A DNA stretch of 64,000 nt from Falsiroseomonas bella (GTDB taxonomy: Bacteria; Pseudomonadota; Alphaproteobacteria; Acetobacterales; Acetobacteraceae): NCBI RefSeq assembly GCF_003173615.1, contig NZ_QGNA01000007.1, positions 124,001 to 188,000 on the forward strand, given 5' to 3'. Below are positions 1 through 64,000 of the stretch, piece by piece (position 1 is the first letter of the stretch; the number at the start of each line of letters is the position of its first letter). The notes below the pieces were generated by a model. It searched no databases. It saw only the letters and a list, made by a program, of their open reading frames with translations, and had not been told where the DNA came from. A program made the translations under genes and the position numbers.

Positions 1-1
1 A

Positions 2-223
2 GGCAACATGATGCGCGCCCATCGCCAAGCAATGTCGCAGCCGCGCAGCCTCGACGAGCGCGTCGCGATCTACGAGTCCGCCCTGTCGGCACGACTGGAC
101 GCGATGCGCGCGCTGCGCTCCGCGCTCGGCGCGCTCACCGCCGTGCTGGACGAGGGACAGCGGCGCACGCTGGACGACGCCGCCGACGGCTTCGGGCCGG
201 GCATGCGCTCCGGCATGCGCTGA
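2..223 (+). CDS. C-terminal end of a Spy/CpxP-like (LTxxQ family) periplasmic protein, 5' truncated
   Basis: The frame is open to the left edge of the window, so only the last 73 or so residues are seen. They form a charged amphipathic helix with the pattern ALSARLDAMRALRSALGAL followed by LTAVLDEGQRRTLD, which resembles the LTxxQ motif of Spy/CpxP periplasmic chaperones and metal-stress sensors. The end is Gly/Met-rich (GFGPGMRSGMR), as in metal-associated members. The convergent neighbour is a copper sensor, which fits a role in metal or envelope stress. The family call rests on a fragment, so it is moderate. Confidence 0.5.
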   Translation, partial: GNMMRAHRQAMSQPRSLDERVAIYESALSARLDAMRALRSALGALTAVLDEGQRRTLDDAADGFGPGMRSGMR

Positions 224-244
224 ACGGGCCGCGGCGACGGCTGC

Positions 245-712
245 CTACACCCCGATGCGCGCGTAGGTGGCCGAGGCCGCGCTCGCCGGGCGCCGCGCGG
301 ACCGGCTGGTCGGGGCAGGCTGCGCGCTGCCCGCCAGCCCGTCGATGATGGGGCAGTCCGGCCTGTCGTCGCCGTGGCAATGCGCGGCGAGGTGCCGCAG
401 CGCGTCGCGCATCTGCTGGAGCACCGCGATCTTCTCGTCGAGATCGGCGACGTGCGCCTCGGCATGGAGCTTTACCTCGGCACTCGCGCGCGTGCGGTCG
501 CGCCAGAGCCCGAGCAGCGCCTCGATCCTGTCGAGCGGGAAGCCGAGGTCGCGCGCGTTGCGGATGAACCGCAGCGCGGTCACATCCTCGGCACGGTACA
601 CCCGGTAGCCGCTCTCGGTGCGCTGCGCGCGCGGCAACAGGCCGATGCTCTCGTAATAGCGCAGCATCTTCACCGAAACGCCCGAGGCCTTGGAGGCTTC
701 GCCGATGTTCAT
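245..712 (-). CDS. cueR: Cu(I)-responsive MerR-family regulator (CueR/HmrR type)
   Basis: This 155-residue protein has the MerR winged helix at its start (MNIGEASKASGVSVKMLRYY), then a long dimerisation helix (about 75-110) and the metal loop CHGDDRPDCPII. Its two cysteines fall at residues 112 and 120, the same spacing as the Cu(I) ligands of CueR. An upstream in-frame ATG at 754 would sit inside the promoter palindrome, so I chose the ATG at 712, where MerR homology begins. CueR-type proteins sense cytoplasmic copper and untwist promoters with over-long spacers. The multicopper oxidase at 4072-5532 is a possible functional partner, although it is not adjacent. Confidence 0.9.
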   Translation of the reverse strand: MNIGEASKASGVSVKMLRYYESIGLLPRAQRTESGYRVYRAEDVTALRFIRNARDLGFPLDRIEALLGLWRDRTRASAEVKLHAEAHVADLDEKIAVLQQMRDALRHLAAHCHGDDRPDCPIIDGLAGSAQPAPTSRSARRPASAASATYARIGV

Positions 713-737
713 AGCCGGTCTCCCGTCTTCAGCGGCA

Positions 738-768
738 TGGATGCTCCCTCCCAAGGTGGGAGGGTCAA
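738..768 (-). promoter_or_regulatory. CueR-type promoter/operator upstream of the MerR regulator
   Basis: On the minus strand a -35 element TTGACC (768-763) is followed by a 19-base spacer holding the dyad CCTCCCACCTTGGGAGG, then a weak -10 (CATCCA, 743-738). An over-long 19-base spacer centred on an inverted repeat is the signature of MerR-family activated promoters. It lies just upstream of the chosen start, so it probably autoregulates the gene. Confidence 0.75.
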
Positions 769-830
769 GCGTACAGATGCGGAGTCACGATCTTGTGTGC
801 AGCGCCCCGACGCTGAGGGAGACCGGCGCC

Positions 831-1736
831 TTAATCCGGGCCGGGCGGCAGCGCCGCGATCCCAGCGCGCAAGGCCGCGACGAACTCATCCACAAGCACC
901 GAGCGCGCCGGCCGCGGCGGCAGCAGCAGGAGCGCCCGGAACTCGATGGCCGGGCGGAAGGGGCGCGCCACCAAGCCACGCTCGGCGAAGCCCCCCGCCG
1001 CATAGGCCACCCAGTTCGCAAGCCCGACGCCGAGCCCCTGCATGGCCAGCTCGCAGACCGTCGCCGAGAAGGGCGTCTCCGCCACCATGACCGGCTTCGC
1101 CCCTGCGCGCGCCAGCAACGCGGCAAGCCGCTGCCGCGCGCGGTCCTCGGGCGCGAGGGCGACCATCGCCACGCCGTCGAGGTCGCCCGGTCCCACCGTT
1201 CCTGCGCTGGCCATCCTGTGCCCGGGCGGCACCACCAGCACGCCCGGGGAGCGGAGAAGGAACTGCGCGGTCACGTTCGACCGGTCCACCTCGTCGGCCG
1301 AGACGCCGAGATCGAAGGTGCCGCCCGCGACGCCGTCCCGCACCGCGGCGGAACTCGTGACCTCGAGGCTGACGGACACGCCGGGCCGGCTGTCGAGGAA
1401 GCGCCGCATCGCCTGCGGGATCAGGTGCAGGCCGAGCGCGGCGGAGCTGCCCACGCGGATCAGGCCCGTCCCCACCTCCCGCAGCCGCGCCGCCGCCTGG
1501 CGCACGCGGTCCAGCCCGGCCTTCGCGGCCAGCACCTCCCGGTAGAGCGCCTCCGCCTCCGGCGTCGGGGCGATGCGCTTCCCGGTCCGCTCGAACAGCC
1601 GGAGCCGCGTCGTGTCCTCGAGCCGCAGGAGCGCGCGGCTGACGGCGGGCTGCGACACGCCGAGCAGCGCCGCGGCGCGCGTCGCCGAGCCGGTCTTCAT
1701 CACCGCCGCGAAGGTGTCGAGCAGGGCGAGGTTCAC
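831..1736 (-). CDS. LysR-family transcriptional regulator
   Basis: This 301-residue protein has a typical N-terminal LysR helix-turn-helix (about residues 1-60, with SATRAAALLGVSQPAVSRAL) and a periplasmic-binding-protein-like effector domain (about 90-295). It is divergent from the cystathionine beta-lyase-like gene at 1819 with an 82-base intergenic region that holds a dyad. By LysR convention it probably regulates that gene and the binding protein coupled to it, and itself. The ligand cannot be told from sequence. Confidence 0.9.
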   Translation of the reverse strand: MNLALLDTFAAVMKTGSATRAAALLGVSQPAVSRALLRLEDTTRLRLFERTGKRIAPTPEAEALYREVLAAKAGLDRVRQAAARLREVGTGLIRVGSSAALGLHLIPQAMRRFLDSRPGVSVSLEVTSSAAVRDGVAGGTFDLGVSADEVDRSNVTAQFLLRSPGVLVVPPGHRMASAGTVGPGDLDGVAMVALAPEDRARQRLAALLARAGAKPVMVAETPFSATVCELAMQGLGVGLANWVAYAAGGFAERGLVARPFRPAIEFRALLLLPPRPARSVLVDEFVAALRAGIAALPPGPD

Positions 1737-1754
1737 GCGCCTTTATAACCAAAG

Positions 1755-1779
1755 CGCATGATCACTGCATCATTGCGCA
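1755..1779. promoter_or_regulatory. Candidate LysR operator in the divergent intergenic region
   Basis: The dyad ATGAT-cactgc-ATCAT sits inside longer, slightly imperfect arms (GCGCATGAT against ATCATTGCGC) between the divergent LysR and metC-like genes. A second perfect palindrome, GGCATATGCC, lies at 1786-1795. Their position and symmetry fit LysR binding, but no footprint can be inferred from sequence. Confidence 0.5.
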
Positions 1780-1818
1780 GGTGCTGGCATATGCCTGCCC
1801 GCCCCTAAGCTGCCGGGC

Positions 1819-3018
1819 ATGGACGAGCTTCCGCTTCCCGCATCGGCGCATCCGCAGGCGTTCCGCAGCCTCGCACCTGCCGTCCACCGCGGCTCGACCG
1901 TGGTCTTCGGCAGCATGGCCGAATACGGCAGCCGCCGGGAGCGCTTCTACGACGGCTATTCCTACGGCCTCTACGGCACGCCGACGTCGCGCGAGCTGGA
2001 GCGTCGTATCGCCGCGCTGGAAGGCGCCACGCGGAGCTTCGTCGTCCCGTCCGGCATGGCGGCGATCACCCTCGTCACCCTGGCCTGCGCCGGCGCGGGC
2101 GGGCGCGTGCTGTTTCCCGACAGCGCCTATGATCCCGTCCGCACCCTGGCGACGACGCTCCTCGCCCCCTGCGGCGTGGAGGTCGCCTTCTATGATCCGC
2201 TGATCGGGCGCGACATCGCCTGCCTGCTCACGCCCGCCACGCGCCTGGTCTGGGTGGAGTCGCCCGGCTCCGTCACGATGGAGGTGCAGGACGTGCCGGC
2301 GATCGCCGAGGCCGCGCGCCTCCGCGGCGTGCGGGTCGCGGCCGATGCCACCTGGGCGACGCCGCTGCGCTTCCGTGCCCTCGCGCATGGCGCGGATTTC
2401 GCCGTCAACGCCGTCTCGAAATACCTCAACGGCCATTCCGACGTGCTGATGGGCGCGGTGTCGGTGCGCGAGGAGGCGCTCTACCGGCGGCTGCGCGACA
2501 TGGCGCGCGCGCTCGGCCACGGCGTCTCGCCCGAGGACTGCGCCCTGGTGATGCGTGGGCTCGAAACGCTCGGGCTTCGCCTGGACCGGTCCGAGGCGAC
2601 CGGGCTTCGCCTCGCGCGCTGGCTCGCCGCCCGGCCCGAGGTGGATGCGGTGCTCCACCCCGCGCTGCCGTCCTGCCCGGGGCACGCGATCTGGCGGCGC
2701 GACTTCACCGGCGCCTCCGGCGTCTTCTCCGTCGTGCTCGCGGCCTGGACGCGGCCGCGCCTGCCCGCCGTCGTCGAGGCGCTGCGCCACTTCGCCATCG
2801 GCGCCTCCTGGGGCGCGACGCGCAGCCTGGTCGCGCCGATCGACCCCGCCCCCGCCCGCACGGCGGTGCCCTGGACCGCAGGCGGGCCGATCCTGCGCTT
2901 CAGCGCCGGCGTGGAGGACGCCGCGGCGCTGGAGGCCGACCTCGCGCAGGCCTTCGCCCTGTTCGGCCCGCCGCCCCGAGACCCCATCAACGTCGTTCGA
3001 GTGGAGAGCACGAGATGA
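1819..3018 (+). CDS. Cys/Met-metabolism PLP enzyme, cystathionine beta-lyase-like
   Basis: This 399-residue fold-type I PLP enzyme of the Cys/Met-metabolism family has the PLP lysine in NAVSKYLNGHSDV (K201), the aspartate in VAADATWATP (D176), and the YGTPTSRELERRIAALEG substrate-entry region near the N terminus. Family members cleave cystathionine (MetC) or perform related beta/gamma-eliminations. The family does not fix the substrate, and the downstream neighbour is a carboxylate-binding protein rather than a methionine gene. It is divergent from the LysR gene, and its stop overlaps the next start (ATGA), so the two are likely co-translated. Confidence 0.85.
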   Translation: MDELPLPASAHPQAFRSLAPAVHRGSTVVFGSMAEYGSRRERFYDGYSYGLYGTPTSRELERRIAALEGATRSFVVPSGMAAITLVTLACAGAGGRVLFPDSAYDPVRTLATTLLAPCGVEVAFYDPLIGRDIACLLTPATRLVWVESPGSVTMEVQDVPAIAEAARLRGVRVAADATWATPLRFRALAHGADFAVNAVSKYLNGHSDVLMGAVSVREEALYRRLRDMARALGHGVSPEDCALVMRGLETLGLRLDRSEATGLRLARWLAARPEVDAVLHPALPSCPGHAIWRRDFTGASGVFSVVLAAWTRPRLPAVVEALRHFAIGASWGATRSLVAPIDPAPARTAVPWTAGGPILRFSAGVEDAAALEADLAQAFALFGPPPRDPINVVRVESTR

Positions 3019-4004
3019 CCACCCGCCTGCCGCGCCGCCACCTGCTGCTCGGCGCCGCCACCCTACCCTTCGTGACCCGCGCCGCCTCGGCACAGGCGGC
3101 GTGGGCGCCCGCGCGGCCGCTGCGCCTTATCGTCCCCTTCGCGCCGGGCGGCTCCACCGACGTCGCGGCGCGCATCCTCGGCGAGCGGATGGGCGAGACG
3201 CTCGGCCACCCTGTCGTGGTCGAGAACCGCGCCGGCGCGGGCGGTGCGATCGGCACCGAGGCCGCGGCGCGCTCCGCGCCCGACGGGCACACGCTGCTGC
3301 TCGGCACCAACGGCGTGATGACCATCGCGCCCAATCTCGGCCTCATGCGGAGCGTGGACATCCGCCGCGACCTCGCGCCGGTCTCGATGGCGTTCAAGAC
3401 GGACATCCTCGTGGTCGTGCCGGCCACGTCGCCCGCGCGCACGCTCGCCGACTTCATCGCCATGGCGCGGGCGCGGCCGGGGCAGGTCGCCTTCGGCTCC
3501 TCCGGCGTCGGGACCGCGACGCACATCTTCACCGAGGTGCTGGCCGCCGCCGCCGGGATCGAGCTGTCCCACGTCCCCTATCGCGGCAGCGGGCAGGCGA
3601 TGAACGACCTGATGGCCGGCACCATCCAGCTCATGCTCGACCAGCCAGCCTCCTCGATCGGCGGCATCCGCGACGGACGGCTGCGGGCGCTCGCCACCAC
3701 CAGCGCCACGCGCAACCCGCTGCTGCCGGATGTGCCGACCGTCGCGGAGGCAGGGCTGCGCGGCGCCGAGAGCTCGTCCTGGGGCGCTATCATGCTGCCG
3801 GCCGGCACGCCGGAGCCGGCGGTGGCGCGGCTGAACGCCGCGGTCCGCGATGCCGTGGCCCAGCCCTCCGTGCTGCAGCGCCTCGCGGCCGCCGGCCTGG
3901 ACGGCACGGCGTCGAGCCCGGCGGAGCTCGCCGAGTTCATCCGCGCCGAAACCGACCGGTGGGGCCGCGTGGTGCGCGAGCGGAACATCCGCGTCGAGGG
4001 CTGA
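3015..4004 (+). CDS. Tripartite tricarboxylate transporter substrate-binding protein (TctC/Bug family)
   Basis: This 329-residue protein has a twin-arginine-like leader (LPRRHLLLGAATLPF, cleavage near ASAQA at about 27) followed by the Bug signatures RLIVPFAPGGSTDVAARI and VENRAGAGGAIGTEAAARS. Bug proteins bind carboxylates or other small organic ligands in the periplasm. The membrane subunits TctA and TctB are not next to it, so it is an orphan binding protein, as is common in this family. Its start overlaps the stop of the PLP enzyme by four bases, suggesting that the ligand is linked to that enzyme. Confidence 0.9.
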   Translation: MTTRLPRRHLLLGAATLPFVTRAASAQAAWAPARPLRLIVPFAPGGSTDVAARILGERMGETLGHPVVVENRAGAGGAIGTEAAARSAPDGHTLLLGTNGVMTIAPNLGLMRSVDIRRDLAPVSMAFKTDILVVVPATSPARTLADFIAMARARPGQVAFGSSGVGTATHIFTEVLAAAAGIELSHVPYRGSGQAMNDLMAGTIQLMLDQPASSIGGIRDGRLRALATTSATRNPLLPDVPTVAEAGLRGAESSSWGAIMLPAGTPEPAVARLNAAVRDAVAQPSVLQRLAAAGLDGTASSPAELAEFIRAETDRWGRVVRERNIRVEG

Positions 4005-4071
4005 GCAACCCGCGCGGCGGGCGCGGGGCGGCTTGGCCGAGCCGGGGGTGGCCTCCTATCGTTCGGCCACC

Positions 4072-5532
4072 ATGCCGGTCGCTCCAAGCCTTTCTCCGCC
4101 CGCCGCAACAGGCCCGCGCCGCCGTGCCGTGCTGCGGTCGGGCCTGGCGCTCGGCCTCGCGGCCGGGGCGCCCCTCCATGCACGCGCGGCGCAGCCCGCC
4201 TTGCGCGTGCTGCGCGCCGTCCCGGCGCAGGTGCCGCTGCTCGGCGGCGCCTATCCCGAGACCGCCGTCTGGGGCTTCGACGGCCAGGTGCCGGGGCCGG
4301 AGCTGCGCGTGCGGCAGGGCGACATGCTGCGCGTCGAGCTGCGCAACGGGCTGCCCGAGCCGACCACGATCCACTGGCACGGGCTGCGCGTGCCGCACGC
4401 GATGGACGGCGTGCCGCACCTCACCCAGCCACCCATCGCCCCGGGCGCGTCCTTCACCTACGCATTCCGCTGCGAGGATGCCGGGACCTTCTGGTATCAC
4501 CCGCACGCCAACAGCCCAGAGCAGCTCGGCCGCGGCCTGTCTGGCGCGCTGATCGTCGAGGAGGCGGAGGACGCCGCACCGCCGGTGGACCGCGACGTGA
4601 CCTGGCTGCTCTCCGACTTCCGCGTCGGGCCGGATGCGGCGATCCGCGCGGATTTCGGCGAGGTCCGCGACATCGCCCATGCCGGGCGGCTCGGCAACGC
4701 GGTGACGATCAACGGGCGCGTGCCGCAGGGCGGCTTCGCGGTGTGGGCGGGCGAGCGCATCCGGCTGCGGCTGATCAACGCCGCCAATGCGCGGATCTTC
4801 GCCCTTGCCTTCGAGGACCATGCGCCGCTGGTCATCGCGCTGGATGGCCACCCCGTCGCGCCGCATGCGCCGGAGGGCGGGCGCGTCCTGCTCGGGCCAG
4901 GGATGCGCGCGGACCTGATCCTCGACATGACCGGCGCGCCCGGCGAGCGTTTCGCGATCAACGACAGCTTCTTCCCGCGCGGCGGCTACCGGCTGACCGA
5001 GCTGGCCTATGCCGAGGCCCCGCCGCTGCGCGCCACGCCGCAGCCGGCGCCTGCGATGCTGCCGCCGAACCCGCTGGCCGAGCCGGTTCTCGACGCGCAG
5101 GCGCTGCGCGTCGAGATCGCTTTCGGCGGCGGGATGATGGGCGGTCTGGCGGAGGCGACGCTCGACGGCGAGCGGCTGGGCATGAGGGAGCTGCTGCGCC
5201 GCGGGATGGCCTGGGCGGTGAACGGCGTGGTGATGGCGGGCCACGCCCATAAGCCGCTCTTCACCCTCGCGCGAGGGCAGAGCTGCATCGTGACGCTGCG
5301 CAACGCCACCGCGTGGTGGCACCCGATCCACCTGCACGGCCACGCCTTCCGCGTGCTGGCGCGGAACGGCGCGCCCACGGCGCACCGCGAATGGCGGGAC
5401 ACCCTCCTGATGGCGCCGCGCGAGGAGGTCCGGATCGCCTTCGTCGGCGACAACCCCGGCGACTGGATGCTGCACTGCCACGTGCTGGAGCATCACGTCG
5501 GCGGAATGGGTGGAGTGTTCCGGGTGGCATAG
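4072..5532 (+). CDS. Multicopper oxidase, Tat-exported
   Basis: This 486-residue three-cupredoxin-type oxidase starts with a twin-arginine leader (GPRRRAVLRSGLALGLA, cleavage near residue 40). All copper motifs are visible: HWHGLR (101-106), FWYHPHANS (140-148), HPIHLHGHAF near the C terminus, and the blue-copper motif HCHVLEHHVGGM. Met-rich patches (GGGMMGG) resemble the copper-handling oxidases CueO and CopA. It would oxidise Cu(I) or phenolics in the periplasm. The open frame extends further left, but the leader fixes the ATG at 4072. The first gene of this window region is a copper sensor, which supports a copper-tolerance role. Confidence 0.88.
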   Translation: MPVAPSLSPPAATGPRRRAVLRSGLALGLAAGAPLHARAAQPALRVLRAVPAQVPLLGGAYPETAVWGFDGQVPGPELRVRQGDMLRVELRNGLPEPTTIHWHGLRVPHAMDGVPHLTQPPIAPGASFTYAFRCEDAGTFWYHPHANSPEQLGRGLSGALIVEEAEDAAPPVDRDVTWLLSDFRVGPDAAIRADFGEVRDIAHAGRLGNAVTINGRVPQGGFAVWAGERIRLRLINAANARIFALAFEDHAPLVIALDGHPVAPHAPEGGRVLLGPGMRADLILDMTGAPGERFAINDSFFPRGGYRLTELAYAEAPPLRATPQPAPAMLPPNPLAEPVLDAQALRVEIAFGGGMMGGLAEATLDGERLGMRELLRRGMAWAVNGVVMAGHAHKPLFTLARGQSCIVTLRNATAWWHPIHLHGHAFRVLARNGAPTAHREWRDTLLMAPREEVRIAFVGDNPGDWMLHCHVLEHHVGGMGGVFRVA

Positions 5533-5541
5533 CGGCAGGCG

Positions 5542-5859
5542 TCAGTAGGGGGGCGCTCGCGTCGGCTTGCTCCCCAGCGCCTCGTGCGTCCGGCCTGCGA
5601 TTTGGTCGAGCGTGGCGTTGCCGTCGGCGAAGCCGAGTAGGCGGCGCTTGTTGTCGTCGGGTGCGAGCCGCTGCGTGCGCCCCGCTGCCTCCCCCCGCTG
5701 CTTTCGACCAGCGGCGAGCAGGCGGGTCCGCCGTCTCCACTGAGCGGCGGGGGTCTTGTCGATGTGGGGGCGGCTCGGGCCTACCGCTGTCTCATGCTGC
5801 CATCGCGGAGCCGCGACGGGGATCCGCATGCCGCCGCTCACGATGGCCTTCACGAGCAA
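5542..5859 (-). CDS. Uncharacterised 105-residue open frame, doubtful
   Basis: The stretch between the oxidase and the DUF3489 gene holds only this basic, Arg/Pro/Ala-rich frame with a TTG start. I do not recognise it. Its C-terminal half (NKRRLLGFADGNATLDQIAGRTHEALG) looks more protein-like than the N-terminal half. It begins immediately after a terminator-like hairpin, so it may be a gene remnant at the left edge of the mobile element. A GTG at codon 4 is an alternative start. Confidence 0.25.
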   Translation of the reverse strand: MLVKAIVSGGMRIPVAAPRWQHETAVGPSRPHIDKTPAAQWRRRTRLLAAGRKQRGEAAGRTQRLAPDDNKRRLLGFADGNATLDQIAGRTHEALGSKPTRAPPY

Positions 5860-5860
5860 G

Positions 5861-5886
5861 GGCCCGCCACCCTTCGGCGGCGGGCC
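5861..5886 (-). terminator. Terminator-like hairpin after the DUF3489 gene
   Basis: GGCCCGCC (5861-5868) pairs with GGCGGGCC (5879-5886) across a ten-base loop, 22 bases past the stop of the leftward DUF3489 gene. There is only a short T-containing tail (CCCTTGCTC on the minus strand), so termination is plausible but may be weak or Rho-assisted. Confidence 0.45.
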
Positions 5887-5908
5887 TTCGACGCGTCCGG
5901 CGCGGCTG

Positions 5909-6757
5909 TCAGGCCGGCAGGTGGTAGACCGTGTAGGATCCGCGGGCGCCCTCCTTGTTGGGGCCGACCTGGCGGACCCGCTCCAGCACCTGCACCTCGA
6001 TCCCCTGGCGCTTCTTCAGCCCGGCGAAAAACCCGCGGACCGTGTGGTGCTGCCAGCCGGTCGCATCGCAGATCTGCACAATGGTGGCGCCCTCCTCGCG
6101 GCGCAGCATCGACAGCACTGTCTCCTGCTTCGTTCCCTCGCGCGGCTTGCGCGGGGCGCCGGGGTCGCGCGCGCCGCGGGGCGGCTTGCCGGCGAGGGCG
6201 GTCCGGAGAGCCGCCATCGGCCCGTCGAGGGCGGTGACGATGTCGGTCTCGCGGTTGGCCTCGTCGTCCCAGGCGGCCAGCACCGCCGTGGCGGCGTCGC
6301 GCAGGTTGGCGCGCGGGGCGGGCGTGGGCGCGCCCTGGGCGGGTTCGGCGTCTTCCGCGGGGGCATCCCCCTCCGTCGCGTCCTCCCCGCCCGTCGGCGC
6401 CGTGTCGGCCACCGGCGCGACGGCCTCCGCGGCAGCGCGGCGCTCGGCGTTGCGGCGGGCGATGGCCTCGGCGCTCTGCTCGTCCTCCTGGCGCGCGTCG
6501 CCCGCGTTCGGGTCGATGCCGATGGCGCGCAGACCGTCGTCGGTGATCTTGAGCAGCATCTCGTCGCCGTCCACCGTCCACTTCGCGATGGCGTCGTAGG
6601 CGGGGCGGTGCACGCCGATCACCAGGTCGTTCTTGAGCAGGGCCTGCGCCACCTTCTGGCGCGCGCCGGCAGGCAGGCGCTCCGGCGGGTAGGCGAGGTG
6701 CTCGGGGTGCTCGGCGGCGGCGGTGAGGATGGCGCGCTGCGTGTCCGAAAGCTTCAT
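5909..6757 (-). CDS. DUF3489 domain protein
   Basis: This 282-residue protein has an N-terminal segment (MKLSDTQRAILTAAAEHPEH and following, residues 1-75) that looks like a winged helix, an acidic Ala/Pro-rich linker (80-150), and a C-terminal DUF3489 domain (about 205-282: KQETVLSMLRREEGATI, ICDATGWQHHTVRGFFAG, GSYTVYHLPA). DUF3489 resembles a small DNA-binding helix-turn-helix domain and is typically found near DUF2924 and serine-recombinase genes, as here about 9 kb away. Its job is unknown; DNA binding in the mobile element is an inference. A GGAG ribosome site precedes the ATG. Confidence 0.8.
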   Translation of the reverse strand: MKLSDTQRAILTAAAEHPEHLAYPPERLPAGARQKVAQALLKNDLVIGVHRPAYDAIAKWTVDGDEMLLKITDDGLRAIGIDPNAGDARQEDEQSAEAIARRNAERRAAAEAVAPVADTAPTGGEDATEGDAPAEDAEPAQGAPTPAPRANLRDAATAVLAAWDDEANRETDIVTALDGPMAALRTALAGKPPRGARDPGAPRKPREGTKQETVLSMLRREEGATIVQICDATGWQHHTVRGFFAGLKKRQGIEVQVLERVRQVGPNKEGARGSYTVYHLPA

Positions 6758-6855
6758 CGTCGGGGTCTCCGGTTCCGGGAGCCGACCCTCGGCCCCCTAC
6801 TGCCGGGAGCCCCGCCGGGCGGAACCCGGTCGGGGCGGTGCGGGAGCGACCCGCG

Positions 6856-7080
6856 TCAGGGGGCGTATTCGCCGCGTCGGAAGTGCTGGTCCGCGATCTC
6901 CTTCAGCTTCGCGGTGGCGTCCGCGAGCCAGGCCGTCTCGCCCCAGAGCACCGCCTCCGGGTCCGCCCCGAAGTGGTCGTCGCTGGCCTGCTGCAACTCC
7001 GCCAGCAGGGCGTCGAACTCCGCCTTCTTCGCGAGGAAGGCGTCGAGGCTCCGCTGCTGGTTGGCTTCGCGCTTCGTCAT
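6856..7080 (-). CDS. Small coiled hypothetical protein of the mobile element
   Basis: A 74-residue protein (MTKREANQQRSLDAFLAKKAEFDALLAEL and onward), probably mostly helical, with an acidic middle and an aromatic end (HFRRGEYAP). The longer frame runs to 7185, but GGAGACAACG just before the ATG at 7080 and the loss of protein-like composition upstream favour the shorter start. Many prophages in this group carry such a small protein near DUF3489. No function is recognised. Confidence 0.55.
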   Translation of the reverse strand: MTKREANQQRSLDAFLAKKAEFDALLAELQQASDDHFGADPEAVLWGETAWLADATAKLKEIADQHFRRGEYAP

Positions 7081-7443
7081 CGTTGTCTCCGTCATCCGCA
7101 TCGCGTGACGGACCATTCGCGCTGTGCCGCGCCCGAGCCAAGCGGGATCGTCACAACGCGGATTGCGTTCTTCGATATAGCCCAATCACATCATGATCTC
7201 TGCCGGGCAGGGACTTCCCGCCGATCGGCAAACGAAAGTTGCTGGCGATATTCCCAGTGGTGGGAAGTTCGCTGCCATCAGCACAGCATGCCGACAGGCA
7301 GGTGACGGCGATGCGGCCGCCGCGCCAGGCTTCCGCCCCGCGCGGAATTCGTCTCCGCGGCGTCAGCATTGGGATGCTCGGCGATGACGGGGCAGGTCGC
7401 CGACGGCGTGATGCGCCCGGAGCCGACGACTGGCTCGCCATCT
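7081..7443. other. Gap without a convincing gene
   Basis: Only low-quality overlapping frames are present. A 96-codon minus frame at 7151-7441 begins two bases after the Nu1-like gene's stop but lacks a ribosome site and is Arg/Ser/Pro-biased. A slightly AT-richer patch at 7160-7260 could hold a promoter for the small gene to the left. I see no stable hairpin or repeat. Confidence 0.4.
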
Positions 7444-7935
7444 TCAGAGAGCCACCGCCTGCCCCTCGAAGCGGTCGGCCATGTCGGTCAAGAGCACCGC
7501 GACATGCTCCTGCAGCAGCGTCTGCACGAGGTGCGGCTCGGCGCCGATCTGGGCGGCGATCTGGCCGGACACCCGCGCCGGCCAGTTCAGCACCGCATCG
7601 CGCATGGCGCCCGCGATCTCGTCGATGCGGGCGTCCGCGGCCGCGATGTCCATCAGCCGCCCCTTGTTCCGATCGAGCGCGAGGCGCTGCGCTTCGACCC
7701 GTAGCGCCAACCGCGCGATGGTCAGCCGCCCGAGCGCGGTCGCCTCCATCGGGGGCGCCAGCGGCGAGCGACCCGGCCGTGCCGTCTCGGCCATGTCGTG
7801 GCGCACCCGGTCGATGTCCCAGTTGCCGTCCGGCTCGCGACTGATGCGCCCGACCCGCTCGGCCTTTTGGATGGCGGTGTGCGAGACGCCGAGGCGGCGT
7901 GCGACCTCGCGGGCGGAGGTGGTGCGCTCCGGCAT
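7444..7935 (-). CDS. Nu1/terminase-small-like DNA-binding protein
   Basis: This 163-residue protein opens with a winged helix-turn-helix (TTSAREVARRLGVSHTAIQKAERVGRI) followed by GNWDIDRVRHDMAETARP, the arrangement seen in Nu1-type phage terminase small subunits and related DNA-packaging proteins. A long basic helix (LTIARLALRVEAQRLALDRNKGRLMD) and a helical C-terminal half (DARIDEIAGAMRDAVLNWPARVSG) follow. The frame is open to 8076, but GGAGAGG just before 7935 and the domain start favour this ATG. No large terminase adjoins it, so it may be a remnant or an element-specific regulator. Confidence 0.6.
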   Translation of the reverse strand: MPERTTSAREVARRLGVSHTAIQKAERVGRISREPDGNWDIDRVRHDMAETARPGRSPLAPPMEATALGRLTIARLALRVEAQRLALDRNKGRLMDIAAADARIDEIAGAMRDAVLNWPARVSGQIAAQIGAEPHLVQTLLQEHVAVLLTDMADRFEGQAVAL

Positions 7936-8354
7936 GATCCTCTCCATCGCGGCAGGGGCGCTGGCAATCGGGGCGGGCGCGATGCCAGCCCGGGGCGGCA
8001 ACTGGCCGGGGCTGGCAACGACACGCTCAGAACGAGAATGCAATGTATGCAATCGGTTGCGAGTCGTTCTTAACAAACTGGCATCCGCCTGGAACCCTGA
8101 AAAACTCTCCTGGCGCTAGCGAGGTCGCGCGCTTCCGCCCCCCGCATACAGCGGTGCCAGGAAGGACCCTGCGGCTGGCGAGCCACGATCTCGATCGGGC
8201 GACGCTGTGGCTCATTCGCCACCGCCACGTCGAGCTCCATCAGCGCGGCGCAGCTTCTCGATAGACTGGGTGCTTCGCGCGCCGCTACGGGGGCAATTGT
8301 AACCTCGCCATGGTGCGTGCACGTGGGCGCCGACCAGAAGGTAAGCCCAGAACG
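7936..8354. other. Intergenic region left of the first palindromic element
   Basis: No supported gene. Frames crossing it have poor composition. It contains an AT-richer patch around 8030-8110, which could carry the promoter for the leftward Nu1-like gene. The 62-bp palindromic element follows directly. Confidence 0.4.
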
Positions 8355-8416
8355 GGAGGAGTGTGAGGATCTGCTATTAGAAGGAGATTCATAATAGCAA
8401 AACCTCACACTCCTCC
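8355..8416. repeat. 62-bp palindromic element, copy 1 (intergenic)
   Basis: Outer arms GGAGGAGTGTGAGG (8355-8368) and CCTCACACTCCTCC (8403-8416) pair perfectly over 14 bases. Inner arms GCTATTA (8373-8379) and TAATAGC (8392-8398) form a second stem after a four-base internal loop. The apical loop is 12 bases. Copy 2 at 10431-10492 has exactly the same length and an identical left 25 bases. It lies 20 bases past the stop of the DUF6456-like gene, so here it could also act as a terminator. Confidence 0.85.
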
Positions 8417-8436
8417 GCGTCTAGCGGCCGGGCGGG

Positions 8437-9048
8437 TCAGGCGTGTGCGGCGCGGCCGGCCGCCACCTCGGCCGACGACGGCGGCGGCATGACCACTGCG
8501 GCGGTACGGCGAGACCGGGGCGCCAGGCCATAGTGCTCGACGAGCGTCCCGAGCGCGCAGACCAGGATGCCCTGGCCATGCGCCGGGACGAGCGCCTTGC
8601 CATTCCATCCCTGCTGCATGGCCCACTCGCGGATCGAGCACTCGAGCCCGACCACGTGCCAGAGGCTGCTGCCGGCGGGGCTGTCCATCCCACCCACGTG
8701 CTTGATCGCCGCCGAGACCTTCTGGCGGGCGCTGACGTGGCGTTCGGTCAGCGTGTCGCCGGTGCCGCGTGCCACCCGGATCAGCGGCATGGTGCGCATG
8801 CCGTCGAGGGCTGCGGCGCGGAACTGCGTCCGGAAGATCTCCGCGGCCTCGTGCATCTGCGGGGTGATGGAGCCGTTCTCCAGGAGCATGCCGAGGGTGT
8901 CGACGGCGCGGCGCCGCTGCACGGGCACGCCCGTCTCGGGGTCGGTGGCGCGCTCCGGTGCGGTGATGGGGCCGTGCTGCAGCCGCCACTTGGAGGGCTT
9001 GGACAGGTCCTCGCGCGGGGTGGTCGCGCGCTTGCGCTTGCTGGCCAT
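8437..9048 (-). CDS. DUF6456-like protein
   Basis: A 203-residue protein. The basic N terminus (ASKRKRATTPREDLSKPSKW) leads to PQMHEAAEIFRTQFRAAALDG and then to SARQKVSAAIKHVGG, SSLWHVVGLECSIREWAMQQGW and VCALGTLVEHYGL. This order matches the DUF6456 domain found in alphaproteobacterial regulators and prophages. The function of the domain is not settled; DNA or replication-complex association is an inference from its neighbours (primase and helicase upstream). A GGGAG ribosome site precedes the ATG. Confidence 0.65.
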   Translation of the reverse strand: MASKRKRATTPREDLSKPSKWRLQHGPITAPERATDPETGVPVQRRRAVDTLGMLLENGSITPQMHEAAEIFRTQFRAAALDGMRTMPLIRVARGTGDTLTERHVSARQKVSAAIKHVGGMDSPAGSSLWHVVGLECSIREWAMQQGWNGKALVPAHGQGILVCALGTLVEHYGLAPRSRRTAAVVMPPPSSAEVAAGRAAHA

Positions 9049-9062
9049 AGTGGCGTCTCCCG

Positions 9063-9572
9063 TCAGTTACTGGTGGTGCGGCTGCGCGCGGCAGCGCTGC
9101 GCTTGCGTCGCTCCTCGTCCTCGCGCTCGTCGATGCGGGACTCACCGGTCAAACGATCGATGTGCCTGCCCTCGCCATGCCGCGCGAAGGCGATGAGCGC
9201 GTTGGTGAGGCGGTCGAGGCAGTCGTTGCGACGGATCGTGGCATGCGTCATAAGGAACGGCTCGACGTAGCCGACGTGGAACGGCAGCCAATCCGCTGGG
9301 TCAGGGATCCAAACTTCGGCGTGGCTGTACTCCTCCGCCATCATATCGACGAAGTAGCCGCCATCCGGCGTGCGACGCGTGATGACCTCCGCCGCGGGCC
9401 AAGCAACGCCATTCACCGCAGTGTGCGAGGTGCGCTGACCGAGCACGAGGTCGAGGGCTGCGTCGTAGTCTTCCCGCTCGACCTCTGCGGCATGCACTGC
9501 CTCCATCCAAGGTGGGTGGGGCTCGGTGCTGAAGACACCAGCACGGAACACGGTGATGCGCTTGGTGGTCAT
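9063..9572 (-). CDS. Element-encoded protein, paralogue B of a tandem pair
   Basis: This 169-residue protein is clearly related to the gene just upstream. Both start with ITV(F/Y)RAG-F--EP-PPW, carry a middle segment W-PD--DWL-F followed by PFL--HA, and end with IA-ARHGEG-H-D--TG. Overall identity looks low, so the duplication is old. The start overlaps the upstream stop (ATGA), indicating coupled translation. No function is recognised; conserved Trp, Asp and His residues suggest a folded, perhaps virion- or DNA-associated, domain. Confidence 0.65.
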   Translation of the reverse strand: MTTKRITVFRAGVFSTEPHPPWMEAVHAAEVEREDYDAALDLVLGQRTSHTAVNGVAWPAAEVITRRTPDGGYFVDMMAEEYSHAEVWIPDPADWLPFHVGYVEPFLMTHATIRRNDCLDRLTNALIAFARHGEGRHIDRLTGESRIDEREDEERRKRSAAARSRTTSN

Positions 9573-10072
9573 GCTGGCCTCCCGCGTCCGGTAGTCTGGT
9601 GCTGATCGCGCAGGGCGGGGTTCCAGCGCGGGTGCGTGTCGAACTCCGATGTGCCGGTGGTGGGGTCGACGTGGTCACCCTCGCCGTGGCGCGCCCGCGC
9701 GATGAGCACGTCACCTACGCGCTGCTGCCGGTGGGCGAGTGCGACCGCCGCATGGCCCTGGAGAAAGGGCAGCACGAACGCGATGTAGAAGCTGAGCCAG
9801 TCGCGCTGGTCCGGGACCAGGACGGCCGCCACAGGCTGATAGAGGCACTCGAACTCGGCGTAGTGCCCGCCGTCGGGCAGGGTCCACCAGAGGACCGATG
9901 CCTCGCGGATGCTGCCGGCGTGGAGCGCGATGCGGTTGCCCTCGCAGTCGAGTTCCGCGGAGATTGCTTCCGCCCAGTTGAGATCGGATGGCTGCGCGTA
10001 GTCGCGCGCAGCAATGCGCCAGGGCGGATCGGGCTCCTCGGCGAAGGAGCCGGCGCGATAGACGGTGATCAT
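9569..10072 (-). CDS. Element-encoded protein, paralogue A of a tandem pair
   Basis: A 167-residue protein with the same motif series as its downstream paralogue: ITVYRAGSFAEEPDPPW at the N terminus, VPDQRDWLSFYIAFVLPFLQGHA in the middle, and IARARHGEGDHVDPTTG near the end. The ribosome site AGGGAGAG stands before the ATG. It is the first of the two in a leftward operon that follows the helicase by 46 bases. I do not recognise the family. Confidence 0.65.
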   Translation of the reverse strand: MITVYRAGSFAEEPDPPWRIAARDYAQPSDLNWAEAISAELDCEGNRIALHAGSIREASVLWWTLPDGGHYAEFECLYQPVAAVLVPDQRDWLSFYIAFVLPFLQGHAAVALAHRQQRVGDVLIARARHGEGDHVDPTTGTSEFDTHPRWNPALRDQHQTTGRGRPA

Positions 10073-10118
10073 GGTCTCTCCCTATGGATGGTCGGTGCGC
10101 CGCCGCGGGCAGCGCGGG

Positions 10119-12386
10119 TCAGGCCGCGGCCGGGTGTGGCTTGGCGGCGTCGAGACGGGCCGACAGCGCCGCGAGGCGTGCGCGGTCGGTGGCAAGGCGC
10201 TGGTGGATGGCGGCGTCGAGCCGCGCGCTGAGTGCGGTTAGGCGGGCACGCGCGTCGGCGACGGGATCAGCCGCCGCAGGCGGCGAAGGCTCGCTGCCGA
10301 GCATCTCGAAATGCGCCAGCGCCCCCAGCCGTGCTTCGAGCCAGACGCGAGGATCTGGAATCAGCGCGAGGTCGAACCGCGCCTGCCGGTCCTTCTGGCC
10401 GGGCCCGGCGGGCCGGTAGCTCACAATCGAGGAGGAGTGTGAGGATCTGCTATTATGGAGATCCCTATAATAGCAGTTTCTCACACTCCTCCCGTCCTGG
10501 CGGGCCGCGTCATGGCTGGGCCAGAGCTCCGGGAAGCAGCGCGCCATGTCGGCTGCGTTCTCGAGCTCCACGCCGGCGGCGGCCATGATGTCGTGCCGGC
10601 TCGGCTGGACCTCCTCCCAGGCCAGCACCTCATGCACGGCGACGGGCAGGACGACATCGGTCAGCAGGTCGATCTCGAGCGGCCTCTCGGGGGTGCGGTT
10701 GACCCCGCGGCCGCGCCCGACGGCCTGCACCAGCTCGCCCTCGCAGATCGTCCAGCGCAGGGCCTCCGCGGTCGGGTCCGCATGTTCCTCGCCGGTGGTG
10801 GCGTGCACGCCCCCATCTGCCAGCGCGATGCGCCGCTCCACGCGGCCATACCACCACGCCACGTCGCCCCGGCTGGTCAGGGGTGGGCGGTTGGTGAGGG
10901 CGGCGGCGAGCGCCTCGACCGTCAGGGGCGCTGGCAGCGTGCGGCCGAGCACCATCATGCCCGCGACCTCGCGCCACCGGTCGAGGCCGCTCAGCGCGTT
11001 GAAGTGCACCGCCTCGGCGTTGGCCGGCAGGCCGAGCGCCCGGAGCGCATCGACCGCCGCCTTCTGGCCGATCACCAGCAGGTCCTTGCCCGATCGCGCC
11101 CGGCCGCGCAGCGTCCGCGCCCGCAGGGCGATCAGCGCGGCCATCTCGCGCCGCCGCAGCAGGGCGGCGGACTGGTCCCGGGCCGGCGCGCCCGCATCGG
11201 GGGCGAGGGCCTTCGCGCTGGTTGGCGCCCCCAGCACCTGGCGAACCCGGACATGCGGCTCGGTCGCCCGCACCGGCTCGGCGACGGTGATGTCCGGCAG
11301 GAAGGGCGTGACCAGCTCGGGCCGCAGCGTCGCGTCGAGGTGCAGCACGGGCCCGCCGGCGCCCCACGACTTCCGCAGCCCAGCCCGCCAGGCCAGGCGC
11401 AGCGACCGCACCGTGCCGTTCTCGGTCATCACGTCGCACAGCACCGCGCCGGCCACGTCGTGGTCGTTCTCCAGCGCTTCCGCGATCAGCATCCACATCG
11501 CGGCGGTGCGGCCGGGTGGCGCCCAGGGCTCGCCCTCCTTCGGCAGCACGGCGGCGATGCGGCGCCGGCGCTCGGCTGGGTCCATCCCGGGATAGAGGCC
11601 GGGATTGCGGAGCCGCCGGTGCTCGTGGCCGGAGGCGTCCCGGCAGATCTGCGGGGTGAGTCCGGCGGCCCGCAGGGCGGCGACCGAGAGCGGCCCGTTC
11701 GGCGCTGTGGCGAGGACCTTCCAGAGCTTCTCACGCGCGGCGTGGAGGTCGGCGGTAGCCTCCCAGTTCTCCTTGTTGCGCGCCGTCCAGCACAGCACCG
11801 TGCCGAGATGCGGGCGAAGCCCGTCCAGCGTCAGCAGCGCCTTGCCGTCGGTGCCGCGGAGCCCGGCCGCCCAGAAGCCCTCGTCCAGCACTAGCAAGCC
11901 GACGGCGCCAAGCTCCTTCGGGGCCATGTGGAACAGCGTGTCGTGGGCGGTGATGACGACGTCGGCACCGCGCAGCGGCGGCTTCTGCGCCTGGTAGCCG
12001 CACTGGTGGTAGAGGGGGCAGATCTTCGTCACGCCGTCGCGGGTCACCTTGCAGCTGGTGGTCTCGACGACGCGCTCGACTTCGATGGCGTCGAACGGCG
12101 CGGAGGGATCGAGGCACATCAGCCGGTCCGGCTCGCCCGGCCGCGGGTCCGGGGCGCTGCGGCCCTTCCAGAGCGCTGCCTCCACGCCGAGCGCCGCGAA
12201 GGCGTCGCGCTGCTCCGCAGCGAGGTCGTGCCGCGGCACGCCGACCACCACCGTCTTGCCCCGCAACGCACCGCTACGCAGCAGGCCGGCCAGACCGCGT
12301 TGCATGGCGGTGGTCTTGCCGAGGCCCACGGCCACCGGCAGGGCGAGACGTGGCGGACGGGGCGCGGCGTTGAAGTCTAGGAGCAT
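10119..12386 (-). CDS. Large P-loop helicase-like protein of the replication module
   Basis: This 755-residue protein has a Walker A-like motif near the N terminus (PVAVGLGKTTAMQRG, about 17-31) and a Walker B/DE box (LLVLDEGFW, about 184-192), so it is probably a superfamily-2-type helicase. A cysteine cluster lies at CPLYHQCGY, and the C-terminal helicase part ends with LVQAVGRGRGVNRT, which resembles helicase motif VI (Q--GRGR). It overlaps the primase stop by ten bases. After about residue 625 the frame crosses the palindromic element (reading CYYRDLHNSRSSHSS), and the tail has two copies of RARL(T/A)ALSARLDAA. The natural protein may have ended before the element. Confidence 0.7.
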   Translation of the reverse strand: MLLDFNAAPRPPRLALPVAVGLGKTTAMQRGLAGLLRSGALRGKTVVVGVPRHDLAAEQRDAFAALGVEAALWKGRSAPDPRPGEPDRLMCLDPSAPFDAIEVERVVETTSCKVTRDGVTKICPLYHQCGYQAQKPPLRGADVVITAHDTLFHMAPKELGAVGLLVLDEGFWAAGLRGTDGKALLTLDGLRPHLGTVLCWTARNKENWEATADLHAAREKLWKVLATAPNGPLSVAALRAAGLTPQICRDASGHEHRRLRNPGLYPGMDPAERRRRIAAVLPKEGEPWAPPGRTAAMWMLIAEALENDHDVAGAVLCDVMTENGTVRSLRLAWRAGLRKSWGAGGPVLHLDATLRPELVTPFLPDITVAEPVRATEPHVRVRQVLGAPTSAKALAPDAGAPARDQSAALLRRREMAALIALRARTLRGRARSGKDLLVIGQKAAVDALRALGLPANAEAVHFNALSGLDRWREVAGMMVLGRTLPAPLTVEALAAALTNRPPLTSRGDVAWWYGRVERRIALADGGVHATTGEEHADPTAEALRWTICEGELVQAVGRGRGVNRTPERPLEIDLLTDVVLPVAVHEVLAWEEVQPSRHDIMAAAGVELENAADMARCFPELWPSHDAARQDGRSVRNCYYRDLHNSRSSHSSSIVSYRPAGPGQKDRQARFDLALIPDPRVWLEARLGALAHFEMLGSEPSPPAAADPVADARARLTALSARLDAAIHQRLATDRARLAALSARLDAAKPHPAAA
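10431..10492. repeat. 62-bp palindromic element, copy 2 (inside the helicase frame)
   Basis: Outer arms GGAGGAGTGTGAG (10431-10443) and CTCACACTCCTCC (10480-10492) and inner arms GCTATTAT (10449-10456) and ATAATAGC (10467-10474). Length and layout equal copy 1, with compensating changes in the loop region. In the minus-strand frame it encodes CYYRDLHNSRSSHSS, close to what copy 1 encodes (CYYESPSNSRSSHSS), so the element is readable without stops and is tolerated in a coding gene. Confidence 0.85.
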
Positions 12387-13597
12387 GCCGCCCCGTGCGC
12401 GGCGTCAGCTGTGGCGCGGACGGCCCAGTCCGGCGGGCCCGGCTGCGGGGCGAGCTCGGCCTCAAGCGGATCGGCGGTCCAGTACGCCGCGACATCAGCC
12501 ATGAAGTCGGCGATCCGGTCCTCCAGCGCCGCCCGCGCCCCGACCAGCTCAAGCGAGGCGAGCGCATAGGTCGGCAGTGGCCGTGGCGGGGGCGCGGCGG
12601 CAGCGATGATCTCGCGGACCGCCTCGAGGCCCTGCGCGGCCGCCAGGTCGTTGAAGTCGCCGGGCTCCAGCGGGATCGCGACGAGGGCGCAAGCGGCGCG
12701 CGCGGCGGTGATGGCGGCCGTGACGCCGGGGTTGTCCACGCGGCCGGGCTTCGTGTCGTTGTCGGCGAGGATCACTAGCCGCGCTGACGGGTAGCGATCC
12801 CTGAGGATAGGCGCGACCCGCTTGAGGTTGCCTGCGTCCATGGCTGCGACCACCGGCAGGCCCGTCGCCTCATGCGCGGTGGCGCCCGTCGCCCAGCCCT
12901 CGCAGATCAGGATCGTCGCGGCATCGACGAGCGGAGCGCCGATCGGGGTGAAGTGGCCGGCCTTCGCACCGCCGGACAAGAAGCGCTTGGTGCCGTCCTC
13001 GTAGATGCGCTGGAGCGTGTGGATCGTGCCGTCGAGGTCCAGCAGCGGCACCACCAGCACGTCGCCCGACTCCATCCGGATACCGTGCGGGCGGACGCTC
13101 TTGCGCTGGAGGTAGCCGTGCGAGGGATCCGCGGGGCCGGCGCTCTCCCACGTGATCGTCGCGGCGCGGTGCGCGTAGTACCGCAGCTGCGCCTCCCATG
13201 CGGCTGCAGGGTCGGGTACCTGGTCCGTGGCAGCGCTGGCACTGGCCGCGGCGGCTGCGGCGGGGCGTGGCCGCGTCGGGTCCCACACCGGCATGCCGAG
13301 CCAGCGGCGCGCCCAGTCGGCCGCCTCACGCCAGTCGCCACCGCGCTCGCGCGCGATCAACTCGAGCGGCCCGCCGCCGGTGCCGGCCTCGTGGTCGAAC
13401 CAAGTGCCGAGCTTCGTGCCGCTCACGACCGCGGAGAGGCTGCCGCGGCGGTTCCAGCGCCACTGCCGAGCCGTCCGCCGAGCCGGCTTGCCGAGCAACT
13501 CTGTCAGCAGCGACGTCCAGTTCGCGATGAGGGCGAGGCGAAGGTCGCGCAGGTCGGAGACCGCGTCTGAAACGGCAGAGGGCGACGATGCGCGCAT
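12377..13597 (-). CDS. Toprim-domain primase/helicase-type replication protein
   Basis: This 406-residue protein resembles phage and plasmid DnaG-like primases. The N-terminal half (residues 30-110, GSLSAVVSGTKLGTWFDHEAG) looks like a primase zinc-binding-type core without obvious zinc ligands. The Toprim domain follows (about 200-320): ILICEGWATGATAHEATG contains the catalytic Glu, and ARLVILADND the DxD-type acids. An acidic Ala/Pro-rich tail ends it. It would synthesise primers for the element's own replication and is the first gene of the leftward operon, overlapping the helicase. Confidence 0.8.
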   Translation of the reverse strand: MRASSPSAVSDAVSDLRDLRLALIANWTSLLTELLGKPARRTARQWRWNRRGSLSAVVSGTKLGTWFDHEAGTGGGPLELIARERGGDWREAADWARRWLGMPVWDPTRPRPAAAAAASASAATDQVPDPAAAWEAQLRYYAHRAATITWESAGPADPSHGYLQRKSVRPHGIRMESGDVLVVPLLDLDGTIHTLQRIYEDGTKRFLSGGAKAGHFTPIGAPLVDAATILICEGWATGATAHEATGLPVVAAMDAGNLKRVAPILRDRYPSARLVILADNDTKPGRVDNPGVTAAITAARAACALVAIPLEPGDFNDLAAAQGLEAVREIIAAAAPPPRPLPTYALASLELVGARAALEDRIADFMADVAAYWTADPLEAELAPQPGPPDWAVRATADAAHGAACS

Positions 13598-14444
13598 GCG
13601 GGAATCGTCCTGTCTGTCGGATGGGGCGTGAGCTGCGCCGCGTTGATTGCCGGCTGCAGTTATTCACATGGTCAAAGTAGGTCGATGATGATTACCGCGC
13701 AAGAGTATTTTGGCTTGTGTAGTGGAGAACGGATTTCAGTATTATCGATCGGCAAGCAAGAGCAACCGGGCGCGAAATACGGATCTGATGACTGTCGGAG
13801 AATTTCATCATCTCTACTGCTCGGGGGTTTGCGATGCGAACCGCTCGCCAAGCTCCCAAGCCCGAGCGGGGTACCGGCGTGGAACACGTCACAGGTGGCC
13901 CCGGTAATCAGCCGGAGGGGGACGATCGTCTGCGTTCCAGCGAGGCGCGTGAGAAGAACGGCGGGCTCGATCGGTAAATGAGGGGCAGAGGATTGCGTGT
14001 CGGAGGGACCTCCATGGTCGCCATCATCCCGTCTGAACCCTGCCGCGGCAGCGCGTGTGCCGTGCCCGAGTCGCGGCCGCGATCACCAGCGGCGGCCCGT
14101 GCTGCGGCCACGCTGCGCTTCGTTTGTTTTCGCTCGGCTACGCGCGTGACAAGAACGCACTCCCCGCGGCGCGCTGCGCTCGGCATGGTGCGCGCGATGA
14201 ACACAACAGCACCCCTCGCGAGCGCTCTCCTGTTGCGTTCCACGCCATGCGGATTTCGCAGCGACATTGGTGCATGGCGCCGGACTGCGCGGAGCTGGCA
14301 TGTGACGCGCATGCGCCAGACGATCCAGACCATCGACGCCGCGGTCTCCGGCTCGGCAATCATTGGCAGCGTGGCCGGCGATGCTGTCGCTGTGATGATC
14401 AGAAACGGCCGATGCCGTGGGACGGATTCCGGGGAGGCTGGGTA
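13598..14444. other. Divergent control region between replication and recombinase blocks
   Basis: No convincing gene. Bases 13650-13850 are clearly AT-richer than the rest of the window, with runs such as AGAGTATTTTGG and GGATTTCAGTATTATCG, so this is the best candidate for divergent promoters or an element origin. Bases 13980-14444 hold GC-rich frames only; one plus frame from an ATG at 14247 is Cys-rich (CMAPDCAELACDAH) and would run into the small gene at 14445, so a longer product cannot be excluded. Confidence 0.45.
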
Positions 14445-14669
14445 ATGCTAAGTATGGACAGCATCCCGCCACAGCCGCCGCTGCGCATTCCGCCGCGCTT
14501 CTGGGAGGCCCGCGGCATCTTCGCCCCTGGCGAGCTGCGGCTGCGCAGCCGCGCTGCCGCGGATCTCGCGCGCGCGGCCGAGCAGGCCCGAGGGTCGGGA
14601 GACGTTCGCCTACACTCCACTGCGCCGCAGCGCCTGCATGCGACCCCCAGGAGAAAGGGAGTCGCATGA
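14445..14669 (+). CDS. Small basic protein coupled to DUF2924
   Basis: A 74-residue frame (MLSMDSIPPQPPLRIPPRFW and onward) with the ribosome site GGGGAGG seven bases upstream. Its TGA overlaps the DUF2924 ATG (ATGA), the same coupling used by the next genes, which is the main reason to accept it. Pro-rich at the start, Arg/Ala-rich later. No family recognised. Confidence 0.45.
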   Translation: MLSMDSIPPQPPLRIPPRFWEARGIFAPGELRLRSRAAADLARAAEQARGSGDVRLHSTAPQRLHATPRRKGVA

Positions 14670-15181
14670 CCCGACGATCGACCGCCAACGCGAAGCAGGA
14701 GAGCGCAGCGCCGCCGGCGCCAGCGCCGACCAAGATCCCGCCCGCGCAGGTCCTGCCGCGCCTCGCGGCGCTGCAGACCGCGACGGCCGCGGAGCTGCGG
14801 GAGCAGTGGCGCATGCTGTTCGGCAAGGAGCCGCCGCCCTTCAACCGACCCTACCTGGTGAGCCGGCTCAGTTACCGTGTGCAAGAGCTCGCATACGGCG
14901 GGTTGCGGCCCGAGACGCGGGCACGGCTCGAGGCGCTCGGGGAACAGCTCGACGGCGGGAACGTGGTGCTGCGGCGGATCCGCGCCGACAGCCGACCGCT
15001 GCCGGGCACGCGGCTGGTGCGCGAGTACGACGGCGTGCAGCACGTGGTGACGGTCCGCGCCGACGACTTCGAGTACGAGGGGCGGCCGTACCGATCCCTC
15101 TCCGCCATCGCGCGGCACATCACCGGGACGCGCTGGAACGGTTGGACCTTCTTCGGGCTGAAGGGGAGGCCTGGGGCATGA
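14666..15181 (+). CDS. DUF2924 domain protein, recombinase partner
   Basis: A 171-residue protein. The DUF2924 core is visible: AAELREQWRMLFGKEPPPFNR, LVSRLSYRVQELAYGGL, GTRLVREYDGVQHVVTV and YRSLSAIARHITGTRWNGWTFFGL. The last part resembles a DNA-binding or AP2-like small domain. DUF2924 genes usually lie directly before a large serine recombinase, as here with an ATGA overlap, so a role as recombination accessory factor is a reasonable inference. AGGAGAAAGGGAG precedes the start. The longer open frame to the left lacks homology. Confidence 0.85.
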   Translation: MTRRSTANAKQESAAPPAPAPTKIPPAQVLPRLAALQTATAAELREQWRMLFGKEPPPFNRPYLVSRLSYRVQELAYGGLRPETRARLEALGEQLDGGNVVLRRIRADSRPLPGTRLVREYDGVQHVVTVRADDFEYEGRPYRSLSAIARHITGTRWNGWTFFGLKGRPGA

Positions 15182-16536
15182 GCCGCCGCAAGCTGACGGA
15201 CGGGGCCATGCCCGCGTCGGTAAAGAAGCTCCGCTGCGCGGTCTACACGCGCAAGTCTACCGACGAGGGCTTGGACAAGGAATTCAATTCGCTCGAGGCG
15301 CAGCGCGAGGCCTGTGAATCCTATATCGCGTCTCAGCGCGCCGAAGGGTGGGTGCTCGTCCGCGACCGCTACGATGATGGCGGGTTCAGTGGCGGCACCC
15401 TCGACCGCCCCGCGCTGAAGCGCCTGCTGGCCGACATCGAGCAAGGCCTGATCGATGTTGTTGTCTTGTATAAGATCGATAGGCTCAGCCGCTCGCTGAT
15501 GGACTTCGCGAAGCTGGTGGAGACGTTCGAGGCGCACGGCGTCACCTTCACGAGTGTGACTCAGTCATTCTCCACGACCACGTCGATGGGACGGCTGACG
15601 CTGAACATCCTGCTCAGCTTTGCGCAGTATGAGCGCGAGATTATCGGCGAGCGCATCCGGGACAAGGTGGCAGCGTCAAAGGCGCGCGGCATGTGGATGG
15701 GCGGGAAGGTGCCGCTCGGATACGACGTGGCGGATCGGAGGCTGGTGGTGAACGAAGCCGAGGCGGCGCGGGTGCGACGCGTGTTCGAGCTCTTCGTCGA
15801 GACCGGCTCTGGCGTCGAGACGGTGCGCCGCCTGCAGGCGGAGGGCATCACCGCCAAGTCGGGTCGGCCGCTCGACAAGGGTGACGTCTACAAGATCCTG
15901 AACCTGAGGACTTACATCGGGGAGGTCACGCACAAGGGGAACGTCTACCGCGGCGAGCACGAGGCGGTCGTGTTGCGCGATCTCTGGGACCGGACGCACA
16001 CCATCCTGCAGGTCAGCCCGCGGAGCCGAGCGGCGCAGAATCGGCAGCACGCGCCGGCGCTGCTGAAGGGGCTGATCTTCGGGGTGGACGGACGGGCGCT
16101 GTCACCTACGCACTGCGTGAAGAATGGCAGGCTCTACCGCTACTACGTCGCCCAACGGGTGTTGAAGGGCGACGCCGCGGCTGCCGGGGACGACGGCATC
16201 GTGCGCCGGGTGTCGGCGGCGGAGATCGAGGCGGCGGTCGTGGACCAGGTCCGCTCGCTGCTGCGGCAGCCGGAGGTCGTCGTCGGCACTTGGCTCGCCG
16301 CGCGGGCCGAGGCTCCCGACCTGAAGGAGGGCGAAGTCCGAGACGCGCTGTCTCGGCTCGACCCGCTATGGGGCGAGCTCTTCCCGGCGGAGCAGGCGCG
16401 GATCGTCCGGGCGCTGGTGGAGCGGGTGGTGGTGGGGCCGGCCGGAGCCGACATCCGCCTCCGCGTGGAGGGTCTGGCCGGCCTCGTCCGAGACCTCACG
16501 GCCGTCGCGCCCGAAGCTCTGAAGGTGGCGGCATGA
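15178..16536 (+). CDS. Large serine recombinase (site-specific integrase)
   Basis: This 452-residue enzyme has the resolvase catalytic domain at residues 18-160 (CAVYTRKSTDEG with nucleophile S27; VVLYKIDRLSRSLMDF; SFAQYEREIIGERIRDK). A recombinase domain follows (about 170-290: KVPLGYDV, YKILNLRTYIGEVTHKG), then a zinc-ribbon-like part (LKGLIFGVDGRALSPTHCVKNG, only one cysteine seen). It would integrate and excise the element. The start was placed at 15178, where it overlaps the DUF2924 stop; the open frame begins earlier but without homology. No att site could be identified. Confidence 0.93.
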   Translation: MSRRKLTDGAMPASVKKLRCAVYTRKSTDEGLDKEFNSLEAQREACESYIASQRAEGWVLVRDRYDDGGFSGGTLDRPALKRLLADIEQGLIDVVVLYKIDRLSRSLMDFAKLVETFEAHGVTFTSVTQSFSTTTSMGRLTLNILLSFAQYEREIIGERIRDKVAASKARGMWMGGKVPLGYDVADRRLVVNEAEAARVRRVFELFVETGSGVETVRRLQAEGITAKSGRPLDKGDVYKILNLRTYIGEVTHKGNVYRGEHEAVVLRDLWDRTHTILQVSPRSRAAQNRQHAPALLKGLIFGVDGRALSPTHCVKNGRLYRYYVAQRVLKGDAAAAGDDGIVRRVSAAEIEAAVVDQVRSLLRQPEVVVGTWLAARAEAPDLKEGEVRDALSRLDPLWGELFPAEQARIVRALVERVVVGPAGADIRLRVEGLAGLVRDLTAVAPEALKVAA

Positions 16537-16994
16537 CGGTGGCGACCAGCATCACGGTCCGGGTGCCACTGACCATCCGGCGGCGGCCGGGGCGGAAGAC
16601 GGTGGTGACGCCGGTGCAGGACGGCGGCGAGGCGGCACTCCCGACGCGGGCCGATCCGGCCTCGGTGAAGGCTCTGGCCAGGGCGTTCCGGTACCAGAAG
16701 CTGCTGGACGAAGGACGCTACGGCTCGATCAGCGAAATGGCGGCAGCGGAGTGAATCGATCGGGGCTATCTCGGTCAGCTCCTACAGCTAACGCTGCTCG
16801 CACCGGACATTATTGAGGCAGCCCTGGACGGGCGGCAGGTCGCGAGCCTCGGGCTGGCGACGCTTATGGATCCGATTCGGGCTGAGTGGGACAGACAACG
16901 CGCAGCGTTTGCTGCGCGTGATCGCCAAATTCCGTCCACCACTGGGTCTTCAGGTTCGAACCACGGCGGGCAGGTGGCAGTCCGTGCCCAGTGA
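16533..16994 (+). pseudogene. Recombinase-associated helix-turn-helix protein, interrupted by a nonsense codon
   Basis: The open part (16533-16754, 73 residues) starts in an ATGA overlap with the recombinase and stops at TGA (16752-16754) right after SISEMAAAE. The same frame continues without a shift as IDRGYLGQLLQLTLLAPDII and onward, then DGRQVASLGLATLMDPI, to a stop at 16992-16994. That continuation is what members of this family carry (AAAE-R-I-N/D-R-SY---LL-LTLLAPDI-EA-LDGRQ). Replacing TGA by CGA restores the expected arginine, so a single C-to-T change probably inactivated the gene. It belongs to the recombinase operon. Confidence 0.75.
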
Positions 16995-17167
16995 ATGCAT
17001 TCAGCTGTCGGCCGAGACGTTAGACCCCTTCCCAGATTACTTGCTGCCGATGGGAGAGGAGACGGCCAACATTGTCCACCCGGTGATGTCGGGCGACACC
17101 GCGCTGCTTTCGCTTGAACCTCGGAGTCAGGCGTAAGAGGATAGGGATTCGAATCGAGGTGGACGAC

Positions 17168-18157
17168 GTGACTAAGGCCAATACCATCGGCATACTGCGC
17201 GGGCTGCAGGCGGGAGAGCCCCAGGAGGTCTCGAAGACGCGCGCGGAAGCACGCTTCAAGAGCCTCAAGGGCCAGCAGAAGGCAGCGTTCAAGCTCCTAG
17301 ACCCCGAAACCCTGGCCAAGGTCAAGTACGGTTACCGGGGCGACGTCCCCTGGATCATCAGCAACGATGACGCCCTTGCGGGCGTGAGCCGGCTTCCCGA
17401 CAACTTCGTCGATTGCGTGGTGACGAGCCCCCCCTACTACTGGCAGCGCGACTATGGCGTCGACGGACAGACGGGCCAGGAAGACACCATTGAGGACTAT
17501 GTGGAGGCGCTTGCCGCCGTGTTCCGCCAGGTACTCAGGGTTCTGAAGCCGACAGGCACCGCCTTCGTTGTGCTGGCGGACACATATTATTCGGGTAAGG
17601 GACAGCCGCGCGGCGGCGACCCGAAACAGGTCTGGCGGAGTGTCGCGCGACAGAAGTACAGGGCGGTCGACAGACCTGGCTTCGGCTTGCCGAAAAAGTC
17701 CCTCCTAGGCGTTCCGTGGAGAGTGGCGCTCGCGCTCCAGGCCGACGGGTGGGTCCTCCGATCGTCGGTCATTTGGCGGAAGCCCAAGCCCCTGGCCGAG
17801 CCGAGCGTTCGGGACCGCCCTTGGAACACCACAGAAACGGTTTTCATCCTAACCAAGTCCGGCAAGTACCACTTCAACCGGGACGGCCTGGACGGGCAGG
17901 AAGACGTCTGGGACATCCCGGCCCCGAATGCCATGCGCCGCTACCGCCATGCCGCTCCCTTTCCGGAGGCCTTGGTCAGCCGGTGTCTCGCGGTGGGGTG
18001 CCCGAAGAAGGGGGTCGTCCTCGATCCCTACGTCGGATCCGGTACCACGCTTGCGGTTGCCGCCAGTCGCGGCCTCCCGTCCATCGGGATTGAGCTCAGT
18101 TCGCATTACGTGACCCTCGCCCGTCAGCGCCTAATTACGAAGTTCAGCCGTCGGTGA
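17168..18157 (+). CDS. DNA methyltransferase, N4-cytosine/N6-adenine type (beta-class order)
   Basis: A 329-residue enzyme. The catalytic motif IV TSPPYYWQRDYG (about 86-97) precedes the S-adenosylmethionine motif I DPYVGSGTT (about 286-294), the permuted beta-class order; SPPY is typical of N4-cytosine or N6-adenine enzymes. The middle (about 130-270) should hold the target-recognition part. The GTG at 17168 follows GAGGTGG by five bases; a TTG at 17114 would add 18 residues but has no ribosome site. It leads the seven-gene operon and probably protects self DNA from the nucleases encoded downstream. Confidence 0.9.
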   Translation: MTKANTIGILRGLQAGEPQEVSKTRAEARFKSLKGQQKAAFKLLDPETLAKVKYGYRGDVPWIISNDDALAGVSRLPDNFVDCVVTSPPYYWQRDYGVDGQTGQEDTIEDYVEALAAVFRQVLRVLKPTGTAFVVLADTYYSGKGQPRGGDPKQVWRSVARQKYRAVDRPGFGLPKKSLLGVPWRVALALQADGWVLRSSVIWRKPKPLAEPSVRDRPWNTTETVFILTKSGKYHFNRDGLDGQEDVWDIPAPNAMRRYRHAAPFPEALVSRCLAVGCPKKGVVLDPYVGSGTTLAVAASRGLPSIGIELSSHYVTLARQRLITKFSRR

Positions 18158-18167
18158 AGGCGCCTCC

Positions 18168-18755
18168 ATGGACCTCAAGGAGCGCCTGAACGAGATCCAC
18201 CAGCGGATCCTCGACGGCAGCCGGACGGCCTCTCTCGATCTGTTCAGAGAGGCTCAGGGTCCGATTCAGGCGGTTCTCCGGCGCAAGTTCCGAGGCCTCT
18301 CCGAGGAGGAGAGTTACGACCTCGCGACCGACGCCATTCTCGTCTACGCGACCGATCCCCACCGCTGCGACGCAGCCAAGGGCTCACTGTGGTCCTTCCT
18401 CTGTCGCATCGCGATGCGGGATGCAATCGACCACATCCGCAACTCTCGAAGACGGGGCGAACTGCTGAAAGAGGTCGAAGGCGATGTCGAATTCTGGACC
18501 TCCCGCGCGAAGGACGTGTTCAGGGGGGAAGATGCGATAGACGCGCGGCAGATCATGAAGCTCTACGGGCACCGGCTTGCCACGAACGAGGCTGAGGCCA
18601 GGCTCCTCACTCTCCTGCTCCAGGAGGAGAAGAAGACCGAGGCCTTTGCGCACGCCCTTGGGCTCGACCCGCAGGCGCCCAACGTCGAGCGGATTGTGAA
18701 GCAGGCCAAGGATCGCATGCTCCTCCGGTTGAAGAGGTTGCGCGATGAGCTCTGA
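18168..18755 (+). CDS. Sigma-70-like (ECF-type) RNA polymerase sigma factor
   Basis: A 195-residue protein. Region 2 is visible at about residues 20-100: FREAQGPIQAVLRRKF, SYDLATDAILVYATDP and GSLWSFLCRIAMRDAIDHIR, followed by a basic turn (NSRRRGELL). Region 4 is less clear but LLTLLLQEEKKTEAFAHALG could be its helix-turn-helix. It starts 10 bases after the methyltransferase stop and overlaps the next gene by 11 bases. A sigma factor inside a defence-like operon suggests transcriptional control of the operon; with the protease two genes on, a proteolytic switch is plausible. Confidence 0.75.
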   Translation: MDLKERLNEIHQRILDGSRTASLDLFREAQGPIQAVLRRKFRGLSEEESYDLATDAILVYATDPHRCDAAKGSLWSFLCRIAMRDAIDHIRNSRRRGELLKEVEGDVEFWTSRAKDVFRGEDAIDARQIMKLYGHRLATNEAEARLLTLLLQEEKKTEAFAHALGLDPQAPNVERIVKQAKDRMLLRLKRLRDEL

Positions 18756-19113
18756 AGAACCGGCGTACGACTTCCTGGCCCGCGCTGCCCGACGGGCCGC
18801 CCGTGGGCCCGCGCCCTTGGTCGCCGGGCTCTTCGAGGCCTGGCGCAAGGCCTTCCCCGACGAGGATCCCGCCGCAGCGCTTGCCTGTAGCGGGCGAGCG
18901 CTTACTGAACTCGCCCTGTGCCGACGCCCGCGCGACGAGCACTGGGTCGGGGACGTTGCGGAGATCGCCGGCGCGCTCGGCATCGACGCCGACCGGCTGA
19001 TCTCATTGCTGCGCGCTGCCGAAGCGGTAGAGCGGTTCGGCAGCGCCCACCCGGCCGACGCCTCGCAGGCCGGGCGCCTGCTCGCGGCTCGTGACCACGA
19101 GGCGGACGAGTGA
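18745..19113 (+). CDS. Small helical protein between sigma factor and ImmA/IrrE protease
   Basis: A 122-residue Ala-rich, helix-predicted protein overlapping the sigma gene by 11 bases and the protease start by one base (TGATG). Recognisable stretches are ALTELALCRRPRDEHWVGDV and EIAGALGIDADRLISLLRAAE. I know of no named domain. Its position between a sigma factor and an ImmA/IrrE protease makes an anti-sigma or protease-substrate role the leading hypothesis, by analogy with ImmR/ImmA pairs, but nothing in the sequence proves it. Confidence 0.6.
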   Translation: MSSEEPAYDFLARAARRAARGPAPLVAGLFEAWRKAFPDEDPAAALACSGRALTELALCRRPRDEHWVGDVAEIAGALGIDADRLISLLRAAEAVERFGSAHPADASQAGRLLAARDHEADE

Positions 19114-19820
19114 TGGCGCGCTACCGGAGCGAGGACGTCGCCAACGCCTTTTGGGAGGGGGCCGGAGGTCGCGCGCGGTTTGGGAGCCCGGCCGACGTCG
19201 AGCGTGCGGCAGCACGGGTCTTACCGGTGGCTGTCCACCGCGTCGCCAGCCTCCACACCGGCGCGGTCGTCCGCTTCCTCTGCCGTGTGGGCGCGGATCC
19301 CTGGCTAGACGGTGCGCCACGTCCACTGCGGGGCTGTCTGATCGCCGATGCGGGCAAGGCTCTCATTTTAGTGGACCGGGACGACCCGGTGGACGAGCAG
19401 CGCATGACCATCGCCCATGAGGTCGCCCACCTGCTTCTCCATTACCTCAAGCCACGCGAGGAGGCCGTGACTGCGTTCGGCCCCCGCATCCTCGCTGTCC
19501 TCGACCGAACTCGTCCAGCGACCCCAGGAGAAAAGCTGTCCGCCGCCCTGCGAAATGTCCCAATCGAGCCGTTCCGGCACGCTATGGACCGCGGCCATAC
19601 CGGGCACGCGGGTGTAATCAGCGCCATGGAGGACGAAGCCGACGACCTCGCGGTCGAGCTCTTGGCCCCCTGGCGCGAGCTCCGGGCTATGCGTGGCGGC
19701 GGCCCCGGGCCGCTCCGCGAACGCTTCGGCCTGCCGGCACCCGTCGCGGCCCGCCTTGCTGGCGTGATCGGGCGGCCTCGGACCTCGCCCGGCGTCATCG
19801 GCCTTTTCCGGCAAAAATAG
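19113..19820 (+). CDS. ImmA/IrrE-family zinc metallopeptidase
   Basis: This 235-residue protein has the zinc motif HEVAHLLLH (H102, E103, H106) and the downstream acidic helix EDEADDLAVELLAP (about 173-186) that supplies the third ligand in ImmA/IrrE proteases. Known members cut regulators: ImmA cleaves the ICEBs1 repressor ImmR, and IrrE cleaves DdrO after DNA damage. It overlaps the previous stop by one base (TGATG); a GTG one codon earlier is an alternative start. Here its natural target would be a product of the same operon. Confidence 0.88.
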   Translation: MARYRSEDVANAFWEGAGGRARFGSPADVERAAARVLPVAVHRVASLHTGAVVRFLCRVGADPWLDGAPRPLRGCLIADAGKALILVDRDDPVDEQRMTIAHEVAHLLLHYLKPREEAVTAFGPRILAVLDRTRPATPGEKLSAALRNVPIEPFRHAMDRGHTGHAGVISAMEDEADDLAVELLAPWRELRAMRGGGPGPLRERFGLPAPVAARLAGVIGRPRTSPGVIGLFRQK

Positions 19821-19876
19821 CTGTCGAACTTCCTGTGGCTGAGCCGAAGGACAGAGCGGACGAACCGGAGGTCACA

Positions 19877-21205
19877 GTGGCGCTCGACGAGATCAACCAT
19901 TTGCCGCAGGGCGATCACAGCGACGGCCTAGGATCGGACGCCGGGGAATCGGCCAGCTTCGTCGCCGACCGCCGCTATGTCGACGCCGACGAGGCCGCCG
20001 ACGACATGGATGGTGTCGAGGTCGCCAGCTCGCTCGAAGCCGAGTTTCGGAAGGCGCTAAACCTCGACACCTGGACCTCCGGTGAGCGCATGGATCTGCT
20101 TGCCGCCCGCCTGGAGCGGGAAGTCGAGTTGGCGGCCCAGTTCGAGGACGACATGGCGCCGCGCGTGCTGAAGGCTTTGGAGGACGGGCTCCCGAGCGCG
20201 CCCGACGCGTCTCGCGAGAGCGGCATCTACACGCTCAGCCCGGAGGTCATCACCCGCGCGATCCGCAACGTGCTGTTCAACGGGCTTGTCGAGGCCTGCG
20301 ACGGTACCCGAGTCACCGTCAGCACCCTGCCGGTGACCGTCGTCCAGATCGGCATCTGCCTCACCTCATACCAGGGCACTGGCGACGGCGGCTCGATCGG
20401 GCACCGGCTCTACCGCCATGACATCATGCGGCGGAACGGCAACGCCGAGGACGAGGTGCTGGAGTTCCTCTCCCGCCGTGCCCGGCGCAAGAACCGCGAG
20501 GTGCCTCATCGTGAGTTCGGCGACGATGGGCAGCCGATAAACATCAGCGACATGCTGTGCCGCGCCCTCATGATCTACGCGGAGCGCGCGATGCTGGCCG
20601 ACCGCTCCGAGCGTCCGTGGCGCCTGGGCCATGGCGGACCGATGCCGCACGAGCTCATCGTCGGGTCGGGCCGCAACGAGATGGCGTTTGCAAGCCTGGA
20701 GATGCTCCGCCGCCTGCTCCTTGAGCACCGGAGGTTCATCTTCGTCCCGAGCGAGATCAGCGACGAGGCGGTGGTGACCATCGCGAACGCGCTCCACCCT
20801 CTCCAATACGCGGTGCTGCGGAATACCAAGGACATCATCGAGGGCTACATCACGGGCAGCAGCTATGAGCGCCCGCACTACAAGAGGTCGGGCCTTTATC
20901 AGGCTGTCCGCAGCTTCCAGGAGGACGTCGGCTCCAAGGTGCTGCTCGGGGTGTACCGCGCCTCCGCCCTCTGCCCGGGACGAGTCTTTTACGCGCATGA
21001 GGACCACGTGCACGAAGCCGCGCAGATCGTGATGGCCGACAGCGCCTTGCAGGAGGCGCGCGGCTTTCCGAACCTCATCGACATCGCTGACCGCACCTGC
21101 AAGGGAATGTTCGAGCCCGGCGGCCTCTCGGCCCAGGTCCACGCCGCTCTGGCGCGCAGCGGTTCCCCGTTCCGCTTTCTCGGCGAACGCAACACCCGGG
21201 CGTGA
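19877..21205 (+). CDS. NurA-like nuclease candidate, partner of HerA
   Basis: A 442-residue protein with no strong match by eye. Overall arrangement recalls NurA: an N-terminal helical and acidic segment, a DG-type motif region (TSYQGTGDGGSIGHRLYRHD), a GGPMPHELIVGSG segment where NurA has its second DGP-like motif, and a C-terminal DSALQEARGFPNLIDIADRT resembling the end of NurA. Catalytic acids cannot be assigned confidently. GTG at 19877 follows GGAGG by five bases; the earlier GTG at 19835 lacks a ribosome site. It overlaps or closely precedes the HerA gene, as NurA genes do. Confidence 0.45.
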   Translation: MALDEINHLPQGDHSDGLGSDAGESASFVADRRYVDADEAADDMDGVEVASSLEAEFRKALNLDTWTSGERMDLLAARLEREVELAAQFEDDMAPRVLKALEDGLPSAPDASRESGIYTLSPEVITRAIRNVLFNGLVEACDGTRVTVSTLPVTVVQIGICLTSYQGTGDGGSIGHRLYRHDIMRRNGNAEDEVLEFLSRRARRKNREVPHREFGDDGQPINISDMLCRALMIYAERAMLADRSERPWRLGHGGPMPHELIVGSGRNEMAFASLEMLRRLLLEHRRFIFVPSEISDEAVVTIANALHPLQYAVLRNTKDIIEGYITGSSYERPHYKRSGLYQAVRSFQEDVGSKVLLGVYRASALCPGRVFYAHEDHVHEAAQIVMADSALQEARGFPNLIDIADRTCKGMFEPGGLSAQVHAALARSGSPFRFLGERNTRA

Positions 21206-21231
21206 CGCCCGTCACGGCACAGGAGGGGTCC

Positions 21232-23085
21232 TTGAACGCAGCCGAAAAGATCGCCATGGCCGCCGACCAGCTCGAGCGCACGGGCAACGACAACGGCGGG
21301 GCCTACCAGGAGCCGGAGGCGTACAGGGGCTCCTGCGCCCGCACGATGTTCGACCGCCCCGGCTCTGAAGACGGCACCGTCACCGTGCTCGTCCCTGAGC
21401 ACCAGATCGGCAACGTCAGCCGCGAGGCTTACGTCCGCATTCCAAGCATCCACCCCCGGTCCAATGAAATCGAGGCGGAGTACCTGGGCGTCGTCGCCTC
21501 GGGGCCTTTCGCCGAGCCCGACGCGCTTGGCGCGACCGCGCCGACCCTCGTTGTCGCGGCGGCCCACGGGGCAGTGCTGACGCCGAAGTACCACAGCATC
21601 GCACAGGTGGAGGTGTTCGGCGAGCGGGTCGATGGCTTGGTGATCCCACCCGTCCGCCGCCCTTGCCCCAACAGCCCCGTGTTTCTCCTTGACGGCGACG
21701 AGGTCAAGGCGGTGCTCGGGCTCGACATCCCGCCAGGGGACATGCCAGTGCGCCTAGGCCTGATGGACGGCGTGAGCTCGATCGCCGTGGAGGTGCCGGC
21801 GGCGAAGAAGTCCGTTCTTTTCAAACATCTCGCCATCCTCGGCACGACCGGCGGCGGCAAGAGCACCACGGTGTCTGGCAGCATCATGAACTTCGCCGAG
21901 GCGGGGAACGCAGTCGTCGTCTTCGACATCGAGGGCGAGTACACGACGATGGACCGTCCGACCGATAACCCGCAGATGCTCGCGGCGCTGAGAAAACGCA
22001 AGCTGCAGGCGCGGGGGGCGGCGAATACGCGCTTGTTCTACCTGTCCGGCCGCGCGCCCGCCAATCCCGAACACCCAAGCAAGCGCGACTTCAAGATCGC
22101 CTTCGACGACTTATCACCTCACGTGCTCACCGAGGTGCTCGACCTGAGCGAGCCGCAGGAACGTCGCCTTCTGGATGCCTACGAGATCTGCCGCATCACC
22201 ATGGAGCGCGAGAAGATCTTTCCGGCGGACGATGAGGAGCAGCGACAGGCCCTCGAAATCGACGAGCTCCAAAGCGGCTGGCCGCGCATGACAATCGAAA
22301 TGATGCTCGACGTTGTTGGCGCAGCCATCGAGATGATCGAGGGCGACATCGACCGGTACAAGGGACGCACGAACGGCTTCCGCGGTCACGAGACCACGCT
22401 TAAGCAAACGCTCAACGCGCGCAAGATCGAGAAGGATTCCCGGTCCTGGAAGGCTATCGCTAAGCGGCTTTGGCGCATGAAGAAGGCCGGTGTGTTCGCG
22501 GAAACACAAGAAGAGCGCATTGACGTCGACGAGATGCTCGTCCCCGGCCAGATCTCTATCGTCGACCTCAGCGACATGGACGCGCCATACCTCCGCAACC
22601 TCGTGATCGCGCAGATGCTGAGGGCTCTGCAGATGCGCCAGGACGAGCTCTATAAGGAGCGTGAGGACGCGCTGCGCGAGAACAGGGAGCCGAAGCCCTT
22701 GACTCGAGTGAACATCTTCATCGAGGAGGCCCACGAGTTTCTGTCGGCGCAGCGCATCAAGCAGATGCCGAATCTGTTCGACCAGGTTGCCCGCATCGCC
22801 CGCCGCGGCCGCAAGCGTTACCTCGGACTCATATTCGTGACGCAGCTTCCGAGCCACCTTCCCGACGAGGTGCTCGGCCTCGTCAACAACTGGATCCTGC
22901 ACAAGCTCACCGACACGGGCGTGGTGAACCGCCTGCGCAAGGTCGTCCCCGGCGTGAACGAGGCAACCTGGAACTCGCTGCCGAACCTGGCCCCGGGCCA
23001 GGCCCTATGCTCCTTCACACACATTGCTCGGCCCGTCATGACCACGATCGACCCGTCGCCTTGCCAGCTCCGGATGGTCGACTGA
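21232..23085 (+). CDS. HerA-type FtsK-superfamily DNA translocase/ATPase
   Basis: A 617-residue ATPase. The N-terminal beta-barrel (HAS-barrel-like, about 30-180) is followed by Walker A LGTTGGGKST (about 203-212), VVFDIEGEYTTMD, Walker B VNIFIEEAHEFL and a sensor segment LGLIFVTQLPSHLP. HerA forms a hexameric ring that translocates DNA for a nuclease partner such as NurA. TTG at 21232 has AGGAGG five bases upstream (21221-21226); a GTG at 21202 would instead overlap the preceding stop. In bacteria HerA genes beside methyltransferases and nucleases are usual in defence islands. Confidence 0.9.
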   Translation: MNAAEKIAMAADQLERTGNDNGGAYQEPEAYRGSCARTMFDRPGSEDGTVTVLVPEHQIGNVSREAYVRIPSIHPRSNEIEAEYLGVVASGPFAEPDALGATAPTLVVAAAHGAVLTPKYHSIAQVEVFGERVDGLVIPPVRRPCPNSPVFLLDGDEVKAVLGLDIPPGDMPVRLGLMDGVSSIAVEVPAAKKSVLFKHLAILGTTGGGKSTTVSGSIMNFAEAGNAVVVFDIEGEYTTMDRPTDNPQMLAALRKRKLQARGAANTRLFYLSGRAPANPEHPSKRDFKIAFDDLSPHVLTEVLDLSEPQERRLLDAYEICRITMEREKIFPADDEEQRQALEIDELQSGWPRMTIEMMLDVVGAAIEMIEGDIDRYKGRTNGFRGHETTLKQTLNARKIEKDSRSWKAIAKRLWRMKKAGVFAETQEERIDVDEMLVPGQISIVDLSDMDAPYLRNLVIAQMLRALQMRQDELYKEREDALRENREPKPLTRVNIFIEEAHEFLSAQRIKQMPNLFDQVARIARRGRKRYLGLIFVTQLPSHLPDEVLGLVNNWILHKLTDTGVVNRLRKVVPGVNEATWNSLPNLAPGQALCSFTHIARPVMTTIDPSPCQLRMVD

Positions 23086-23167
23086 CGGCAGCCACGCACC
23101 GAGTTCATCATGCCTGGGCTATCCAGCGCGGCCCGTTGAGGTCGGCACTGGTGACAGCGGTCAGCAG

Positions 23168-25465
23168 ATGGGCGCTACAGGCACGAGGTGCGGGGTGAGC
23201 GAACGGCGAACGATTGGGGCGCAACCGCGAGGAGCCCGCCAAGGTGGGCTGCGGGTGGTGGAGCATGAGTTCCTTGCTATGCGACCGCAGGAGCGGGCGG
23301 AGTTCATCCGCGCCACCGGGCGCCGGGCCGAGCAGGAGTACCAGGCCCTTGTCGCCCGGCTCGACGAGACCCTGTCCGGCTTCGAGCCCTTCCACGTCCT
23401 GAGCCTGGTCGGCCTCGTCGTAGTGGTCGGCGCGATGTCCGGCAGCCAAGGCATCAAGGGCATCGGCCAGGCGCACGCGGAACTCCTCCAGGCGCTCATC
23501 CTGCGCCGCGATCCGGCCAGCTTCACGGGCGTGATCGGCACGCCGCAGCAGGTCGCAGAGGCCCTGGATCTCATTGGGCCGCTCGCGGACGCCCTAATGA
23601 TGCGGGGGTGGGCGAACTACGAGTACACGGGCGACGAGCGCGCCCAGGCGCGCGCCGTCACCGAGACGATGCGCATGCACACCTGGGCGATCCGAGGGGA
23701 GTTCTACGGCGAGCAGATCCTGCGCATCTTCCTGCCGATCGTCCGGCCCCTCGACCCGCACTTCCGGAGCCTCCACGGGCTTCGCGCTAGCGCGGTCTAT
23801 CCGCTGCTTCGCGCCCTGGCCAGGCAATGCGCAGATCGGCTTGAGGCCCACTTGGCGCGGGTCCGCCGCTTCCTCTTCCAGCCCAGCTTCGAGGCGATGG
23901 CAGAGGCGTACAACCGGGCCTTCCCGCACACCGAGCCGATAGACGTGGGCTGGGCGCGCGAGCGCTTCGGGGAAAACCTCGCCGCCTTCAAGTTCGGGCT
24001 TGTCTCCCATTCTGACCTATTCGTGGCGGACGCCGTCAGCATCAGTCTCGATGACGTGGCAGCCGCCGCCGCCCAGGCCGGGGCCGATGTCACGGTGGAG
24101 GCGGCCGTCGCGCTCGTTGACAAGCTCGCAATGTCGCTAGGCGACCTAGCAGACGTCCCCGTGGACAGGCTGTTCCTGGCGAACCCCGTCTGGTCGCGCC
24201 CGTTCGTGAGGGCGGAGGGCCGCTGGCTTCTGCCGATGGCCTCGACCCTAACGAGCTTCGCTCCCGAGATCATCCGCTACCTGTCGCAGGACGACTCGGA
24301 TGCCAGCAAGGCGCTGGCCGAGGCCCGCGCCTCGATGCTGGAGCAGACAGCGGCCGACATCCTGCGGGTTGCCCTCCCGGGGGCAGGGGTCTGGCCCGGC
24401 GTGGCTTGGACGGATCCGTCCGATGCTCGCCGCTACGAGAACGATGTCGTCCTGCTGCTCGACGGCTGGCTCCTGCTTGTCGAGGCCAAGTCGGGCCGCT
24501 TCGCCGAGAGCGCCCGCCGCGGGGGGCTGGAGCGCCTGCGGGCCGAACTCGGGAAGCTCGTCGTTGATGCGTCCATCCAGTCCGCGCGGCTTGCCGCATT
24601 CATCGGGGACGCGGCAGGGCCCGTGACCCTGCAGGCGAAGGGTGGCAGGCGCCTACACGTCGATCCGGCGCGCATCGAGGGCGTCATCCGCCTGAACGTG
24701 GTTCTCGAGGGCATCGGCCACCTTACCGCGAGCGCCCCGACCCTGCGCGCCGCGGGCCTGCTCCCTGCCGACATCTCGCTGGCTCCCACCATGACCATAG
24801 GCATGCTGGATGTGGTCGCCCGGTGCCTCGCTGATCCGACGGCTATCCTCCACTACCTGTCCCGGCGAGCGATTTTCGAGGAGCGGGGCGACTATCTCGC
24901 AGACGAGTTGGACCTCCTGGCCTTCTACGTGGCTCACGGATTCTCGGACACGAGCGACCGGCCGCCCGGTGCACCGCTCATGATCTACGGCATCTCCAAC
25001 GACCTTGATGTAGCCTTGAGCGCCGGGACGCGTGCTGCCAGCGAGCAACCGAAGGCAGTAACGCCCTTCGTCCAGCGCGTCCTTGACGCCCTGACCCGGA
25101 AGCGGCCGCCGGGCTGGATTGGCGCCGCCCTGCTGCTCCGCGATCTCTCCCTCGAGGCCCAGGACGAGCTGGATCGCAATGTCCGGGCCGTCGTCGCGTC
25201 GGCGCGCACGTCGGGGCACGCAGTCGCGGTCCACCGGCATTCCACGATCGGGGCGTCGCGCCCCTACGTGTTGGTGGCCACGCGCCCTGGCGACGTCCCG
25301 CGGGCCGTGGCCGATGAAGCCGAGGCCAGGTTGCGGGAGCACGGCCCGTACTCCGACGAGCCGCTGTTGCTGGTCCACGTCACGTTGCCTATGCGCCCGG
25401 CTAGCATCCGGGCGTTTGCGGCGCGGCCGGGCAACCTTGCCGGTGCGCTCGGCCGATCGGATTGA
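23168..25465 (+). CDS. Large protein with a PD-(D/E)XK-type nuclease motif, defence-associated
   Basis: A 765-residue protein. Residues 1-390 are helical and unrecognised (a hydrophobic stretch FHVLSLVGLVVVVGAM lies near 75). At 420-445 the motif ENDVVLLLDGWLLLVEAKSG gives D426, E439 and K441, the order of a PD-(D/E)XK or NERD-like nuclease, preceded by a helix with Glu (SMLEQTAADILRV). The last 300 residues are unknown. It follows HerA by 82 bases and ends the operon. Starts at 23198 (GTG) and 23279 (ATG) are possible; conservation-like composition begins near the latter. Confidence 0.65.
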   Translation: MGATGTRCGVSERRTIGAQPRGARQGGLRVVEHEFLAMRPQERAEFIRATGRRAEQEYQALVARLDETLSGFEPFHVLSLVGLVVVVGAMSGSQGIKGIGQAHAELLQALILRRDPASFTGVIGTPQQVAEALDLIGPLADALMMRGWANYEYTGDERAQARAVTETMRMHTWAIRGEFYGEQILRIFLPIVRPLDPHFRSLHGLRASAVYPLLRALARQCADRLEAHLARVRRFLFQPSFEAMAEAYNRAFPHTEPIDVGWARERFGENLAAFKFGLVSHSDLFVADAVSISLDDVAAAAAQAGADVTVEAAVALVDKLAMSLGDLADVPVDRLFLANPVWSRPFVRAEGRWLLPMASTLTSFAPEIIRYLSQDDSDASKALAEARASMLEQTAADILRVALPGAGVWPGVAWTDPSDARRYENDVVLLLDGWLLLVEAKSGRFAESARRGGLERLRAELGKLVVDASIQSARLAAFIGDAAGPVTLQAKGGRRLHVDPARIEGVIRLNVVLEGIGHLTASAPTLRAAGLLPADISLAPTMTIGMLDVVARCLADPTAILHYLSRRAIFEERGDYLADELDLLAFYVAHGFSDTSDRPPGAPLMIYGISNDLDVALSAGTRAASEQPKAVTPFVQRVLDALTRKRPPGWIGAALLLRDLSLEAQDELDRNVRAVVASARTSGHAVAVHRHSTIGASRPYVLVATRPGDVPRAVADEAEARLREHGPYSDEPLLLVHVTLPMRPASIRAFAARPGNLAGALGRSD

Positions 25466-25861
25466 ACATGTGCCTGCCGGCTTGGGTGCGAATCGGGATT
25501 TTCTACTCTCTGTTGCTTTGGTCAGGCGATGGAAATGCTGAATCCGAGCAGGGGAGCCGCACCGAAGATGGCCTGAAAACAAGGCGTTAAACCTTGTTGG
25601 AGAAACCGGCCAACCCTCAAGGTTCGGAGAGTCTCCGGCATTTCGGAGAGAAAAGCCGTCCTCGTTCCGGCCTTGCACCGTCAAGGTCGCGGCCGAAAAC
25701 CGCAGGAAACCTGTGCCTCAGCGCGGTGTCCCGGTCAGGAGAGACAGGTTGTGATGAGACCGACTGGAGCAGCGGTGGGAACCGGGGACTGAAATTCTCT
25801 GGGGAGGAAAAAGCGCGTCGGCTTGGTCGGGATAGCGAACGTGACGGCTCGCCTGCGAAGT

Positions 25862-25877
25862 GAAGGCGATCGCCTTC
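25862..25877. other. Perfect 16-bp palindrome
   Basis: GAAGGCGATCGCCTTC is a perfect uninterrupted palindrome in a gene-free stretch. It contains the methylation-prone GCGATCGC core. It could be a protein-binding site, a recombination site or chance; no second copy was noticed in the window. Confidence 0.6.
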
Positions 25878-25970
25878 CTGCTTCCGATGCTGCCTATCTA
25901 TGCCCTGTCCCTCATGCAAGAACTCCTCGTACCGTCGATGGCTCGCGGGGGCTTCCGGAGACAAACAGGC

Positions 25971-25993
25971 GGCCCCATGGACCCCATGGGGCC
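25971..25993 (-). terminator. Hairpin downstream of sulfatase 1
   Basis: GGCCCCATGG (25971-25980) and CCATGGGGCC (25984-25993) form a perfect 10-bp stem with a three-base loop, about 40 bases past the stop of the leftward sulfatase gene. The minus-strand tail GCCTGTTTGTC is only weakly T-rich, so termination is a plausible but not certain role. Confidence 0.5.
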
Positions 25994-26034
25994 GAGGTCT
26001 TTCCGTGGCGGCACCTACTGCCTCTCGGTCGGCC

Positions 26035-28476
26035 TCACCGCGCCGGCGACCTCGGCAGGGTGGACTCGCCCAGCGTCACCACGATCCGCTCCAGGCGCCC
26101 CGTGAAGGGGAAGGGCGTCCGATAGTCCCGGTCGTCGACCGACGATCCGGTGTCGAGGCCGATATCGAAGGTCTCGTCGCTCTGCACGGCGAAGGGCAGC
26201 GTCCGCGCCATCGTCTGTTGTGACACCACCTGTCCGTTGACCGAGAGGATGCCGATTCCACCGCGCCCCACGGGCGCCCCGGATGCATCGGGTTGGAATT
26301 CGAAGGCGATGCTGTGCCGCCCAGGAGGCAGCGCGCCTGGCGCTTCCCAACGCGCCCGCTCGAGGTCCAGCAGGTTCCAGGTGAAGACCGGCCGGCCTTC
26401 CAGCAAGTAGAAGCCCCACCCTGCGAAGCGCCCGCCATGCGTCGCGATCACGCCGTTCGCACCACCGGCCGGCACCTCGATCTCCGCCACCAGTCGATAG
26501 GCGCGGTTCAGCAGCGACGGCGCCACGCTGGCCTGCAGCCCGCCGCCCGGCCCGCGGTAGACGAATTCCTGCCGCCCGGCCGAGGGACCGGGCCGCTGGG
26601 CGATCAGCCGCGGCAGGCTCGAATTGTCGAGCGGCAGCACCTGGTAGCGCGCGGCCTCGATCAGGAAGAGCTGCTGCAGGTCGCGCAGCCGGTCGGGATA
26701 CTGCGCGGCGAGGTTCCGGCTCTGCGTCGGGTCCTCCGCGAGGTTGTACAGTTCCCAGGCATAGCCGTTGACGACATCCTCCGGCGCGTGGCCGGAACTC
26801 TGCCAGGGCAGCGTCGGTGGCGTCGTGTTGGCGTACCAGCCATCGTGGTAGATGCCGCGATGGGCGAGCATCTCGAAATGCTGCGTGCGACGGCGCGACG
26901 GCGCGCCGGCATTCGCGGCGCCGAAGGTGTAGAGCATGCTGATGCCCTCGATCGGCCGCTGCGCCACGCCATTGACCGAACGCGGCTCGGGGATGCCGAT
27001 CGCCTCCAGGATCGTGGGCGCGATGTCGAGCACGTGGTGGAACTGGTGGCGGACGCCACCGCGGTCCGCGATGCGCCGCGGCCAGGAGATCGCCATGCCG
27101 TTGCGCGTGCCGCCGAAATGCGACGCGACTTGCTTGGTCCACTGGTACGGCGTGCCGAAGGCCCAGGTCCAGCCGACCGCGAGGTTCGGATAGGTCCTCT
27201 CTCCGCCCCATTCGTCGATGAAGGGTAGCTGCTGCTCGACCGGGATCTCGACGCCGTTGAAGAAGGCGAACTCGTTCGGCGTGCCGTGCATCTGGCCTTC
27301 GGCGCTGCCGCCGTTGTCGCCGCTGATGTAGATGACCAGCGTGTTGTCGATCTGCCCGGCATCGCGCACCGCCTGGATGACGCGGCCGATCTCGTGGTCG
27401 GTGTAGGCAAGGTAGGCGGCGAAGACCTCGGCCTGGCGCGCGTAGAGCCGCCGCTCATCGGCCGACAGGCTCGCCCAGCGCGGCAGCGTGTCCGGCCAGG
27501 GCGGCAGCACCGCGTTCGGCGGCAGCACGCCCAGGCGCCGCTGGTTGGCGAAGATGCGCTCGCGGATCACCTCCCAGCCTTCGTCGAACCGGCCGCGGAA
27601 ACGGGCGATCCATTCGGGCGTCGGGTGGTGCGGGGCATGCGCGCCTCCCGGCGCGTAGTGGATGAACCACGGACGGCCGGGCGCCACCTCGTGCAACTGG
27701 CGGATGTGCGCGATGGCCTCGTCCGCCATGGCGGTGGTCAGGTTCCAGCCCGGCCGTCCCTCGAAGGGCAGGATGCGCGTGGTGTTACGGTAGAGGTTGC
27801 CCGGCTCCCACTGGTTCGTCTCGCCGCCCATGAAGCCGTAGAAGAGATCGAAGCCGAGGCCGGTGGGCCAGCGGTCGAAGGGGCCGGCGGGGCTGATCTC
27901 CCAGGGCGGCGTGTTGTGGTTTTTGCCAAACCAAGCGGTCGAATAGCCGTTCTGCCGGAGCGTCTCGGTGATGGTCGCGGTATCCGCGCCGATGATGGCG
28001 TTGTAGCCGGGATACCCGGTCGAGAGTTCCGCGACCGCGCCGAAGCCGACCGAATGCGGGTTCCGCCCGGTTAGCAGGGAGGCGCGGGTCGGCGAGCACA
28101 GCGCGGTGGTGTGGAACTGCGTGTAGCGCAGCCCGGTCTGCGCCACGCGCTCCAGCGCTGGCGTCTCGATGATGCCGCCGAAGGTCGAGGGCGCGCCGAA
28201 GCCGACATCGTCGGTGATGATCAGGAGCACGTTCGGCGCGTTCTCGGGCGCGCCGAGCGTGGGCGGCCAGGCGGGCGTGCTGTCCCGCGCGGAAGGATTG
28301 ATGGTGCCGGCGAAGGGGGCGGGCGATTGCGGCAGCACACGGGAATCGGGGAATTCCACCGCGGTCGGCGACCCGGGCGTGCCGCGCAACTGCTGCGCGT
28401 CCGCGGCCCCAGTGGCGAGCACCAGCGTCGCAAGGGTCACCGCCAGGCTGCCGGCTAGACGAATCGCGAAGCGCAT
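26035..28476 (-). CDS. Exported arylsulfatase, paralogue 1
   Basis: A 813-residue sulfatase with a signal peptide (residues 1-28, ATGAADAQQ). Key parts: NVLLIITDDVGFG (metal-binding DD at 89-90), CSPTRASLLTGR with C127 as the residue expected to become formylglycine, and an additional C-terminal beta domain (about 650-813, GGANGVIATHGGRFAGWGFY). It would hydrolyse sulfate esters in the periplasm and needs a formylglycine-generating enzyme, which is not in the window. An open frame extends to 28623, but the signal peptide fixes the ATG at 28476. The paralogue at 34056-36497 has exactly the same length. Confidence 0.92.
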   Translation of the reverse strand: MRFAIRLAGSLAVTLATLVLATGAADAQQLRGTPGSPTAVEFPDSRVLPQSPAPFAGTINPSARDSTPAWPPTLGAPENAPNVLLIITDDVGFGAPSTFGGIIETPALERVAQTGLRYTQFHTTALCSPTRASLLTGRNPHSVGFGAVAELSTGYPGYNAIIGADTATITETLRQNGYSTAWFGKNHNTPPWEISPAGPFDRWPTGLGFDLFYGFMGGETNQWEPGNLYRNTTRILPFEGRPGWNLTTAMADEAIAHIRQLHEVAPGRPWFIHYAPGGAHAPHHPTPEWIARFRGRFDEGWEVIRERIFANQRRLGVLPPNAVLPPWPDTLPRWASLSADERRLYARQAEVFAAYLAYTDHEIGRVIQAVRDAGQIDNTLVIYISGDNGGSAEGQMHGTPNEFAFFNGVEIPVEQQLPFIDEWGGERTYPNLAVGWTWAFGTPYQWTKQVASHFGGTRNGMAISWPRRIADRGGVRHQFHHVLDIAPTILEAIGIPEPRSVNGVAQRPIEGISMLYTFGAANAGAPSRRRTQHFEMLAHRGIYHDGWYANTTPPTLPWQSSGHAPEDVVNGYAWELYNLAEDPTQSRNLAAQYPDRLRDLQQLFLIEAARYQVLPLDNSSLPRLIAQRPGPSAGRQEFVYRGPGGGLQASVAPSLLNRAYRLVAEIEVPAGGANGVIATHGGRFAGWGFYLLEGRPVFTWNLLDLERARWEAPGALPPGRHSIAFEFQPDASGAPVGRGGIGILSVNGQVVSQQTMARTLPFAVQSDETFDIGLDTGSSVDDRDYRTPFPFTGRLERIVVTLGESTLPRSPAR

Positions 28477-28822
28477 GCACCGGCCGACCGTGCCGCGCCA
28501 CGGCGAGCCCGTCGCGCCGGGGTTCACCTGCTTCCGCCCAAGCGCCACGTCAGGGTCGCCCCCGGCGGCGGCGATGGACGGGGAAGCGGTCATCGATGCC
28601 CCCATGCGCAAGCAGCAGAACATAGAGAGATCCCTCTTTCACGCGTCCGGCCGGGTGCCGACAATGCCCGCAATCCTGACGTGGCAGAATGGTTCGTGGG
28701 CGTCGACAGGGACCCGCTATCCTGAATCGGCAAATTGCCTCTGGGAACATCGACAGCGATCCGCCCTGCCATCTAACCTGAAGTCCGTTCCGGACAGCGT
28801 CGGTTATGGGGAGCAGGATGGC

Positions 28823-29605
28823 ATGACGTGGGGTAGTTGCGGGCCGAGGGCGGGATCCCTTCTCAGGGCCTTGGGCGCGCTCGCGTTCCTGTCCACGCCC
28901 GCCATCGCGCAGGCGCCGGCCGCCGCGCCGGATGAGTGGACCTTCACCTTGTCTCCCTACGTCTGGTTCTCGGGTCTCGGCGGCGAAGTCACCACCGCGG
29001 AGGGTTCGGAAAGCTTCTCCGCCGATTTCGGCGACATCTTCGGCACCATGAAGTTTTCCGCGATGGGCCTGTTCGAGGCGCGGCGGGGGAACTTCAGCCT
29101 TGTCATGGATACGCTCTACCTCAACCTGCAGCAGGGCGTGCCGGTTCCGGGTCACGGCGCCTTCAGCGGCGCAAGCGCGCGGACACAATCCGCCGAGGTG
29201 TCGGCGATCGGCCTGTACACGGTTGCCGAGGGACAGACGGGCCGGTTCGAACTCGGCGGTGGCGTGCGCGCCTGGTGGTTCGACACCGAACTCACACTTG
29301 ATGCCGGCAGGCTGCGGGGACGCAGTATCGACAACTCGGTAAGCTGGGTTGACCCGGTGATCTCCGCGCGCGGTGTTCTGCGCCTGAACGACAGCCTCTC
29401 CATCACCGGCTATGGCGACATCGGCGGCTTCGGCGTCGGCTCGCAACTGACCTACCAGGTCATGGCTACGCTCGACTGGCAGATCACTCGGAACATCAGC
29501 GCGTCGGTCGGCTATCGCTGGATTCATATTGATTACGACAAGGGCCGCTCGGACATCTCGCTCGACTTGGCCGGGCCGATCATCGGCGTGAGTCTGCGCT
29601 TCTGA
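28823..29605 (+). CDS. Outer-membrane beta-barrel protein
   Basis: A 260-residue protein with a signal peptide (LLRALGALAFLSTPAIAQA, cleavage near 31), then alternating amphipathic strands typical of an outer-membrane barrel (WTFTLSPYVWFSGLGGEV, SASVGYRWIHIDYDK) and a C-terminal aromatic residue (GVSLRF), the usual BamA-recognised ending. It is divergent from sulfatase 1 across 346 bases that must hold both promoters, although I see no clear operator there. The longer open frame starting at 28169 is antisense to the sulfatase and was not used. Confidence 0.75.
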   Translation: MTWGSCGPRAGSLLRALGALAFLSTPAIAQAPAAAPDEWTFTLSPYVWFSGLGGEVTTAEGSESFSADFGDIFGTMKFSAMGLFEARRGNFSLVMDTLYLNLQQGVPVPGHGAFSGASARTQSAEVSAIGLYTVAEGQTGRFELGGGVRAWWFDTELTLDAGRLRGRSIDNSVSWVDPVISARGVLRLNDSLSITGYGDIGGFGVGSQLTYQVMATLDWQITRNISASVGYRWIHIDYDKGRSDISLDLAGPIIGVSLRF

Positions 29606-29711
29606 GGACGCGGCACGGCGTTGACCGGCGTTCGCATCCGCGCGGCGGCGGCGAGTTCGCCGGATGCGGCCGTCTCTGTGCCCAAGATCGGCCTGAATTC
29701 ATGGGGACGAC

Positions 29712-30056
29712 ATGACCGAAGCAATGGCAGAAGACGACCGGCGTTTCACCCGGCGCGTGTGTGCGAGCTTCGGCACTTTTGCAGGGCTCGGTCTACTGGC
29801 CCTGTTCGCCCCGCGGCGCGCGGAGGCGCAGGCGCCACGCCGTCGCCTACCCGCCAATCCGCGTGGCGCGGCCGATCCGCGCGGATTGGCCGATCCCCGA
29901 GGTCCGCTCGACCCGCGCGGGCCGCTCGATCCGCGCGGCGCCGCCGACCCGCGTGGCTTGGCCGATCCTCGGGGTCCCCTGGACCCGCGAGGCCCGCTCG
30001 ATCCGCGAGGACCGCTGGACCCCCGCGGACCGCTTGATCCGCGGGCCGGCCGTTAG
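29712..30056 (+). CDS. Exported protein built of PRGxxD hexapeptide repeats
   Basis: A 114-residue protein. A twin-arginine-like leader (RRFTRRVCASFGTFAGLGLL, cleavage near AEAQA at about 41) is followed by ten perfect-register copies of the hexapeptide P-R-G-(A/L/P)-(A/L)-D (residues 50-109) and the end PRAGR. The mature part is almost nothing else and should be extended and unstructured, with alternating Arg and Asp. No such family is known to me. Its neighbours are an outer-membrane barrel and a DUF1134-like secreted protein. Confidence 0.7.
   Translation: MTEAMAEDDRRFTRRVCASFGTFAGLGLLALFAPRRAEAQAPRRRLPANPRGAADPRGLADPRGPLDPRGPLDPRGAADPRGLADPRGPLDPRGPLDPRGPLDPRGPLDPRAGR
29859..30038 (+). 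repeat. Ten 18-bp tandem repeats encoding PRGxxD
   Basis: Ten in-frame 18-base units. A 72-base higher-order unit (units AAD, LAD, PLD, PLD) occurs twice in succession (29859-29930 and 29931-30002), then two further PLD units. Synonymous differences between units show that the array is not a fresh expansion, but the higher-order duplication points to slippage or unequal exchange. Confidence 0.85.
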
Positions 30057-30218
30057 GAGCCATCCACTTCGTCGCTTCCGCTCCGCGTGGCCGTGGCGCA
30101 CGCAAGGCGCCCCCCGGTACCGACCCGGAGCGCTCGAACCGGCGGAAGCATCACGGCCGCAGGCGCCGGGGGCTCCCCGTCGCGCAAGCCGCCCCAGTCC
30201 TTCGCGGAGACCCCCAGG

Positions 30219-30683
30219 ATGACATCCCGCCAATCCACCCGTCGCGCCGTCGGCAAGGCCGGCCTGGTCACGGTCCTCGCCGCCGGCATCGGGGCGCGAA
30301 CGGGAAGCGCCCAGCCCGCGCACCCGGTGGGCCATGTGACCATCACGCAGACCCAGGTGAGCCTGCTCGGCAGCGTGTCCTGGGGAAGCGGCACGCTGAC
30401 CTTCGAGGGTCACACGCACCGCTTTCGCGTCCGCGGCCTTGGCGTCGGCGGGGTCGGCATCTCCGAACTCCGGGCCAATGGCGACGTGTACGCGCTCTCC
30501 AGACTCGCCGACTTCCCCGGCCTCTATGGTGCGGCGCGTGCGGGCGCGGTCGCGGGCTCTGCTGCGGTGCGCGGTGGCGTTTGGCTACGTAACCCGGCAG
30601 GCGTGTCCATCCAGCTCCGTCCGCAGCGTACAGGCGTCGCACTGCAGATCGGTGGCGACGGGCTGTTGATCGAGTTGGAGTAG
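30219..30683 (+). CDS. Secreted DUF1134/EipA-like protein
   Basis: A 154-residue protein with a leader (STRRAVGKAGLVTVLAAGIG, cleavage near TGSAQ) and a core that resembles DUF1134/EipA proteins: GTLTFEGHTHRFRVRGLGVGGVG, SELRANGDVYALSRLADFPG, ARAGAVAGSAAVRGGVWLRNPAGV and GVALQIGGDGLLIEL. EipA proteins are periplasmic and matter for envelope integrity in Brucella. Sequence resemblance is by eye, so the family assignment is moderate. It is convergent with the cytochrome gene at 26 bases. Confidence 0.6.
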   Translation: MTSRQSTRRAVGKAGLVTVLAAGIGARTGSAQPAHPVGHVTITQTQVSLLGSVSWGSGTLTFEGHTHRFRVRGLGVGGVGISELRANGDVYALSRLADFPGLYGAARAGAVAGSAAVRGGVWLRNPAGVSIQLRPQRTGVALQIGGDGLLIELE

Positions 30684-30709
30684 CGACGGACGGGCGCGCC
30701 AGCGCTGTC

Positions 30710-33148
30710 CTAACGGATCCCCGGCAAGCGCTGGCGAAGCCCCCGCAGTTGCGAGAGGAGTGCGGCGGCCTCGCGGTCGGATGCGTTCAGCGCGACTGCC
30801 GCGGCAGCCAACCGTTCCGCCTCGGTGAAGTTCCCCCGGTCGCGCTCGATCGTCGCGAGCGCCATTAGGCTGTCGCGGTGGCGCGGGTGGCGTTCGAGGT
30901 TCGCGCGCAGCACGGCCATGGCGTCCTCGGTCCGCCGCAACTGGTTCAGCGCGATGGCCTGGACATAGGCGTAGCGCGGTTCCTCCGGGCGCAATGCAGC
31001 GGCTTCCGCCAGTGACCCGATCGCATCCGCTGCGCGACCCTGGCGCGCGAGCGCAAGCGCCAGCGCGTAATGTGCCTCGGCCTCCCGCGGCTGGGCGGCG
31101 ACGGCGCGGTGCAGCGCCGCCTCGGCCGCCGCGTGCCGGCCCCGCCGCGCCTCGAAATCCGCGAGATTCACGAGCGCGCCGAGATGTGTCGCGTCGCGCG
31201 CCAGCGCTTCGCGATAGGCGGCCTCGGCGCCGGCCATGTCGCCCCGCGCGGCGAGCAGGGTGGCGATGTTCACGTGGGCCTCCGGGCGTTCGGCGGCGAC
31301 GCGCTCGCTCGCGAGCAGTTCCTCCCAGGCGCGAACGAAGGCGGGGCGCGCCGCTTCGGGCAGCGCGTCGAGCGGCACGGGGGCAAGGGCGCGTGCCGCC
31401 TCGATGCGCACCAGCCGCGTCTCGTCGCCCAGGAAGCGCGCGGCGTGCAGCCGGTTGCGCGGGTGCAGGCCGTCAAGCGTGCGCAGCGCCGCGGCGCGTA
31501 CCAGCGGATCGGGGTCAAGCAACGCGGCACCGATCGCCTGCGCCGTGGCCGGGGAAGGCGGCATGGGCAGCAGCGAGACGGCGGTCGCCCGCAGGATAGG
31601 CGCACGCGAACGGTCCGTCGCGATGGCGGCCAGCAGAGCATCCCCCCCTGCGCGTCCTTCCCGCCCCGCGACGATGGCCAGCGCGGGGTGCGGGTCGTCG
31701 CGTCGACGCGGCCCGAACCACTCCACGATCTGTCGTGCCGCCCAGGATTGCGGTCGGTCCGTGTGGCAGGATGTGCAGGTGTCCGGCGCGCCGATCTGCG
31801 CCGCGACATCGGGCCGCGGCACGCTGAAGGCGTGGTCCCGCCGGCGGTCCACGCCCATGTAGGTCACCGCGGGCATGTGGCAGGACACGCATTGCGCCCC
31901 CGCGCTGCCGGACGGATGGCGATGATGCTCGGCCGTGTCGAAGCGTTCGGGCAGATGGCATTGCGCGCACACCGCGTTGCCTTCCGCGCGCAACGTGCCG
32001 CGATGCGGGTCGTGGCAATCCGCGCAGACCACGCCGGCGCGGCTCATGCGCGACTGCGCGAAAGAGCCCCATTCGAAGACTTCGCCCTGGATCTGGCCAT
32101 CGGCGTGGTACTCGCCGCGTTCGAGCAGCAGCGGCGCGTGGGTGTCGAGAAAGCGCTGGCCCGGCGACGGGTCCGCCACCAGCGGGCGGGCGCGGGCATG
32201 GCAGGGGGCGCAGGTCTCGACCTGCGCGGCGGTCGATTGGCGCGGCGGGCCTTCCCAGCGCGCGATGCCGCGCGGGTCGTCGGCCGCGAAGCGCCAGGCG
32301 CCGCCGGAGCGGTCCCGCAGCCGGACGGAGAGGCCGCGATGCGGGTCCTCGCCAAGCGCGCCGGCCTGCGCCCAGGCGACATGCGCGGCACTCGGCCCGT
32401 GGCAGCTCTCGCAGCCGACGCTGATCTCGGTCCAGCGCGTGTCGTAGCGGTCCGTCGCCGCGTCGTAGCCGCGCACCAGCCCGGTCGAGTGGCAGGACGC
32501 GCACATGAAGTTCCAGGTCTGCTCGCGGCCGGTCCAGTGCAGAGGGTCGGTCGCGGGCAGCGGCTCGTTCGCCATCAGGTGGTACCAGCGCTGGCCGCCG
32601 TGCTCGCGTGGCCGGCTGTCCCAGGCCCAGGGCAGCGCCTGGCGGCGCCCGTCGGGAAACAGCACGAGGTATTGCTGCAGCGGATCGACGCCGAAGGTCT
32701 CAGTGATGGTGAAGTCCGCGACCGTTCCATCGGGCCCATCCGTGCGAATGACGTAGCGGTCTCCGTCCCGCCGGAAGGTCGCGGTGTGGCGGCCGTCGGT
32801 GACGGTCACGCCGGAGAAGTCGCCGAGCACATTCGCCGGCGCCGCGGCGGCCATGGCGCGGGCATGGTCGCTCTCTCGCCAGGCGGCGGCCTGCGGCGCG
32901 TGACAGGTGGCGCAGGTGGCTGAGCCGACGAAGCTGGCGCGCTGCTGCTCGCGCGCCGTCGGGCTGGACGGCGAGACGAGCAGCGCCGCCAGGAGCACGG
33001 GGATGCAGACGAGGGCCGCGACACAAACCAACGCAGCCCAATGAGGCCCTACCCCGGTCGCTTCCCGTGCATCCGATGGTTCGCTCACGGCGTTACGATG
33101 CGCCGGAGGTTCCTGACCGCCGCGCGGGCGGCTGGCACCCTGCCCCAC
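30710..33148 (-). CDS. Octaheme c-type cytochrome with HEAT-like and TPR domains
   Basis: A 812-residue protein. A membrane anchor (WAALVCVAALVCIPVLLAALLV) lies at about 36-58. Eight CxxCH haem motifs follow: CATCH, CASCH, CESCH, CAPCH, CADCH, CAQCH, CVSCH and CTSCH. Then comes a HEAT-like segment (LRATAVSLLP, VRAAALRTLDG, VRIEAARALAP) and TPRs in the last 220 residues (PEAHVNIATLLAARGD, HLGALVNLADFEARRGRH, AEAHYALALALARQGR, RYAYVQAIALNQLRR). It should face the periplasm and move electrons in a protein complex. A GTG at codon 21 is an alternative start. Confidence 0.85.
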   Translation of the reverse strand: MGQGASRPRGGQEPPAHRNAVSEPSDAREATGVGPHWAALVCVAALVCIPVLLAALLVSPSSPTAREQQRASFVGSATCATCHAPQAAAWRESDHARAMAAAAPANVLGDFSGVTVTDGRHTATFRRDGDRYVIRTDGPDGTVADFTITETFGVDPLQQYLVLFPDGRRQALPWAWDSRPREHGGQRWYHLMANEPLPATDPLHWTGREQTWNFMCASCHSTGLVRGYDAATDRYDTRWTEISVGCESCHGPSAAHVAWAQAGALGEDPHRGLSVRLRDRSGGAWRFAADDPRGIARWEGPPRQSTAAQVETCAPCHARARPLVADPSPGQRFLDTHAPLLLERGEYHADGQIQGEVFEWGSFAQSRMSRAGVVCADCHDPHRGTLRAEGNAVCAQCHLPERFDTAEHHRHPSGSAGAQCVSCHMPAVTYMGVDRRRDHAFSVPRPDVAAQIGAPDTCTSCHTDRPQSWAARQIVEWFGPRRRDDPHPALAIVAGREGRAGGDALLAAIATDRSRAPILRATAVSLLPMPPSPATAQAIGAALLDPDPLVRAAALRTLDGLHPRNRLHAARFLGDETRLVRIEAARALAPVPLDALPEAARPAFVRAWEELLASERVAAERPEAHVNIATLLAARGDMAGAEAAYREALARDATHLGALVNLADFEARRGRHAAAEAALHRAVAAQPREAEAHYALALALARQGRAADAIGSLAEAAALRPEEPRYAYVQAIALNQLRRTEDAMAVLRANLERHPRHRDSLMALATIERDRGNFTEAERLAAAAVALNASDREAAALLSQLRGLRQRLPGIR

Positions 33149-33172
33149 GACAACATCCGCCCATGTTCGACC

Positions 33173-34051
33173 CTACCGCGGAAAGAGGAACTGCAACTGG
33201 GCACGCAATTGCCACTCCGGTCCGATATCCGGGCGCACGACATTGTAGTAGGCGCCGATTTGCGCGTTCACCGGCTGGCTGCCGATCCGGAAGACTTGGC
33301 CCGCCGACAATCCGACCGGGACTGTCCATTGGTCGCCGCTGCGCGCTTCCCAATTCGCAGTGATGATCGGCGAGAACGAGAGGTAGGTGCCCGGCGATTG
33401 TGGAATATTATAGCTGAGGACGGGCTGGAAGAGGAAGTTGTTGTACTTGTTGCTGCCCTCGCCGCCGATGGACCAGACGTTGTTGACCAGGCCGCCGATC
33501 GTCCATTGTCCCGCCATCGTCAGCGCGACGGCGGTCGGGCCGACGCCCCAGGCCCTGCTGCCGAGCACCTCGTCGGTGACCGTTGGGGCCTGACCCACGA
33601 CCCCCACGCCCCAGATCAGCCGGCCGGACTGCGCGGGCGTCAGGAAGGCCGAGACCTGCAACGCGCCGAGCCCGAAGGTCGTGCCCTCCCCCGGCGCGAA
33701 GCCGGGTTGGGAAATCACCGGCAGGATCGTCCGGGTGATGATGTTCCAGTCCTCGTTGAGGCCGAAGGGGATCACCGGCTGGATATTCAGGATGTTCTGC
33801 GTGTGGTTCCGGGGGCCGTAGTTGAAGTTCGTGTTGTTCTGGAACGGCACGCTGATCAGGTTGGCGACCGGGTTCTGCGTCTGACGGGCGAGCGCGTCCG
33901 CATCCATCCCCGGGGGGGCGCCGGGCGGCGGCGCGGCCGGAGCCGTCTGCGCCGCGAGGCGTCCCGGAAGCGGGACGCAGGCGCCAAGGGCGCAGGCAGT
34001 GGTGGCGAGACGTAGGTCTCGCTTCCACCGTGGGTCATGTTGTGCAGCCAT
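33173..34051 (-). CDS. Outer-membrane transporter-like beta-barrel protein
   Basis: A 292-residue protein with a signal peptide (LATTACALGACVPLPGRLAAQ) and a Pro/Ala-rich linker, then long amphipathic strands (NTNFNYGPRNHTQNILNIQP, WNIITRTILPVISQPGF, QWTVPVGLSAGQVFRIG) and the barrel-type C terminus LQFLFPR. Proteins of this kind are usually annotated as neuromedin-like or generic transporters. It lies between the cytochrome and sulfatase 2 on the same strand, only four bases after the sulfatase stop, so the two are probably co-transcribed. Confidence 0.7.
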   Translation of the reverse strand: MAAQHDPRWKRDLRLATTACALGACVPLPGRLAAQTAPAAPPPGAPPGMDADALARQTQNPVANLISVPFQNNTNFNYGPRNHTQNILNIQPVIPFGLNEDWNIITRTILPVISQPGFAPGEGTTFGLGALQVSAFLTPAQSGRLIWGVGVVGQAPTVTDEVLGSRAWGVGPTAVALTMAGQWTIGGLVNNVWSIGGEGSNKYNNFLFQPVLSYNIPQSPGTYLSFSPIITANWEARSGDQWTVPVGLSAGQVFRIGSQPVNAQIGAYYNVVRPDIGPEWQLRAQLQFLFPR

Positions 34052-34055
34052 GGCG

Positions 34056-36497
34056 TCAGTTCCGCGACGCCTGCGGCAGCGTGGAGGCGCCGAGATTGAA
34101 CTGCAGGTTGCGCAGCGTCCCGGTGAAGGCGAAGGGCATCTGGTAGTCCTGCTCATCGACCGGGGTGCCGGTATCCTGCCCGACATCAAAGGGATCAGAC
34201 CACTGCAGGTAGATCGGGATGGTCCGCTCCATGCGGCGTTCCGCCACCGTGCGTCCGTTGACGGAGAGGGTGCCGACGCCGCCACGACCCACCGGTGGGC
34301 CCGACGCATCGGGGCGCCATTCGAAGACGATGCTGTGGCGGCCGGGGGGCAGCGCCTCCGTCCCCTCCCACTTCGTCCGCTCGATGTCGAGGAAGTTCCA
34401 GGTCCAGACCGGCCGGCCCTCCCGCAGGTAGAAGCCATAGCCCCCGAAGCGGCCGCCGTGCGTGACCAGCATGCCGTTCGCACCGCCTTGCGGCACCTCG
34501 ATCTCCGCCGTCACGCGATAGGCGCGATTGAGGATCGATGGTGCGCTGTCCGAGGTCAGGCCGACGCCCGTGCCGCTGTAGTTGAACACCGTGCGGCCGG
34601 CCGCGAAGCCGGGTCGCTCCACCAGCAGGCGATCGAGCGTCGAGTTGGCCATCGGCAGCACGCCGAAGCGCGTCGCCTCCACCAGGAACAGCTGCTGCAG
34701 GTCGCGCAGCCGGTCGGGGTGCTGTGCCGCGAGGTTCCGCGACTGCGTCGGGTCCTCCGCCAGGTTATAGAGTTCCCAGGCGTAGCCGTTCACCACATCC
34801 GCGGGGGGCGGGCTCGTGCTGTCCCAGGGCGGGTTGGCCGGCGTCGTATTGGCGTACCAGCCGTCGTGGTAGATGCCGCGATTGCCGAACATCTCGAAGT
34901 GCTGCGTGCGCCGGCGCGACGGCGCCCGCGCGTTCGCCGCATCGAAGGTGTAGGCCATGCTGACGCCCTCGATGGGGCGCTGCGGCACGCCGTTCACCAT
35001 CTGCGGCTCGGGGATGCCGATCGCCTCGAGGATGGTCGGCGCCACGTCGATCACATGATGGAACTGGTGGCGGATCGCGCCGCGGTCCGCGATGCGGCGC
35101 GGCCAGGAGATCGCCATGCCGTTGCGCGTGCCGCCGAAGTGGGAGCCGACCTGCTTCAACCAGCGGTAGGGAGTGCTGAAGGCCCAGGCCCAGCCGGCCG
35201 CCATGTGGTTGTAGGTGCGTTCGGTGCCCCAGGCGTCCATCAGGCGGAGCTGTGCCGCGACCGGCGTCTCGATGCCGTTGAAGTAGGCAACCTCGTTCGG
35301 CGTGCCGCGCAGCTGCCCCTCGCTGGAGGCGCCGTTGTCGCCGCTGATGTAGATGACCAGCGTGTTGTCGATCTGGCCGGCATCCTCGACCGCCTGGATG
35401 ACGCGGCCGATCTCGTGGTCGGTATAGGCCAGGAAGGCGGCATAGACCTCGACCTGGCGGATGAACAGGCGGCGCTCGTCGGCCGAGAGGCTGGCCCAGC
35501 GCGGCAGCTGTTCCGGCCAGGGTGTCAGCACCGCATTCGGCGGGAGCACGCCGAGGCGTTGCTGGTTGGCGAAGATCTGCTCGCGCAGCGCCTCCCACCC
35601 CATGTCGAAGCGACCGCGGAAGCGCGCGATCCATTCGGCCGGCGGCTGGTGCGGCGCATGGGTCCCGGCCGGAGCGTATTTGACGAACCAAGGCCGGCCA
35701 GGCGCCGCTTCGCGCTGCGTGCGGATGTAGGCGATCGCATCATCCGCCATGGCGGTGGAGAGGTTCCAGCCCGGATTGCCGAGGAAGGGCTGGATGCGTG
35801 TCGTGTTGCGGAACAGGTTGCCGGGCTGCCACTGGTGCGTGTCGCCGCCGACGAAGCCGTAGAAGTAGTCGAAGCCCTGCCCGTTCGGCCAGCGCGTGAA
35901 GGGGCCGACAGGGCTCGCCTCCCACGGCGGCACGTTGTGGTTCTTGCCGAACCAGGACGTGGCGTAGCCGTTCTGCCGCAGTGTCTCCGCGATCGTCGCC
36001 GTCTCGGCCGGGATGATGGCGTTGTAGCCGGGGAAGCCGGTGGACAGCTCCGTGATCACGCCGGAGCCGACCGAATGCGGGTTGCGCCCGGTCAGCAGCG
36101 AGGCTCGCGTCGGCGAGCAGAGGGCGGTGGTGTGGAACTGCGTGTAACGCAGCCCGGCCTGGGCCACGCGCTCCAGCGCCGGCGTCTCGATGATGCCGCC
36201 GAAGGTGGAGGGCGCGCCGAAGCCGACATCGTCGGTGATGATCAGGAGCACGTTCGGCGCGTTCTCGGGCGCGCCGAGCGCGGGCGGCCAGGCCGGCGTG
36301 CTCTCCCGCGCGGAGGGCGCGATGATGCCCTCGAAGCGGCCGGGCGGCGCGGGCAGGACACGTGAGTTGGGGAACTCCACCGCGTTGGGCGCCCCCGGCG
36401 TGCCACGCAGTTGCTGCGCCGCGGCCGGCGGCGCGGCGAACCCGAAGGCCAGCATCGTGACCACGATCCCGGTTGCGAGTGTTCCAAGAACCCTCAT
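34056..36497 (-). CDS. Exported arylsulfatase, paralogue 2
   Basis: A 813-residue sulfatase with signal peptide (1-28, ending AAPPAAAQQ), NVLLIITDDVGFG (DD at 89-90) and CSPTRASLLTGR with C127 as expected formylglycine site. It aligns with paralogue 1 from end to end without net length change, and most motifs are identical. A GGGAGG ribosome site lies seven bases before the ATG at 36497; the open frame up to 36758 is not protein-like. Probably acts with the barrel protein encoded immediately downstream in uptake or release of sulfated compounds. Confidence 0.92.
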   Translation of the reverse strand: MRVLGTLATGIVVTMLAFGFAAPPAAAQQLRGTPGAPNAVEFPNSRVLPAPPGRFEGIIAPSARESTPAWPPALGAPENAPNVLLIITDDVGFGAPSTFGGIIETPALERVAQAGLRYTQFHTTALCSPTRASLLTGRNPHSVGSGVITELSTGFPGYNAIIPAETATIAETLRQNGYATSWFGKNHNVPPWEASPVGPFTRWPNGQGFDYFYGFVGGDTHQWQPGNLFRNTTRIQPFLGNPGWNLSTAMADDAIAYIRTQREAAPGRPWFVKYAPAGTHAPHQPPAEWIARFRGRFDMGWEALREQIFANQQRLGVLPPNAVLTPWPEQLPRWASLSADERRLFIRQVEVYAAFLAYTDHEIGRVIQAVEDAGQIDNTLVIYISGDNGASSEGQLRGTPNEVAYFNGIETPVAAQLRLMDAWGTERTYNHMAAGWAWAFSTPYRWLKQVGSHFGGTRNGMAISWPRRIADRGAIRHQFHHVIDVAPTILEAIGIPEPQMVNGVPQRPIEGVSMAYTFDAANARAPSRRRTQHFEMFGNRGIYHDGWYANTTPANPPWDSTSPPPADVVNGYAWELYNLAEDPTQSRNLAAQHPDRLRDLQQLFLVEATRFGVLPMANSTLDRLLVERPGFAAGRTVFNYSGTGVGLTSDSAPSILNRAYRVTAEIEVPQGGANGMLVTHGGRFGGYGFYLREGRPVWTWNFLDIERTKWEGTEALPPGRHSIVFEWRPDASGPPVGRGGVGTLSVNGRTVAERRMERTIPIYLQWSDPFDVGQDTGTPVDEQDYQMPFAFTGTLRNLQFNLGASTLPQASRN

Positions 36498-36868
36498 CGG
36501 CCTGCCTCCCTCAAGGAACCGCGCGGTACGCCTGCGCGCACCCCGATCCCACCACGCAATGTTGCGTGAGTATGGCCGCCGCGTCCTGCGGCCTCGCCCG
36601 AAGACCATATCCAAAATCGGCAATCCGCCCGCGGCACGAGAACAGGGTGCGGGCGCATCGGATTGCCTGGTCCGCATGCCCACGCCGGGAGCAGGATCGT
36701 GGCCGCCGCCACTCGCGTCGTGTCTGTCGGAGGCGCCGCGGTCGTGTAACGCGCCCAAGGTGGTGCCTCGTCATCCCGGATGACTCCAGTAGAGCGCAAT
36801 ACAGGCCCATGCGTGTCGTGCGCCCGATCTTCCTTCGGCAGTTGCGGTGCGGGGGCGTCGCGCGCCGG
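36498..36868. other. Gene-free stretch upstream of sulfatase 2
   Basis: No supported gene. It should contain the promoter of the leftward sulfatase 2 operon and the 3' end of the patatin transcript. I see no clear hairpin or operator. Confidence 0.4.
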
Positions 36869-38080
36869 TCACCGCGGCGGGCGCTTGGCCCAGTCGTAGC
36901 CGCGCCGGCCGCGCGCGTAGCCATAGTCGAACAGCGCGCGCATGAAGCCCTGGTCGAAGGGTGCGGGGAGCTCCTTGTCGAAATCGCTGCCGATGAAGGC
37001 CAGGTTGAAGCCGACGCGGTCGCGCTGCGTGTCCGCGTAGATGCGCAGCACGTCGTTGAATCCACTGGCCGAGATCATGGTGGAGATGGCCCGCCCGGCG
37101 ATGCCGAGCGTGCGGCGTTCCACCCGTGCCCATTCAGGGTCGAGCCGCGCATTGCGGATGACATAGACCTCGACGTCGCGCGCGGCGGTGCCGCGGGCGA
37201 TCCGTTCGCGCCGCGCCCGGCCCACCGAGGACGGGTAAAGGAAGGCCTGCGCGAAGGCGCCACCATCGACATGCATCTCCTGCATCGCCTCTCCATCCAC
37301 CGTCACGTCAATCATGACCGGCGTGAAGATGGCCGGCATCGCAGACGAGGCCAGCAGGATGCGGCGCACCAGGTCGAGCGCCCGGGGATGGCCGCTGCGG
37401 GCGATCGCGCCGACGTTCCAGATCACCGGCACCTGCGCGTCGAGGTTGGTGGTGCCGATCAGCAGCAGGCGCCCGTCATCATAGGCACGCGCGATCGCCG
37501 CGAGCATCGCTTCGTCGAGATACCTGGAGATGGTGCGGAACAGCGGTGTGGTGTCGGCGAGGGATTCGTCGAACACCGCCCGGATCAGCCCGCGCGATTC
37601 CGCGATGTCTGCCAGGGTGAGCTGCGTGTAGACCGCGCGCAGTTGCGGGTCGTAGTCGCGGCCGAGGAAGGCGAAGGGGGCGCTCAGCGCGCCGGTGCTG
37701 ACCCCGGTCACCACGTTGAAGTCGGGGCGCGTGCCCAGGTCAGACCAGCCACACAGCAGCCCGGCCCCGAAGGCCCCGTTCTCCCCGCCGCCCGACACCG
37801 AAAGCAGGCGGAGCGGCGGCGCCGGTGCGCCGGGCCGCAGCGCGAGCCGGCGACGCTGCCGTTCGCCGGCCGCGACGAACTCGGCCTCGATGGCGCGCAG
37901 GCCCTCGGGGGTGGCGGTCAGGAAGCGTTCGTTCGGCACGCCCAGCACCTGCGCGGCGCCTGTCCTGTCGCGCGGGACGGGCGGGCCCCGATCCGGGCTG
38001 GCACAGGCGGTCAGCCCCAGCGCCGCCGTTGTGCCGGTGGCCAGCAGCGCGCCGCGGCGCGTCAGGTATGGACGGGTCAT
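36869..38080 (-). CDS. Patatin-like phospholipase lipoprotein
   Basis: A 403-residue protein with a lipoprotein leader (RRGALLATGTTAALGLTAC, lipobox cysteine C26). The patatin catalytic parts are visible: oxyanion loop SGGGENGAFGAG (96-107), nucleophile elbow GVSTG (S128) and the DGG dyad motif in MHVDGGAF (about 277). These enzymes hydrolyse acyl esters of phospholipids. It would be anchored in the envelope. The start was placed at the leader ATG rather than the 45-base longer frame. Downstream of the AraC regulator on the same strand but 75 bases apart. Confidence 0.88.
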   Translation of the reverse strand: MTRPYLTRRGALLATGTTAALGLTACASPDRGPPVPRDRTGAAQVLGVPNERFLTATPEGLRAIEAEFVAAGERQRRRLALRPGAPAPPLRLLSVSGGGENGAFGAGLLCGWSDLGTRPDFNVVTGVSTGALSAPFAFLGRDYDPQLRAVYTQLTLADIAESRGLIRAVFDESLADTTPLFRTISRYLDEAMLAAIARAYDDGRLLLIGTTNLDAQVPVIWNVGAIARSGHPRALDLVRRILLASSAMPAIFTPVMIDVTVDGEAMQEMHVDGGAFAQAFLYPSSVGRARRERIARGTAARDVEVYVIRNARLDPEWARVERRTLGIAGRAISTMISASGFNDVLRIYADTQRDRVGFNLAFIGSDFDKELPAPFDQGFMRALFDYGYARGRRGYDWAKRPPR

Positions 38081-38155
38081 AAGCCGTGATCCTCGATTCG
38101 CCTCTGTGCTTGCATGATCCGGCATTCCCCGGATGGCCGTCGGTGACGCATGGCG

Positions 38156-39184
38156 TCATGTGGCCCGCATGCCCCAGCCCGGCGACCGGTCGTGGCCGCG
38201 GTCGCTCGCGGCGCGCATGGCGAGCGTCTCCGACGGCAGCCGGCCGAACAGCGCCCTATAGTCGCGCGCGAAATGGCCGAGATGCCAGAAGCCATGCCCG
38301 AGGGCGACCGATTTCACTAGGTCCGGGCTGTGCTGCCGGCAGAGCAATGCGCGGTGCGCCAGCATCAGCCGACGCGACTTGAGGTAGGCGTGCGGGCTCA
38401 TGCCCACTACGGCGCGGAAGGCGTTGTGCAGCCCCCGGGCTGATACGTCTAGCGCTGCGCAGAGTTCCTCCGTGTAGACCGGCCGCTCCACCTGCGCCTC
38501 CATCAACGCTTCTGCCGCCGCGACGATGCGTAGCGCCTGACCGACGGCACGCGGGCGCGGCCTGAACTCGGCCTCGGAAGCCAGGGCTGCGGCGACCTCC
38601 TCGCGCAACGACATGGCCAGGTTCCCAGCGCAATCGGGGGTCTCCAGCAGCATCGGCAGATCGTCTGCCAACTGCCGCGACGCCGAGAGCGCGCCAGCCA
38701 GCCGCGCCGCACGGTCGGGCCGCAGCGCCAGCAGGCTGACCGCCCCCCTGACGCGCATCTGCGGCGGCGCAAGCTCGGACAACTCCTCAAGCAACGGCAG
38801 CGGCAGGGCAAGGGCCGCCCAATCGAGAGGCCGCGGGCTGTTCGATGTGATCTCGGCACCGCCGAGCGCGAGGATCGCCTCCGCGGCACCGACCTCTGAG
38901 CCGTTCACCCGCGCCGGGCGCTGCGGGGCCTCCAGGTTCATCATCAGCACTGCTATTCCGGGCGCGATGCCGCCCCGCGTGACATGGGCCGAGGTGGTGG
39001 CCTGCTGCACCACCATGTCGCCCACGCGCAGCACCCGAAGCGTCGCCGCGAAGGGCTGCTCCCGGACCGGCAGGCAATCGAACTGGCCGCCGAGCAGTGC
39101 TCTCCCGAAGCCGCCCGAATCATCGAAACGGCGCGTCAGGCCCGCTGCCTGCCGTCTCTCTGCGAGAGCAGCGACGACTGTCAT
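38156..39184 (-). CDS. AraC-family transcriptional regulator
   Basis: A 342-residue protein with the two AraC helix-turn-helix motifs at the C terminus (about 235-330: YTEELCAALDVSARGLHNAF and SVALGHGFWHLGHFARDYRALFG). The N-terminal 200 residues resemble the AraC-binding-like domain of ToxR/FeaR-type regulators with unknown ligand. It lies between the patatin-like lipoprotein and the DUF2252 gene, all leftward, and may control either. Confidence 0.9.
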   Translation of the reverse strand: MTVVAALAERRQAAGLTRRFDDSGGFGRALLGGQFDCLPVREQPFAATLRVLRVGDMVVQQATTSAHVTRGGIAPGIAVLMMNLEAPQRPARVNGSEVGAAEAILALGGAEITSNSPRPLDWAALALPLPLLEELSELAPPQMRVRGAVSLLALRPDRAARLAGALSASRQLADDLPMLLETPDCAGNLAMSLREEVAAALASEAEFRPRPRAVGQALRIVAAAEALMEAQVERPVYTEELCAALDVSARGLHNAFRAVVGMSPHAYLKSRRLMLAHRALLCRQHSPDLVKSVALGHGFWHLGHFARDYRALFGRLPSETLAMRAASDRGHDRSPGWGMRAT

Positions 39185-39205
39185 GGCGCAGCGCCCCTTT
39201 CGTGT

Positions 39206-40639
39206 CTACGCTTCCAGATGCACTGTCACCGCGCCCCTTCGCACCGCGGCCTTCAGCGCGGCATGGTCGCGCTCCGCCTGGTCGGCATAGGCGACGGCGA
39301 AGTCACCGGCGGCTTCGTCGAAGGCGGCACCCGAACCAAGATAGCCCGCGATGCTCGACACCTCCGAGCTCTTGGCGTGGGCGCGCGCGAGGGACCAGCC
39401 GCAGATCCGCGCATAGAGTTCCAGTAACTCGTCGTCGAAGGTCTCGATCAGTGGCTTGATCTTCGCATCGCGGAGCTGCCGAACGTAGAACTGCTTGCCA
39501 TTCGCGCCCGTCACCCAGCCCAGGAACAGGTCCGAGGCCGGCTGCATCAGCCGCTGCCCGTTCACCACGCGCTGCCCGTGATGGGCATAGGCGCTGGCGC
39601 CAGCGAAGGGTTCGAGCACCGAGGCCGCGGCCTCCTTGAACTGCAGGAACAGGGGTTCATTCGACGCGGACATCATCAGCGCGATCCAGCAGCGCCGGCC
39701 GACGCTGCCCACACCCACCACCTTGATGGCCGCATCCACCAACCGGTAGCGGTCGAGCAGCACGCGCCGGTCGTCGCTCAGGGTTTCCCGGTAGGCTGCA
39801 AAGATCTGGCTCAGGACCTCGTCGAATTCTTGGGACCGGGCGAAGTCCGGATGAAAGATCAGCGGCGGCGTATCCCGGATTGCCGTGCGGCCACCCACGA
39901 CGCCGGCGAGCTTCGGGAAATCGAGCTCCGAGCCGCTGCCCGACAATGCCTTGTCGATGCGGGCCTTGAGAGCCGCCACGCGTGCCGCCGGCACCATGGC
40001 AAGGACATCCTCGGCGGTGACGCGCGCGTACCAGACCTCGAGGGGATGCATCGCGGCAAACTCGCGCAGGCGCTTGCGGTAGGCGCGCGCCATGGCCACC
40101 GCGGCGTCTCGCCCCTTGCCGTCCGACAGGCCGATGGACCGCGCGGCGAGCACGAAGGACGCCGCGAGCCGCTTCACGTCCCATTCCCAGGGTGCGGGCA
40201 GCGTCTCGTCGAAATCGTTGATGTCGAAGAGGATGTTGCGCTCCGGCGTCGCGAAGCCGCCGAAATTCGCCAAGTGGCAATCGCCGCAGGCCTGCACGCG
40301 CATCCCTGTGGCCGGCGTGCCCGCCAAGTCGGCCGCCATCACGGCCGCCGAACCACGGAAGAAGGCGAAGGGCGACTGCAGCATCCGCCCGTAGCGGATC
40401 GGCACCAGTTCCGGGAGACGCTCAGCGTCCGATGCTTGCAGCAGGGCAACAGGATCCTGCCGTTGCGCGGGCCGCTTCCATTCGGCGTGCGCGGTGCGAG
40501 GCAACTGGTTGCGTAGCGCCTTTCCCATCTCCATGCGCTCGGCGACAGAAGGGCCATGCAGATCGACGGCCCGGGCCGCATGCTCGGCCACAGCCGCCGG
40601 TTGCGGGATCTGAGCCGACTTCTTCTCTGTCTTCTTCAT
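39206..40639 (-). CDS. DUF2252 family protein
   Basis: A 477-residue protein of the DUF2252 family, which has a kinase-like fold: IRYGRMLQSPFAFFRGSA, GDCHLANFGGFATPE (HRD-like catalytic-loop equivalent), LFDINDFDETLPAPWEWD and VGVGSVGRRCWIALM are visible. Members are uncharacterised; phosphotransfer or aminoglycoside-kinase-like activity is only inferred from the fold. Start chosen at the ATG of MKKTEKKSAQ, since the extra upstream codons (to 40780) are not protein-like and begin at TTG. Confidence 0.85.
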   Translation of the reverse strand: MKKTEKKSAQIPQPAAVAEHAARAVDLHGPSVAERMEMGKALRNQLPRTAHAEWKRPAQRQDPVALLQASDAERLPELVPIRYGRMLQSPFAFFRGSAAVMAADLAGTPATGMRVQACGDCHLANFGGFATPERNILFDINDFDETLPAPWEWDVKRLAASFVLAARSIGLSDGKGRDAAVAMARAYRKRLREFAAMHPLEVWYARVTAEDVLAMVPAARVAALKARIDKALSGSGSELDFPKLAGVVGGRTAIRDTPPLIFHPDFARSQEFDEVLSQIFAAYRETLSDDRRVLLDRYRLVDAAIKVVGVGSVGRRCWIALMMSASNEPLFLQFKEAAASVLEPFAGASAYAHHGQRVVNGQRLMQPASDLFLGWVTGANGKQFYVRQLRDAKIKPLIETFDDELLELYARICGWSLARAHAKSSEVSSIAGYLGSGAAFDEAAGDFAVAYADQAERDHAALKAAVRRGAVTVHLEA

Positions 40640-40998
40640 GGCTCGCCCCTTTGCCGACGGCTCTAAATCGGCGTGACAGAACATCAAGGTGGCGATGCGA
40701 GAGTTGATACAGATCAAGATGCTTATGGGGCCACCGCTGCCTGGGCTTCTGCCTCCTGGAGCGCGCGACAGGCGAAGCAACGTCTGGCGGACATGACAGC
40801 CGCATGCACGACGCCGGAGCAGTCGGGAACGAAGCCCTGCCCTTTTGGCAGCGGCAGCATCATATTCGTCGAAGTTCCACCGCGACCTCGAGATACTGCT
40901 GCCCTTCCAGCGCGCCGCCCCCCGCCTCGGAACCGCCGCGCTTCGAGCTTGCAGCGAAGCGACGGCCGTGCGGACGGCGCGAAGTCTGGTGCACCCGA
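40640..40998. other. Gene-free stretch upstream of DUF2252
   Basis: No supported gene. AT-richer bases near 40665-40725 are the probable DUF2252 promoter area. No hairpin was found after the barrel gene that ends at 40999. Confidence 0.4.
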
Positions 40999-42009
40999 TC
41001 AGAAACTCATGCCGATACCGACAGACGTGCCGGTGATGTTGTTGTCGCCGATGAAGTACCGCGCGACCAGGCGCACCCGGGACAGGTTGAGCCCGAGGGC
41101 GCCGAACTCCTGGCGGCCCACGTCGATCTCGATGCCGCCACCGACCTTGGCCGACCAGGTGAACCCCATGATGTCGGCCTGGTCGCCGAGGTAGTAGCTG
41201 AACGACCCGTCGAGCACCCAGCGCACCGGCCGGCCGAACGCCTCCCAGCCGGTCGGCCAGCGATACCGCGTCCAGAGGCTGGCGGTCTGCGCGGTGGACC
41301 TGCCCCGCGCCGCGCGGATCGTGTCGCCTAAGGTCTGCAACTGGATCTGCGTGTAGCGCAGCTCGACATCGATGTCGCGCGCCGGGCGGTAGTCGTAGTA
41401 GGCGAGCATCAGCGACCCGCCGAGGCCCCCGACATTCACGTGCTGGCCGGTCAGCGCCGAGATGTCGCGGTCCGTGCGGTACTGGATGAACTGCCCGAAC
41501 AGCGAGGCATCAGACGCCGCATAGCCGCCCGAGACATTCAGGATCGGCCGCAGCCAGAGATACTCCCCGATGCGGATGTCGTAGCCCACGCCCAGCGTCG
41601 CCGCGATGTTGTTCCACCGCAGGGGCGAGCGCCGCGTGCCGAGATTGGTGAACACCGCGCGCGGGTCGTAGCGCGCCGTGCCGACATAAGCCTCGGTGAA
41701 CAGCGGGAAGCTCTCGCTCCAGGTAAAGCCGAAGCCGAACTGGCTGAGCGTGAAGGTCGAGGCGCCCTCGTCGGCGCTCACTGTGCTGCGATTGATCTGC
41801 AGCGCATTCGCCGAGCCATCGGGCGACATGTTGTAGCCCATGATGCCGAGCACGCCGCCAGGGCGTATCCGGATCTGGTCGCGGATGGCATCGATGCGAT
41901 CGAGGATCGCCTCGACCCGCTCCCCGGTCGGCTGCGCGACGGCCATCGTGGGCAGGCCCAGCATCGCCGCGACGGCCAGGGCGCGTGCGATCCGCCGAAA
42001 GCCGATCAC
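40999..42009 (-). CDS. Outer-membrane beta-barrel protein of a lipoprotein operon
   Basis: A 336-residue protein with a signal peptide (ALAVAAMLGLPTMAVAQ), a short coiled segment (RVEAILDRIDAIRDQI) and about twelve amphipathic strands, ending in the barrel signature GTSVGIGMSF. Its start overlaps the stop of lipoprotein 2 by four bases, so all three genes of the operon are translationally coupled. It could be the barrel through which, or onto which, the two lipoproteins are placed; the family itself is not recognised. Confidence 0.75.
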   Translation of the reverse strand: MIGFRRIARALAVAAMLGLPTMAVAQPTGERVEAILDRIDAIRDQIRIRPGGVLGIMGYNMSPDGSANALQINRSTVSADEGASTFTLSQFGFGFTWSESFPLFTEAYVGTARYDPRAVFTNLGTRRSPLRWNNIAATLGVGYDIRIGEYLWLRPILNVSGGYAASDASLFGQFIQYRTDRDISALTGQHVNVGGLGGSLMLAYYDYRPARDIDVELRYTQIQLQTLGDTIRAARGRSTAQTASLWTRYRWPTGWEAFGRPVRWVLDGSFSYYLGDQADIMGFTWSAKVGGGIEIDVGRQEFGALGLNLSRVRLVARYFIGDNNITGTSVGIGMSF

Positions 42010-42665
42010 GGCGCCGGCCCGGCCGCGGGGATGGATGGCCGCGGCAGGGCAAGCATGGCGCGGCGCAGGCGATCCTCTGCGGCACGGACCAGTTCCACCA
42101 CGTCTTCGTCGGTGATGTCGGAGGCGCGGGCCCGGAGCAGTGCGTGATCCTCGCCGATGCGCACGATGATGGCAGAATACTGCGCGCGCGCCGTCGCGAT
42201 GGCGGGCGGCTCGTTCGGATCGGCATTGCGGCCGATTGCCGCCGTCAGCGCCTGGACCAGCGCCTGCACGGACGGATCGGTCTCGCCGATCGCGCCGCGC
42301 AGTTGCGGTGCGCGCCAGTTCTGCCTGGTCGCGCGCCGCAGCACGGCGCCGAGGGCTGCGACCGGCTGCTCGCCGCCGGTGCCCGCGCGCCCGGCCTGCG
42401 GGGCCAGTTCGACGAAGGGATTCTCCGGATAGGGCAACACGCCGTCATCGGCCATGCGCCCGAGCGCGGCGAGGTAGGTGGCCAGCGCCTCGCGCATCGC
42501 CAGCGCACCTTCCCGTACATCCTCCGAGACCGGCGGCGGCAGGCGCCCGGCTGGGAAATCGGCGGCGAGACTGGCGGTGCGGGCCCAATCGCGCACCGGC
42601 GTATAGTCGGGCGCGCTGCAGGCGGCCGGCAGCGCCGCCAGGGCGGCGAACACGAGGCGCCGCAT
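42006..42665 (-). CDS. Lipoprotein 2 of a tandem paralogous pair
   Basis: A 219-residue lipoprotein (leader MRRLVFAALAALPAAC, lipobox cysteine 16). The mature part is helical. It shares with lipoprotein 1 the pattern DWAR-AS----D-P followed by G-LA--EALA-YL-AL near the N terminus, and I-EDHALL-ARASDI and EDRLRR-ML near the C terminus, so the two are paralogues. Start overlaps the preceding stop (TGATG). No known family; envelope location is the only firm inference. Confidence 0.7.
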   Translation of the reverse strand: MRRLVFAALAALPAACSAPDYTPVRDWARTASLAADFPAGRLPPPVSEDVREGALAMREALATYLAALGRMADDGVLPYPENPFVELAPQAGRAGTGGEQPVAALGAVLRRATRQNWRAPQLRGAIGETDPSVQALVQALTAAIGRNADPNEPPAIATARAQYSAIIVRIGEDHALLRARASDITDEDVVELVRAAEDRLRRAMLALPRPSIPAAGPAP

Positions 42666-43408
42666 CACGGCTGCACCACGGCGCCGACCATCCCGGCCGC
42701 GCCAGGCCGCAGCCCCACCGCGGGATCGGGCGCGAGGAGCAACATGAGGCGGCGCAGCCGGTCCTCCTGGGCATGGATCTCGCGCTCGACCTCGCGCTGC
42801 CGGATGTTGGACGCGCGTGCCTTGAGCAAAGCGTGGCCCTCCCCGATCGCCGCCAGCAGCTGGCGGTAGGTGTCCTGGTCCGATCCCGGCGCGCCGACCG
42901 TGGCGCGCGACAGCGTGCCGACCAGCACCTGCACCGGCGGATCGGCGGCGCGGATCAGCGGCCGCAGGCGCAGATCCTCGATCACCGTCGGCGACCCGGC
43001 GCTGCTCGCGCGCGCCCCGGGGGCGAGGTTGCCCGCCCGGGCGGCGTCCAGCAGGCGGCCGATCTCGGCGACCGCTGGTCCCGCGGCGGGGTCGGCCGCC
43101 GCGGCACGCGGCACCAGCGGAGCATAGGCCTCGGCGTGGAAGGTGAGCTTGCTCTCCTCCTGCGCGAGGACCGAGAGCGCGTAGAGGTAGATGGCGAGCG
43201 CTTCCTGCTGCGCGAGCAGCCCGTCCCGGTCGACGGGAGTTGGCGCCGCCGCGCTTGGGTGGTCTACGAGCACGCTGGCGAGGCGCGCCCAGTCGCGCAA
43301 GGCAGTATTGGGCGGGAGGGTGCAGCCGACCAGCAGCAGGCATGCAAAGGCAGTAATTGCCAAGCGCAGGACGACTCGCCCCCCGTGTCCGATTGCGACA
43401 CCATTCAT
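42665..43408 (-). CDS. Lipoprotein 1 of a tandem paralogous pair
   Basis: A 247-residue lipoprotein (leader VVLRLAITAFACLLLVGC, lipobox LVGC). The mature protein is helical and shares with lipoprotein 2 the patterns RDWARLAS, LA-QEALA-YL-ALS, GEGHALLKARASNI and EDRLRRLMLLL. The ATG at 43408 was preferred over 43441 because it precedes the leader directly. First gene of the three-gene operon; the promoter should lie in 43409-43590. Confidence 0.7.
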   Translation of the reverse strand: MNGVAIGHGGRVVLRLAITAFACLLLVGCTLPPNTALRDWARLASVLVDHPSAAAPTPVDRDGLLAQQEALAIYLYALSVLAQEESKLTFHAEAYAPLVPRAAAADPAAGPAVAEIGRLLDAARAGNLAPGARASSAGSPTVIEDLRLRPLIRAADPPVQVLVGTLSRATVGAPGSDQDTYRQLLAAIGEGHALLKARASNIRQREVEREIHAQEDRLRRLMLLLAPDPAVGLRPGAAGMVGAVVQP

Positions 43409-43596
43409 CCTTAAAGGGCATACTGTCGCAAGAGCAACCACGGCTGGCGCTCATGCGCGCGATGCCGCCCTCCGCCGGTTTAAGGCGCTCATCGTGATGA
43501 TGTCGCTGGATGCAACAGCCCCCTGCTGCCTAGGGTCGCGTCAGCGCGGTGGATTCTCTCGGAGAAGAATTTCGCTCGGATGTGCGTCGCTTGGCG

Positions 43597-43728
43597 CTAG
43601 CGTTCGAACAGTCGGGGACCCGGACCCGTAAGCGCGGGGACCGCAGGAGACGCCGCACGGTGGGGCGGATCGAGGGCGGTGGTGGGAATGGCGGCGAACC
43701 CGCTGGTGCCCACCAGGCCGGTCGCCAT
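43597..43728 (-). CDS. Possible 43-residue protein after the tailspike gene
   Basis: The minus-strand frame from ATG 43728 reads MATGLVGTSGFAAIPTTALD and continues in a Pro/Ala-rich, balanced composition to a TAG at 43597, with mostly G or C third positions. It lacks a good ribosome site. A competing frame (43530-43790) starts in an ATGA overlap with the tailspike stop but is composed of Pro/Arg runs typical of a shadow. At most one is real. Confidence 0.35.
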   Translation of the reverse strand: MATGLVGTSGFAAIPTTALDPPHRAASPAVPALTGPGPRLFER

Positions 43729-43786
43729 AGGGCCGGCCGCATGGTTGGAGGCGGGTGCGGAGGCGACACCGCATCCGCCATCCGGC

Positions 43787-45613
43787 TCATGGCACGCGCC
43801 ACTTCGTCACCTGCACCGCCAGCGTCGCCGATCCGAGATCGAAGGTGGCCGTGGAAATGTTCCTGGCCACGACGCGCACGGTGTTGCTGGACCATGCTGC
43901 GGCGTCGAGCTCGACGAAGCGCGTCGACGAGGCGAGCGCCGCATGGGCAAGGTCTCCCTGCCGCGCGCCGGTGACGGTGACGTCGATCAGGCTCGTCTCG
44001 CCCGGCGCCAAGTTCGGCAGATCCCACGCAACCTCCGCCGCGAACTCCCGCTGCCCGACCGGCAGGGCGGGGGTGCCGCAGAGCAGCGCGGGCGCCGCCT
44101 CGGGCAACCCGTAGAGCCGCAGCGCCTCGACCTCGATCTGTCCATCGAAGCCGACGATGCCGATCTGCGCGAAGGCGACCGCTGACCCCAGCCGCACCGT
44201 CATGCGCTTGTTCAGCAAGGCGTCGGCCATGGCCGCCCCACCGGTCCAAGCTTTGGAAGGGGTATTCCACAGCAGCGTGGTGATCGAGGCGAGCGCGTCG
44301 CCGGCGACGTTCTCCCGCACATTCATCGCCGCATCGAAGCAGCGCACGAAGATCCGCCCGCCGTCGGCGCCGCCGACCAGGGAATGCACGAGGGCGAACT
44401 CCTTCGCCTGCCCGCACTCCACAACGAAGGCCAGTCCCCGCTGCGCGGCGAGCAGCAGCCCGCGGGAGGTCGGCGTGATGTCGTCCAACCCGTTGAAGGA
44501 CAGCCCGGCAAGGGTGGTGGCACTGGTGGTCGAGGTGACGACCACCGCCAACCCCTCGACGCCGATCTCGGTCGCACTGTGGCGGAAGGCCTGGGCCCGC
44601 ACATTGGGCACGGACCCGAGCAGCCGCAGATGCCGCGACGCCGGTGCCCGATGGCGGTTGAGCACAGTGTTGCCGCAGCGGGTGGCGGTGGCAGCGTAGT
44701 CGATGCCGACCTGGTAGGTGTTGGACCAGGCGACCTCGTATTCGCAGTCCTGCGCGGCGGCGGTGTGCCGGGCGACGATGGGCGAACAGGCCTCCATGCG
44801 CAGCGCCCGGCCAATGATCGCCGAGCCGCTGGTCTCGTTGAGGAAGGGGATGGCGACGTTCGGATCGAGCTGCCGTAGCTCGAAGTTTGGGGCGTCGAAG
44901 ACATGGCGGTTGTGGTTGGAATAGGCGCCGTCCGCCTTGGACAGCCGGATCCCAAAGCGGTCGATGGTGGGGTTGATACCCGTCGCCACCGCAAAGTGGC
45001 CGCCATAGTAGCGGATCGAGGTGTTCCAGGCGGTCGCGGTGGCGCAGTGGATGTCGAGACCGATGCGGTTGTTGAGGATGCGGCCGAGGTGGAAGGTGCT
45101 GTCTTCGACGCCGCGGCCGTCACCGAGGGTGCGCATGCCGATGGTGAAGCCCGAGACCAGGCGGAGCTCGACGACGGAGGCGTCGATGTTGCGCACCACG
45201 ATGCCGATATCGGCCTCATCCAGCCAGTCGGACTGGGTCTGCCGGACGACCTGCAGCCCGGCATAGTGCTTCTCGCCGTTGCGGACGGTGCCGCCATCGC
45301 CCAGCGTCAGCACGGTCGCCGCAGCCGAGCCGGTGTAGCGGATGATCCCGTGCATGATCAGGCCGCGGGCGCCGCCGCCCAGGGTGACGCCGGCGGAGAC
45401 GTTCCAGGTGCCGGGCGGGATGACGGCGAATTTCTGGTCCGCCGCGGCGCGATCGAAGGCCGCCTGGATGGCGGCACGGTCGTCGGCGACGCCATCACCG
45501 AGGCCGCCGAAGTCGGCGGGCAGCACCGTCTCGCGGTCGCGCAGGTACTTGGCGAGGTCGGTCTTGCTGACCGCGGTGTCGAGCACCAGCAGGTCGTCGA
45601 TGCGGGCGGGCAT
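43787..45613 (-). CDS. Phage tailspike with pectate-lyase-like beta-helix
   Basis: A 608-residue protein at the distal end of the late operon. The motif LPADFGGLGDGVADDRAAIQAAFDRA (about 31-56) is the start of the right-handed beta-helix seen in tailspikes and glycoside hydrolase family 28-related proteins, and short hydrophobic repeats (GIVVRNIDASVVELRLVSGF, GLDIHCATATAWNTSI) continue it. The last 150 residues are beta-rich and probably form a trimer. It would bind and perhaps degrade host surface polysaccharide. No catalytic residues can be assigned. Confidence 0.8.
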   Translation of the reverse strand: MPARIDDLLVLDTAVSKTDLAKYLRDRETVLPADFGGLGDGVADDRAAIQAAFDRAAADQKFAVIPPGTWNVSAGVTLGGGARGLIMHGIIRYTGSAAATVLTLGDGGTVRNGEKHYAGLQVVRQTQSDWLDEADIGIVVRNIDASVVELRLVSGFTIGMRTLGDGRGVEDSTFHLGRILNNRIGLDIHCATATAWNTSIRYYGGHFAVATGINPTIDRFGIRLSKADGAYSNHNRHVFDAPNFELRQLDPNVAIPFLNETSGSAIIGRALRMEACSPIVARHTAAAQDCEYEVAWSNTYQVGIDYAATATRCGNTVLNRHRAPASRHLRLLGSVPNVRAQAFRHSATEIGVEGLAVVVTSTTSATTLAGLSFNGLDDITPTSRGLLLAAQRGLAFVVECGQAKEFALVHSLVGGADGGRIFVRCFDAAMNVRENVAGDALASITTLLWNTPSKAWTGGAAMADALLNKRMTVRLGSAVAFAQIGIVGFDGQIEVEALRLYGLPEAAPALLCGTPALPVGQREFAAEVAWDLPNLAPGETSLIDVTVTGARQGDLAHAALASSTRFVELDAAAWSSNTVRVVARNISTATFDLGSATLAVQVTKWRVP

Positions 45614-45628
45614 AGCGGATGCTCCGGC

Positions 45629-47635
45629 TCAGAGCGCGGTGGCGGAGATCGGGCCGGCCAGGGCGGAGACGTTGCCCTCGGCCGAGACGGCACGCAGCCA
45701 ATACCAGCGGGTATCGCCGGCACTGAGGCCACTGCGATCCCAGAAGAGGCTGGTCGGCTCCGCCGCCAGCTTGGTCGCGGCGGCGAGGCTGGCGCTGCTG
45801 GCCTCGAACACCTGGAGGCGGATGGCATCGGGCGGGAAGCCGCCGGAGAGGCGAATGCCGCCACTGATCCCCGTCGCCGTGGGCGCCGCTACGGCGGCCG
45901 GGACCAGCGCCTGCCGCCAGCCCGACACCGCCCCACTACGCGCCACCGCGCGCACCCGAAAGCCGGTCGGCTCGGCCGTGGGGATCGCGGCTGCCGTGGC
46001 GCCGAGGGAGCCGCCATAGCCCTGCCAGGCCGCGACGGAGGCGGGGAGGAACTCAACCTGGTAGCCAACGAGGTGCGAGGAGCCGACCGCCGCCCAGGAC
46101 ACAGCGAGCACGGCAAAGGCGGTCGCCTGCGGCGTCTCGATGGTGATGCTGGCGGGTGCTGCGATGACGCCCGGGTTCGGCAGCACCACCGCAGGGTTGC
46201 TCCCTGTCGCCCTCTCGTCGACCGCCGGGTTCCAGTCCCACACCGCGGCGTCCTCCTCCTCCAGGGTGAGGTCGACGCCGCCCTCGGCCGCCAGCGACCA
46301 GGCGGTCACCCGCGCCGGGAAGGGCGTCAGCCGATCGAGGGCGACCGTTGCCGCCTCCCAGGGCCTGAGCCGCAGGGCGGAGAGGTTGGCCGGGAAGGCG
46401 ACGGTGCGCTGGCGGCGGTTGCGCTCCAGCTCGACCTTCATCAGCCGCTGCACCGTGCTGACCGAGGTGGTCAGCGGGAACTCGAGGTCGCGATAGATCA
46501 TCTCGCCGCCATCCTGGGCGACGTAGTTGGAGGCGAGCAGCGGCGGGGCGTCGGTCGGCTGCCAGTTGGCGGCCGGCTCGACATAGACCGCGCGCACCCC
46601 GTTGAAGAGATCCCGCCGCGGCCGCGCGCCCTGGATGGTGACGTCAGCGCGCAGGTCGTCCGAGGTGAGGTTGGCCGCCGGCAGGGCCGGCGCCCCGGCA
46701 TGGATGAAGAACCGCCCCCCACTCACGACCAATGCCCCGGCCATGGCGGCCGCGAGTTTCCTGGTGATGGCGATCTTGCCCTCGGCGAGCGACAGCACGC
46801 CGTTGGCGGTGTAGCGGCGCTCGTAGACCCCGGCCCTTGTGCCGACCAGCTCGTCGCAGACATTCGCCGCGGCCATCAGCGCGGGGATGTCGATGTCGGC
46901 CCAGGCTGCCCGCCAGCCGAAGGGCGCGGTGAGGTACCAGGCGAGCAGCAGAGCGGGATTGTCGGACCAGCCCACGATGCCGGTGCGCGGGTCGAGGATG
47001 GTGTCGGCGCCCTCGACGATGGCGGCGATGTTGGGCGGGCCGGCCGGGAAGGCCTCGGCGGTGAGCTTGAGCCGAACGGCGACATAGGCGCGGCCACGGC
47101 CGCGATGGTCGCTGGTCCACTGGCCGCCGGTTTCGGCGATCAGGTTGGCGTCGGCGGCCTGGTCGGAGGCGCCCAGGTGCCGGTCGATGCGCACCAGCCC
47201 GGCGAGCGAGCCGTCGTTCTCGACCTTGTCGCCGAGGAACACCTCGCCGATCGCCCGCACACGATGCGCGGCGAGCACGACGACGGAATAGAAGTAGCCG
47301 TCGGCGCGGCCCTCATCGTCGGTCGCCGAGTGCAGGAAGACGATCGGCCCGGAGACCTTGCAGCGGCCGAGGACGAGCTGGTGCTCGGTGACCGGCTGGC
47401 GGAAGGCCTGGGTGCGGCCGGCACCGGGCTGGCCGGCGTCGAAGCCGGCGATTGCGGCTGCCTGCGGGCTGAGGCTGGCCTGCTTTTTCTGCTTTTGCGG
47501 AAAGATCGACTGGCCGATAGCCGAGACGATGAAGGCGGCGCCGGCGCCAACCACGGCCCCGATGATGCCACCACCGACGGCGGCCGAGGCGACGCCGGCC
47601 GCGGCGACGGCGATGAGGGGGACAGCGGCAGGCAT
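45629..47635 (-). CDS. Phage tail tip / host-specificity protein (gpJ-like)
   Basis: A 668-residue protein. The N terminus has a Gly/Ala-rich hydrophobic segment (GVASAAVGGGIIGAVVGAGA) as in tail-tip proteins, then the tail domain (GPIVFLHSATDDEGRADGYF, DPRTGIVGWSDNPALLLAWY, CDELVGTRAGVYERRYTANG) and fibronectin-III-like repeats near the C terminus (SWAAVGSSHLVGYQVEF, SAGDTRWYWLRAVSAEGNVS). It should form the central tail tip. The tailspike follows 15 bases downstream. Confidence 0.85.
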   Translation of the reverse strand: MPAAVPLIAVAAAGVASAAVGGGIIGAVVGAGAAFIVSAIGQSIFPQKQKKQASLSPQAAAIAGFDAGQPGAGRTQAFRQPVTEHQLVLGRCKVSGPIVFLHSATDDEGRADGYFYSVVVLAAHRVRAIGEVFLGDKVENDGSLAGLVRIDRHLGASDQAADANLIAETGGQWTSDHRGRGRAYVAVRLKLTAEAFPAGPPNIAAIVEGADTILDPRTGIVGWSDNPALLLAWYLTAPFGWRAAWADIDIPALMAAANVCDELVGTRAGVYERRYTANGVLSLAEGKIAITRKLAAAMAGALVVSGGRFFIHAGAPALPAANLTSDDLRADVTIQGARPRRDLFNGVRAVYVEPAANWQPTDAPPLLASNYVAQDGGEMIYRDLEFPLTTSVSTVQRLMKVELERNRRQRTVAFPANLSALRLRPWEAATVALDRLTPFPARVTAWSLAAEGGVDLTLEEEDAAVWDWNPAVDERATGSNPAVVLPNPGVIAAPASITIETPQATAFAVLAVSWAAVGSSHLVGYQVEFLPASVAAWQGYGGSLGATAAAIPTAEPTGFRVRAVARSGAVSGWRQALVPAAVAAPTATGISGGIRLSGGFPPDAIRLQVFEASSASLAAATKLAAEPTSLFWDRSGLSAGDTRWYWLRAVSAEGNVSALAGPISATAL

Positions 47636-47656
47636 CGGGCGCGGTCCTCCGAGATG

Positions 47657-48010
47657 TCAGTCGATGCGCCAGGCCGTGGTGCAGGTCGTAAGGGGGGCGC
47701 GGACCAGGCCGCGGGGGCCGACGAAGGCGGCGCGGCCGCCATCGACCACGACGCCGAGGCGCGGTGGCTCGCCGGCGAGGACGACATCGCCGGCGCGGGC
47801 GAAGGTCGGCGGGATACGGGGAAAGCCCGCGCTGTCCGCGGTGGCCTCGAGCGAGGACAGGATCCTGGGGCGCGGATGCGCGCCGGTCACCGCGTGGACC
47901 GCGGCCAGGACAAATCGCCCGCAGTTCCAGCGATGGGCATCGAACGGACGCGTCTCCGCCGCGGCCAGCAGGGCTGCCAGCCGCGCAGGCCAATCCGGGC
48001 GCCGGGCCAT
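47657..48010 (-). CDS. DUF6950-like phage tail protein (NlpC/P60-like)
   Basis: A 117-residue protein with the motif WNCGRFVLAAVHAVTG, whose Cys resembles the nucleophile of NlpC/P60-type peptidases used in tail assembly and host entry. Downstream segments AGDVVLAGEPPRLGVVVDGG and FVGPRGLVRAPL fit the same small fold. It overlaps the preceding stop by one base (TGATG). Analogous to the lambda gpK position just before the tail tip gene. Confidence 0.7.
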   Translation of the reverse strand: MARRPDWPARLAALLAAAETRPFDAHRWNCGRFVLAAVHAVTGAHPRPRILSSLEATADSAGFPRIPPTFARAGDVVLAGEPPRLGVVVDGGRAAFVGPRGLVRAPLTTCTTAWRID

Positions 48011-48588
48011 CAGTTGGCCGGCAGCCGGATCTCCGCCTCCTGCAGGGCGGGGACGAACTCGAAGAAGCGATCCCCCGGATACTCGGCCTGCTGGTCGGCA
48101 TCGGTGTAGCGCCGCACCTCGGCACGCTCGAGGTCGACGAGGCGGCTCTCGCAGGTGAGCGAGATGCGCGGCTCGGCGCCGTCCACCACCTGCATGGTGT
48201 CCATCAGCCCGGCCCAGAGGGGAAAGGGATCGGCGACGAAGGCACCCTCGGCATCGAGCAGCGCGCCCCACAGCCGCGCTGGCCGCAGCCGGAAGGACTG
48301 CTCGGCGAGCGCGATGTCCACCACCTCCTGCGGCACCGGGGAGAGGGTCAGCGTGATGCGCACCGCCCTGAGTTCGGCAGTCTCCTCGATGTCGGAGACA
48401 GCGCCGATGGTGCCCATGCCCTCATAGGTCACCCCGGCCCAATGCAGCGGGCCGAGCCCGGTCCAGGCGCGGATCGGCCCGGAGGCGAAGTCGAGTTCGA
48501 CCAGCACCACCGGGGTGGCGACCGGGGCGGTGGCGGCCGCGGCAGCCTGGGGCGAGAGCCGCGGCGTGGCGGCGATGCCGTCGGTCAT
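48010..48588 (-). CDS. Phage tail protein (distal tail / hub associated)
   Basis: A 192-residue protein with segments found in alphaproteobacterial prophage tail proteins: VELDFASGPIRAWTGLGPL, VTYEGMGTIGAVSDIEETAE, RLVDLERAEVRRYTDADQQ and YPGDRFFEFVPALQEAEI. Position between two other tail genes, with ATGA/TGATG couplings on both sides, supports a baseplate-hub role like lambda gpL/gpM. The exact function is not determinable. Confidence 0.75.
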   Translation of the reverse strand: MTDGIAATPRLSPQAAAAATAPVATPVVLVELDFASGPIRAWTGLGPLHWAGVTYEGMGTIGAVSDIEETAELRAVRITLTLSPVPQEVVDIALAEQSFRLRPARLWGALLDAEGAFVADPFPLWAGLMDTMQVVDGAEPRISLTCESRLVDLERAEVRRYTDADQQAEYPGDRFFEFVPALQEAEIRLPAN

Positions 48589-49274
48589 GGCAGGGCCTCC
48601 TCGAGGCGGATGGTGATGGCGGTGAAGCGGCCCGGCCGGGTCGGGTTCGCCCCCTCGTCGTCGGAGGCGAGCCGCATGGCGACGGTCGGCGTCGTCAGCA
48701 CCAGCGGCTCGGCGAGCGGGGCGGCGGCACGCAGCGGTGGGGCGATCGGGATGGTCGCCGTGCCGGTGCCGGAGGCCACGACACCTTCCGTGGCCATGTA
48801 GAGCCGGCCGGCGAGGCCGATATGGTCGCCGGCGCCGACCGCCACCGCGTTCGGCCACCAGCCCTGGGTCTGCAGGGAGAGGGCGCCGCGCGCGGCGCCG
48901 GCGGCCAACGACGGCGTGCCGCTGCCCACCACCATCCCCGTCCCGTCGGTGAAGATGGTGGCGTCCGAGAAGGAGTAGGGTCCGCTCGGGACCTCGCTCT
49001 GGCTGCGGGGATCGCCGGTGCGGTACTCCCGCCGCCAGTCCCAGATGCGGACCGTGTTGGCGGAACCGGCCAGGGCGGCGAGCAGCCCCTCCAGCACACC
49101 GGCCTGGGTGCGGTTGAGCGGGTCGAAGCTGGCTTCGGCGATCCAGCGCGCGCCGTCGCGGCGCAGCACCTGGGTGGCACGGCTGACCGGCGAGACGAAG
49201 CGCAGCGTGTTGTGCTGCAGGTAGAAGCTCAGCCGCGACGGCCGCAGCGAGGCGGGCCAGGCGTATTCGGTCAT
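48585..49274 (-). CDS. Phage tail protein upstream of the hub gene
   Basis: A 229-residue protein. LSFYLQHNTLRFVSPVSRAT and WIAEASFDPLNRTQAGVLEG are typical of the distal-tail-like proteins that follow the tape measure. The C-terminal half is beta-rich with a carbohydrate-module-like look (GAGDHIGLAGRLYMATEGVV). It follows the tape measure by 15 bases and overlaps the next gene by four. Confidence 0.7.
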   Translation of the reverse strand: MTEYAWPASLRPSRLSFYLQHNTLRFVSPVSRATQVLRRDGARWIAEASFDPLNRTQAGVLEGLLAALAGSANTVRIWDWRREYRTGDPRSQSEVPSGPYSFSDATIFTDGTGMVVGSGTPSLAAGAARGALSLQTQGWWPNAVAVGAGDHIGLAGRLYMATEGVVASGTGTATIPIAPPLRAAAPLAEPLVLTTPTVAMRLASDDEGANPTRPGRFTAITIRLEEALP

Positions 49275-49289
49275 GCTGACCTCTCCCCG

Positions 49290-51464
49290 CTACCCGCGCA
49301 CCGTGTCGTAGGCCGCGCCACCGCGGCGGATGGCATCCAGCGTCATCGCCGAGGCCTGCCGGGCGATCTGCCCGGCGAGCAGCCGCAGCCGTGCCTCGAC
49401 GCCGGCATCGGCGCCGCGGGCGTCGATGGTGATGCTGGTGTGGATGGTCGGGCTGGCCCCGCCGGGCACCGCGCCGTTGGGCAGCACGGTGCCTGCCTGG
49501 CGCGGGACGAACCATTCCGGCCCCCGCTCGCCAACGATGTAGGGCTGACCGGCGGCGACCGGCCCGCCCTCGGCGCGGAACAGCCCACCGAGCCAGGAGC
49601 CGACATCGGTGAACAGGCTGTCGAAGGAGATCCCCGACAGGCCAGCAGAGACGGCATTGCCTAGTGGCTCGGTGATGACCTTGCGGGCGAGGATGCGGGT
49701 GATGTCCTGCAGCAGGCCCTCCAGCACCGAGGAGAACTTCTCGCCCTTGACGATCGCGTCCTCGAAGGCGCTGGAGAAGGTGAGGCCCAGCTCGCGGACG
49801 GTGTCGGAGGTGCGTTCCGCGCCGCGCTGCACACGCTCCTCGGCGCGTTCCAGCTCCTCCATCGCCGCGACCGCCTCGCGCTGGACGGTCTCGTCGGGCA
49901 CCGCCCGGCCGGCCCGTTCCGCCCGCTCCACCAGGCTGGACAGCGTGGCCATCCGGCGCTGGTAGCGTTCATAGGCGGTCTCGTTCTGCTGGATCAGCCG
50001 CTCGCGTTCGCGCAGCAGCTCGTTCAGCTCCCGCTCGGCCTCGCGCGCCTCCCGCGCGCCCTCATTGCTGGCGCGGCGGACCGCGGCGACGCGCGGCTCG
50101 AGGCGGCGCAGCGCCTCGTCGCGCTCCTGCAGCGCCAGGGTCTCGAGGCGCGTGCGCTCGGCCGCGGTGACGCCGCCCGCCACCTCGGCCTCGCGCAGCC
50201 GGCGGACCCGTTCCTCGTATTCGCGATTGATCCGGAAGCGGTCGTCGAGGTCGCGGGTGAGGTCCTGGACGTCCTGCGTGGCGCGGCGGCGCCGGGCCTC
50301 GGCGGCCTGGGTGGCGGCGCTCTCCTGCTCCGTCCGCTGGCGTTCGCCGGCGGCCTGCTCGCCGCGGGTGATCTCGGCCTGGAGGTCCGTGTATAGCCGA
50401 CGCAGCTCCTCCAGCCGGGCCGCACGATCCACCCCGGCCTGCTGCTCGGCGGCGCCGACCAAACCCGGACGGATGCTGCCGCGGCGGACCGGCGCGCTGA
50501 GGCTCTGCCGGCCGTCCTGCTGGCTTTCCAGCCGGGCGATCTGGGCTGCCAGCGCCTCGGCCTGGCGGCGCATGCCGGCGAAGCGTTCCTCCTCGCTGAG
50601 CAGACCGGCGCCCTGGCGGACGCCGTCCACCGCGCGGGCGGCGGCCGACAGAGCCCGCGCCAGCGCATTGGACAGGCCGATCGCACGGTCGAGCTGGCCG
50701 AGGAAGTTCTCGGTCGCCGCGGAGAGCTGCCCGAAGGCGCGGCCGAGGGAGAGCGGGGCGCGGTCGAGCTCGGCGCCGAGCCGCTCCGTGGCGCGCAGCA
50801 GGGCCGGGAACACCCGTTCGGCGGTGAGCTTGCCCTCGGAGCCGAGCTTGCGCAGTTCGCCGATGGAGACGCCGAGTTCCTTGGCCAGCCCCTCGGCCAG
50901 CAGCGGCATGGCCTCGAGGATGGAGCGCAGTTCGTCGCCCTGCAGCACCCCGGAGGCCAGCGCCTGGGCGAGCTGGAGCGTGGCCGAGGAGATCTCGCCC
51001 GTGGAGGCGCCGGAGACGATGGCGACGCGCTGCAGGCCGGTGACCAAGCGGACCACCTGGTCAGAGGTAGCGCCGATCTCGCGGGCGGCGATCGAGAAGC
51101 GCTGGAAGGCGTCGACGCTCTCGGAGACCGCGACGCCGGTGGACAGCGCGTTGCGGTACAGCGCCTCGTAGACCGAACTCGCCCGCTCGACCGAGCCGGT
51201 AGCGTTCTGCAGGCGGGAGAGGCTTTGCGTCAGCGCGTCGCCGGCCTGCACCAGGGCGCGGGCCGCGACGGCCACGCCGGCGATCTGGATCCCACGCGTG
51301 GCGACGTCGAGGAGGTCCAGCGAGCGGGAGGCGCGCTCGGCACCGCCCTTGATCTGGTCGAGGGAGCGCTGGCCGGTCTCGCCGACCTCGCGCAGCCCGG
51401 CCTTGACCCGGGCGGCGTCGTCCAGCGAGAGGCGGACCGAGACGCGGCGGGTGGCGTCGGCCAT
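49290..51464 (-). CDS. Phage tail length tape-measure protein
   Basis: A 724-residue protein. It opens with RRVSVRLSLDDAARVKAGLREVGE, has the tape-measure domain (AREIGATSDQVVRLVTGLQR, STGEISSATLQLAQALASG), a long Ala/Arg/Glu-rich coiled coil (about 300-560) and a Gly-rich C terminus. It sets tail length: at roughly 1.5 angstrom per residue a tail near 110 nm would be expected. Start at ATG 51464, where homology begins; an ATG at 51485 is possible. Confidence 0.9.
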   Translation of the reverse strand: MADATRRVSVRLSLDDAARVKAGLREVGETGQRSLDQIKGGAERASRSLDLLDVATRGIQIAGVAVAARALVQAGDALTQSLSRLQNATGSVERASSVYEALYRNALSTGVAVSESVDAFQRFSIAAREIGATSDQVVRLVTGLQRVAIVSGASTGEISSATLQLAQALASGVLQGDELRSILEAMPLLAEGLAKELGVSIGELRKLGSEGKLTAERVFPALLRATERLGAELDRAPLSLGRAFGQLSAATENFLGQLDRAIGLSNALARALSAAARAVDGVRQGAGLLSEEERFAGMRRQAEALAAQIARLESQQDGRQSLSAPVRRGSIRPGLVGAAEQQAGVDRAARLEELRRLYTDLQAEITRGEQAAGERQRTEQESAATQAAEARRRRATQDVQDLTRDLDDRFRINREYEERVRRLREAEVAGGVTAAERTRLETLALQERDEALRRLEPRVAAVRRASNEGAREAREAERELNELLRERERLIQQNETAYERYQRRMATLSSLVERAERAGRAVPDETVQREAVAAMEELERAEERVQRGAERTSDTVRELGLTFSSAFEDAIVKGEKFSSVLEGLLQDITRILARKVITEPLGNAVSAGLSGISFDSLFTDVGSWLGGLFRAEGGPVAAGQPYIVGERGPEWFVPRQAGTVLPNGAVPGGASPTIHTSITIDARGADAGVEARLRLLAGQIARQASAMTLDAIRRGGAAYDTVRG

Positions 51465-51627
51465 GGGCTGCAGCCCTCCTTGCATCGGCCGTCACGCGTC
51501 ATCGGCGCCGCGCGTGCTCTCGCTGCGAAGAAGCGGCCGGTCTATCTTGCACGCTGAACAGGAATCGCTCTCAACGCCGCCTCCGTGGGCCGCGGTGGGG
51601 CAGATCGCCGGAAAGACGCAGCGCAGG

Positions 51628-53037
51628 ATGCCGACCACCCCGCAGCAGATCGACCTCTGGCGCCAAGCCTCGACCGAGCATCAGCGTCTCGAGTTCAAGG
51701 AAGCGAAGGCGCAGTACGACACGGATAAGCTCAACAGATACTGCGTAGCCATCGCGAATGAGGGCGGCGGCCACCTCCTGTTGGGGATCGCCGATGCCCC
51801 TCCGCGACCCGTCGTCGGATCGCGGGCCTTTCCCGACGTCGTGGTTACCGCAGAGCGCTTGTTCAAGGCCGTGGGATTCAGAGTGGACGTGGAGGAAGTG
51901 CAGCACCCGGATGGTCGCGTGCTCGTGTTCCACATCCCGTCACGCCCGCGCGGGACGGCTTATCACCTCGACGGTGCCTACTTGATGCGCTCCGGCGAAT
52001 CGCTGGTTCCCATGAGCGAGGATCAGCTGCGGCGGATCTTTGCTGAAGGGCAGCCCGATTGGCTGGAGCAGCACTCCCGCACGGGTCTCGATGCGCAGGC
52101 AATCGTCGAGCTGCTCGATACCCAAGCGTTCTTTGAGTTGCTGAAGCAGCCCTATCCCACGGATCGCGCTGGGGTCATGGAGCGCCTCGCCCGAGAGCGC
52201 TTGATTGACGAAGTGCCCGATGGGTACGCGGTCCGCCGGCTGGGCGCGTTGATGCTGGCGAAGCAGCTCGCCGATTTCCCGGACGTCGCGCGCAAGGCAC
52301 CGAGGGTCGTCGTCTACAGCGGCACGTCGAAGTTGGAGACGAAGCTCGACCAGCCCGGCTCACGCGGCTACGCGGCTGGCTTCCAAGGCCTCGTCCGCTT
52401 CGTGATGGGGCAGCTTCCGCAGAACGAGATCATCAAGGACGCGCTGCGCACCGAGGTGAAGCTCGTTCCTGAGGTGGTGATCCGCGAACTCGTGGCGAAT
52501 GCGTTGATCCATCAGGACCTCGAGATGGCCGGCGCATCGGTCATGGTCGAGATCTATGCCGACCGCCTGGAGATCTCGAACCCAGGCGAGCCGATCGTGG
52601 CCGTCGATCGCTTCATCGATGGTTACCAGTCACGAAATGAGCGACTGGCGGACCTGATGCGGCGCCTCGGCATCTGCGAGGAGAAGGGCAGCGGAATCGA
52701 CCGCGTCGTACATGCTGCCGAAGCCTATCAGCTTCCTGCGCCGGATTTTCGAGTCGGTCACAAGCGCACTGTCATCACCATTTTCGGACACCGGCCGTTC
52801 GATGGGATGGATCGCGAGGATCGTGTTCGCGCTTGCTACCAGCACGCCGCGCTCAAGTGGGTGATGTCGGAGCGCATGACCAATCAATCTCTCCGGGAAC
52901 GGTTTGATCTACCCGAATCGAAGGCCGCCATTACGTCGCAGATCATTTCCGCGACGGTTGATGCCGGGCTGATCAAGGCCGACGAGAAGGTCGGCGGATC
53001 GCGGAAGTTCGCACGCTACCTCCCCTACTGGGCCTGA
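51628..53037 (+). CDS. AlbA_2-domain / GHKL-ATPase protein, cargo gene in the tail operon
   Basis: A 469-residue protein on the strand opposite to the phage operon. The N terminus is an AlbA_2 (Schlafen AlbA) domain (RLEFKEAKAQYD, IANEGGGHLLLGI, VLVFHIPSRPRGTAYHLDGA). A GHKL-like ATPase segment follows (VVIRELVANALIHQDLEMAG, EIYADRLEISNPGE), then EEKGSGIDRVV and a winged-helix end (MTNQSLRERFDLPESKAAIT). It interrupts the interval between tail chaperone and tape measure, so it is most likely a moron or defence gene. Family members are poorly characterised regulators. Confidence 0.8.
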   Translation: MPTTPQQIDLWRQASTEHQRLEFKEAKAQYDTDKLNRYCVAIANEGGGHLLLGIADAPPRPVVGSRAFPDVVVTAERLFKAVGFRVDVEEVQHPDGRVLVFHIPSRPRGTAYHLDGAYLMRSGESLVPMSEDQLRRIFAEGQPDWLEQHSRTGLDAQAIVELLDTQAFFELLKQPYPTDRAGVMERLARERLIDEVPDGYAVRRLGALMLAKQLADFPDVARKAPRVVVYSGTSKLETKLDQPGSRGYAAGFQGLVRFVMGQLPQNEIIKDALRTEVKLVPEVVIRELVANALIHQDLEMAGASVMVEIYADRLEISNPGEPIVAVDRFIDGYQSRNERLADLMRRLGICEEKGSGIDRVVHAAEAYQLPAPDFRVGHKRTVITIFGHRPFDGMDREDRVRACYQHAALKWVMSERMTNQSLRERFDLPESKAAITSQIISATVDAGLIKADEKVGGSRKFARYLPYWA

Positions 53038-53106
53038 GTTCATTTTCGTGGTCATCCTGGCCACGACCCGGGAACCCCGGAAACTCTTGCCAATTCAAAG
53101 GGTTGT
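53038..53106. other. Short intergenic region after the AlbA_2 gene
   Basis: CGTGG and CCACG form a 5-bp stem near 53047-53066, and CCGGG/CCCGG form a second small stem near 53070-53083. Together they may end the rightward cargo transcript. An AT-rich patch follows at 53091-53115. Confidence 0.35.
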
Positions 53107-53448
53107 TTATTTAAGGCTTTCCCCGACCGGGCTTTCCTGAGGATCCCGCCTGGAGACTATCCCGGCCGCCATGCCGGCCCGCAGTGCCGACAGCAGTTCC
53201 GCTGCCACCCAGGACGGCGCGCCCAATTCACGTGCGACAGAGAGAGCCCCAGCAATGTCGAGGTCGAGGCCGGCCATGGTAGCTGCGATGCAGGTGGTGC
53301 CGGCCGACCAGCAGGCAGCGCCCTCAACGCTGGTGGGCGCGTGCTGGCCGTAGGGGCAGGCCAGGCCGCAGTCGCGCTCCAGGGCGGCGCAGCCGCGGCA
53401 GTAGTCGGGCCCGCGGCCGAAGTGCCAGGCGGCGCGGGCCCTCAGCCG
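53107..53448 (-). CDS. Tail assembly chaperone, frameshift extension (GT-like 3' frame)
   Basis: This frame has no start codon of its own and begins at the frameshift site of the preceding gene. It reads RARAAWHFGRGPDYCRGCAA and then DCGLACPYGQHAPTSVEGAA, AATMAGLDLDIAGALSVARE and SALRAGMAAGIVSRRD to a TAA at 53107. Five cysteines lie in the first 40 residues. It would be made only as a C-terminal extension of about 113 residues of the 53442-53819 product, as lambda gpGT is. Confidence 0.7.
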   Translation of the reverse strand, partial: RLRARAAWHFGRGPDYCRGCAALERDCGLACPYGQHAPTSVEGAACWSAGTTCIAATMAGLDLDIAGALSVARELGAPSWVAAELLSALRAGMAAGIVSRRDPQESPVGESLK

Positions 53449-53819
53449 TTTCCCTCGGCGGCCACCGCGGCGACCGGCGCCGTGGCGCGGTCCCAGAAGG
53501 TGGCGGCGATGTCGTCGAGGTCCATCAGGCGCTCGACCGCCTCGGGCGAGAGCGGCAGCGGCTTGCCGGCGGCGTCGCCGACGCCCTCCCAGGCGGTGAC
53601 GGCGTGACGGGCGAGCGCCTTGACCAGGAAGGCGAAGGAGAGGCCGCGCGACATGTCGGGGTCGAGGTCCGGGTCGGCGATGCGGATCGCGGCGAGGCGG
53701 CGCGCGGCGGCGGCCTGAGCCGCGGCCATGACCGCGGTCGTCACGGGCCGGATCTCGACGCGGACGCCGCGCGGCAGGTCGAGCCAGTACGGCTCGGCCC
53801 GGAGGTCGAGGGTGAGCAT
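53442..53819 (-). CDS. Tail assembly chaperone (gpG-like)
   Basis: A 125-residue protein (MLTLDLRAEPYWLDLPRGV and onward) placed between the tail-tube side and the tape measure, the position of lambda gpG. MSRGLSFAFLVKALARHAVT and SPEAVERLMDLDDIAATFWD are typical of phage tail assembly chaperones. The ATG at 53819 follows GGAGA by seven bases; the longer frame upstream crosses the ParDE operator. A slippery site just before its stop gives the fused longer form. Confidence 0.75.
   Translation of the reverse strand: MLTLDLRAEPYWLDLPRGVRVEIRPVTTAVMAAAQAAAARRLAAIRIADPDLDPDMSRGLSFAFLVKALARHAVTAWEGVGDAAGKPLPLSPEAVERLMDLDDIAATFWDRATAPVAAVAAEGNG
53448..53454 (-). promoter_or_regulatory. Canonical -1 ribosomal frameshift site G GGA AAC
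   Basis: Read on the minus strand, the zero frame is GAG GGA AAC GGC TGA. The heptamer GGGAAAC is in the X XXY YYZ register, 4 bases before the stop. Slipping back one base continues as CGG CTG AGG GCC CGC, directly into the cysteine-rich frame that lacks a start. Position and order match the programmed frameshift that makes gpG and gpGT in lambda-like phages. Confidence 0.8.
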
Positions 53820-53853
53820 GCGGGTGTCTCCGGACTTGAAATACGCCCGGGTC

Positions 53854-53870
53854 ATGTCAAAGTCTGACAT
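53854..53870. promoter_or_regulatory. Putative ParD autoregulatory operator
   Basis: ATGTCA-aagtc-TGACAT is a perfect inverted repeat of two 6-base arms, 21 bases upstream of the parD start. ParD antitoxins bind such repeats to repress their own operon. The 5' leader also carries AGGAGG (53880-53885) as ribosome site. Confidence 0.6.
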
Positions 53871-53891
53871 AACACGGGCAGGAGGACTGGG

Positions 53892-54155
53892 ATGCCGAAT
53901 GTAAGTCTGACGCCCGAACTCGAAGGCTTCGCGGAGCGCTGCGTGGCTTCGGGTCGCTACGGCAACGTGAGCGAGGTGATGCGGGCGGCGCTGCGGCTCC
54001 TGGAACAGCAGGAGGCGCGTCGCGTGGCCTTCACGGAGATGCTGGAGCGCGTTGAGCGCGAGGCGGATGAGAAGGGCTGGCTCACCGCCGACGAGGTGGA
54101 TGCCGAACTCGGCGAGGTGATCGCGCGCGCGAAGTCTGCGAGGAAGGGTCGCTGA
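53892..54155 (+). CDS. parD: ParD-family ribbon-helix-helix antitoxin
   Basis: An 87-residue protein with the ParD N terminus (NVSLTPELEGFAERCVASGR, NVSEVMRAALRLLEQQE; ribbon-helix-helix at 1-45) and a disordered acidic tail that would wrap the toxin (TADEVDAELGEVIARAKSAR). AGGAGG lies upstream of its ATG. It is the first gene of a cargo block on the strand opposite to the late operon and sits between the tail chaperone and tail tube genes. Confidence 0.88.
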   Translation: MPNVSLTPELEGFAERCVASGRYGNVSEVMRAALRLLEQQEARRVAFTEMLERVEREADEKGWLTADEVDAELGEVIARAKSARKGR

Positions 54156-54484
54156 GCCCGCGGTTTCGAGGCGATGATGCCATCCTCTCCCCGGAGGCGC
54201 GCGTCGATCTGCGTGAGGCGGTGGCGTGGATCGCGCAGGACAATCCGCGGGCTGCAGAGGATCTGCGTGTCGCGATCCGACATGCTGCAGAGCTACTCGG
54301 GGAGCATCCCGAGATGGGGAAGCAGCGACGGGACCTTGCGCCCGAAAGCGTGCGGTTCCTAGTGCTGCGCGGGTTCCCCTACATCCTCGTCTACCGCGCC
54401 AATGCGGTGCCGCCGCGTATCCTCCGGGTCCTGCACGGCGCACGCGACCTGCCGGAAGTGCTGCAGGACCTCGAGCGAGAGTAA
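54152..54484 (+). CDS. parE: ParE/RelE-superfamily toxin
   Basis: The frame gives about 110 residues. Typical ParE features are LSPEARVDLREAVAWIAQDN, EHPEMGKQRRDLAPESVRFL and FPYILVYRANAVPPRILRVLHGARDL. No ATG, GTG or TTG precedes the conserved LSPEAR start; the best candidate is CTG at 54152, which overlaps the parD stop as CTGA. A GTG at 54221 would remove the first helix. Family toxins poison gyrase or cut mRNA; ParE-like sequence here suggests gyrase. Either translation is by coupled reinitiation at CTG or the toxin is disabled. Confidence 0.7.
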   Translation: MSPRFRGDDAILSPEARVDLREAVAWIAQDNPRAAEDLRVAIRHAAELLGEHPEMGKQRRDLAPESVRFLVLRGFPYILVYRANAVPPRILRVLHGARDLPEVLQDLERE

Positions 54485-54571
54485 GGATCGCGGATAGCGT
54501 GTTCGGCAGGACGATCCGTCATCCCGGCCCGCGCAGCGCGACCATCGGATTCTCCAGGGGATCGCAGGTAT

Positions 54572-55150
54572 ATGACCAGGCAGTTCACACCATCGGCGAC
54601 GCTTCTTGACGGTCTCAGAGAGGACATCCTCTGGCTGCTTATCCTCATTTACGCGCATCGTCAGAGGTGCGCTTTGCCTACTCTCGCGACGATGAGCTAT
54701 GAGGCTTTCGCCCTTGAGGCTTTGCTTCTGGAGAGCGCGTCTAGAGATATCGTGACGCGCCTCACTGCGCTCGATGACGACGGAAGGGGAATTCGATCCT
54801 TCCAGTCGGCCTTTGCTGCCATGAAAAGAGAGGGCTTGGACCCTCAACGGACAGCCGCCCTCGACAAGGACGTGAAGGCCTTTCGGCAGTCATTGAACGA
54901 CCTGAAGGTGAAACATCGAAACGCGTACATCGCTCACGTGCAGGAACTTGCCCAGGTCACGCCGAGGGTACTGGACGAACCTGTCGAATTCGCCGACTGC
55001 GCGTCGCGAGCGGTGAATCTTCTCGACGCAATGTCCGGCCGAACGCTGACCTACATGTTCAAGATCGGCTCTACAGATGAACTTGATCTGAGACAGAAGC
55101 TCGGCGCGCCGCCTCATGAGGTGCGATCAGTTAAGAGAACATCCCGATAG
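54572..55150 (+). CDS. HEPN-domain protein, AbiU2-like
   Basis: A 192-residue, mainly helical protein. The segment LNDLKVKHRNAYIAHV contains R116 and H122 in the R-X4-6-H pattern that marks active HEPN ribonucleases, next to an Asn as in AbiU2-type and Cas-accessory HEPN proteins. Many HEPN proteins cut RNA in abortive infection or toxin-antitoxin modules. It follows parE by about 88 bases on the same strand and ends 22 bases before the tail tube gene stop, so it is part of the cargo block. Confidence 0.6.
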   Translation: MTRQFTPSATLLDGLREDILWLLILIYAHRQRCALPTLATMSYEAFALEALLLESASRDIVTRLTALDDDGRGIRSFQSAFAAMKREGLDPQRTAALDKDVKAFRQSLNDLKVKHRNAYIAHVQELAQVTPRVLDEPVEFADCASRAVNLLDAMSGRTLTYMFKIGSTDELDLRQKLGAPPHEVRSVKRTSR

Positions 55151-55172
55151 ATGAATTTTCTGGGTGATGCGC

Positions 55173-56129
55173 TCACGCGTACTCCGTCCCCGCCTGCTGG
55201 TTCTTCAGTACCGCCGTCATCATCCGCGTCGCCGTCGCGTTGAAGGCGGCGCGGAACTCGAAGCTTGCCTCGACGCCACCCGGCCCTTCGACCGGCGTCT
55301 TGGCGAGCGCCAGGTAGACCTCGTGCAGCGTAAAGGTCAGGCTGCGGTTGGCATCGATCGTGTAACCGAAGGCGAACTCCGCCGGCTCGTTGTTCTGCGC
55401 CTGGGTCAGCAGCGCGGTGTCCGCGAAGCGCGCGGTGATCTGGCCGGTGGCGCGCGCGATGCCGGGATCCACGCCCTCGACCTTCCGGTCGGCGCGGATC
55501 GTGCGCACCATCTCCATCCCGTTTGCGTAGGTCAGCCGCGCGCCGGTCACCTGGGCGAGCGCGGCGCCGTTCCGATTGATCGCCCCCTGCGCCTTATTGA
55601 AGGCCGTGTAGGCAGCGCTGGTCGGCGTGCCGCCCGAGCTTGAGGCACCGCGCGTCGAGCCCTGCCCCATCAGCCCGAAGGTCGCAGTGGCAGGCCCTGT
55701 CGGCGAGAAGTCCATCTCCAGCGTGTCGGCGCGCACGCCGGTGCAGAGATCGTAGTTCGGCACGTCCGGATAGCCGATCTCGATGCTGTTCGATGGCAGC
55801 GCCGCGGCGCCGGAGCCGAAGCTGTGGATGAAGTTCGGGCTGGTGCCGGTGGTGGTGGGCGCGCCGAGCAGCAGGCGCAGCCAGTGGCCGATGTTGTTGA
55901 GGTCCACCGGCACCACCGCCTGGCCCTGCACGGTGACGGTGTCGAGGAAGGGTGCGGCGGGATCGCGGCTACTGCCGACGCCGATGACATCGGCATCGAG
56001 GAGCGGCTGCTCGGCACCGAGGTCGCAGGAGAGGAACGGCATGCGCAGCCAGTCGCCCGCGGGCGCGGTGCCGTAGGTCGCCTCGGGGGTCATGAGCAGA
56101 CGGCAATTGGCGCCGATGGCACGGGGCAT
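55173..56129 (-). CDS. Phage major tail tube protein
   Basis: A 318-residue protein with the tail-tube pattern TPEATYGTAPAGDWLRMPFL near the N terminus, beta-rich core (TVTVQGQAVVPVDLNNIGHW, SIEIGYPDVPNYDLCTGVRA) and C-terminal LAKTPVEGPGGVEASFEFRA. Its place between the tail terminator and chaperone genes supports the call. Stop is 22 bases from the convergent HEPN gene. Confidence 0.85.
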   Translation of the reverse strand: MPRAIGANCRLLMTPEATYGTAPAGDWLRMPFLSCDLGAEQPLLDADVIGVGSSRDPAAPFLDTVTVQGQAVVPVDLNNIGHWLRLLLGAPTTTGTSPNFIHSFGSGAAALPSNSIEIGYPDVPNYDLCTGVRADTLEMDFSPTGPATATFGLMGQGSTRGASSSGGTPTSAAYTAFNKAQGAINRNGAALAQVTGARLTYANGMEMVRTIRADRKVEGVDPGIARATGQITARFADTALLTQAQNNEPAEFAFGYTIDANRSLTFTLHEVYLALAKTPVEGPGGVEASFEFRAAFNATATRMMTAVLKNQQAGTEYA

Positions 56130-56163
56130 CGGAGATCTCCGGGATCAGCGGGAGGAAGAAGCG

Positions 56164-56610
56164 TCAGGCCAGCGGTGAGCCGGCGACGGTGAAGAACAGC
56201 GTGACGGGGATCGACGCGGCGCGCGCGGCGGCGGCACCCTCGAACTCGACATCCTCAAAGTCGGGCGCACCGGGCTGCGCCCATTCCACCGCGCCGCCGA
56301 GGGTGCGGTCGGCGGTGATGGCAGCGGCGATGGCCACCAGCAGAGCGTCGAGCAGCGCGGTGCGGGCCGCCGGCGTCGCGCCGCCGACGGTGACCTCGAC
56401 CTCGGCGCGGTGCTCGATGGCCCAGGCGAGCGGCGAGAGGATCGCCGTCTCCTCGACTGTCTCGCCGTCGCGGATGACGACCAGCCCGCCCGGCGGCAAG
56501 CGCTGCGGCGCAGTCTCGTTTCGGAGGACCTGCGGGGCGGGATTGCGGGTGGCGAGCGCCACTGCCAGCCGGCCGTGCAGCGCCGCGATCGCAGCCTCCC
56601 GAACGCTCAT
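56164..56610 (-). CDS. Phage tail terminator-like protein
   Basis: A 148-residue protein (SVREAAIAALHGRLAVALAT, RNETAPQRLPPGGLVVIRDG, EHRAEVEVTVGGATPAARTA, LLDALLVAIAAAITADRTLG). The pattern fits tail terminator or head-tail joining proteins that lie just before the tube gene. Its start overlaps the previous stop by four bases. Confidence 0.7.
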   Translation of the reverse strand: MSVREAAIAALHGRLAVALATRNPAPQVLRNETAPQRLPPGGLVVIRDGETVEETAILSPLAWAIEHRAEVEVTVGGATPAARTALLDALLVAIAAAITADRTLGGAVEWAQPGAPDFEDVEFEGAAAARAASIPVTLFFTVAGSPLA

Positions 56611-57335
56611 GGCGCCGATCTCCCGCTCTCGCGCTCCCAGGCTGCGACGAAGCGCCCCGGCAACCGGCGCAGGCCGCGCTCGGCGGCACCCTGCACGTCC
56701 AGCCGCTTGGCGAGCTTCACCTGCGGCAGCAGCAGGAACATCGGCACCATGCCGCGGGCGAGCATGCCGCGCGCCCAGGCCTCGCGGCCCTTGCGGTTGC
56801 CGGTGCCGACCTCCGCGAGGCCGCCGGCAATCAGGCGCGTCCGCCGACGCCTGCCGGTCTGCTCCCCCTGGCGCAGCGGCAAGCACCAGACGAAGCCCCG
56901 GCCGGACTTAAAGGGGCGGAGGAAACCCTGCCCCGAGGCGACCATCTGCGCCGGCGTGACCCGCATCCCCTTCTCGCCGCGTCCCCGGCGCCCTCGCGCC
57001 GCATTGAAGCCGGTCGGAATGGCGAGGAATTTTCCCCCGCCCTTGGCGCGGATCAGCGCGCCGCGCTCGAACGCGTCGATGACGTTGGGCACCTTGGTCC
57101 AGACCAGCCCGGCAGGACGCAGCGACTGCCCCGCGCGGGGAAACACCTGCGACCGCCAGGCATTGGCGATCCCTCGCGCATTGCCGCCGAAGCTGCTGCT
57201 CACCTGCCCGCGCAGCTCCTGCTTGACCTGTTCGGTCTCGGCGCGGATCGCCGTCATCGCCGCGCGCTCGCCGGCCCGGACCTCGGCCGCGAGCACCTGC
57301 CGCAGGTCGCCGACGATGCGGGCAGCCAACCTCAC
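56607..57335 (-). CDS. Phage head-tail joining / minor tail protein
   Basis: A 242-residue basic protein starting at GTG (GTGA overlap with the holin-like stop). It begins with a long helix (IVGDLRQVLAAEVRAGERAA), contains SSSFGGNARGIANAWRSQVF, IRAKGGGKFLAIPTGFNAAR and FLLLPQVKLAKRLDVQGAAE, all usual in prophage proteins between portal/capsid and tail tube. The remainder of the open frame to 57938 is a shadow. Confidence 0.65.
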   Translation of the reverse strand: MRLAARIVGDLRQVLAAEVRAGERAAMTAIRAETEQVKQELRGQVSSSFGGNARGIANAWRSQVFPRAGQSLRPAGLVWTKVPNVIDAFERGALIRAKGGGKFLAIPTGFNAARGRRGRGEKGMRVTPAQMVASGQGFLRPFKSGRGFVWCLPLRQGEQTGRRRRTRLIAGGLAEVGTGNRKGREAWARGMLARGMVPMFLLLPQVKLAKRLDVQGAAERGLRRLPGRFVAAWERESGRSAP

Positions 57336-57652
57336 GGCGTGCCGTCGCCCGGAGGCAGGCCGGTGCGGTGGCGGATGATGGCGACGGCGAGGTCGTGCAG
57401 CGCGGCTTGGCCGAGATAGCCGAACACGAAGGCGAAGAGGAAGCGGCCGTATTCGTTGAACTCGAGGAAGCCGCCGAGGGCATAGCCGGCGCTGCCGACC
57501 AGGGCGGCGGAGGGGACCTCCCAGGCGAGGCACCAGCCGAAGCGCCGGCGCTCCGGGTTGTTCCAGCGCACGAAGCCACCGGCGAGGCCGGCCGCGGCGC
57601 CGAGCAACAGGTCGCGCAGGATCTCCAGCAGGGTGAGGGCGTTCTGCGGCAT
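57332..57652 (-). CDS. Holin-like small membrane protein
   Basis: A 106-residue protein with at least three hydrophobic segments (ILRDLLLGAAAGLAGGFVRW, SAALVGSAGYALGGFL, FLFAFVFGYLGQAALHDLAV). Size and topology fit a phage holin or holin-associated protein. It sits between head-joining genes, close to the endolysin and spanin genes, so a lysis role is plausible. Stop overlaps the next GTG. Confidence 0.6.
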   Translation of the reverse strand: MPQNALTLLEILRDLLLGAAAGLAGGFVRWNNPERRRFGWCLAWEVPSAALVGSAGYALGGFLEFNEYGRFLFAFVFGYLGQAALHDLAVAIIRHRTGLPPGDGTP

Positions 57653-57663
57653 GGCGGGAACTC

Positions 57664-57972
57664 CTATCGCTGGCAGAGCACGCGCCAGGCGGTGCCGGAG
57701 GCGTCGCGCTCGGCATGGGTGACGGCGAGCAGGTCGGGACCGAGGGCGAAGCTGTCGCCGGCGGCGAGGTCGGGGAGCTGGGCGATGGCGACCGAGAGGA
57801 TGTCGGTCGCGGAGAGGATCTCGGTGCCGAAGGCATCAGCCACGCGGTCTGGCGAGGAGCGCAGGACGCGGAGGCTGATGGGCGCGCCGCTGCCGCCCTG
57901 CCGGTAGACGGCATCGCTGCCGAGATTGGGATCGGCAACCAGCGCCTCCATCGCCGCGGCGAAGGCGCTCAT
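57664..57972 (-). CDS. Phage head-tail connector-type protein
   Basis: A 102-residue protein (SAFAAAMEALVADPNLGSDA, SLRVLRSSPDRVADAFGTEI, ALGPDLLAVTHAERDASGTA). This layout is common in small head-tail joining proteins such as gpFII-like or HK97 gp6-like. Its start overlaps the o-spanin stop (ATGA). Confidence 0.6.
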   Translation of the reverse strand: MSAFAAAMEALVADPNLGSDAVYRQGGSGAPISLRVLRSSPDRVADAFGTEILSATDILSVAIAQLPDLAAGDSFALGPDLLAVTHAERDASGTAWRVLCQR

Positions 57973-58187
57973 CGCCCGCAGGCGCCGCGGATGCGGGCAC
58001 GCAGATCGCCATAGTCGTCGATCATGCGCGCCAGCGCCGAATCGCCAGGCAGCGCGGCCAGTTCCACCGCCGCCTGACGCTGGCTCGGGGCATCATACGG
58101 CACCACCGCGAAGCAGGCCGGCTCAGAACCGACCGGAGCGCAGGCGCCCAGCAGCACCATCAGCGCGATACTCGGCAGATGCCGCAT
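57969..58187 (-). CDS. Outer-membrane spanin lipoprotein (Rz1-like)
   Basis: A 72-residue lipoprotein (RHLPSIALMVLLGACAPVGS; lipobox LLGAC) with a short helical tail. Its first 65 bases overlap the end of the inner-membrane protein gene at 58123-58356 in another frame, the classical Rz/Rz1 arrangement. Together they would fuse the two host membranes at lysis. The ATG at 58187 was preferred to 58205 for the leader. Confidence 0.65.
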   Translation of the reverse strand: MRHLPSIALMVLLGACAPVGSEPACFAVVPYDAPSQRQAAVELAALPGDSALARMIDDYGDLRARIRGACGR

Positions 58188-58356
58188 CGGCTCTCTCCCT
58201 GGCATCGAGGCTGTCCTGGGCCACCTGGTGTTCGATCTCGGCGCGGCCCTGCCGCCGGCCCACGGCCAGCAGGGCGAGCACCGCGCCCGCCCCCGCGAGA
58301 ACCGCCGCGACCCAGCCGCCGATGCGCGACCAACAGGCGGCGAGCAGCGCGGTCAT
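58123..58356 (-). CDS. Inner-membrane spanin-like protein (Rz-like)
   Basis: A 77-residue protein with one transmembrane helix (GGWVAAVLAGAGAVLALLAV) followed by a charged, periplasmic helix (IEHQVAQDSLDARERADAAS). Short for Rz but right in topology. Overlaps the endolysin stop by four bases and the lipoprotein gene by 65. The pair is an inferred spanin; there is no sequence motif that proves it. Confidence 0.6.
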   Translation of the reverse strand: MTALLAACWSRIGGWVAAVLAGAGAVLALLAVGRRQGRAEIEHQVAQDSLDARERADAASAEYRADGAAGRLRSGRF

Positions 58357-58994
58357 GCCGGCCGCCGCAGGCGCCAAACCAGGACGCCGAGAATGGTGGC
58401 GAGGATCACCGCGACGGCGACCATCGGCGCCAGGGCGCCGAGCGCCTGGATCGCCGGTGCCGCCTGGGCCGCGACGGTCGCCACACCAGCCGCGCCGACC
58501 GCCACCGCGCCACGGCCCGTGCCGGTGGTGGTGGCGACCTGCCGCAGCGTCGCCGGCGCGGGCGGCGGCACGCCAGCCAGGGTCAGGGCGCGGTCGATGA
58601 CGGCGGCCGGATAGGCGAGCCCAGCGCATTCATGGGCAATGATGGCCTCGACCATCGGGCGGAGCTGGTCGTGCCGGTGCAGATCGACCGGATCGTCGGC
58701 GCCGACGCCCAAGCGCCGCGCCACCACCGCAACATAGGCGCCGGTGTCGTTCTCCCCCGGCGGGGCCCAGCGGTCGATGATCCCCCGCACCGTCCGCAGG
58801 CCGTGGCGATCCTGGTAGGTGGTGAGCAGGGCCGCCAGGGCACGGATGCCGTGCTCGTGGCTCACGAACCGGCAGAAGCGCCCGTCCGAGGGCGGATCGG
58901 CGAGGCCCTGCCATTTATTGACAGGGACGTGCTCGATGTTGCCGGGATTGCGGTTGCGATAGCCCCGCGTGGCCCTGGGATCGATGCGGCTCAT
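58353..58994 (-). CDS. Phage endolysin-like protein with C-terminal membrane helix
   Basis: A 213-residue protein. The N-terminal 125 residues match P5-type virion endolysins: TRGYRNRNPGNIEHVPVNKW, RFCRFVSHEHGIRALAALLT, TYQDRHGLRTVRGIIDRWAP and GENDTGAYVAVVARRLGVGA. The C terminus has a Gly/Ala linker and a transmembrane helix (APMVAVAVILATILGVLVWR). A C-terminal anchor is unusual for a soluble endolysin and may delay lysis. Overlaps DUF2190 stop by four bases. Confidence 0.75.
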   Translation of the reverse strand: MSRIDPRATRGYRNRNPGNIEHVPVNKWQGLADPPSDGRFCRFVSHEHGIRALAALLTTYQDRHGLRTVRGIIDRWAPPGENDTGAYVAVVARRLGVGADDPVDLHRHDQLRPMVEAIIAHECAGLAYPAAVIDRALTLAGVPPPAPATLRQVATTTGTGRGAVAVGAAGVATVAAQAAPAIQALGALAPMVAVAVILATILGVLVWRLRRPA

Positions 58995-59341
58995 GCGCCG
59001 CTCGCCGGCACGCGGGCCAGCATCACCCGAACCGCGGCATCCGCTGCCAGCGCGGCGAGGGTACAGAGCCCGACCTGAAAGTTGCCGGTGGCGGTGGTGG
59101 TGATGCGCCGGTTGGTGTTGTCCCAGAACACCCGCGCGCCCTGGCTGATGGCGAGCGCGGGCTCCTTGGTGAGCTCGAACTCGCCGCGGGTCTCACAGTC
59201 CACAGTGGCGTTCTGGGCGGCGTCGGAGGCCGCCACCCCGAAGAAGGCGCCGACCAGCATGCCCTGGCCGGAGAGGATCCCGCCGGCATAGGGCACGACC
59301 ATCGGGATGGAGCGCGCGTCGGGACGGATGCAGTTGCGCAT
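58991..59341 (-). CDS. DUF2190 capsid decoration/stabilisation protein
   Basis: A 116-residue protein of the DUF2190 family: RNCIRPDARSIPMVVPYAGG, VGAFFGVAASDAAQNATVDC, EFELTKEPALAISQGARVFW and NFQVGLCTLAALAADAAVRV. Members sit on HK97-like capsids, near the major capsid gene as here. The 114-base leader between the two genes holds a strong hairpin. AGGAG precedes the ATG. Confidence 0.85.
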   Translation of the reverse strand: MRNCIRPDARSIPMVVPYAGGILSGQGMLVGAFFGVAASDAAQNATVDCETRGEFELTKEPALAISQGARVFWDNTNRRITTTATGNFQVGLCTLAALAADAAVRVMLARVPASGA

Positions 59342-59380
59342 AGAAGGGTCTCCTGAAACGCCGAAGGCGCCCCACCCCGC

Positions 59381-59404
59381 CCAGCCAAGCGGATGCTTGG
59401 CTGG
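59381..59404 (-). terminator. Strong hairpin between capsid and decoration genes
   Basis: CCAGCCAAGC (59381-59390) and GCTTGGCTGG (59395-59404) form a perfect 10-bp stem with a four-base loop (GGAT), in the 114-base gap after the capsid gene. No T tract follows and the late genes must be read through, so attenuation, RNA processing or mRNA stabilisation is more likely than full termination. Confidence 0.6.
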
Positions 59405-59455
59405 GGACCCGGGGGACGGGCGCCCTCGACGAAGCTGCTGTAGTAGTGGGGAGGA

Positions 59456-61567
59456 TCAGGTGCCCGGATTGAACCAGGCGCCGCGCCAGTCGATGGCGCC
59501 GACGCCGAAGTCGAAGATCACGCTGACCTCGACACCGTCGGCGCCCTGCACCGGGCCGGTCGTGACCTGCGGCCCCTCGGCGCCGTTGAGGTAGCCGTAG
59601 ACATAGACGGGTGCGGCGACCGGGTCGGAGAACAGGTACCAGCGGTTCGCCGAGATCAGCGGCTCGATCACCGGCTGCACGAAGCCGGCAAAGACGTTCG
59701 CCTTGCCGATCTCGCTCGCGGCAACGGTGACGGTCGCGCGCCGCGCCGCCAGCTCCTGGTTCGGCCCGACCAGCAGCCGCATGGTCTGGCCCATCGAGAT
59801 CGGCAGGCCATCCAGCGTGCGCTGCTTCATGATGGCGGTGCGGCCGGCGCCGATGGTGTCGGTGTCGAGCACCGTGCCGGTGCTGGCCTTGTTGGCGCGC
59901 ACGGCGCCGGTGGCGAAGACGGGCGCGCTGCCGGTGGTCAGCGTCGGGCCGTCGCCATTGGCCGAGTTCACCAGCTGGTAGGCGGTGGCGTTCTCGAACT
60001 CGGCGACGCGGCGGCCGATGGCGGCGGCGAAGTCGGTGAAGGCGCCGAGGTCGTCATTGACCAGCATCGGCCGCGTGACGCGGATGCGCCGCGCGAAGGT
60101 CTGCAGGAGCACGATCTCCTGGCTCTCGGACATGGTGCCGACCTGGATCTCGCCGTTCTCGGCGAGCGGCAGCAGGGTCGGGAAGTCGCCGATGCGCAGG
60201 TGACGGTGCGGCTTGAAATCGCGGAAATCGCGCCGGAGGAAGATCTGCCGGTAGGTCGGCTGTGCCGGCTGGTAGGCGGCGAGCAGCATCTTGTTGGCGG
60301 CGGCGGCCAGCAGCAGCGGGAAGTCGGAGCTGGTGTGGAAGGCGCGCTCGGCCAGCAGGGTAGGATTGCGGGGCACGCTCCGCTCGCCGCGGGCGCGCAG
60401 CAGCTCGCCGATCATGTCGGAGGGGCGCCAGCCCATGAACTCGACGTGGCGCCCGGACCCCTGGGGTTGGTAGCCCGGCATGGCGCGGACGGCGAGGGCC
60501 TCGGCCATGGCGTCGAGGATCTGCGCCGGGTCGTCGTGACTGGGGCCGGTCTCCGGGCGGGCGGGGATCGCGGGACGCGGCCCGTGTGCCACCAAGGCGT
60601 CGAACAGGGCGCGGCGGGCCTGGTCGCCAGTCCAGCCCTGGGCAATGGCCTCGGCGCGGACCGGGGTGATGCGTTCTGCGGGCAGCAGGGCGCGGGCCGC
60701 CTCGACGGCGGCGTCGATGCCGGCGATGCGCTCGCGCTCGGCGCGCTGGGCCTCGGCTCGGACCGCATCGAGGTCGGGCGCCGGCGTGGCAGGCGCGACC
60801 GCTGCGGGTGCGGCGCGGGTCGGCTCGGGCGTGGTGGTCACGGTGGTCTCCTGGGGCGGGGTAGACGGCGCGGCGGAGGGCGGCGCCGACGGGGCAGCAG
60901 CCGGGGTCTCCGGCGTCGTCTCGGGCATGGGGGGATCCTCGTCAGGCAGGGCGGGCTCGATCGCCGGCGCGGGGAGGCCCTGCTCTCCCTGCGCCCGGAC
61001 CGCGGCATCCCGATCCACCGGGACCGGCACGACGGAGATCTCGAAGGGCTCCCAATCCACCGCGCGGTGGACGGTCTCGCCGGTGGCGGCATCGGGCCGC
61101 GGCTCGTAGCGGTGGACGCGATAGCCGACGCTCACCGCGCGCAGCGTGCCGTCGGCGATGCGCTGCCAGATCGGCTCGACGTCGGCAGCGGTCGAGAACT
61201 GCAGCGTGGCATAGCCGCGGCCGCGCTCGAGGCGGGCGGCGGTGACGCGGCCGAGCACGTCGCGCGCACCACCGCGGCGATGGGTGTCGAGCACGGGGGC
61301 GCGGCCGGAGCGCAGCGCATCCATCCGCACCGCGTTCGGCGACATCTCCAGCTCCTCGGTGATGAGGCCGAGGGCGGGGACGAAGTTGCGGGCGCGCGCG
61401 CCGGTGCTCCACACCACCTCGACAGTGCGGGCGGCGCGATCGACGGTGGCGGGGGCGGTAATCGCGCGCTGCGCGACGATCGACTGCCCAGCAGCGGGAA
61501 GTCGATCGGGCGCAGCAGCAGGCTCCGGCGCGGGGTCGCCCCCGCCCGGTTCGATGATATCCGTCAT
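59456..61567 (-). CDS. Prohead protease fused to major capsid protein
   Basis: A 703-residue protein. The first 210 residues are a HK97/S78-type prohead protease: TGARARNFVPALGLITEELE, GRAPVLDTHRRGG (H96) and TLRAVSVGYRVH (S146). A Pro/Thr/Ala linker follows (about 210-285), then a scaffold-like charged helix (DAVRAEAQRAERERIAGIDA). The capsid domain fills about 400-703 (SSDFPLLLAAAANKMLLAAY, IRVTRPMLVNDDLGAFTDFA, TMRLLVGPNQELAARRATVT). Autoproteolysis would free mature capsid protein. Start at ATG 61567, after the portal stop. Confidence 0.85.
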   Translation of the reverse strand: MTDIIEPGGGDPAPEPAAAPDRLPAAGQSIVAQRAITAPATVDRAARTVEVVWSTGARARNFVPALGLITEELEMSPNAVRMDALRSGRAPVLDTHRRGGARDVLGRVTAARLERGRGYATLQFSTAADVEPIWQRIADGTLRAVSVGYRVHRYEPRPDAATGETVHRAVDWEPFEISVVPVPVDRDAAVRAQGEQGLPAPAIEPALPDEDPPMPETTPETPAAAPSAPPSAAPSTPPQETTVTTTPEPTRAAPAAVAPATPAPDLDAVRAEAQRAERERIAGIDAAVEAARALLPAERITPVRAEAIAQGWTGDQARRALFDALVAHGPRPAIPARPETGPSHDDPAQILDAMAEALAVRAMPGYQPQGSGRHVEFMGWRPSDMIGELLRARGERSVPRNPTLLAERAFHTSSDFPLLLAAAANKMLLAAYQPAQPTYRQIFLRRDFRDFKPHRHLRIGDFPTLLPLAENGEIQVGTMSESQEIVLLQTFARRIRVTRPMLVNDDLGAFTDFAAAIGRRVAEFENATAYQLVNSANGDGPTLTTGSAPVFATGAVRANKASTGTVLDTDTIGAGRTAIMKQRTLDGLPISMGQTMRLLVGPNQELAARRATVTVAASEIGKANVFAGFVQPVIEPLISANRWYLFSDPVAAPVYVYGYLNGAEGPQVTTGPVQGADGVEVSVIFDFGVGAIDWRGAWFNPGT

Positions 61568-61569
61568 GG

Positions 61570-63042
61570 TCAGCCCTCTGCTGGGGTCACGCGCGGCGGT
61601 GCCGCAGCGCCGGTCGCCGCGATCTCCACCGCGGCCATCTGCGCTGCGTCCTGCGCTCCGCCGGACTTCGCGACGCGCCGCGGGTCGGTGTCGAGCGAGA
61701 TGCCGGCCTCGTCGAGCAGGGCGTTGGCCTCGCGGATCATCTCCACTGCGGCGCGGAAGTCGTAGCCAAAAGCGCCAGCCGCCTCGGGCTGCGGCACGAA
61801 GCCGGCGCGCACCTGGGCGATCAGGGCGGTCGTGTCCTTCAGCGGGTCGATCATCTCGTGCGCCGGCGGAACATGGCTGACGCCGTCCGGCATCTCCGCC
61901 CCCCACAACCCAAGCAGCGCGCCCTGGGCGTGGAAGCGGTCCGCGATGGGACGCACCAGCATCGGGATCAGCATGCCGTACTGCACCTGCTCGCAGAGCC
62001 GGCGGAACTCGATCTTGCCGGCGCGGAGCGACGAGTAGTTCGCCTGGGTCAGGTCGCCGGAGACCTGGTCGTAGGTGAGGCCCGCCCCGACCGCGGCCGC
62101 CTCGAGCGCCCGGCGGGCGAAGGCCGCGTGCGACCCGCCGCCCGAGGGGTTCACCACCTCCACGCTGCCCATGCCGCGGCGGTACAGGATCATGCCCGGC
62201 TCGAAGCTCTCGACCGTCCGACCCTGGGCGTCGCGCAGCAGGCCGGCAGCGGTGCCGGTCAGCGCTTCATCGCCCTCCTCCGTGACCACCGCGGCGAGGC
62301 ACGCCTCGATCTTCGCCTTCATCAGCAGGGCGGCCTCGTAGTCGCCGAGGTCGCGCAGGCGCAGCAGCACCGGGGCGAGCCAGGAGATGTCGCGCAGCTG
62401 GCCGGGCCGGCGCTTGCGATAGACGTGCAGCACGTCGCCGGATGGGATGCGCTGGCTGCTCTGCCAAGTCGCGCTGGGCAGGATCCACGCGGCGCCCGGA
62501 TGCACGCGGTGCAGCCAGTAGCCGATCGGGGCGCCGGCGTCGCCGAGGGCGATGCCCTGGATCGTCGGCGCGCCGTCGACCATCCCGTTCCGCGCGGTGT
62601 CGAGATGGTCACTCTCCAGCACCTGCAGGCGCAGGCCGATCGGGTTCGATGGTGACGGCGGCGCCAGCAGGAAGCGGACGAAGCATTCGCCGCTCTCGAC
62701 GACCGCCCGCATCACCAGCGCCTGCAGGCCGTGGAGGTCGAGCCGGCCCTCGGCGTCGCAGGCCGTGCTCTCCGCCCAGCGCAGCCAAGCGCGGCCGTGC
62801 GCATCATCGGGCCAGCGGGTGGTGATACCGGCGCCGACGGCGTTGCCGGTCCACAGGTCGACGATGCGGCTCGCGTAGGGGTCGTTGCGCACGGCATCGC
62901 GGGCGCGGCGGGCGACCGTCGCCGCGGCCAGGCCAACCTCGGCATTGGCACTGCCCCCGGAGGATGCCCAGGCCGAGGCGCGGTGGTCCTGCGCCGCGGC
63001 ATAGCCGCGCAGGACATTCCATGCATCACGGAGACGGCCCAT
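61570..63042 (-). CDS. Phage portal protein (lambda gpB type)
   Basis: A 490-residue portal of the lambda family: RRARDAVRNDPYASRIVDLW, NAVGAGITTRW, GECFVRFLLAPPSPSNPIGL, VLESDHLDTARNGMVDGAPT, GYWLHRVHPGA, VLHVYRKRRPGQLRDISWLA and DLTQANYSSLRAGKIEFRRL are all typical. It forms the dodecameric DNA channel at one capsid vertex. Start overlaps the gpW-like stop (TGATG). Stop is two bases from the protease-capsid start. Confidence 0.95.
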   Translation of the reverse strand: MGRLRDAWNVLRGYAAAQDHRASAWASSGGSANAEVGLAAATVARRARDAVRNDPYASRIVDLWTGNAVGAGITTRWPDDAHGRAWLRWAESTACDAEGRLDLHGLQALVMRAVVESGECFVRFLLAPPSPSNPIGLRLQVLESDHLDTARNGMVDGAPTIQGIALGDAGAPIGYWLHRVHPGAAWILPSATWQSSQRIPSGDVLHVYRKRRPGQLRDISWLAPVLLRLRDLGDYEAALLMKAKIEACLAAVVTEEGDEALTGTAAGLLRDAQGRTVESFEPGMILYRRGMGSVEVVNPSGGGSHAAFARRALEAAAVGAGLTYDQVSGDLTQANYSSLRAGKIEFRRLCEQVQYGMLIPMLVRPIADRFHAQGALLGLWGAEMPDGVSHVPPAHEMIDPLKDTTALIAQVRAGFVPQPEAAGAFGYDFRAAVEMIREANALLDEAGISLDTDPRRVAKSGGAQDAAQMAAVEIAATGAAAPPRVTPAEG

Positions 63043-63278
63043 CACCTGCTTCCCTCGCGCGAGAAGCTGGCGAAGGTGACGCTGGGGCGACGCGCGGCCC
63101 TGTTCTCCGCCGCGTGCAGCACCGCCAGCGCCCGCCCGAGCTCGTCGAGGCTGCGATATTCCACGGTGCGCCCATCGAAGGTCACGCGCGTGGTGCCACC
63201 CGTATACGCCGCGGCCAGCACCGCAGCCCGGCTGCCGGCCGGCTGCGCCAGCGCCCAGGCAAGAACAGCGGGGTCCAT
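63042..63278 (-). CDS. gpW-like head-tail joining protein
   Basis: A 78-residue protein (MDPAVLAWALAQPAGSRAAV and TRVTFDGRTVEYRSLDELGR) with the Ala-rich helix, short beta hairpin and second helix of gpW-like proteins, which lie just before the portal in lambda-type operons. TGATG overlaps on both sides. Confidence 0.75.
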   Translation of the reverse strand: MDPAVLAWALAQPAGSRAAVLAAAYTGGTTRVTFDGRTVEYRSLDELGRALAVLHAAENRAARRPSVTFASFSREGSR

Positions 63279-63883
63279 CACGCCGCCCGCAGCGTCGGCA
63301 GCGGCGTCGCCACGTTGCCCAGATAGGACAGTCCGTTCGGCGGGCTGGGCATGATCGGCACACCGGCCTGGTGGGTCAGCGCCGCGAAGAACCCGTTTTC
63401 GCTGCCGGTGCCGCCACCGGCGCCGCCATCGGCCACGGCCGAGCCGAGCAGCAGCGTGTTGCCGCCGCTGAACGCCTGGGTGGAGGTGCCGCGCACCGAG
63501 GGCGCCCCGGAGAAGCACAACAGCAGCCACCAGACCCCAGCCGAGATCCAACGCGGCTGCGCGAAGGGGCAGAGCGCGTTGCCGGCCGCAGTCGTGTCGG
63601 CGTCCGCTACCGGCTCCTCGATGAGGCGCCCCGGATGCCCAGTGCCATCGTCGGCAGCCAAAGCCATACGCAGGAGGCCGGCTGCGCCGGTCGTCACGCT
63701 CACCGCCATGGCCGAGAACAGCCCGGGACGCGCCAGCATGTAGGGCACGCAAAAGAGCCGGTTCGCGGTCATCGCGACGGCGCCGCCCACGGCGCGCGCA
63801 TGCTGCGAGGCATAGAAGCGCCCCGAGACGTAGGGCAGCATCGCCGGCGCCGGCGGCAGGTAGTGCTGGAACAGCGCGGTCAT
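63278..63883 (-). CDS. Phage structural protein of unknown role
   Basis: A 201-residue protein (MTALFQHYLPPAPAMLPYVS and onward) with hydrophobic beta-rich composition and several Trp/Cys. Segments LFCVPYMLARPGLFSAMAVS and GNALCPFAQPRWISAGVWWL recall small head or tail-fibre proteins in prophages of this group. Its location just upstream of gpW, where terminase is expected, is unusual. No family is recognised. Confidence 0.55.
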   Translation of the reverse strand: MTALFQHYLPPAPAMLPYVSGRFYASQHARAVGGAVAMTANRLFCVPYMLARPGLFSAMAVSVTTGAAGLLRMALAADDGTGHPGRLIEEPVADADTTAAGNALCPFAQPRWISAGVWWLLLCFSGAPSVRGTSTQAFSGGNTLLLGSAVADGGAGGGTGSENGFFAALTHQAGVPIMPSPPNGLSYLGNVATPLPTLRAA

Positions 63884-64000
63884 GCGAGCGGCCGGATGCC
63901 GAGGGTGAGCAGCCGCTCCGCCGCCTGGTTCACTGGCGCGGCGGCAAGGCCGGAGCGCAGGCGCAGCCAGCGCCAGCCGAGCAGCAGCGTCGGCGGCAGG
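63880..64000 (-). CDS. C-terminal end of a phage gene, cut by the window edge
   Basis: Forty codons at the right edge read LPPTLLLGWRWLRLRSGLAA and end in LLTLGIRPLA, with a TGA overlapping the next ATG (ATGA). The protein extends beyond 64000. From its place it could be a head-operon gene next to terminase, but the visible part is too short to name. Confidence 0.5.
   Translation of the reverse strand, partial: LPPTLLLGWRWLRLRSGLAAAPVNQAAERLLTLGIRPLA

Follow-up and report, generated by a model that had tools for sequence, protein, structure and literature searches.

The role of the HerA-NurA complex of archaea and Deinococcus is debated, with DNA repair set against antiviral defence. HerA is also combined with other enzymes in the DUF4297-HerA and SIR2-HerA systems, and the available part of PMC11291478 presents DUF4297-HerA as a two-gene system that degrades DNA in anti-phage defence. 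A second group of related systems is built on proteases: according to the accessible portions of PMC10904395 and PMC13373217, single-stranded DNA activates PprI and CapP, leading to cleavage of the repressors DdrO and CapH, and CapH and CapP control immune operons. In the window analysed here, a stretch of 64,000 nucleotides from Falsiroseomonas bella (contig NZ_QGNA01000007.1), a HerA gene and a gene for a CapP-like protease stand in one row of seven genes (Table 1). The conserved unit within this row is smaller and consists of a sigma factor, a small HTH-like protein, the ImmA/CapP-like protease, a NurA-fold protein and HerA.

A sequence-only reading had described the row as seven co-directional genes forming one undescribed, restriction-like defence system. 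All seven open reading frames were confirmed on the plus strand with their positions correct, and Pfam matches to N6_N4_Mtase, Sigma70_r2, Peptidase_M78 and DUF87/HerA_C bear out the methyltransferase, sigma-like, ImmA/IrrE and HerA assignments; the Pfam search gave nothing usable for the small protein, the NurA-like protein and the 765-aa protein. The genes had been said mostly to overlap or lie within 30 bases of each other, which is true of five gaps (+10, -11, -4, +14 and -4 bp, from the methyltransferase gene onward) but not of the +82 bp between HerA and the 765-aa gene. The methyltransferase gene is taken to start at a GTG, its reading frame being already open from TTG 17114.

Table 1. 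Features of the locus, in positions of the window
Feature	Position	Strand	Evidence
Left module of probable mobile element	14406..16774	+	Pfam; similarity to sister modules
DUF2924 gene	14666-15181	+	Pfam DUF2924 7.6e-49
Serine recombinase	15178-16536	+	Pfam Resolvase 9.3e-40
Short ORF of left module	16533-16754	+	
DNA methyltransferase (N6/N4 type)	17168..18157	+	PF01555 1.8e-38; PADLOC MTase_II 2e-73
ECF-like sigma factor (core)	18168..18755	+	Sigma70_r2 1.2e-5
Small helical protein, weak HTH character, conserved C-terminal AARD-type tail (core)	18745..19113	+	
ImmA/IrrE/CapP-like zinc metalloprotease (core)	19110..19820	+	Peptidase_M78 8.8e-8; PADLOC capP 1.6e-8
NurA-fold protein, predicted nuclease (core)	19835..21205	+	AlphaFold2 model, PDB fold matches
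HerA-type DNA translocase (core)	21202..23085	+	DUF87 6.6e-18; HerA_C 4.6e-11
765-aa protein with PD-(D/E)xK motif, separate cargo	23168..25465	+	Motif from alignment
Possible right end of element, or dispersed repeat	25589..25789	.	67-73% matches, 178-280 columns

A genome scan retrieved at least 42 loci related by HerA in seven phyla, and profiles found NurA in 42, HerA in 42, ImmA in 38, the small gene in 37 and sigma in 36 of the 42 listed, with start codons of relatives picked by script and neighbouring gene calls approximate. Contig ends account for four of the six loci from which sigma is absent; L065 and L081 have no detectable sigma. Loci L088-L125 (33% or less) were treated as generic HerA and put to one side. 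The recurrence of the gene order across phyla is more than chance. Moreover, the five proteins co-evolve: their inter-protein distances correlate with r of 0.56-0.82 over 33 of 43 loci, and none of 1000 permutations was as high for any pair. The alignments kept 42 of 43 NurA rows (L059 is cut), 33 of 37 for sigma, 31 of 39 for ImmA and 36 of 38 for the small protein. In the myxobacterial loci, the same neighbour genes recur beside the cassette. Within one family, the distribution is patchy, the cassette being present in 24 of 59 genomes, three with two full copies and two with an in-frame TGA.

The 765-aa protein had been counted as part of the system, and its co-occurrence with HerA, sigma and ImmA in other genomes had been proposed as a check. 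HerA, sigma and ImmA were found together, whereas the 765-aa protein is encoded at none of the 42 listed related loci in DNA up to 10 kb per side, and its relatives occur without HerA or NurA; a single system of all seven genes is not supported. A 27% identical paralogue closes the cargo of a sister recombinase module (L009, 8918-11146). The D...ExK nuclease motif claimed for it is retained in part, with E424, D426 and K441 in all eight aligned proteins (itself included) and E439 in just five, Q taking its place in three. It looks like a separate cargo of the serine-recombinase element, outside the cassette.

That the locus sits directly behind a serine recombinase is confirmed. The genome has six such modules, this one and five others with 72-79% DNA identity, and the similarity extends to about 14406 on the left of the DUF2924 gene. 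Three sister modules carry, respectively, a type I RM cargo, a type III-like RM with the 765-aa paralogue, and a VWA-PP2C-kinase set; the genome shows one recombinase family adjoining differing defence cargoes. On the right, the segment listed last in Table 1 is tentatively taken as the end of the element: it has matches just after the cargo in L009 and L148, far from its recombinase in L151, and in L152, where the 15 kb fetched hold no recombinase module; L149 and L150 gave no match. This copy of the cassette probably rides in the element together with the methyltransferase and the independent PD-(D/E)xK protein. It could then be imagined that the HTH protein and protease form an induction switch of the ImmR/ImmA type that controls excision, with HerA-NurA aiding DNA transfer or processing, and a recombinase also lies near the cassette in L085. 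This is very improbable, given that all five sister modules examined are without the cassette and that DNA homology to the Bradyrhizobium locus L046 begins within the methyltransferase gene and ends at the HerA stop, which leaves the recombinase module outside the shared DNA.

The methyltransferase is a frequent but not obligatory neighbour. In this locus and eight of the 42 listed relatives it is the gene directly upstream of the cassette. A count over 6 kb, for which the profile was derived from the test loci, finds it at 15 of the 42 as against 1 of the 37 generic HerA loci. These neighbours, and the PD-(D/E)xK motif that the 765-aa protein carries, would suit a seven-gene restriction-like system with self DNA marked by the methyltransferase and unmarked DNA destroyed by HerA, NurA and the 765-aa nuclease. 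Such a system is improbable, since 27 of the 42 listed loci show no such methyltransferase in that range, even if contig ends cut some of them short, and the 765-aa protein is at none of the 42 and occurs elsewhere without HerA or NurA; a scheme of methylating self and cutting the rest cannot be general when only 15 loci would have the means. Methyltransferase and HerA also recall MADS (PADLOC mad1-mad8), as HerA matches the mad8 model at 1.6e-21. An identity with MADS was rejected, mad8 being the only MADS model among the listed matches of the seven proteins (for the methyltransferase, the best 25 of 66 families).

The best PDB sequence match of HerA is the HerA-NurA complex of T. kodakarensis (9x1l, 4.4e-17), and its ATPase motif is intact, Walker A being present in 42 of 43 HerA proteins. 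In L079 and L086, HerA is split between frames. The adjacent protein is assigned as NurA by fold alone, and the label given earlier holds in this sense and not by sequence. Its AlphaFold2 model (pLDDT 81.7) has 10 PDB matches at E<=0.001, all of them NurA (best 2ygk, 2.2e-6), with modest TM scores by query of 0.31-0.42; no Pfam or PADLOC NurA model matches any of the 42 members at E<=0.1. E250 and D402 are conserved in 42 of 42, whereas the first-strand D156 is present in 32 of 42 and missing in 10; D156 is the probable counterpart of Tko D49, and the protein is a predicted nuclease. Its true start may lie near 20006, since the DNA is homologous to L046 again from 20016 and model residues 8-58 have pLDDT under 50; the gap between the ImmA and NurA genes would then become 185 bp. 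The adjacency of NurA-fold and HerA genes in 42 of 42 listed loci recalls the archaeal and Deinococcus complex. However, NurA is unrecognised by sequence here, three regulatory genes share the predicted transcript, and SbcCD-like genes lie within 6 kb in only two listed loci. Further, while HerA plus a partner enzyme is also the design of DUF4297-HerA and SIR2-HerA, the partner here has the NurA fold; an identity with either was rejected, Pfam and PADLOC showing no such domain in the seven proteins.

The three genes ahead of this pair have the makings of a regulator. Among PDB entries, the sigma profile matches SigK (1.3e-4) and RpoE (3.6e-4), both ECF sigma factors. All nine myxobacterial-type loci have an ECF-like footprint, GTCGAACTC-N13-CGAA, upstream of sigma, and of nine carrier genomes tested, eight have it next to the cassette. 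No such footprint was found in the other sets (Planctomycetota, KSB1/UASB270/Bacteroidota, Thermogemmatispora) or in common between the window and L046, and searches for promoters and palindromes in loci other than the myxobacterial-type ones yielded nothing conserved. For the small protein, an HTH assignment has weak support from HTH_31, which at E<=0.1 is matched by 10 of the 36 members with a best value of 2.4e-4; the model of the protein is all-helical (pLDDT 78.9) with no PDB fold match at E<=0.001, and the AA of the C-terminal tail is kept in 36 of 36. L068 has a second small-protein-like ORF ahead of sigma. In L081 the small protein and ImmA are fused in one ORF; a candidate anti-sigma zinc finger at the N-terminus of the fusion (HxxxCxxC) was dropped when Pfam gave no support.

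The protease profile has CapP as its best PDB match (7t5t, 5.2e-6), IrrE coming next. Its motif is intact: HExxH and E174 are invariant in 31 of 31 aligned proteases, and HExxH occurs in 38 of 39 ImmA proteins, the remaining one being cut by a contig end. An M78 protease with HExxH, nearest to CapP and adjacent to a small HTH-like protein, resembles CapH and CapP, which control CBASS and further immune operons in response to DNA damage. Here, however, the operon opens with a sigma factor gene, the small protein is unrecognised as CapH, and CBASS effector and cyclase models are absent from the listed PADLOC matches of the seven proteins. The ImmA/IrrE family and the protease-relieved repression proposed here are shared with PprI/IrrE and DdrO of the Deinococcus damage response, but here an effector and a sigma factor are encoded in the same operon as the pair.

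These features are best accommodated in an accessory operon triggered by DNA damage, in which a protease relieves repression and sigma switches on DNA degradation by HerA-NurA, with defence likelier than repair as its purpose; we give this reading about an even chance. The first three genes would be the switch and the last two the effector. The HTH-like protein would silence the operon by binding DNA or sigma, until single-stranded or broken DNA from phage, plasmid or damage triggers the ImmA/CapP-like protease to cleave it, possibly at the conserved AARD tail. The ECF-like sigma would then transcribe the cassette from its own promoter, and HerA hexamers would pump DNA ends into NurA for degradation, so that invading DNA is cleared or the infected cell killed. 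Points against this reading are the modest NurA TM scores and the members without D156, the faint HTH signal of the small protein, the confinement of the footprint to myxobacterial-type loci, the two loci with no detectable sigma, the myxobacterial loci that keep the same neighbour genes, and the lack of plasmid matches to the NurA-like protein.

A damage-inducible repair module, in which the same switch turns on end resection by HerA-NurA with Mre11-Rad50 (SbcCD), as proposed for archaea and Deinococcus, is possible, though on the unlikely side. Of the 42 listed loci, two have SbcD/SbcC-like genes no more than 6 kb away, against 0 of 37 generic ones, by queries from L066 and L127 only; these genes come directly after HerA in L066 and on the other strand in L082. 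A palindrome found in the myxobacterial cassette promoter is also present ahead of SbcD/SbcC-like genes at another site of one Myxococcus xanthus genome. Phyla cluster strongly in the HerA tree (40 of 43 HerA rows; 9 changes against a shuffled mean of 22.2), and frequent cross-phylum transfer, first counted as support for defence, was given up. This clustering and the second SbcCD neighbour led us to weigh the defence-leaning operon less and repair more. In its available part, PMC12977600 discusses HerA-NurA as end-resection machinery and itself argues for an antiviral role. Against repair stand the patchiness within the family, the RM cargo of the sister modules and the defence-type neighbours of part of the loci. 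Besides the methyltransferases, 7 of the 42 listed loci have CRISPR-Cas at a distance of up to 6 kb, against 0 of 37 generic ones (Pfam-supported in 5), the other 35 having no match to Cas queries that were derived from the test loci themselves. L047 has a CRISPR-like array of 71 repeat copies, and L058 a TIR/SEFIR-NACHT gene.

As for novelty, the five-gene set matches no PADLOC system, and no description was found in the literature searched. The earlier interpretation is partly supported: the sigma/ImmA/NurA/HerA set recurs in distant genomes, and support is missing for the seven genes as one system. A bolder proposal, tentative and somewhat short of an even chance, is a cross-phylum immune operon with a private sigma, where a CapP-like protease destroys an HTH-like inhibitor of sigma or promoter upon exposure to single-stranded DNA, and the HerA-NurA shredder is transcribed only during invasion. 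If true, a sigma-based controller would join CapW, CapH+CapP and CapK+CapS among the damage-responsive regulators of immunity, HerA defence would gain a NurA-type branch, and the operon would also be a sigma-factor-controlled immune operon. In myxobacteria, a further link to SbcCD and to LuxR-type signalling is possible. The repair or defence debate should become directly testable with a HerA-NurA operon that is widespread in bacteria, has its own damage-type switch and lies near CRISPR-Cas in some loci and near SbcCD in others.

Scans with single proteins covered plasmids, viral contigs and genomes of the phylum and class. None of 72,556 plasmid records matched the NurA-like query, which in 398 genomes of the phylum found its own genome and one weak match (E 0.007). 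The HerA query matched 81 plasmid records partially, none over 80% of its length, and one phage record, also partially; in 385 genomes of the class it returned its own copy and two partial HerA proteins at 26% identity. Among viral contigs, no relative of the 765-aa or NurA protein was found by single-protein scans, and a single HerA query gave six weak partial matches. The HerA alignment retrieved 22 viral HerA loci at 25-36%, and in those inspected the upstream neighbours resemble what we take to be SIR2 proteins.

The five genes for a sigma factor, a small HTH-like protein, an ImmA/CapP-like protease, a NurA-fold protein and HerA constitute a well-supported functional unit. A single genome scan with the HerA alignment retrieved at least 42 related loci, whose HerA proteins are 39-73% identical to that of the window, as against 33% or less for generic HerA proteins. 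Gene content was assigned with iterated profiles on six-frame ORFs and then with proteins picked from those. Among the matches listed, all 42 loci have NurA and HerA, 38 have the protease, 37 the small protein and 36 the sigma factor; these genes stand in the order sigma-small-ImmA-NurA-HerA on a single strand. Of the six loci that lack sigma, L059, L070, L083 and L086 are truncated where their contigs end, which leaves L065 and L081 as real exceptions; protease and small protein are fused in one ORF in L081. Moreover, the pairwise distances of the five proteins correlate (r 0.56-0.82; 33 of 43 loci). A tree of HerA, made from 40 of 43 rows, spans seven phyla with 9 label changes, compared with a minimum of 6 and a shuffled mean of 22.2, and recent cross-phylum transfer is unsupported given that phyla mostly cluster. 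A literature search on this gene combination, mostly outside subscription journals, found no description of it.

The positions of the seven ORFs that the sequence-only reading had proposed as one defence system were borne out by ORF calling in the window, and libraries named four of the products, namely the methyltransferase, an ECF-like sigma factor, an M78 (ImmA/IrrE) protease and HerA. In Bradyrhizobium (L046), HerA is 73% identical to the window protein, DNA homology ends at the HerA stop, and the methyltransferase is present and the 765-aa protein absent. Among the matches listed, 15 of 42 loci have a methyltransferase at a distance of up to 6 kb, versus 1 of 37 generic HerA loci, a comparison biased by a profile made from the test loci; 8 of these 15 methyltransferases are immediately upstream on the cassette strand, the other 7 downstream or on the opposite strand. 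The 765-aa protein was found in none of the 42 loci among the matches listed, where as much as 10 kb of flanking DNA was covered on each side. Its relatives occur in three plasmid records and in 4 of 385 genomes of the class, including the source genome, with no HerA or NurA matches beside them in the stretches fetched; E424, D426 and K441 are kept in all eight aligned sequences.

That the cassette degrades DNA is a prediction from fold and family. The top PDB sequence match of its HerA is the HerA of the T. kodakarensis HerA-NurA complex. Searches of Pfam, PADLOC, NCBIfam and PHROGs placed the 456-aa protein in no family; its structure model, built from 42 aligned sequences (pLDDT 81.7), gave ten PDB matches with E<=0.001, all of them NurA, including the NurA of the same complex. 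The relationship is distant, given TM-scores by query length of 0.31-0.42. Further, in the NurA alignment the first-strand aspartate D156 is missing from all nine myxobacterial-type proteins and L079 and kept in the other 32, which suggests altered metal binding or lost catalysis in the myxobacterial-type clade.

The protease profile matches CapP first and IrrE next, and HExxH is found in 38 of 39 protease sequences, the remaining one being cut. The small protein is modelled as helical, with weak HTH matches in 10 of 36 members, no significant match to PDB folds and a conserved tail (AA in 36 of 36, R in 32, D in 30). If the protease cleaves this protein, the predicted site is at or near AARD. 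In published accounts, ssDNA triggers PprI and CapP to cleave DdrO and CapH, and immune operons are described as being under damage-responsive control by CapH+CapP, CapW and CapK+CapS (PMC10904395, PMC13373217).

Upstream of sigma, GTCGAACTC-N13-CGAA is present in all nine myxobacterial-type loci, in DNA that is otherwise mostly variable. One of the nine (L069) is labelled Comamonas sp. KCTC 72670, yet its HerA falls inside Myxococcus in the tree, and the genome is probably mislabelled. Across 20 genomes of the family, the pattern adjoins the cassette in eight of nine carriers (9 matches, one carrier having two); away from it there are 15 matches, no more than the 18 of a reversed control pattern. 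The protein families, the L081 fusion and this myxobacterial promoter together lead us to infer that sigma factor, small protein and protease form a protease-triggered sigma switch.

In eight of the nine loci the promoter pattern is preceded, at a distance of 71-72 bp, by the palindrome TACC-N8-GGTA; a stricter form occurs by the cassette in five of nine carriers, elsewhere as well, and in 4 of 11 non-carriers. Since LuxR-type regulators, along with FeeM-like synthases and haem-oxygenase-like genes, are found near the L051 cassette and near other palindrome copies, the palindrome may be a LuxR-type site. Several LuxR-type regulator copies are present per myxobacterial genome, a subset of them together with FeeM-like synthase and haem-oxygenase-like genes (L051, L126, L127, L129, L133); the palindrome accompanies them at L126, L127, L129 and L133 and not in L051. 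This set could possibly be a signalling system that also reaches the cassette.

Given its patchiness and surroundings, the cassette is likelier to serve defence than repair. A use in repair stays plausible, considering the SbcCD links of cassette and palindrome: in a Myxococcus xanthus genome (L127), one palindrome copy, its 16-mer shared with two related genomes, directly precedes SbcD/SbcC-like genes, and L082 holds cassette, palindrome and SbcD/SbcC-like genes in a single stretch. As a separate observation, two planctomycete loci carry a ~1070-aa protein directly upstream of the cassette, with AAA_16 and HerA-like domains in L061.

Coordinates of features in the window and in fetched loci
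Locus	Positions	Feature
Window	14406-25790	DUF2924/serine-recombinase module with adjoining genes
Window	16533-16754	short ORF following recombinase
Window	17348-19681, 20016-23085	DNA homology with L046
Window	25589-25789	recurring stretch
L053	2939-6142	~1070-aa protein
L061	3578-6808	~1070-aa protein
L082	689-3435	SbcD/SbcC-like genes
L127	2067-2119	palindrome copy
L148	2467-2877	longer counterpart of short ORF

The source genome holds six DUF2924 and serine-recombinase modules, which seem to form a family of elements that swap their cargo and whose ends are tentative. Defence-type genes, different each time, adjoin four of the six (window, L009, L148-L151). Next to the L009 module are genes for a methyltransferase and a ResIII protein, together with a paralogue of the 765-aa protein that shares 27% identity with it; the L149 module adjoins HsdM, HsdS and HsdR. 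The L148 module adjoins VWA, PP2C and kinase-like proteins, preceded by genes that we take to be transposase-like; in L150 and L151 the adjoining genes are not obviously defensive. The stretch near window 25589-25789 recurs in L009 and L148, in both cases immediately behind the cargo, and also in L151, far from the recombinase, and in L152, whose 15 kb of fetched DNA contain no such module; it was not found in L149 or L150. It may be the element's right end or a mere dispersed repeat, and an extent of ~14.4 to 25.8 kb is therefore only tentative. The short ORF following the window recombinase looks truncated, given its longer counterpart in L148.
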